Shown: one piece after another, positions 1 to 17,526 of the stretch
Layout: each line of letters starts with the position of its first letter
Position numbering within the stretch: position 1 is the stretch's first letter
Source of the DNA: Rickettsiales bacterium
Lineage (GTDB): Bacteria; Pseudomonadota; Alphaproteobacteria; Methylaequorales; Methylaequoraceae
Length of the DNA stretch: 17,526 bases
Direction: 5' to 3'
Assembly: GCA_002710765.1 (NCBI GenBank)
Contig: PALK01000017.1
Location: 112,934 to 130,459 of the forward strand
Notes under the pieces: generated by a model
Seen by the model: the letters and a program-made list of their open reading frames with translations, nothing else
Databases searched by the model: none
What the model was told of the DNA's origin: nothing
Made by a program: the position numbers and the translations under genes

Positions 1-3000
1 GTCAAAGTTATCCAAAAGATTTTGTCCTTCTTGGCCAACACCAGTCGTAACACCTTTGTTTTGAATGTATCCACGAACCAATACTTCTCGTAGGAACTCT
101 TGTTCGTTAACATATTTAATAGTGCTTCCGTCCAGACCCTTGTTGTTTCCTTGTAGGTCAAGAGCACCGGCTTTAGCACGACCCAAACGGTGTGCCAGAC
201 AGTATGGAACTGCGTCCAGAATATCTTGTCGGCCTACATATTCCTTGCCACGCAAGAAAGAGAAGGCTTGTGCCAATTTAACAATAGAGTTAGTGAAACG
301 GAAACCGAGAACACGAGTAAAGGCTGAAGGAACGTGAGACAAGTCATCAGAAGTTCCGAAATCACCGAAAGATAGAATTGAGTCGGCATCTTCGGCTCCA
401 ATCAGGGGTGTTGTGGTAGATTCTCCAGAAGTTTCGGTGTTAGTGGTAATAGAATAATCCAAAAGTGGAGATTCGTGAACGTTACCAATACCAGTAGCGA
501 AACTGTATTCCAATTCATCGCTTCCAGCAGCGATAGATGTAGGTCGCTTAGCGAAACGCTGAGAGAACAGCATAGAAATCATACCGATATCACGGAGACC
601 GTTGTAAGAAGATCCCGGGGGTGTGAATCCAAGGCTGCCGACAGTTGTCCACACCTTCATTAAGTCATCAATACGCATAGGTATGAGAGTTTTACGGTTG
701 TTTTGAGTTAATTCTTTAACAATACGAAGTTGTGGTTCACCACTGCCTCCGCCACCGTATTTACCCATTAGTTGGTCATAACGACCACCGAGTCCAACGG
801 AACGGAATAGTAATTCCATGTCAATACGATCGGTAAATGCCAAATCGTTTCCTTTTTGGTGAGGGTTAGTATCCATCCAAGCAACGAATGGTGGTGAGTT
901 AAACACTTTACCACGATATTCTACTTTTCGCTCGGCAATAAGACCCAGAATTGCGTCTTCTACACCAGATTGAGAACGGTTGGCTTCGTTAAAGAACTTA
1001 ATAGGTTGGGTAACAATTGGTTTTGGCTCAGGTTCAAACACGAAAGTGTTGGTAGTAGCACCAGTGATAGCAGAGGTTTCTTCAACACTCTGGATTTCCA
1101 GACCGTAAAGAACTTCATCAGGTCGCTTATCATAATCTAATTTAGCCACACCGATTTCACCGAGCATTTCCATACCGATAGCATCAATACCACCACGAGA
1201 AGTAGCACGAATATCACGCAAGAAGTGGCACATCATTTCACGAAGCCAATATCCTTCGTTACGACCAGCATCAGTGTAGATACCATCAAGTTCGGCAGCA
1301 AATATAAGTTGCTTACGAGCCGGTTCGGGAATACTACCCATGATTTGACCATAGAAAGAAGAGTTTACTTTAGCGTTGCGAAGAGACATTTCAAACGGTC
1401 CATAACTGGGTTTGGAACCTTGCTCAAAGGCAATAAATTGACCTTGGTCATCTAAAATCTTGATAGGTTTAACATAGATTTCTTTTTCGGTTTCTGCATA
1501 GGCTTCTGAAGTAGGATCCCAGTTAGGGTGGTCAGCATAGGAGTTAGTTCCCATATCATTCCAGAGTCCAATGTCAAAATCTTTTGGAACACGAACTTCC
1601 CAACAGTTTTGTAGTAGATTACGATAAGTTTCAATAGTAACTTCACGCTTAGAGTCTACAGGTGGGAACAACATATCTCCACGATGATTGGTAGTTTCTT
1701 CTTCTTGGTTGCGAAGGAACTTAAAGTTATAAAGATAAGAACCACTGCGTTGTGGGGAAGAATAATTATAATTATTTGAGGCATCTACTGGAGGGTGTGA
1801 CCAAGAAGTAAATCTCCAACTTTCCCAAACACCAGCAGTATCAGCGTAGGACTTTTGGTTGTAGTTAATATCATAATACATACCTTTCTCAAAAATGAGT
1901 GGCTGGTAAATGTTATCACTACTGGAGTTATCGCCAAAGAAATTACGGGGGTCAGCAGAACTACCCAAGTTGGTTAAATATTGTTCACCGGCAGAATAGG
2001 TCTTGGAAGTATGGTAACCATAAGAGTTAGCCAAAAGGGTAGAAGCACATTCAATAACTGTGGTTTTTCCAGTTCCGGGGATACCAGACAACCGACAGGT
2101 AGAGTTCTTCATCAACCATGCTGCAATCAAGGCTTCTAATTGTTTGTAATCGTCAAAACCGAAAACATCATTGAGTTTGAAAATAAGAGTTCGCATCCAC
2201 TTCAACAAGTCAACACGTTGTTGTCGGCGTTCTTTTTCACCAATCAATTCTTTAAACTCTTCAAGGGCATTCATAATAGAACCGCCCATGCCATCCGCCT
2301 TGTAACGGTTAATAGAATCGTTTTCTAAATTGGTAAACACAGAGTTATCTATAACTTGTTGAACCTCTACTTCACCGTCAGAGTTAACTGGTAGGTTGAG
2401 AATAGAAGTAACATCGGCACCATTTATATCTACTAACTGAATAAATCGGGGTCGTCCATCACGATCGTCTAAAATATCTATACGAGCAATATCGCTAAGC
2501 GGAGTCATAGAGACGACATCACTAAGTCCACCATCATTCATAGAAGCAATTTTAGCAATTAAGTTAGTGGCTCGGTCACCAATAACGCTTTCCAGATTTT
2601 GGAGTAGTAATTGTTTGCCGTCTAATTTAGCCTCACCTTCGGGAACAAAAATAGGTGTAACTACTTCATTAGGGAGCAATCCCATAAGTTCGTCATCATC
2701 TAAAACTTCGGAAAGATAATTGGCTTCCATAGCCTGCTTGATAGCATCTACTTCTACTTCATCAACACCTAAGTTATTCATAGGTTGTGGGCTGTCAGGG
2801 ATTTCAGGAATTACTTCTTCATTATCATCTAAATCTTCAAAGAAAGATTCATCTTGAGACAAGTCTTGGATTTCTTCAATCTCTTCCATAAGTTCTTCAA
2901 CCTCGGGTTCAGAAGGAACATCAGTGGAATCTATTTCCATTTCTTCCATGAGGTCATCCATGTCATCCATGTCTAAAGGTTGAAGTTCTTCAACTTGTTC

Positions 3001-3036
3001 TTCATCTTCGTCAGCATTAAAGTGTTCTTCGGTCAT
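1..3036 (-). CDS. MoxR-type AAA+ ATPase with long insertion (3' end outside window)
   Basis: I translated this by hand; it is open from an ATG at 3036 to the left edge, giving 1,012 codons. Residues 1-120 are strongly acidic. Walker A is SGIPGTGKTT at about 317-326. A Walker B-like PIKFFNEANRS follows at about 677-687, then ERKVEYRGK, a sensor-1-like MDTNP (about 721-725) and an arginine-finger-like FTDRID (about 734-739). Near the right-hand end of the visible protein, FLRGKEYVGRQDILDAVPYCLAHRLGR matches the MoxR lid pattern (split here as FLRGKEYVGRQDIL then DAVPYCLAHRLGR). This motif order is typical of MoxR ATPases, which remodel protein complexes, often with a VWA-domain partner. Walker A and B normally lie about 60 residues apart; here the gap is about 350. 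The Walker B Asp appears to be Asn. The start is supported by AGGAGG seven bases upstream and a one-base TAATG overlap with the preceding gene. Family call firm; exact target unknown. Confidence 0.85.
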   Translation of the reverse strand, partial: MTEEHFNADEDEEQVEELQPLDMDDMDDLMEEMEIDSTDVPSEPEVEELMEEIEEIQDLSQDESFFEDLDDNEEVIPEIPDSPQPMNNLGVDEVEVDAIKQAMEANYLSEVLDDDELMGLLPNEVVTPIFVPEGEAKLDGKQLLLQNLESVIGDRATNLIAKIASMNDGGLSDVVSMTPLSDIARIDILDDRDGRPRFIQLVDINGADVTSILNLPVNSDGEVEVQQVIDNSVFTNLENDSINRYKADGMGGSIMNALEEFKELIGEKERRQQRVDLLKWMRTLIFKLNDVFGFDDYKQLEALIAAWLMKNSTCRLSGIPGTGKTTVIECASTLLANSYGYHTSKTYSAGEQYLTNLGSSADPRNFFGDNSSSDNIYQPLIFEKGMYYDINYNQKSYADTAGVWESWRFTSWSHPPVDASNNYNYSSPQRSGSYLYNFKFLRNQEEETTNHRGDMLFPPVDSKREVTIETYRNLLQNCWEVRVPKDFDIGLWNDMGTNSYADHPNWDPTSEAYAETEKEIYVKPIKILDDQGQFIAFEQGSKPSYGPFEMSLRNAKVNSSFYGQIMGSIPEPARKQLIFAAELDGIYTDAGRNEGYWLREMMCHFLRDIRATSRGGIDAIGMEMLGEIGVAKLDYDKRPDEVLYGLEIQSVEETSAITGATTNTFVFEPEPKPIVTQPIKFFNEANRSQSGVEDAILGLIAERKVEYRGKVFNSPPFVAWMDTNPHQKGNDLAFTDRIDMELLFRSVGLGGRYDQLMGKYGGGGSGEPQLRIVKELTQNNRKTLIPMRIDDLMKVWTTVGSLGFTPPGSSYNGLRDIGMISMLFSQRFAKRPTSIAAGSDELEYSFATGIGNVHESPLLDYSITTNTETSGESTTTPLIGAEDADSILSFGDFGTSDDLSHVPSAFTRVLGFRFTNSIVKLAQAFSFLRGKEYVGRQDILDAVPYCLAHRLGRAKAGALDLQGNNKGLDGSTIKYVNEQEFLREVLVRGYIQNKGVTTGVGQEGQNLLDNFD

Positions 3037-5240
3037 TATTGTGCCTCCTGTTGGTAGTTAAGATCCAATTCAATAAGAACTGGTTGCCCTCCCCGACGAC
3101 CAATAATATAGTATTTGCGTCCGATGCGGAAAGCCACAGCACCAGTAGCATTTTGGTCGGTGGCTGATGGATTAGGTAGATTGAAAGAAGGGGCCATACG
3201 GTTGCTACGACGAATCATCTTTTGAGTTTCATACATAGCAGCAGCATTTCCAGAATGAACTTCAATGGAATCTACTTGTCCCTTGACTTCCTCACCATTA
3301 CGGTCAAAAGCCATAACTTCTCCGTCAGCATTTGGAATCTGAATAACTTTAGTTTTACCATTGTGTTCAAAAGTAAGGGTAGCATCACTACAAGTATCAT
3401 AGCCCAGAGCGTTTCCATCGCTATCTAAAGCAGGAACTAAAGCACTGGTTTGAACACTCTTGAGTGCCATAACCTTATCCATTTGGTCTACTAAACCTAA
3501 TTCGTTATTAACGCCTTCAATATCTAAATCTATTTGGTCGCCCGGGAAAATAAGAGCACTCAAGCGACTTTCTGAATCCTGAATGCGACCACTAAACAAA
3601 TCAGTAGTGCGAGCACCAGCATAATCAAAGTCTAAAAAGACCTTAATATATTTATTTTGAACGTCTACACTTTGGTCTGCAGTTCCAGCAACTCTGGCCA
3701 AAAGTTCATCAGCCGGAAGTGTGCTACCATCAAGGTCAGTCATTTCTTGTTCATAAACATCCACAGTGGCTACAGGAGTAGTGTCTACAGAATAGAAAAA
3801 GATTTGGGCTGCTGGGTTGGCTTCTGTCCAAGTAGGAATATTTTCTGTCCAAGCATCACCATTTTGAGGAAATCCTAAATCACTGGCAGTCAAGCCAGAG
3901 TCTTCAGAATGTTGAGTAATAATTTGTAAAACAGATTGAGTAAGTTCTACCGATTGATTGGCAGTCATTAATCCACTGGTTTGAGTAGCAAGGATAGCGT
4001 TTTTAGAAGCAATTTCAGTGATGGTGCCATCAATGACTTTAAAAATAGTGGCTCCATTTTTATTCTTGGCTTCAAAGAGTTCAATCTTGTTAGCACTGCC
4101 GGGGCGTGACCACTTCAGAGTGAAATCAGCGATATTGTCTGAACTAAGGTTTTCTGCCTTTTGCTCGCCACCACTACCTAAAAGATTAGCCATAGTAGTA
4201 AACTTTAATTTCATTCCAGATTGGACTATAATAACACCTTGGTCGGAAAGACGAGCAGGAGTATTAGGATCGGCATCCCAATTTTCAGGGTCTACCAAGA
4301 ACTCACTGAACTGGAGAACACCATCTTCAGCAGCAGGAGTCAAAAGGAAATAAATTGGTTGTTCTTTTAGAGGGTAAGGATACATACCACTGGAAGTTTT
4401 GTCTCTTTCTTCCCACTTAGGGATGGACAAACGACGATTATCTGTATTAGCATTAGTATATGCCTTCTGAACCTTGGCCGTTAACTTCTCTTGCATAGCA
4501 GATTCGCCTTCTGCCAATGTAATTGCTGGTTCTTCTACAACTTCTTCAACAACTTCGGGAGTTTCTTCAGTTTCTTCGGTTTCTTCAGCAGGGGTGGGTG
4601 CGGGAGGGGATGTGGTTGGTGGTGCAGGTGGCACAGGATTCGCCGGGGTTGAGGTTGCAGTTCCTGTGAGCATTTGGTTGATACCACGGTCACCAATAAC
4701 ATAACTGGCTCCAACACTAACGGGGAACTCAGTAGTATAGTTAGTTCCTGCGGCCACTTTCTTAGCCGATGCAATCCAACTGGCAGTCGGTGAACCAGAA
4801 TTAGCAATTTCTAAAATGTTAGCAGCCATCTGACCATTATGATCAAAGAAGGTAGCATTGAGAGCACGAGATGGTGGTGTCACACCTGCAGGTGTAGTTT
4901 TAGCCGTCTTTTGTGTTCCAGTAGTAGCCTTGCCCCTAACTTGAATATGACGAGTATAATCATCCTTTTCTACGAGGTCATTGAAACCCAGACGTTGTGA
5001 AATAGCATCTGCGTCTGGTAGACTTTGCTTCATAGTAGAGATTTGAGCATATCGTTGAGTATTACCTGTGGTTCCCAAAAGAGGTTTGGAACGATTAGAA
5101 AGTGGGATAGTAAATCCATTATCATTAAGTAAATCTACCACGTCATCAATGAGTGGTCCCTTAATGACAGCATCTTTAAGAGCCTCGGTTTGAAGATACT
5201 GAATGATGGTATCACACTGAACACTATTCAGGACTGGCAT
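3036..5240 (-). CDS. 734-residue modular protein of unknown function, cotranscribed with MoxR
   Basis: No family was recognised. The ATG at 5240 is chosen over a TTG at 5261 because the TATA box at 5263-5270 sits 26 bases upstream of it and abuts the TTG. Residues 1-190 look folded, beginning MPVLNSVQCDTIIQYLQ. Residues about 194-240 are a Pro/Thr linker passing into Glu-rich repeats (EETEETEETPEVVEEVVEEP). Residues 241-734 look like a mixed, mostly beta region, ending in FRIGRKYYIIGRRGGQP. There is no signal peptide or membrane span. As the first gene of the MoxR operon it is the best candidate partner or substrate of the ATPase, in the position where MoxR systems often have a VWA protein. 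I see no DxSxS metal-site motif, so it is not called VWA. A structural protein assembled with help from the ATPase is also possible. Confidence 0.85.
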   Translation of the reverse strand: MPVLNSVQCDTIIQYLQTEALKDAVIKGPLIDDVVDLLNDNGFTIPLSNRSKPLLGTTGNTQRYAQISTMKQSLPDADAISQRLGFNDLVEKDDYTRHIQVRGKATTGTQKTAKTTPAGVTPPSRALNATFFDHNGQMAANILEIANSGSPTASWIASAKKVAAGTNYTTEFPVSVGASYVIGDRGINQMLTGTATSTPANPVPPAPPTTSPPAPTPAEETEETEETPEVVEEVVEEPAITLAEGESAMQEKLTAKVQKAYTNANTDNRRLSIPKWEERDKTSSGMYPYPLKEQPIYFLLTPAAEDGVLQFSEFLVDPENWDADPNTPARLSDQGVIIVQSGMKLKFTTMANLLGSGGEQKAENLSSDNIADFTLKWSRPGSANKIELFEAKNKNGATIFKVIDGTITEIASKNAILATQTSGLMTANQSVELTQSVLQIITQHSEDSGLTASDLGFPQNGDAWTENIPTWTEANPAAQIFFYSVDTTPVATVDVYEQEMTDLDGSTLPADELLARVAGTADQSVDVQNKYIKVFLDFDYAGARTTDLFSGRIQDSESRLSALIFPGDQIDLDIEGVNNELGLVDQMDKVMALKSVQTSALVPALDSDGNALGYDTCSDATLTFEHNGKTKVIQIPNADGEVMAFDRNGEEVKGQVDSIEVHSGNAAAMYETQKMIRRSNRMAPSFNLPNPSATDQNATGAVAFRIGRKYYIIGRRGGQPVLIELDLNYQQEAQ
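3044..3049 (-). promoter_or_regulatory. Shine-Dalgarno AGGAGG for the MoxR gene
   Basis: AGGAGG lies seven bases before the ATG at 3036. Together with the TAATG stop/start overlap it indicates that the ATPase is translated as the second gene of a two-gene message. Confidence 0.75.
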
Positions 5241-5262
5241 AGTTATGAATGCCTCTCCCAAC

Positions 5263-5270
5263 TATTTATA
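5263..5270 (-). promoter_or_regulatory. TATA box (promoter A) for the 734-aa/MoxR operon
   Basis: TATAAATA with an A-rich flank upstream (possible BRE). Its centre is about 26 bases from the ATG at 5240, the spacing of a leaderless archaeal transcript. It lies 14 bases after the stop of the preceding gene. Confidence 0.8.
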
Positions 5271-5284
5271 GTTTAGGGTTATAG

Positions 5285-5719
5285 TTATATTTGGCGACCT
5301 TGTTCCCTTAAACCTTTGATTGCAGATGCACGAACAAATTGATAAACACGAGAAAACCATGCTACTTGAGAGTCAAAGAAATCTACTACATATTGCAACT
5401 GTTTATCTACCCTACCATAAGGACGTAAGGCTACTAAAAAATCTCGGAAATTAGAATTGGCCCAAACTGATAGTCCTACATCAGAAAGTGAAGATAAAAA
5501 CTCATCATTTATCATTAACTGGTCAAACAACGGAGTGCGATCTTCTTCAGTGTTGGGAACGTAGTAAGGATTGAGGCCAATAAATCTATCAGCCATTTCT
5601 AAATAGGAATTAACATGAATGCTGGTAACCCATTCCAACCAACCATCAATTTGAACTTGACAAAATCTTGCCCAAACAGGGTTGACTTCCTCAACTTCAC
5701 TCTTCTTCTCCGACATCAT
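5285..5719 (-). CDS. 144-aa protein of unknown function
   Basis: Not recognised. The protein begins MMSEKKSEVEEVNPVWARF and looks mainly helical, with many aromatic residues (WLEWV, WFSRVYQFV) and no membrane span or cysteine cluster. The start overlaps the last codons of the upstream acidic-tailed gene by 23 bases in another frame. AAGGAG lies nine bases before the ATG at 5719; the ATG at 5716 is the alternative. The overlap implies coupled translation and a shared role with the upstream gene. It ends just before promoter A. Confidence 0.8.
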   Translation of the reverse strand: MMSEKKSEVEEVNPVWARFCQVQIDGWLEWVTSIHVNSYLEMADRFIGLNPYYVPNTEEDRTPLFDQLMINDEFLSSLSDVGLSVWANSNFRDFLVALRPYGRVDKQLQYVVDFFDSQVAWFSRVYQFVRASAIKGLREQGRQI

Positions 5720-6860
5720 TCTCCACGACTCCTTCATCAATGATTTCGGCTTCAATTACTGGTTCTTCAATAATTTCTTCTTCTGGTGTTGGGTAAGAAA
5801 CTACTTCGTCAAAGTCATTAGGGTTAAACTCTTCTTCTTCCCATGGGGCTTCTACTGATTCCTCGGTTTCTTCTAAGACACTCAAGTCAATTGGTTCAAG
5901 GAAACCAGAAAAGGAGGGAACTTGTCTAACTTCGCCGTTCATTGGATTAGTATCACCTTCTAAGTTCTGTGGCACAGGCATCTTATCAGAATCTTTGAAA
6001 GTCACTTTACTGGTATGAGAAATCTTTTGCTTTTCCATTTTCATGGCTTCATTGATTTTCTCTAATCCTAAATCTAAAGAGATGCCATCGCCTTTAGTAT
6101 AATCAATAGCGTTGCTGGTTCTACCAAAGTTATTAGTTTTCAATTGGCGATCGCTGCCTTTGATTTGGTCTAAAGACATACCTTGTTCAGCAGCCAATCT
6201 TTCTAAACCAACAGTCATAAAAGTATTGTGAACTTCAGCATTGTATTCTTCTTCTTTGCTGGGTTGAATGCCCATGGCTTCTTCCCAATCTACACCTTCT
6301 GTAAAGATATTTCTTTCAACAGGAATACCTTCATTAACTGCCCGGGGTTTGGGCATAGGTTTTACCTCGGTTTCAGGGGCGACTTCTTCGCCAACAGGTT
6401 CCATGGTTTCTCCGATGAATAATCCCATGTCGCCAGTGGACTGTGCTTCTTTAATTTGATTAAGGAAATCACGGTCTTCGTCTGATAACTCTTTCTGTTT
6501 GCCAGCGAAATATTCCATAGCGTTTTTGACTACAGGTGTGACATCAGTTAAGAACTCAATAAGACTGCCTGCAGTTTGAGCCGTAGGGCTGGAAGAAATA
6601 CTATCTCCAACACCATATTTATCTAAGAAATTAAGAACAGGAACTAAGACTTTATCAGACATATCTGGGTCTACATTAAACTTACGAGCCAAATCTGCTT
6701 GATTGTTACTCCCTACCAGCATTTCCATCAAAGACTTTTGCTTTTCTTGCTTTGCTTTAGAAGTAAGTTTAGGGGCTTTTCTTTCTTGAGCCAACAAACG
6801 CTCAACTTCATCAAGTTCATCTCGTTGAATAAGATGATCAAAGGGATTATCCTCAGCCAT
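5697..6860 (-). CDS. 387-aa protein with long acidic C-terminal tail
   Basis: Not recognised. The ATG at 6860 (MAEDNPFDHLIQRDELDEVE) is chosen because a TATA box lies 27 bases upstream; in-frame codons further upstream fall in or before the promoter. Residues 1-60 are charged and helical, about 60-150 look folded, and the middle is Pro/Glu-rich (PETEVKPMPKPRAVNEGIPV). The last roughly 60 residues are dominated by Glu and Asp (for example EEEIIEEPVIEAEIIDEG). No signal peptide or membrane segment. Acidic tails of this kind occur in scaffolding, DNA-mimic and chaperone-binding proteins, but nothing here decides among them. It is the first gene of a two-gene operon. Confidence 0.85.
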   Translation of the reverse strand: MAEDNPFDHLIQRDELDEVERLLAQERKAPKLTSKAKQEKQKSLMEMLVGSNNQADLARKFNVDPDMSDKVLVPVLNFLDKYGVGDSISSSPTAQTAGSLIEFLTDVTPVVKNAMEYFAGKQKELSDEDRDFLNQIKEAQSTGDMGLFIGETMEPVGEEVAPETEVKPMPKPRAVNEGIPVERNIFTEGVDWEEAMGIQPSKEEEYNAEVHNTFMTVGLERLAAEQGMSLDQIKGSDRQLKTNNFGRTSNAIDYTKGDGISLDLGLEKINEAMKMEKQKISHTSKVTFKDSDKMPVPQNLEGDTNPMNGEVRQVPSFSGFLEPIDLSVLEETEESVEAPWEEEEFNPNDFDEVVSYPTPEEEIIEEPVIEAEIIDEGVVENDVGEEE

Positions 6861-6882
6861 AATATCCCATCGTTGTTTCTTG

Positions 6883-6890
6883 TATTTATA
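6883..6890 (-). promoter_or_regulatory. TATA box (promoter B), overlapping the stop codon of the preceding gene
   Basis: TATAAATA centred about 27 bases before the ATG at 6860. The TAA stop of the 172-aa gene (6886-6888) lies inside the box, so the DNA AAG-ATA-TAA serves both as the last codons and as a promoter element. Confidence 0.8.
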
Positions 6891-7404
6891 TCTTATGGTG
6901 CCGACCAACTGCGATATCAAATCCTACTTTGAGTGCATCCACCCAAACTTCATTCATAGTTTGCCCTTCATCTCGTTGTTCACGGATAGAAGATTCTATG
7001 GCATCAGCGGCTTGGCGTAGCGAATTAGCCAAAATAGATTGTAAAAAGGAATCGTCATCTACGGAGTTAGCAGCCGACTTATCAATGAAATCACATAATT
7101 GATGTGTTAATTTACGCATTTCTCGTTCACGGAAACTGGTTTTCACAGACATAATTTGATGAAAGAAGTCAGACTCTACGGCTTGCTTCATTTTATCCTG
7201 TGCAGGAATGTCTTGGTCTTCTAATACTTGTAACATAGACATAAAGTTATCAAAATATTCTTCAGAATGGTCGGGGTCAGAAACTCCTATCTGGTCCATG
7301 AAAGAATCAAATTGAACTAAAAGGTTATGTTGTCGCTCTTTTTCTAAAAGACGGCGATAACTCTTCAACATGGTTTGCATACCTTTTAGATCCAGTTTAT
7401 CCAA
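6886..7404 (-). CDS. 172-aa helical protein, TTG start
   Basis: Not recognised. The predicted protein is soluble and almost wholly alpha-helical, with charged heptad-like stretches (MLKSYRRLLEKERQHNLLVQ; FREREMRKLTHQLCDFIDKS). The TTG at 7404 is preferred because GAGGTGA ends six bases upstream; an in-frame ATG at 7380 lacks such a site. The upstream gene stops 11 bases before it and its stop TGA is part of the same ribosome-site sequence, so translation is probably coupled. Function cannot be assigned. Confidence 0.8.
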   Translation of the reverse strand: MDKLDLKGMQTMLKSYRRLLEKERQHNLLVQFDSFMDQIGVSDPDHSEEYFDNFMSMLQVLEDQDIPAQDKMKQAVESDFFHQIMSVKTSFREREMRKLTHQLCDFIDKSAANSVDDDSFLQSILANSLRQAADAIESSIREQRDEGQTMNEVWVDALKVGFDIAVGRHHKI

Positions 7405-7410
7405 AGTTAA

Positions 7411-7417
7411 TCACCTC
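7411..7417 (-). promoter_or_regulatory. Shine-Dalgarno GAGGTGA that selects a TTG start
   Basis: GAGGTGA precedes the TTG at 7404 by six bases and overlaps the stop of the preceding gene. It decides the start of the 172-aa protein, as the next ATG has no comparable site. Confidence 0.65.
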
Positions 7418-8222
7418 AATACTGGGGTGTATTACGATTTTGGTAGTTACGAAGTAATTCTGCATCAAAGAACTTATTGCGGTCAAAGTTTTGTTCTGCT
7501 GCTTTGACGGCTTGTTCTTTTTGACGGTTATCTTCGGCTCGCTTAATCGCAATTTCAGCCTCAGCCAGTTTTGTTCCAATGTTATCAATTTCAGAACCCA
7601 GTGAATCTATTTTACCTTTGTAATACATAGACATACCAATAGCACCACCTAATCCACCGACTACCATACCAATGGCTCCACTGGTCCATGGGGATACACC
7701 AAACATAGCAGATGCAACGGGCATATCTTTAACTGCACTGCCTGTGAAAGCATTTTCAGCAGCCTTAGCATCAGAGTGGTTGGCACTGTGTTCTACAGGG
7801 GAACGGGATTGCATACGACGGCGAACTTCTCGGTGAAGTGCTGACATATCTTTTCGGAACTTAGTAAACTCAGCATCCGATTTAATCTCGGCAGTTTCCA
7901 TAGTGTGCATTAAATCTGAAAGGTCGGCATCTGACATTTCACTTAATCGCAGACTGCGTTTAACAGAGATTGAATCTTCGGCAGCAAATGTAGTATAAGT
8001 ATTTTCAAACATAGGTGTCTCCTCGGCTTCTACAATACAATCAGTAATCTTTTTAAAACCACGGATTCCCTTACCACGCTCACCTAATAAATACTTTCCG
8101 GGGCCTGTGGCATGAGCAAGATTAACAAAGGTTTCCAAGGGGATTTCCGTTTCAGAAACTATAACATCTTGACATCCTGAGTTTTTGACACCTTTTTCGT
8201 ATCGGCGGATGAAGTAGGGCAT
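7416..8222 (-). CDS. 268-aa protein with one membrane segment and coiled coil
   Basis: Family not recognised. An N-terminal domain (about 1-70) carries the Gly/Lys-rich GPGKYLLGERGKGIRGFKK. A helical, charged middle follows (about 90-140), then a Gly/Met-rich hydrophobic span at about 178-201 (GAIGMVVGGLGGAIGM), then a coiled-coil-like region at about 202-245 (KIDSLGSEIDNIGTKLAEAE). No N-terminal signal peptide. The layout suggests a protein anchored or inserted in a membrane with a helical tail; in a viral setting, a minor virion or membrane-penetration protein would fit, but that is inference. ATG 8222 lies 26-27 bases from a TATA box. First gene of a two-gene unit. Confidence 0.85.
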   Translation of the reverse strand: MPYFIRRYEKGVKNSGCQDVIVSETEIPLETFVNLAHATGPGKYLLGERGKGIRGFKKITDCIVEAEETPMFENTYTTFAAEDSISVKRSLRLSEMSDADLSDLMHTMETAEIKSDAEFTKFRKDMSALHREVRRRMQSRSPVEHSANHSDAKAAENAFTGSAVKDMPVASAMFGVSPWTSGAIGMVVGGLGGAIGMSMYYKGKIDSLGSEIDNIGTKLAEAEIAIKRAEDNRQKEQAVKAAEQNFDRNKFFDAELLRNYQNRNTPQY

Positions 8223-8244
8223 ACCTCATATGGGACGGTTCAAC

Positions 8245-8252
8245 TACTTATA
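8245..8252 (-). promoter_or_regulatory. TATA box variant TATAAGTA (promoter C)
   Basis: TATAAGTA centred about 26 bases before the ATG at 8222. One base differs from the common TATAAATA. The 73-base gap holding it (8223-8295) is the longest clean intergenic stretch in the window and also contains two TCGGAT copies. Confidence 0.7.
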
Positions 8253-8295
8253 CCTTTCGGACAAAATGGGACCTAAATCCGAATTACTTATCCGA

Positions 8296-8805
8296 TTAAG
8301 ACCAGACAGTAGCCAAGGCTTCATAGGCTTTATCTAAGGTATCATTATCAGGTTCTTCGCCATCTTCCATTTTACCTATAAGTTCTTGGAGGGCAGTAAT
8401 AGTCATAACAATTTGTCGCCATTTGAGTTCCCTCAATCTTTCGTAAACTCCTCGTTCTTCAGCACGGTTGACAAAGTTTTTACTTTCTAAATACTTTACC
8501 AGTGCTAAGAGGTCTAAACGCCATCTAATTCCGCCTCTGCGATCTTTAGATTGAGCGTGTTTGAACATAGGTCGGTTGCGAAGCACACCGATAACTTCAC
8601 GAGAGGTATATCTTCGTGGTTTGAGTTGCACCATTTTTTCAGAGATTTCTGTAGAGTAGCCGTAGCCTTCGTGTGCCAAGAGATAATCCACAATATCAAA
8701 AACTAACGATTCCGTCAAGGGTAATGGACGGGTGTCTCGCTTTCGCTTTGCGGGTTTTTCTTCAGGGTCTTTTGAAAAATCATAACCCTTTTCATCCTTG
8801 GCCAT
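8296..8805 (-). CDS. 169-aa basic protein, possible winged-helix DNA binder
   Basis: A charged N-terminal tail (KPAKRKRDTRPLPL) precedes a region that resembles a winged helix. It has a helix VFDIVDYLLAH, a second helix around YSTEISEKM, a recognition-like helix TSREVIGVLRNRPMF, and a turn with basic and Gly residues KDRRGGIRWRLD (about 92-103) as a possible wing. The C-terminal part (LKWRQIVMTITALQELI) is helical and could dimerise. If correct, it may be a transcription regulator of the element; the fold call rests only on the secondary-structure pattern. The start at 8805 is preceded by GAGGAG within a hairpin that spans the junction with the upstream acidic gene. Confidence 0.75.
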   Translation of the reverse strand: MAKDEKGYDFSKDPEEKPAKRKRDTRPLPLTESLVFDIVDYLLAHEGYGYSTEISEKMVQLKPRRYTSREVIGVLRNRPMFKHAQSKDRRGGIRWRLDLLALVKYLESKNFVNRAEERGVYERLRELKWRQIVMTITALQELIGKMEDGEEPDNDTLDKAYEALATVWS

Positions 8806-8824
8806 GAAGAGGTCACTCCTCTTC
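8806..8824 (-). promoter_or_regulatory. Perfect hairpin spanning a stop codon and ribosome site
   Basis: On the minus strand GAAGAGG-AGTGA-CCTCTTC forms a seven-pair stem with a five-base loop immediately before the ATG at 8805. It contains the TGA stop of the upstream gene (8813-8815) and overlaps the GAGGAG site (8816-8821). Folding would hide the site until a ribosome translating the upstream gene opens it. Confidence 0.55.
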
Positions 8825-9208
8825 TTCTAACTCAGGTTCAGGAAGTCCTAAAGAGATTCTAACCATGTCTGCTTTTTCAGCATCGTAGGCTAATTTAGCA
8901 TCAGCCAGTTCCATACCTTCGGCTACTTTATCCTTGATGTAGGATTTTCGGTTGGACTCAAACTCCATGAGGGCGAGAATAGCAGCATTTTCATCATCTA
9001 CTTGACGACCATCATCATCGGATTCAAACAAATCTTCTACTTCTTGTTCAGCAGTCAAATAATCAGTGGCATCAACGTTGACATATTCGTCAAGTTCATC
9101 GTCCATAACTTTACCAGTTACGCCTTCTTGCATTTTTTCTACCATTTCCAAAGCCTGTGGCTTAGTTACTCTAAATCCGACTCTTTCCCAGTATCGTGTC
9201 TCGGTCAT
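8813..9208 (-). CDS. 131-aa highly acidic protein
   Basis: Not recognised. The protein begins MTETRYWERVGFRVTKPQAL, carries a strongly acidic middle (EQEVEDLFESDDDGRQVDDE) and ends in EEEE. No cysteine, membrane span or signal peptide. It looks helical in the second half (AVAEGMELADAKLAYD-like spacing of Ala and Leu). ATG 9208 is chosen because a TATA box lies 27 bases upstream; another ATG at 9218 is out of frame. It heads a two-gene operon with the possible winged-helix protein, so it could modulate that protein, for instance as an acidic partner of a basic DNA binder; this is speculation from charge and context. Confidence 0.8.
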   Translation of the reverse strand: MTETRYWERVGFRVTKPQALEMVEKMQEGVTGKVMDDELDEYVNVDATDYLTAEQEVEDLFESDDDGRQVDDENAAILALMEFESNRKSYIKDKVAEGMELADAKLAYDAEKADMVRISLGLPEPELEEEE

Positions 9209-9231
9209 GGTAAACCATGTGGTAAACTACC

Positions 9232-9239
9232 TATTTATA
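9232..9239 (-). promoter_or_regulatory. TATA box (promoter D)
   Basis: TATAAATA with an upstream AAGAAAAGA purine tract that could be a BRE. Centre about 27 bases from the ATG at 9208. It lies seven bases after the distal TAA of the interrupted 52-codon ORF. Confidence 0.8.
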
Positions 9240-9246
9240 TCTTTTC

Positions 9247-9405
9247 TTAATTCGGAGTGACAGAAATAATTTTACGATTGGATTTAATAGCAGAAATCAA
9301 TTGGTCAGGATCGGTCACAGGGTCGCCTTCTACGAATTATAAATAACCTAAATCCAGTTGGTATTGGAATAAATGACGCAAAGCATTTTCTTCGCTACGA
9401 TTCAT
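9247..9405 (-). pseudogene. Small ORF with in-frame TAA (22 aa, or 52 codons if read through)
   Basis: ATG at 9405 overlaps the TGA of the upstream zinc-module gene (ATGA) and has AGAGG eight bases before it, so initiation is well supported. The reading frame gives MNRSEENALRHLFQYQLDLG then YL and stops at TAA (9337-9339). The same frame continues without another stop for 29 codons (FVEGDPVTDPDQLISAIKSN, then RKIISVTPN) to TAA at 9247-9249. The downstream part is protein-like in composition. This could be a nonsense mutation, a sequencing error, stop-codon readthrough, or a genuine 22-residue peptide followed by chance coding sequence. Function unknown. Confidence 0.55.
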
Positions 9406-9824
9406 TTTTTACGCCTCTTTGACTTTTTCCGGGGTTTGGCACCAAGAGTCATGTTAACAGGAGAATCAGGGTTATCTAAATCTTGAGTCAGACAGCGATG
9501 CCCGCAATAGGAACGAGTAGTAACGACTTTGTGCCAACGAGCAGATTTAGTTTTATGCCATCCCAAAGTAATCATGTGTCCCTGATCGAACTTGTTATCA
9601 CAGCAACTGCATTGAGCACCATCTTCGGTAGCCACTTCTCCAGTGTCGTCTAACCACTGGCCGTCATCGTCTTGTAGCAACATCCGAAGGCATTCAATAG
9701 AACATAAAACATCGGAATTAAGATGTTCAGACCACCTACCGTTAGCATTAAACAAAGTATCGGTAAAAATAACTACAGGTTTATTAGTTTTAATCACGGT
9801 ATCACACATCACGCATTGGCTCAT
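9402..9824 (-). CDS. 140-aa protein with two Cys4 zinc-binding-like modules and basic tail
   Basis: Two similar modules each have CxxC followed some 30 residues later by CxxxC. The first uses C4/C7 and C41/C45 (CVMC ... CSIEC); the second uses C72/C75 and C107/C111 (CSCC ... CGHRC). This pattern is typical of small treble-clef or TRASH/MYM-like zinc folds. The repeated layout suggests internal duplication. The C-terminus is a basic KPRKKSKRRKK, suitable for nucleic acid binding. It probably acts in the cytoplasm on DNA, RNA or a protein partner; the target is unknown. The start overlaps the preceding 40-aa gene by ATGA and AAGGAG lies eight bases upstream. The stop overlaps the next ORF by ATGA, so four genes are coupled in series. 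Confidence 0.85.
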   Translation of the reverse strand: MSQCVMCDTVIKTNKPVVIFTDTLFNANGRWSEHLNSDVLCSIECLRMLLQDDDGQWLDDTGEVATEDGAQCSCCDNKFDQGHMITLGWHKTKSARWHKVVTTRSYCGHRCLTQDLDNPDSPVNMTLGAKPRKKSKRRKK

Positions 9825-9943
9825 TCTACCAACTCCTTAAGTTCTTGTTTCATGCCACTAATAATAAACGGAAAGTGGTAATCGTTGAGAATCTTTTTAA
9901 TACCTTCACGCATTCGCTGGACTTCATCACATTCGCAACTCAT
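9821..9943 (-). CDS. 40-aa small protein
   Basis: The frame from ATG 9943 reads MSCECDEVQRMREGIKKILN, then a short Pro/aromatic turn (DYHFPFIISG) and a helical end MKQELKELVE, stopping at TGA 9821-9823. GAGGTGA lies four bases upstream. Its ATG overlaps the stop of the primase-like gene (ATGA) and its own stop overlaps the ATG of the zinc-module gene (ATGA). The two Cys (C3, C5) and amphipathic helices suggest a small adaptor, but no family is recognised. The precise fit between two flanking genes makes it a real gene despite its length. Confidence 0.75.
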   Translation of the reverse strand: MSCECDEVQRMREGIKKILNDYHFPFIISGMKQELKELVE

Positions 9944-10311
9944 TCAATCACCTCGTATAACTGCCATTCTCCAGAAGCGAGACCATCTTTATGAGAGAAT
10001 AATCTACCGACTGGAAATCCATGGGCTTGACGCTCGTTATCGGCTCTCAATCTGCCTCCACATTCTAATTCAAAAGGTGGGTCGTGAAAACGAGATCGCC
10101 ATGCAAAAGAATCAACGGAATCAACGGCTATGGGACGAAGATGATAGGAATCATCTAATTCGCCCACAAGGACGTGAAGCCCTTGGCCGCTGGATGATAC
10201 CCGATACCAGACCCTTTCGGGTCCAAAAGACTCGGCCAACTGGCTCAAAGCCTGCTGGACGATATCATTATCTATGGCGACATCATCCCAATCAAAAGTT
10301 AACACTCCCAT
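9940..10311 (-). CDS. 123-aa primase-like (AEP) domain candidate
   Basis: The N-terminus reads MGVLTFDWDD, with D7 and D9 in the position of the metal-binding DxD of archaeo-eukaryotic primases. SSSGQGLHVLVG follows, with S41-G-x-G-L-H46 resembling the second primase/polymerase motif (SxH). A later ELECGGRLRADNER and FPVGRLFSHKDG are conserved-looking but I cannot assign the third catalytic acid with certainty. At 123 residues it is shorter than a full primase, so it may be a stand-alone minimal domain, a degenerate copy or a different fold with a coincidental motif. ATG 10311 is chosen over a TTG at 10329 because the TATA box lies 28 bases upstream. It heads a four-gene coupled operon with a zinc-module protein. 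Confidence 0.8.
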   Translation of the reverse strand: MGVLTFDWDDVAIDNDIVQQALSQLAESFGPERVWYRVSSSGQGLHVLVGELDDSYHLRPIAVDSVDSFAWRSRFHDPPFELECGGRLRADNERQAHGFPVGRLFSHKDGLASGEWQLYEVIE

Positions 10312-10335
10312 AGGAGTAATTAGTAACAACCTCTG

Positions 10336-10343
10336 TTATATAG
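10336..10343 (-). promoter_or_regulatory. TATA box CTATATAA (promoter E)
   Basis: CTATATAA centred about 28 bases before the ATG at 10311, seven bases after the stop of the membrane-anchored 229-aa gene. It differs in sequence from the TATAAATA of the other promoters. Confidence 0.7.
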
Positions 10344-10350
10344 TTTGAGA

Positions 10351-11040
10351 TTACTTCTTAAGCATCTTGGAAGCAAAAATACCGCCAACAACTACGAGAG
10401 CAGCAATACCACCGTAAAGTAGGTAATTGGTTTCGTCTTCTTCAGTGTCATCGCCGTTTCCGCCATTATCAGAACCACCGTTGCCACCATTAGAACCGCC
10501 GTTGTCGCCGTTTGTGCCGTTATCACCAGTTCCGTTGTCGCCACCCGCAGGTGTGATAGGAACTACTTCATCAAGAGTGATATTGTAGGAGTCTCCACGA
10601 ATCCATGGAACTTCAGTAGTTACGTTTGCAGAACCATCTGCAGGGACATAAACTACGTTTTTTCCACGGCCATCACGGTAGAGTGAGTCGCCGGGCTTAA
10701 GGTCAAAGGAAAAGGTTTGTTTGCCGGGGCGTGATAGGTTAACAGTTTGACTAACTATATCAGCAGCACTGTCAAGTGTAAAGTGGAATCCTTTATCGTA
10801 TCCTGTTTTAACTCCACCACTTACGTTAGTAGTGTGAGAGCCAGCACCAGTGCCACCATCACCGATACTAAAACGACTAAAGTTGGCACCGTCATAGTTA
10901 GTAATGTTAGCACTATCAATGGTTGCTGCACCGAATTGTTTTGATGGTAGCGACATCAAACTTTCTGCGCTGAATGTTGGTAGTGGGAGATTAGTCTCGG
11001 ATTGAAACTTTCCAAATGAGTTATAGTCTACAAAGCCCAT
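10351..11040 (-). CDS. 229-aa protein with C-terminal membrane anchor and Gly/Asn linker
   Basis: Residues 1-160 look like a beta-rich domain with several N-x-S/T sequons (ANFS, TNVS, VNLS, ANVT, YNIT). Residues about 165-200 are a low-complexity Gly/Asn/Asp linker (GDNGTNGDNGGSNGGNGG), then DDTEEDE. A single hydrophobic span at about 206-224 (LLYGGIAALVVVGGIFASK) follows, and the chain ends in KMLKK. No N-terminal signal peptide is seen. This is the topology of a tail-anchored protein; a stalked surface or virion protein fits the linker and sequons. The basic end and acidic flank would by the positive-inside rule favour the C-terminus in the cytoplasm, which argues against a simple tail anchor. 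ATG 11040 lies 26-27 bases after a TATA box. It is a single-gene unit beside the Get3-like gene. Confidence 0.85.
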   Translation of the reverse strand: MGFVDYNSFGKFQSETNLPLPTFSAESLMSLPSKQFGAATIDSANITNYDGANFSRFSIGDGGTGAGSHTTNVSGGVKTGYDKGFHFTLDSAADIVSQTVNLSRPGKQTFSFDLKPGDSLYRDGRGKNVVYVPADGSANVTTEVPWIRGDSYNITLDEVVPITPAGGDNGTGDNGTNGDNGGSNGGNGGSDNGGNGDDTEEDETNYLLYGGIAALVVVGGIFASKMLKK

Positions 11041-11062
11041 GTAAAGAATAATACTCCACTAC

Positions 11063-11070
11063 TATTTATA
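11063..11070 (-). promoter_or_regulatory. TATA box (promoter F)
   Basis: TATAAATA with TTAAA upstream, centred about 26 bases before the ATG at 11040 and eight bases after the stop of the 52-aa membrane protein. Confidence 0.8.
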
Positions 11071-11078
11071 TTTAACGA

Positions 11079-11237
11079 CTATTCTTCTTCGTCATCATTA
11101 GTATTTTTATGATACCAGACCAGAAGTTTACTTAACTGTTCATTTCGCCAGAGAACCCAGCGCACAAAATAAATATTCGCAAAGCCATGCAAGATCACAG
11201 CCATCATAATTAGCCATACAATTGTTAAGTCATCCAT
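11079..11237 (-). CDS. 52-aa single-span membrane protein
   Basis: The frame begins MDDLTIVWLIMMAVILHGFA, continues NIYFVRWVLWRNEQLSKLLV and ends in an acidic NDDEEE before TAG. Residues 6-30 form one membrane helix with a short N-terminus; the basic RWVLWR after the span places the C-terminus inside by the positive-inside rule. The ATG is one base after the TAA of the Get3-like gene, with GGTGAG four bases upstream, so the two are cotranscribed and probably coupled. A membrane partner of the ATPase (in the place a receptor would take) is a reasonable guess; no family is recognised. Confidence 0.75.
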   Translation of the reverse strand: MDDLTIVWLIMMAVILHGFANIYFVRWVLWRNEQLSKLLVWYHKNTNDDEEE

Positions 11238-11238
11238 T

Positions 11239-12219
11239 TTACTCACCCGGTAATGTCATTTTATCAGTTCCCATAATCAAATCAGCGAAATCTTTTAAGT
11301 GTCCTGAATCGCCTAAACCTTTGGGTTCATAGGGTAAACGAGTTACTCCAATAGCCGAGACATCATGTTCTTTGCAGACTTTTTGATAATTGTTAATCCA
11401 TGGTTGCTGGTTCTGGTGTTCTGACCAGACCATAGCCACGGCAGGATTTTCTCCTCGGATATCAAAGTGTTGTTTGAGATCGGGAACGATGTGATTAATA
11501 ATAAGTGTATTAGCAGGAAGCCCAATAGATTTCAAGAAATTGATAGTGCGATAAAACTCCATGAATCCTGCTTCAGTCGGAATGGAAACTAACATAATTT
11601 TAGTTCTCTCGGTGTCTTCTAAAAATGATTTTAATAAATCTATTTCGTCACAGAAACTGGCCAGTAATTCTTCTAACTCATCAGTATCACTGCCTTTGAA
11701 CACAATACCTTTCAGTAATTTGCCAGAAATCTTTTTCTTCATACGGCGAATCTTAAGCAACATTTCTTTAATGGTATCTGGTGCAGTCAAGGCTTTGAGG
11801 GTGTGTCCCGTAGGTGCAGTATCAAATACAATTAAATCATATTCTTCATCACGCATAAGTTCTCCGAGAATCTCACAAGCACCCCATTCGTCTAAACCGG
11901 GGAGTGCTGACATAGAGACTACATCAGTATCCATATTAGGAAAAAGATTACTAAACATAGAAGCGAAAGCCTCTTTAACTCGGGTTACTCGGCCTGAAAT
12001 GGCTTTGGCAGCATCAATATTCATCGCCCAAAGATTAGTGGCAATTTCTTGAGGTGTAGAACTGATTTTAACTCCTACAGTATCGTCAGTGCTGTGAGCC
12101 GGATCGGAAGAGATAAGAATAGTTTTCAACCCTTGCTCAGCATAATAATGTGCTAAAGAAGCAGAAGTTGTGGATTTTCCCACTCCGCCTTTGCCAGTTA
12201 CTAACAGTAACTTCGTCAT
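11239..12219 (-). CDS. Get3/ArsA-family ATPase
   Basis: A P-loop ATPase of the Get3/TRC40/ArsA group, 326 residues, which is close to a single-domain member. The deviant Walker A is GKGGVGKST (9-17). Switch I is SSDPAHSTDD (37-46), with D46 in the position of the catalytic Asp of Get3. LPGLDEW (106-112) and FDTAPTGHTLKAL (132-144) match further family motifs. Get3 members deliver tail-anchored membrane proteins; ArsA members drive arsenite export. No CxxC zinc pair is visible, nor arsenite-site cysteines in the usual pattern, and no ars gene is nearby, so Get3-like targeting is favoured. ATG 12219 (MTKLLLVTGK) is chosen because the TATA box lies 26-27 bases upstream; the longer frame would translate the promoter. 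It is followed at once by a 52-aa membrane protein. Confidence 0.9.
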   Translation of the reverse strand: MTKLLLVTGKGGVGKSTTSASLAHYYAEQGLKTILISSDPAHSTDDTVGVKISSTPQEIATNLWAMNIDAAKAISGRVTRVKEAFASMFSNLFPNMDTDVVSMSALPGLDEWGACEILGELMRDEEYDLIVFDTAPTGHTLKALTAPDTIKEMLLKIRRMKKKISGKLLKGIVFKGSDTDELEELLASFCDEIDLLKSFLEDTERTKIMLVSIPTEAGFMEFYRTINFLKSIGLPANTLIINHIVPDLKQHFDIRGENPAVAMVWSEHQNQQPWINNYQKVCKEHDVSAIGVTRLPYEPKGLGDSGHLKDFADLIMGTDKMTLPGE

Positions 12220-12241
12220 GGAGAAGTATAGATTCCACTGG

Positions 12242-12249
12242 TATTTATA
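12242..12249 (-). promoter_or_regulatory. TATA box (promoter G)
   Basis: TATAAATA preceded by AAGAAGA (possible BRE), centred 26-27 bases before the ATG at 12219 and five bases after the stop of the 141-aa gene. Confidence 0.8.
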
Positions 12250-12254
12250 TCTTC

Positions 12255-12680
12255 TTAAGCCCACTCTTCTAAGAAATCACTGGAAAACTCTTCAGATAAG
12301 TCATCTAAATCAATTTTTATAACTTCTTGCTTTTCGGTAACAATACTAAATTGACAATACAACAACTCGGTTTCATTTGCGGAAGTAATACCACTCATAA
12401 TTGATTCCCAGAGCGATAAGCACTCTAACGAGATAGTGAGGTCTTCTTTAGGAAAGAATGGGGCTTCTGGGGTGATAACCATACCTGATGACACCAGTTC
12501 TCCAGAATAAACGGTAACTTTGCCACAAGTAATCTTGAGCATAACATAATCTGCACTATTAAAATTATCTAATGGGTGTATAATTATTTTTTCTACTCTG
12601 GTTCCGGGATCCATCTCTACAGTAGCGATGACGGAACTTGTGCGGCTTATCGGGATTTTAAAGTCTTTGCTTTTATCCAT
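12255..12680 (-). CDS. 141-aa protein of unknown function
   Basis: Not recognised. Starts MDKSKDFKIPISRTSSVIAT and appears to be a compact beta-rich domain (VEKIIIHPLDN, VMLKITCGKVTVYSGELVSS, LLYCQFSIVTEKQEVIKI) followed by an acidic helical tail (DLDDLSEEFSSDFLEEWA). No membrane span or signal peptide. The fold impression is of a jelly-roll or Ig-like small domain, but no motif secures it. ATG 12680 is preferred over a GTG at 12692 because GGAGGG lies four bases upstream. A TATA-like box 24 bases before the GTG puts the RNA start near 12692, so this is the one short-leader transcript among the first genes of the units. It sits between the giant gene and the Get3-like gene. Confidence 0.8.
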   Translation of the reverse strand: MDKSKDFKIPISRTSSVIATVEMDPGTRVEKIIIHPLDNFNSADYVMLKITCGKVTVYSGELVSSGMVITPEAPFFPKEDLTISLECLSLWESIMSGITSANETELLYCQFSIVTEKQEVIKIDLDDLSEEFSSDFLEEWA

Positions 12681-12712
12681 TTTACCCTCCACTTTAGTAT
12701 TGTGTTTTCCGC

Positions 12713-12720
12713 TATTTATG
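12713..12720 (-). promoter_or_regulatory. TATA-like box CATAAATA (promoter H), leadered transcript
   Basis: CATAAATA centred about 36 bases before the ATG at 12680. With the usual 25-base spacing the RNA would start near 12692 and carry GGAGGG (12685-12690) as a ribosome site, unlike the leaderless promoters. Confidence 0.6.
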
Positions 12721-12740
12721 CTTTAGCCCTTCGTGCATCA

Positions 12741-15700
12741 CTAATTTTCCGAATCCCGGCGTTTCTCTTCCGTTTTCTGTATATCTCCGGACGCAGAATT
12801 GCCGAAAGCGTCCACATCCATCATTTCATCAGTATCTGGATTAGGTGGAAGTAGATTTAACTGTGGGAGGAGTTCTTCAATAGATTCTTCATCCAAGGCA
12901 TAGAAATCACCTGCTAATTGTTCTTCTAAAGTTTCAGTAGCACTGGGTTTGAGAGTTCCGGCTTCTTCTCGTCGCTTACGCATTTTCCAACCACGGTTTC
13001 TTTCTTTGAGAATATCTTGGTATTCTTGACGTTGTTTAGACATCCATTCTTCTATTTCTTCTAAAGTCATCTCGGCAGAATCTTGTTTCAAGATTTTACG
13101 TTTATACCACTCTACGTTTTCAGGGGTGACTCGGAGACCAAGATTTTGACATTCTACAGCAATAATAGAATCAATTTCATCATAAAGAACATAATTCAAC
13201 CAAACTTGAACCTTTCTACCAGTAGTTCCTGTGATTTGGTAGGCAGTGTTGCCGCTATAACAAAAAGGAACGCCTGCTCCTTGATAAGTTAGGAAAGGCA
13301 TATACTGTGCATCTGCCCAAAAACCCCCACCGTTCCAAGGTGGTGCTCCTTCAGGATAGTTTAGATTAATAGGCACAGGATAATTAGGATCATCACACCA
13401 GTAGTTAGCCCACACATAACTCAAAGAGGTATCTTGAACTCCGGTGCCTGAAGGATAAGTTTGAGTCGTATTATAATCAGCAATACCAATCCAAATAATA
13501 CCATCTAAATTAGGGCTACCTTGTCTGGCAGCCCATAAACTGGAACCAAAAACAGTAGTGGCAGCACTATTAAAATTATTTACGGCAATATTGTAAAAAT
13601 CAGGAACATTACCAAAGTTTTGAGTTTGGTCTAAGAACTCACTGAAATCAGGAGTTACTGAAATCGCAGCGAATCCATTTCCTTCTTCGGAAACTGCTTT
13701 ATCATTATCGGCTAACGTCATCATCCATTGAGCACGGTCTAAATCAAAATCAGCACATACTGGTCTGCGAGTAGTGGTTGCTCCACCGGGACACAATTTA
13801 TTAAATGTATTGCCGTAATTGATAATATTGAAATCAATAGAGGCGTAGTTAGGTTCGTCGTTAACGGCAGCACAAGCCCATGAACCACCACCAAGATTAT
13901 TAAATCCAATCGGTCCTTCAGAGGGCATCACTAAATATTGATATGCTAAAGTGGAATCATTAACGTGTGGATAATATTTGGAGCCTTCGCCTTCAATAGC
14001 AACCGCATTGTTAACTTTAATATTCAACGCTTCCAGACGGAGATTCTGTGTGACGTGGGTGGTTTGATTGATATCACGGACATAAATGGCCGTTCCATCG
14101 CTGGTTTGATAAAAAGCAATATCTTTCAATCCTTGCGGATCTCGCACACCAGCAACTGGGAATGGGCTGAATGGCAAATCCCATGGATTTCCTGCACTTC
14201 GGTAAGAATCCAACGAAGCATTTAATTCGTCAACCAAACTGCCTAAAGTAGTATATTGACCAGTTCCCATAGGTTGGGTGGCTCCGGGTGGGGCAACAGC
14301 ATTAAGTCCTAACTCATTTTGATTGAGTATAATATCAAACTGGAAACCTGCTCCTGTGCCTGCCACATCACTGAAAAGATTACCTGTGGGACCATCACCA
14401 CACTTGGTAGTGTTAGTAGTGGGAATAGCCAGATATTGTTGAGGAATGGGATTATCAGTTTGTGGTGTAAGTGGTGAGACTCTTTTATCCCAAGAATCAT
14501 AGATATCGGGGCTGGTAACAGTAGAGCCAGTATTTTGATTAAGACCATTATATGGAACTGCTAAACGGTAGACACCTCCCCACACGGGTGCATTAGGAAT
14601 AGTTGTCCATTCGTTGATAACTGGGTTAACATCCAACAGAATATTGCCGGGGTCTTGAGCATGAACTGTAGGTCCTGTAAGATTTCCAGCACCGCCGTCA
14701 AAGGGTTTCCACCCGAGTCCTGTAGTGGTCCGATTCCAATGACCTAACATAATTTGTGCCAAACCAGTAGGTTCTCCGTAAGTATAGGTAATGGGTTCTA
14801 CATAAGTATGAAAACAAGACTTTTGGGCTGCCACTTGCTCGGTAGTTAAAGGAACTCCTTGAGTCTGAGTATAAATCCATTCCGAAGGCATGAGAGCGAT
14901 GTCTAAATACCCATCAGTATTAAAATCAGGTGCGTTGGCATTAGGTAAACAAGCAGTAGGGCTAAAGGCTGCGGTCGTTCTATCGGCTATAATGGCTTCA
15001 GCCCAACCATACCAAGTAATGTAAGGAACAATAGTTTTAGTATCCATAGCGATGCCATTAGCACTGTCAATGGCCGTCCACGGTTGTAAAATATATATTT
15101 CAGCACGTTTTTCATTCGTGCCTCCTGCTAATTCATTTACTTGTAGTAAAAGTCCTACATTAAAAAGTTGATTATCTGGTGCAGGATAATCAGCCCTAAC
15201 TGCAGCCAACGGTTTAACAAAAGTAGCATTATCTAACGAAGAATTGGTGGGTGCGACAGTCAAATTACAGGCATTTTCAGCATTTACATCCTCTAAAGAT
15301 ATGTTTTGGCGAGTAAAACACTTCATCCATGTAACATTGGCATAATTAGAAACATCTGGTTCGTCTTGCCAACCACCCGCAGGTGGATTATCTTTATTAG
15401 GGATTCCTTTTTCGGTGGCTTCAGTCCAACTGGTATTATATCCTGCGTAAGATTGACCTAAACAAGTTACAACACACAACGGTGAATAAACAGGTTTACC
15501 TCCTGAAACTTTACAGGAATAAGTTAAAGCAGGATCGGTGGTCGGGTCTTCTAAACAATTTCCAGTAATAACGAAATAAGAGATAAGTGAAGTAGGTGCT
15601 GTGTAAACACCTGTAAAATTAAAATTATTAAAATCTGGGAAAGCATTGGATTGTTCAAAAGTAGGATAATATAAACCTTCAGGACCTGTGAAAGAATTAG

Positions 15701-17526
15701 AACCAGCAAAGGTATTGTAAGATGGTGTAATACCCGTAAGTTGACGAGGAATAAAACCATGTCTCCAGATTTCGCCATCAGTAATGGCTGAAGCAGGGTT
15801 GTTTACGCCCATTAAGGGTGTATAATAGTTGGGTTTTGGTGCATATTCAGAAAGAGAGGTCCGAGGGTAAGCATCTCCTCCGAGGGGGTTATTTTGATAC
15901 CGAGACTTGCACGATAAGAAATTAGGGGTTGAAAAAGCCATTTCTGCTGGCTTACGAATAGGGAATTGGCCTATTAAGGGTGTAGGACAAAAAGGAAAAG
16001 TGCTGGGTTGCCGAGGGGCCTCATTTTCATATTCAAAACTCGATCCAGTATTAGTTTGAGGGTAAAAAGGATTTCCACTAAACTTAGTATTTGTCATTCC
16101 GATTTGATGAGCACGATAAGTAACTTGTTCAAAAGGATAGATTTGAAGCGAACCAAAACGAGAAGCACCACTACACCAAGGAACTCTAAGATTCGTGCCG
16201 GGGTTAAGAAATTGGGCTTGCCAATCGCCTTGGGCTATGCCTGCTGCATTCCCAGAAAAGGCACCTTGAGTGGCCATACTACTGCCACACTGATCGGGTT
16301 GTCCGTATCCAAACTGAATAAGAGGATTTTGTCCTTCTATATTACTATTTCCAATACACCAATTAAAGCCCCAATGTTCATAGGGAAACTCTATTTCGGC
16401 ACCGCCAATATTAGAGTTCAAACTGGTAATTTGAGAATTAATCATCTGGGGGTTGATAGTTTTATAGATATCTGCACTATCGTTGCCAGAATACTGGTCA
16501 TTAAATATATTTACTACGAAGGAATACATAATAGGGATAAAATCTTGTTCGGCATAGATAGACCACTTATAACCAGCAGTAACATTAGTGCTGTTGTGAA
16601 CCGTGGTTCCATAACCCCCGCAAGGCATATAGCCAACGCATTGAATAACTAACGGCTGAGCACCATTACCCGACAATTCAGGTTCCATGGCTTCCCAACC
16701 CTCTCTGGCAAAAGTGTTGAAACTTCTTTGGTCTATACACATATCCATTAAACCTCCTCCTTGGTTGGTTTGTTGAGGAATGGGTTCACCGGCAACAACA
16801 TAAGGGTCATTAGTAGCCGGACCGTTAGACTCAGGTAATTCTAATTGAGAACGAGTCGGGAGGATGTGCCATGCAGCCGGATTATCTATTTCATCATATT
16901 TACAAGCAGCGAAGAAACCATCTAAAAATCCATTAAACTGAACATCGGGTGTCGTCCAACCGGCAGCCAAATCAGTGGGGTCCCAAGAGATGAACTCAAT
17001 CCGATCCCAGTTATTTAACGTCCACTGGTCATAATTAAGTTTACAACGATAATTTCCGCAAAGAAAAACCGTGCCGTTAGCACACATAATTTTATTTATA
17101 ACCCATGAGCCGGGAACGGGTTGGATTCCTGCCCAACGTCCTGCAGACACTAAATCTATGGTTCCTTCTCCTGAGAATAAAGCACTCGCAGTAGGGTCGT
17201 TAGGACTGGCTTCTCCATAACCAATAGCACAACCATTAGTAGCATCTAAAAAAGAGTGATAAGCCCAAGCCTGATCTAAAATCTGGGGTGGTAGTTCTTC
17301 AACAGTAAGATCGAATGATAGTCCCAAAATATCACGGTCCTGTATTAGTATAATCTTTCGTGGTAGTATACGTCGTGGGTTGTGGTGTATAACCAGTTGA
17401 GAAATCAGTAAAAGGGTTGTATTCATTACAAGTTGAATCGCCGGGAGTAAATTGAGTTTCAATTTCTACCACACGGTTGTAGGCTACATAACGCACGTCA
17501 TACCAAGTTCCCGGTGGAATCTCAAT
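12741..17526 (-). CDS. Giant extracellular-type protein, 5' end outside window, with internal frame disruption
   Basis: At least about 1,590 codons are present. The main frame runs from near 17333 to TAG at 12741. Upstream, 64 codons to the right edge are open in another frame (IEIPPGTWYDVRYVAYNRVV ... DYTNTG) and have the same Thr/Asn/Tyr-rich character, so they are probably the same protein. The first 40 or so codons of the main frame upstream of the switch are Leu/Ile/Arg-rich and look like non-coding shadow. The body has over 20 scattered cysteines and many N-x-S/T sites (NSTNVT, NQTT, NLT, NSS), as in disulphide-bonded, glycosylated surface proteins. The last roughly 150 residues change to a charged, helical tail (YKRKILKQDSAEMTLEEIEE). 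No membrane span is visible there. A virion spike or fibre or a surface adhesin would fit; no family recognised. Confidence 0.8.
17332..17340 (-). other. Frame switch (+1) in the giant gene at GGA-CCG-TGA
   Basis: The upstream frame ends at TGA (17332-17334) directly after GGA-CCG. The downstream frame is reached by skipping one base, giving GAT-ATT-TTG-GGA. Removal of one C of the CC pair gives GGA-CGT-GAT-ATT and a continuous protein. A sequencing indel, a real mutation or a stop-dependent +1 frameshift are all consistent. Confidence 0.6.

What the first reader, a model, noticed from the sequence alone, without database searches (positions are those of the whole stretch)
1..3036. MoxR-type ATPase with about 290 extra residues between Walker A and Walker B, and Walker B DE changed to NE
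Walker A (about 317-326), an N-E-x-N-R Walker B (about 680-687), TNP sensor, DRID finger and lid are in MoxR order. The Walker A-B spacing is about 350 residues against roughly 60 in ordinary MoxR proteins, and the Asp of the DEINR motif reads Asn. The insertion, rich in Tyr, Asn, Ser and Trp, falls where MoxR proteins have substrate-facing loops. An acidic N-terminal tail of about 120 residues is a second unusual part. MoxR-type ATPases are known in archaeal viruses (ATV p618 with its VWA partner p892), but I know of none with this architecture. The Asn could mean slow hydrolysis or a binding-only machine.
Basis: partly seen in the sequence, partly recalled or inferred. Interest (0 to 1): 0.72.

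Follow-up and report, generated by a model that had tools for sequence, protein, structure and literature searches.

The report
Viral motor with altered ATP site
A group of large archaeal viruses makes a ring-type ATPase of the MoxR kind in which, in every relative examined, a normally acidic residue of the ATP site is replaced and a large extra stretch is built in; it sits beside a protease-like protein, a VWA protein and a likely DNA-packaging motor, and may help build the virus particle.

The parts
1..3036 (-). MoxR-clade AAA+ ATPase gene, residues 1-1012 of 1509; the C-terminal 497 residues lie outside the window
   Evidence: fold of homologue L011; AAA_lid_2 E 4.9e-7
2647..3036 (-). acidic N-terminal tail, residues 1-130 (37.7% D/E); not conserved in the family
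2062..2085 (-). Walker A GIPGTGKT, residues 318-325
   Evidence: 119 of 120; the other protein has a gap there
1171..2013 (-). inserted region, residues 342-622, between the P-loop helix and the helix-2 insert; carries fixed motifs such as WxxWRFxxW and TDAGRxEGY
   Evidence: hhalign with insert removed
1027..1104 (-). helix-2-insert hairpin region (about residues 645-670), a mark of the MoxR clade; extent approximate
   Evidence: two strands predicted in the homologue model; aligned to MoxR by hhalign
985..990 (-). Walker B pair Asn683-Glu684 (canonical Asp-Glu)
   Evidence: 120 of 120 listed family proteins NE; 25 of 25 bacterial MoxR controls DE; ATV, SMV1, CL131 and MTATph1 DE
865..873 (-). 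Asp722-Thr-Asn724: sensor-1 Asn with an acid two residues before it, invariant in the family
   Evidence: comparators have Thr (25 bacterial) or Ala/Ser (4 viral, read by motif)
826..828 (-). arginine finger R737
   Evidence: 120 of 120; role assigned by alignment to MoxR
172..324 (-). AAA lid with sensor-2 R913 (about residues 905-955)
   Evidence: PF17863 above its cut-off, matched at 918-952; R913 in 120 of 120
3036..5261 (-). gene just upstream, 741 aa, sharing one base with the ATPase gene; no family match above noise
   Evidence: an ORF of similar size in the same place in L010, L011, L012, L014 and L015, two smaller ORFs in L013; these were not aligned

Best explanation
It is a working MoxR-clade AAA+ ATPase of a large archaeal dsDNA virus and the motor of a virion-assembly module. 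Shown: the sequence features, the fold match of a homologue model, the fixed residues and the conserved gene cluster ATPase - metallopeptidase-like protein - Cys-rich protein - VWA protein - HerA-type ATPase. Inferred: the ATPase forms a ring; the VWA protein brings a structural protein to it through its metal site; the inserted stretch widens the ring face that holds partners; ATP turnover remodels the client, and the zincin-like neighbour trims it before or while the HerA-type motor loads DNA. Also inferred: the Walker B Asn is tolerated because an Asp on the neighbouring sensor-1 strand (D722) now supplies the acid near the Mg2+ site.
Confidence: 0.55

Rival explanations
1. A binding-only or very slow switch: Asn weakens Mg2+ binding, so the ring binds ATP and holds a shape without turning it over, acting as a scaffold.
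For: In McrB the Walker B Asp coordinates Mg2+, its Ala mutant impairs basal GTPase and more often disrupts the assembly (PMC7680126, passages). NE is fixed in 120 of 120.
Against: A dead site should drift; the catalytic Glu, sensors and arginine finger are all invariant. In McrB, Ala at the Glu abolishes hydrolysis while Ala at the Asp is said to impair it, and the Glu is kept here.
Confidence: 0.2
2. A chelatase-type AAA+ motor (CobS/ChlI-like) that serves a metal-inserting enzyme.
For: Haloarchaeal tailed viruses carry CobS with CobT, a vWA protein (PMC8651126, passages). BchI is among the fold matches.
Confidence: 0.07
3. A virus-carried conflict module of the MoxR-vWA ternary kind, acting on the host or on rival elements.
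For: MoxR-vWA pairs with peptidases are known in such systems (PMC7159879, passages).
Against: The cluster keeps its order across distant relatives (best-segment identity 33-39%) and stands next to a packaging-like ATPase; the known conflict systems carry highly variable effectors. No VMAP or effector domain was listed for the proteins scanned (the lists of 48 and 4 are capped).
Confidence: 0.1

Closest known systems
ATV p618 (MoxR) with p892 (VWA), Bicaudaviridae, and SMV1 ORF588 with its VWA gene
   Same: Viral MoxR ATPase with a VWA partner; p618 hydrolyses ATP, is a major virion component and binds p892 (PMC4124505, passages). Fold match of ATV ORF618 E 1.2e-5. In SMV1 the VWA gene is next to the MoxR gene.
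   Different: p618 is 618 aa with ordinary spacing and DE; SMV1 is 588 aa, likewise. No sign of such an insert in either.
Group 2.2 jumbo-phage MoxR plus metallopeptidase-vWA fusion
   Same: MoxR, peptidase and vWA together, proposed for virion assembly with proteolysis (PMC7824862, passages).
   Different: There the peptidase and vWA are one protein; here they are separate genes with a Cys-rich gene between. I did not obtain those phage proteins, so their Walker B was not compared.
MoxR genes of Aphanizomenon phage CL131 and Moorella phage MTATph1
   Same: Phage MoxR-like ATPase followed by a gene noted as VWA-like (CL131) or holding a DxSGS motif (MTATph1).
   Different: 482 and 373 aa, DE, ordinary spacing; no HExxH in the next gene by my pattern.
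Cellular MoxR ATPases (2r44) and RavA
   Same: AAA+ core plus lid; 320 of 330 residues of 2r44 aligned.
   Different: Bacterial MoxR controls have DE instead of NE, Thr instead of Asp two residues before sensor 1, about 60 instead of about 350 residues between the motifs.

Membership tests
MoxR (helix-2-insert) clade of AAA+ | MoxR fold of core plus lid | tested here: met
MoxR (helix-2-insert) clade of AAA+ | insert in helix 2 (the clade's definition as quoted in PMC7159879) | tested here: inconclusive
   two long strands predicted at model residues 371-382 and 385-396, the region aligned to MoxR, but confidence is low there
Standard MoxR/AAA+ ATP site | Asp-Glu Walker B (usual, but not part of the quoted clade definition) | tested here: not met
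   NE in 120 of 120; so I file it as a divergent MoxR-clade member, not a standard MoxR
Pfam AAA_3 (PF07726) | score over the curated cut-off of 27 bits | tested here: not met
   14.1 bits, 15.6 for the window part
MoxR-VWA systems | VWA partner encoded close by | tested here: met
   PF05762 26.5 bits against a cut-off of 26.4; homologues in the same place aligned for 5 loci, L012 by its ORF table only
Bicaudavirus-type viral MoxR (p618) | virion protein, partner of the VWA protein | not testable with these tools
   needs virions
Bicaudavirus-type viral MoxR (p618) | sequence relationship | tested here: inconclusive
   profile comparison with single ATV p618: probability 2.7; fold match E 1.2e-5
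Zincin metallopeptidase (408-aa neighbour) | HExxH on a helix and a third ligand | tested here: inconclusive
HerA/FtsK-type ATPase (404-aa neighbour) | family profile match | tested here: met
   DUF87 28.3 bits over a cut-off of 23.2; PHROG 2666 E 3.6e-17; a packaging role is inferred
HerA DNA-repair helicase (NCBIfam NF040819) | score over the curated cut-off of 970 bits | tested here: not met
   39.6 bits

The most novel reading that the evidence does not exclude
A lineage of archaeal viruses has rebuilt the AAA+ ATP site: the Mg2+-linked acid has left Walker B (Asp to Asn) and reappeared on the neighbouring sensor-1 strand (D722), with a large inserted domain, giving a ring motor specialised for a split MoxR, protease and VWA assembly machine.
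Probability: 0.3. Interest if true: 0.75.

Novelty: new variant of a known kind. Interest (0 to 1): 0.6.

Why it matters
The Walker B Asp is among the most constant residues of AAA+ motors (general knowledge). A viral family with a fixed Asn and a fixed new Asp nearby is a natural experiment on how far that site can be rearranged and still work. The gene cluster ties together MoxR, a peptidase-like protein, VWA and a packaging-like motor, which would let the question of what viral MoxR proteins do be tested. The viruses themselves (PolD, TFIIB, 136-166 kb) seem little described: my paper searches listed nothing on them, and only 4 IMG/VR contigs were found, although 176 entries of a far larger protein database match; the two searches differ in size and method.

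Tried and rejected
Sequence error at the Asn: rejected, 120 of 120. Intact Walker B inside the insert: rejected, the only conserved D-E (640-641) is not in a hydrophobic strand. Single-sequence and family-profile searches of solved structures with the window part or the whole protein gave only chance-level hits; the post-insert profile gave 2r44 at E 0.21, with NE opposite DE but weak per-stretch values, among many HIV gp120 hits that I take as chance. The insert alone matched nothing convincing in PDB sequences or Pfam; I did not fold it alone, so I do not claim a new fold. Whether the strand before the helix-2 insert lies before or after the insertion I could not settle. Comparing family profiles with single ATV proteins was too weak to use (probability 2.7 for p618, 3.5 for p892). 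NCBIfam gave nothing useful for the ATPase. Host: PolD and TFIIB say archaea; the closest PolD entries carry no organism names that help (one of 120 listed is labelled Bacteroidetes), archaeal 16S was not found in the assembly, so no host is named. Labels of two database relatives (Euryarchaeota, Thorarchaeota) may be mis-binned like the window's contig. Papers: in the listings of searches I saw no description of this family; I read passages of five papers only (PMC4124505, PMC7159879, PMC8651126, PMC7680126, PMC7824862), and subscription journals and preprints are mostly not held. Capsid, portal, and a terminase other than the HerA-type one: none among the 25 of 29 PHROG families and the 16 Pfam families shown for 50 right-arm proteins, which does not exclude them; 'tail fiber' and 'virion structural protein' PHROGs do appear there.

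Full report
What is there. The window is G000:C16:112934-130459 of a 136,324-base contig. The finding is the 5' two thirds of a minus-strand gene of 1509 codons. Walker A (318-325), N683-E684, sensor-1 N724, arginine finger R737 and the lid with R913 come in MoxR order. The names of the motifs rest on alignment to MoxR and on general knowledge of AAA+ proteins.

The oddities are fixed traits. Searching about 5.8 billion proteins with the L010 homologue gave 176 proteins, of which the best 120 are listed. In these 120, N683, E684, D722, N724, R737 and R913 are invariant, and K324 is invariant in the 119 that have the region. The insert is 176-299 residues, median 268, with 19 of 281 columns at 95% or more identity, against 71 of 123 for residues 623-745. 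All 25 bacterial comparators have DE, and Thr two residues before the sensor-1 Asn; ATV, SMV1, Aphanizomenon phage CL131 and Moorella phage MTATph1 have DE, and Ala or Ser there (sensor 1 read by motif). So the viral family lacks the acid at Walker B and holds one at D722. Sensor 1 and Walker B lie on neighbouring strands in AAA+ cores (general knowledge), so the new Asp could stand in for the missing one. I could not check distances.

Virus and host. The contig carries TFIIB (E 2.3e-22), and no other TFIIB is found in the 68%-complete assembly. It also carries the archaeal DNA polymerase D large subunit (E 1.4e-108), a DNA repair glycosylase and others, DNA ligase and superoxide dismutase. 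The three long IMG/VR contigs (150-166 kb) all carry PolD and TFIIB; the 84-kb one and the two bacterial-labelled MAGs do not (3 of 6 records). Of 60 genomes searched, the window's own and 59 relatives, only the window's own has the ATPase. I conclude: an archaeal virus group, mis-binned into bacterial assemblies. The host lineage is open. The window part of the protein has no match in 50,697 phage records.

Working model. ATV p618 hydrolyses ATP, binds the VWA protein p892 and is assigned to tail development (PMC4124505, passages read). Group 2.2 jumbo phages have MoxR with a metallopeptidase-vWA fusion, for which a role in virion assembly with proteolysis was proposed (PMC7824862, passages read). 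The present cluster looks like the same idea with the peptidase and VWA parts on separate genes, beside a packaging-like motor. Invariance of the catalytic set favours a working ATPase. In McrB, an AAA+ GTPase, Ala at the Walker B Asp impairs and Ala at the Glu abolishes basal activity (PMC7680126, passages read), so loss of the Asp need not kill a site; Asn there was not tested in what I read.

Verdict. Real, conserved and unusual; a divergent MoxR-clade member, hence a new variant of a known kind. The mechanism is inference by analogy; the moved-acid reading is a hypothesis with a simple test.

Noticed in passing
L050:576-4073 (C16:55575-59072): Large subunit of archaeal DNA polymerase D on the viral contig; also in the three long IMG/VR relatives.
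   Followed up: partly
L007:2574-3524 (C16:21574-22524): TFIIB-like transcription factor on the virus; 27% identical to one in Halorubrum tailed viruses.
   Followed up: partly
G000:C16: An archaeal-virus contig inside an assembly with no other TFIIB gene found; relatives sit in MAGs labelled Flavobacteriales and Acidiferrobacteraceae. Probable mis-binning.
   Followed up: partly
window 11239-12264: ArsA-type ATPase (PF02374, E 3.9e-56); ORFs that look similar lie in L010 and L013.
   Followed up: no
window 12741-17462: 1573-aa ORF without a significant family match, perhaps a virion protein.
   Followed up: no
window 7416-8222: 268-aa ORF with weak PHROG matches to holin and spanin families (best E 0.0018), possibly only a membrane-plus-coil resemblance.
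   Followed up: no
L002:8270-8884 (C16:101269-101883): Cu/Zn superoxide dismutase gene in the right arm (Sod_Cu E 1e-40; place assigned by reading the ORF).
   Followed up: no
L013:9992-13856: The ATPase homologue is split in two overlapping frames; real or assembly error not known.
   Followed up: no
Viral-contig collection: Only 4 IMG/VR contigs were found although 176 protein entries exist elsewhere, as if virus finders miss this group.
   Followed up: no
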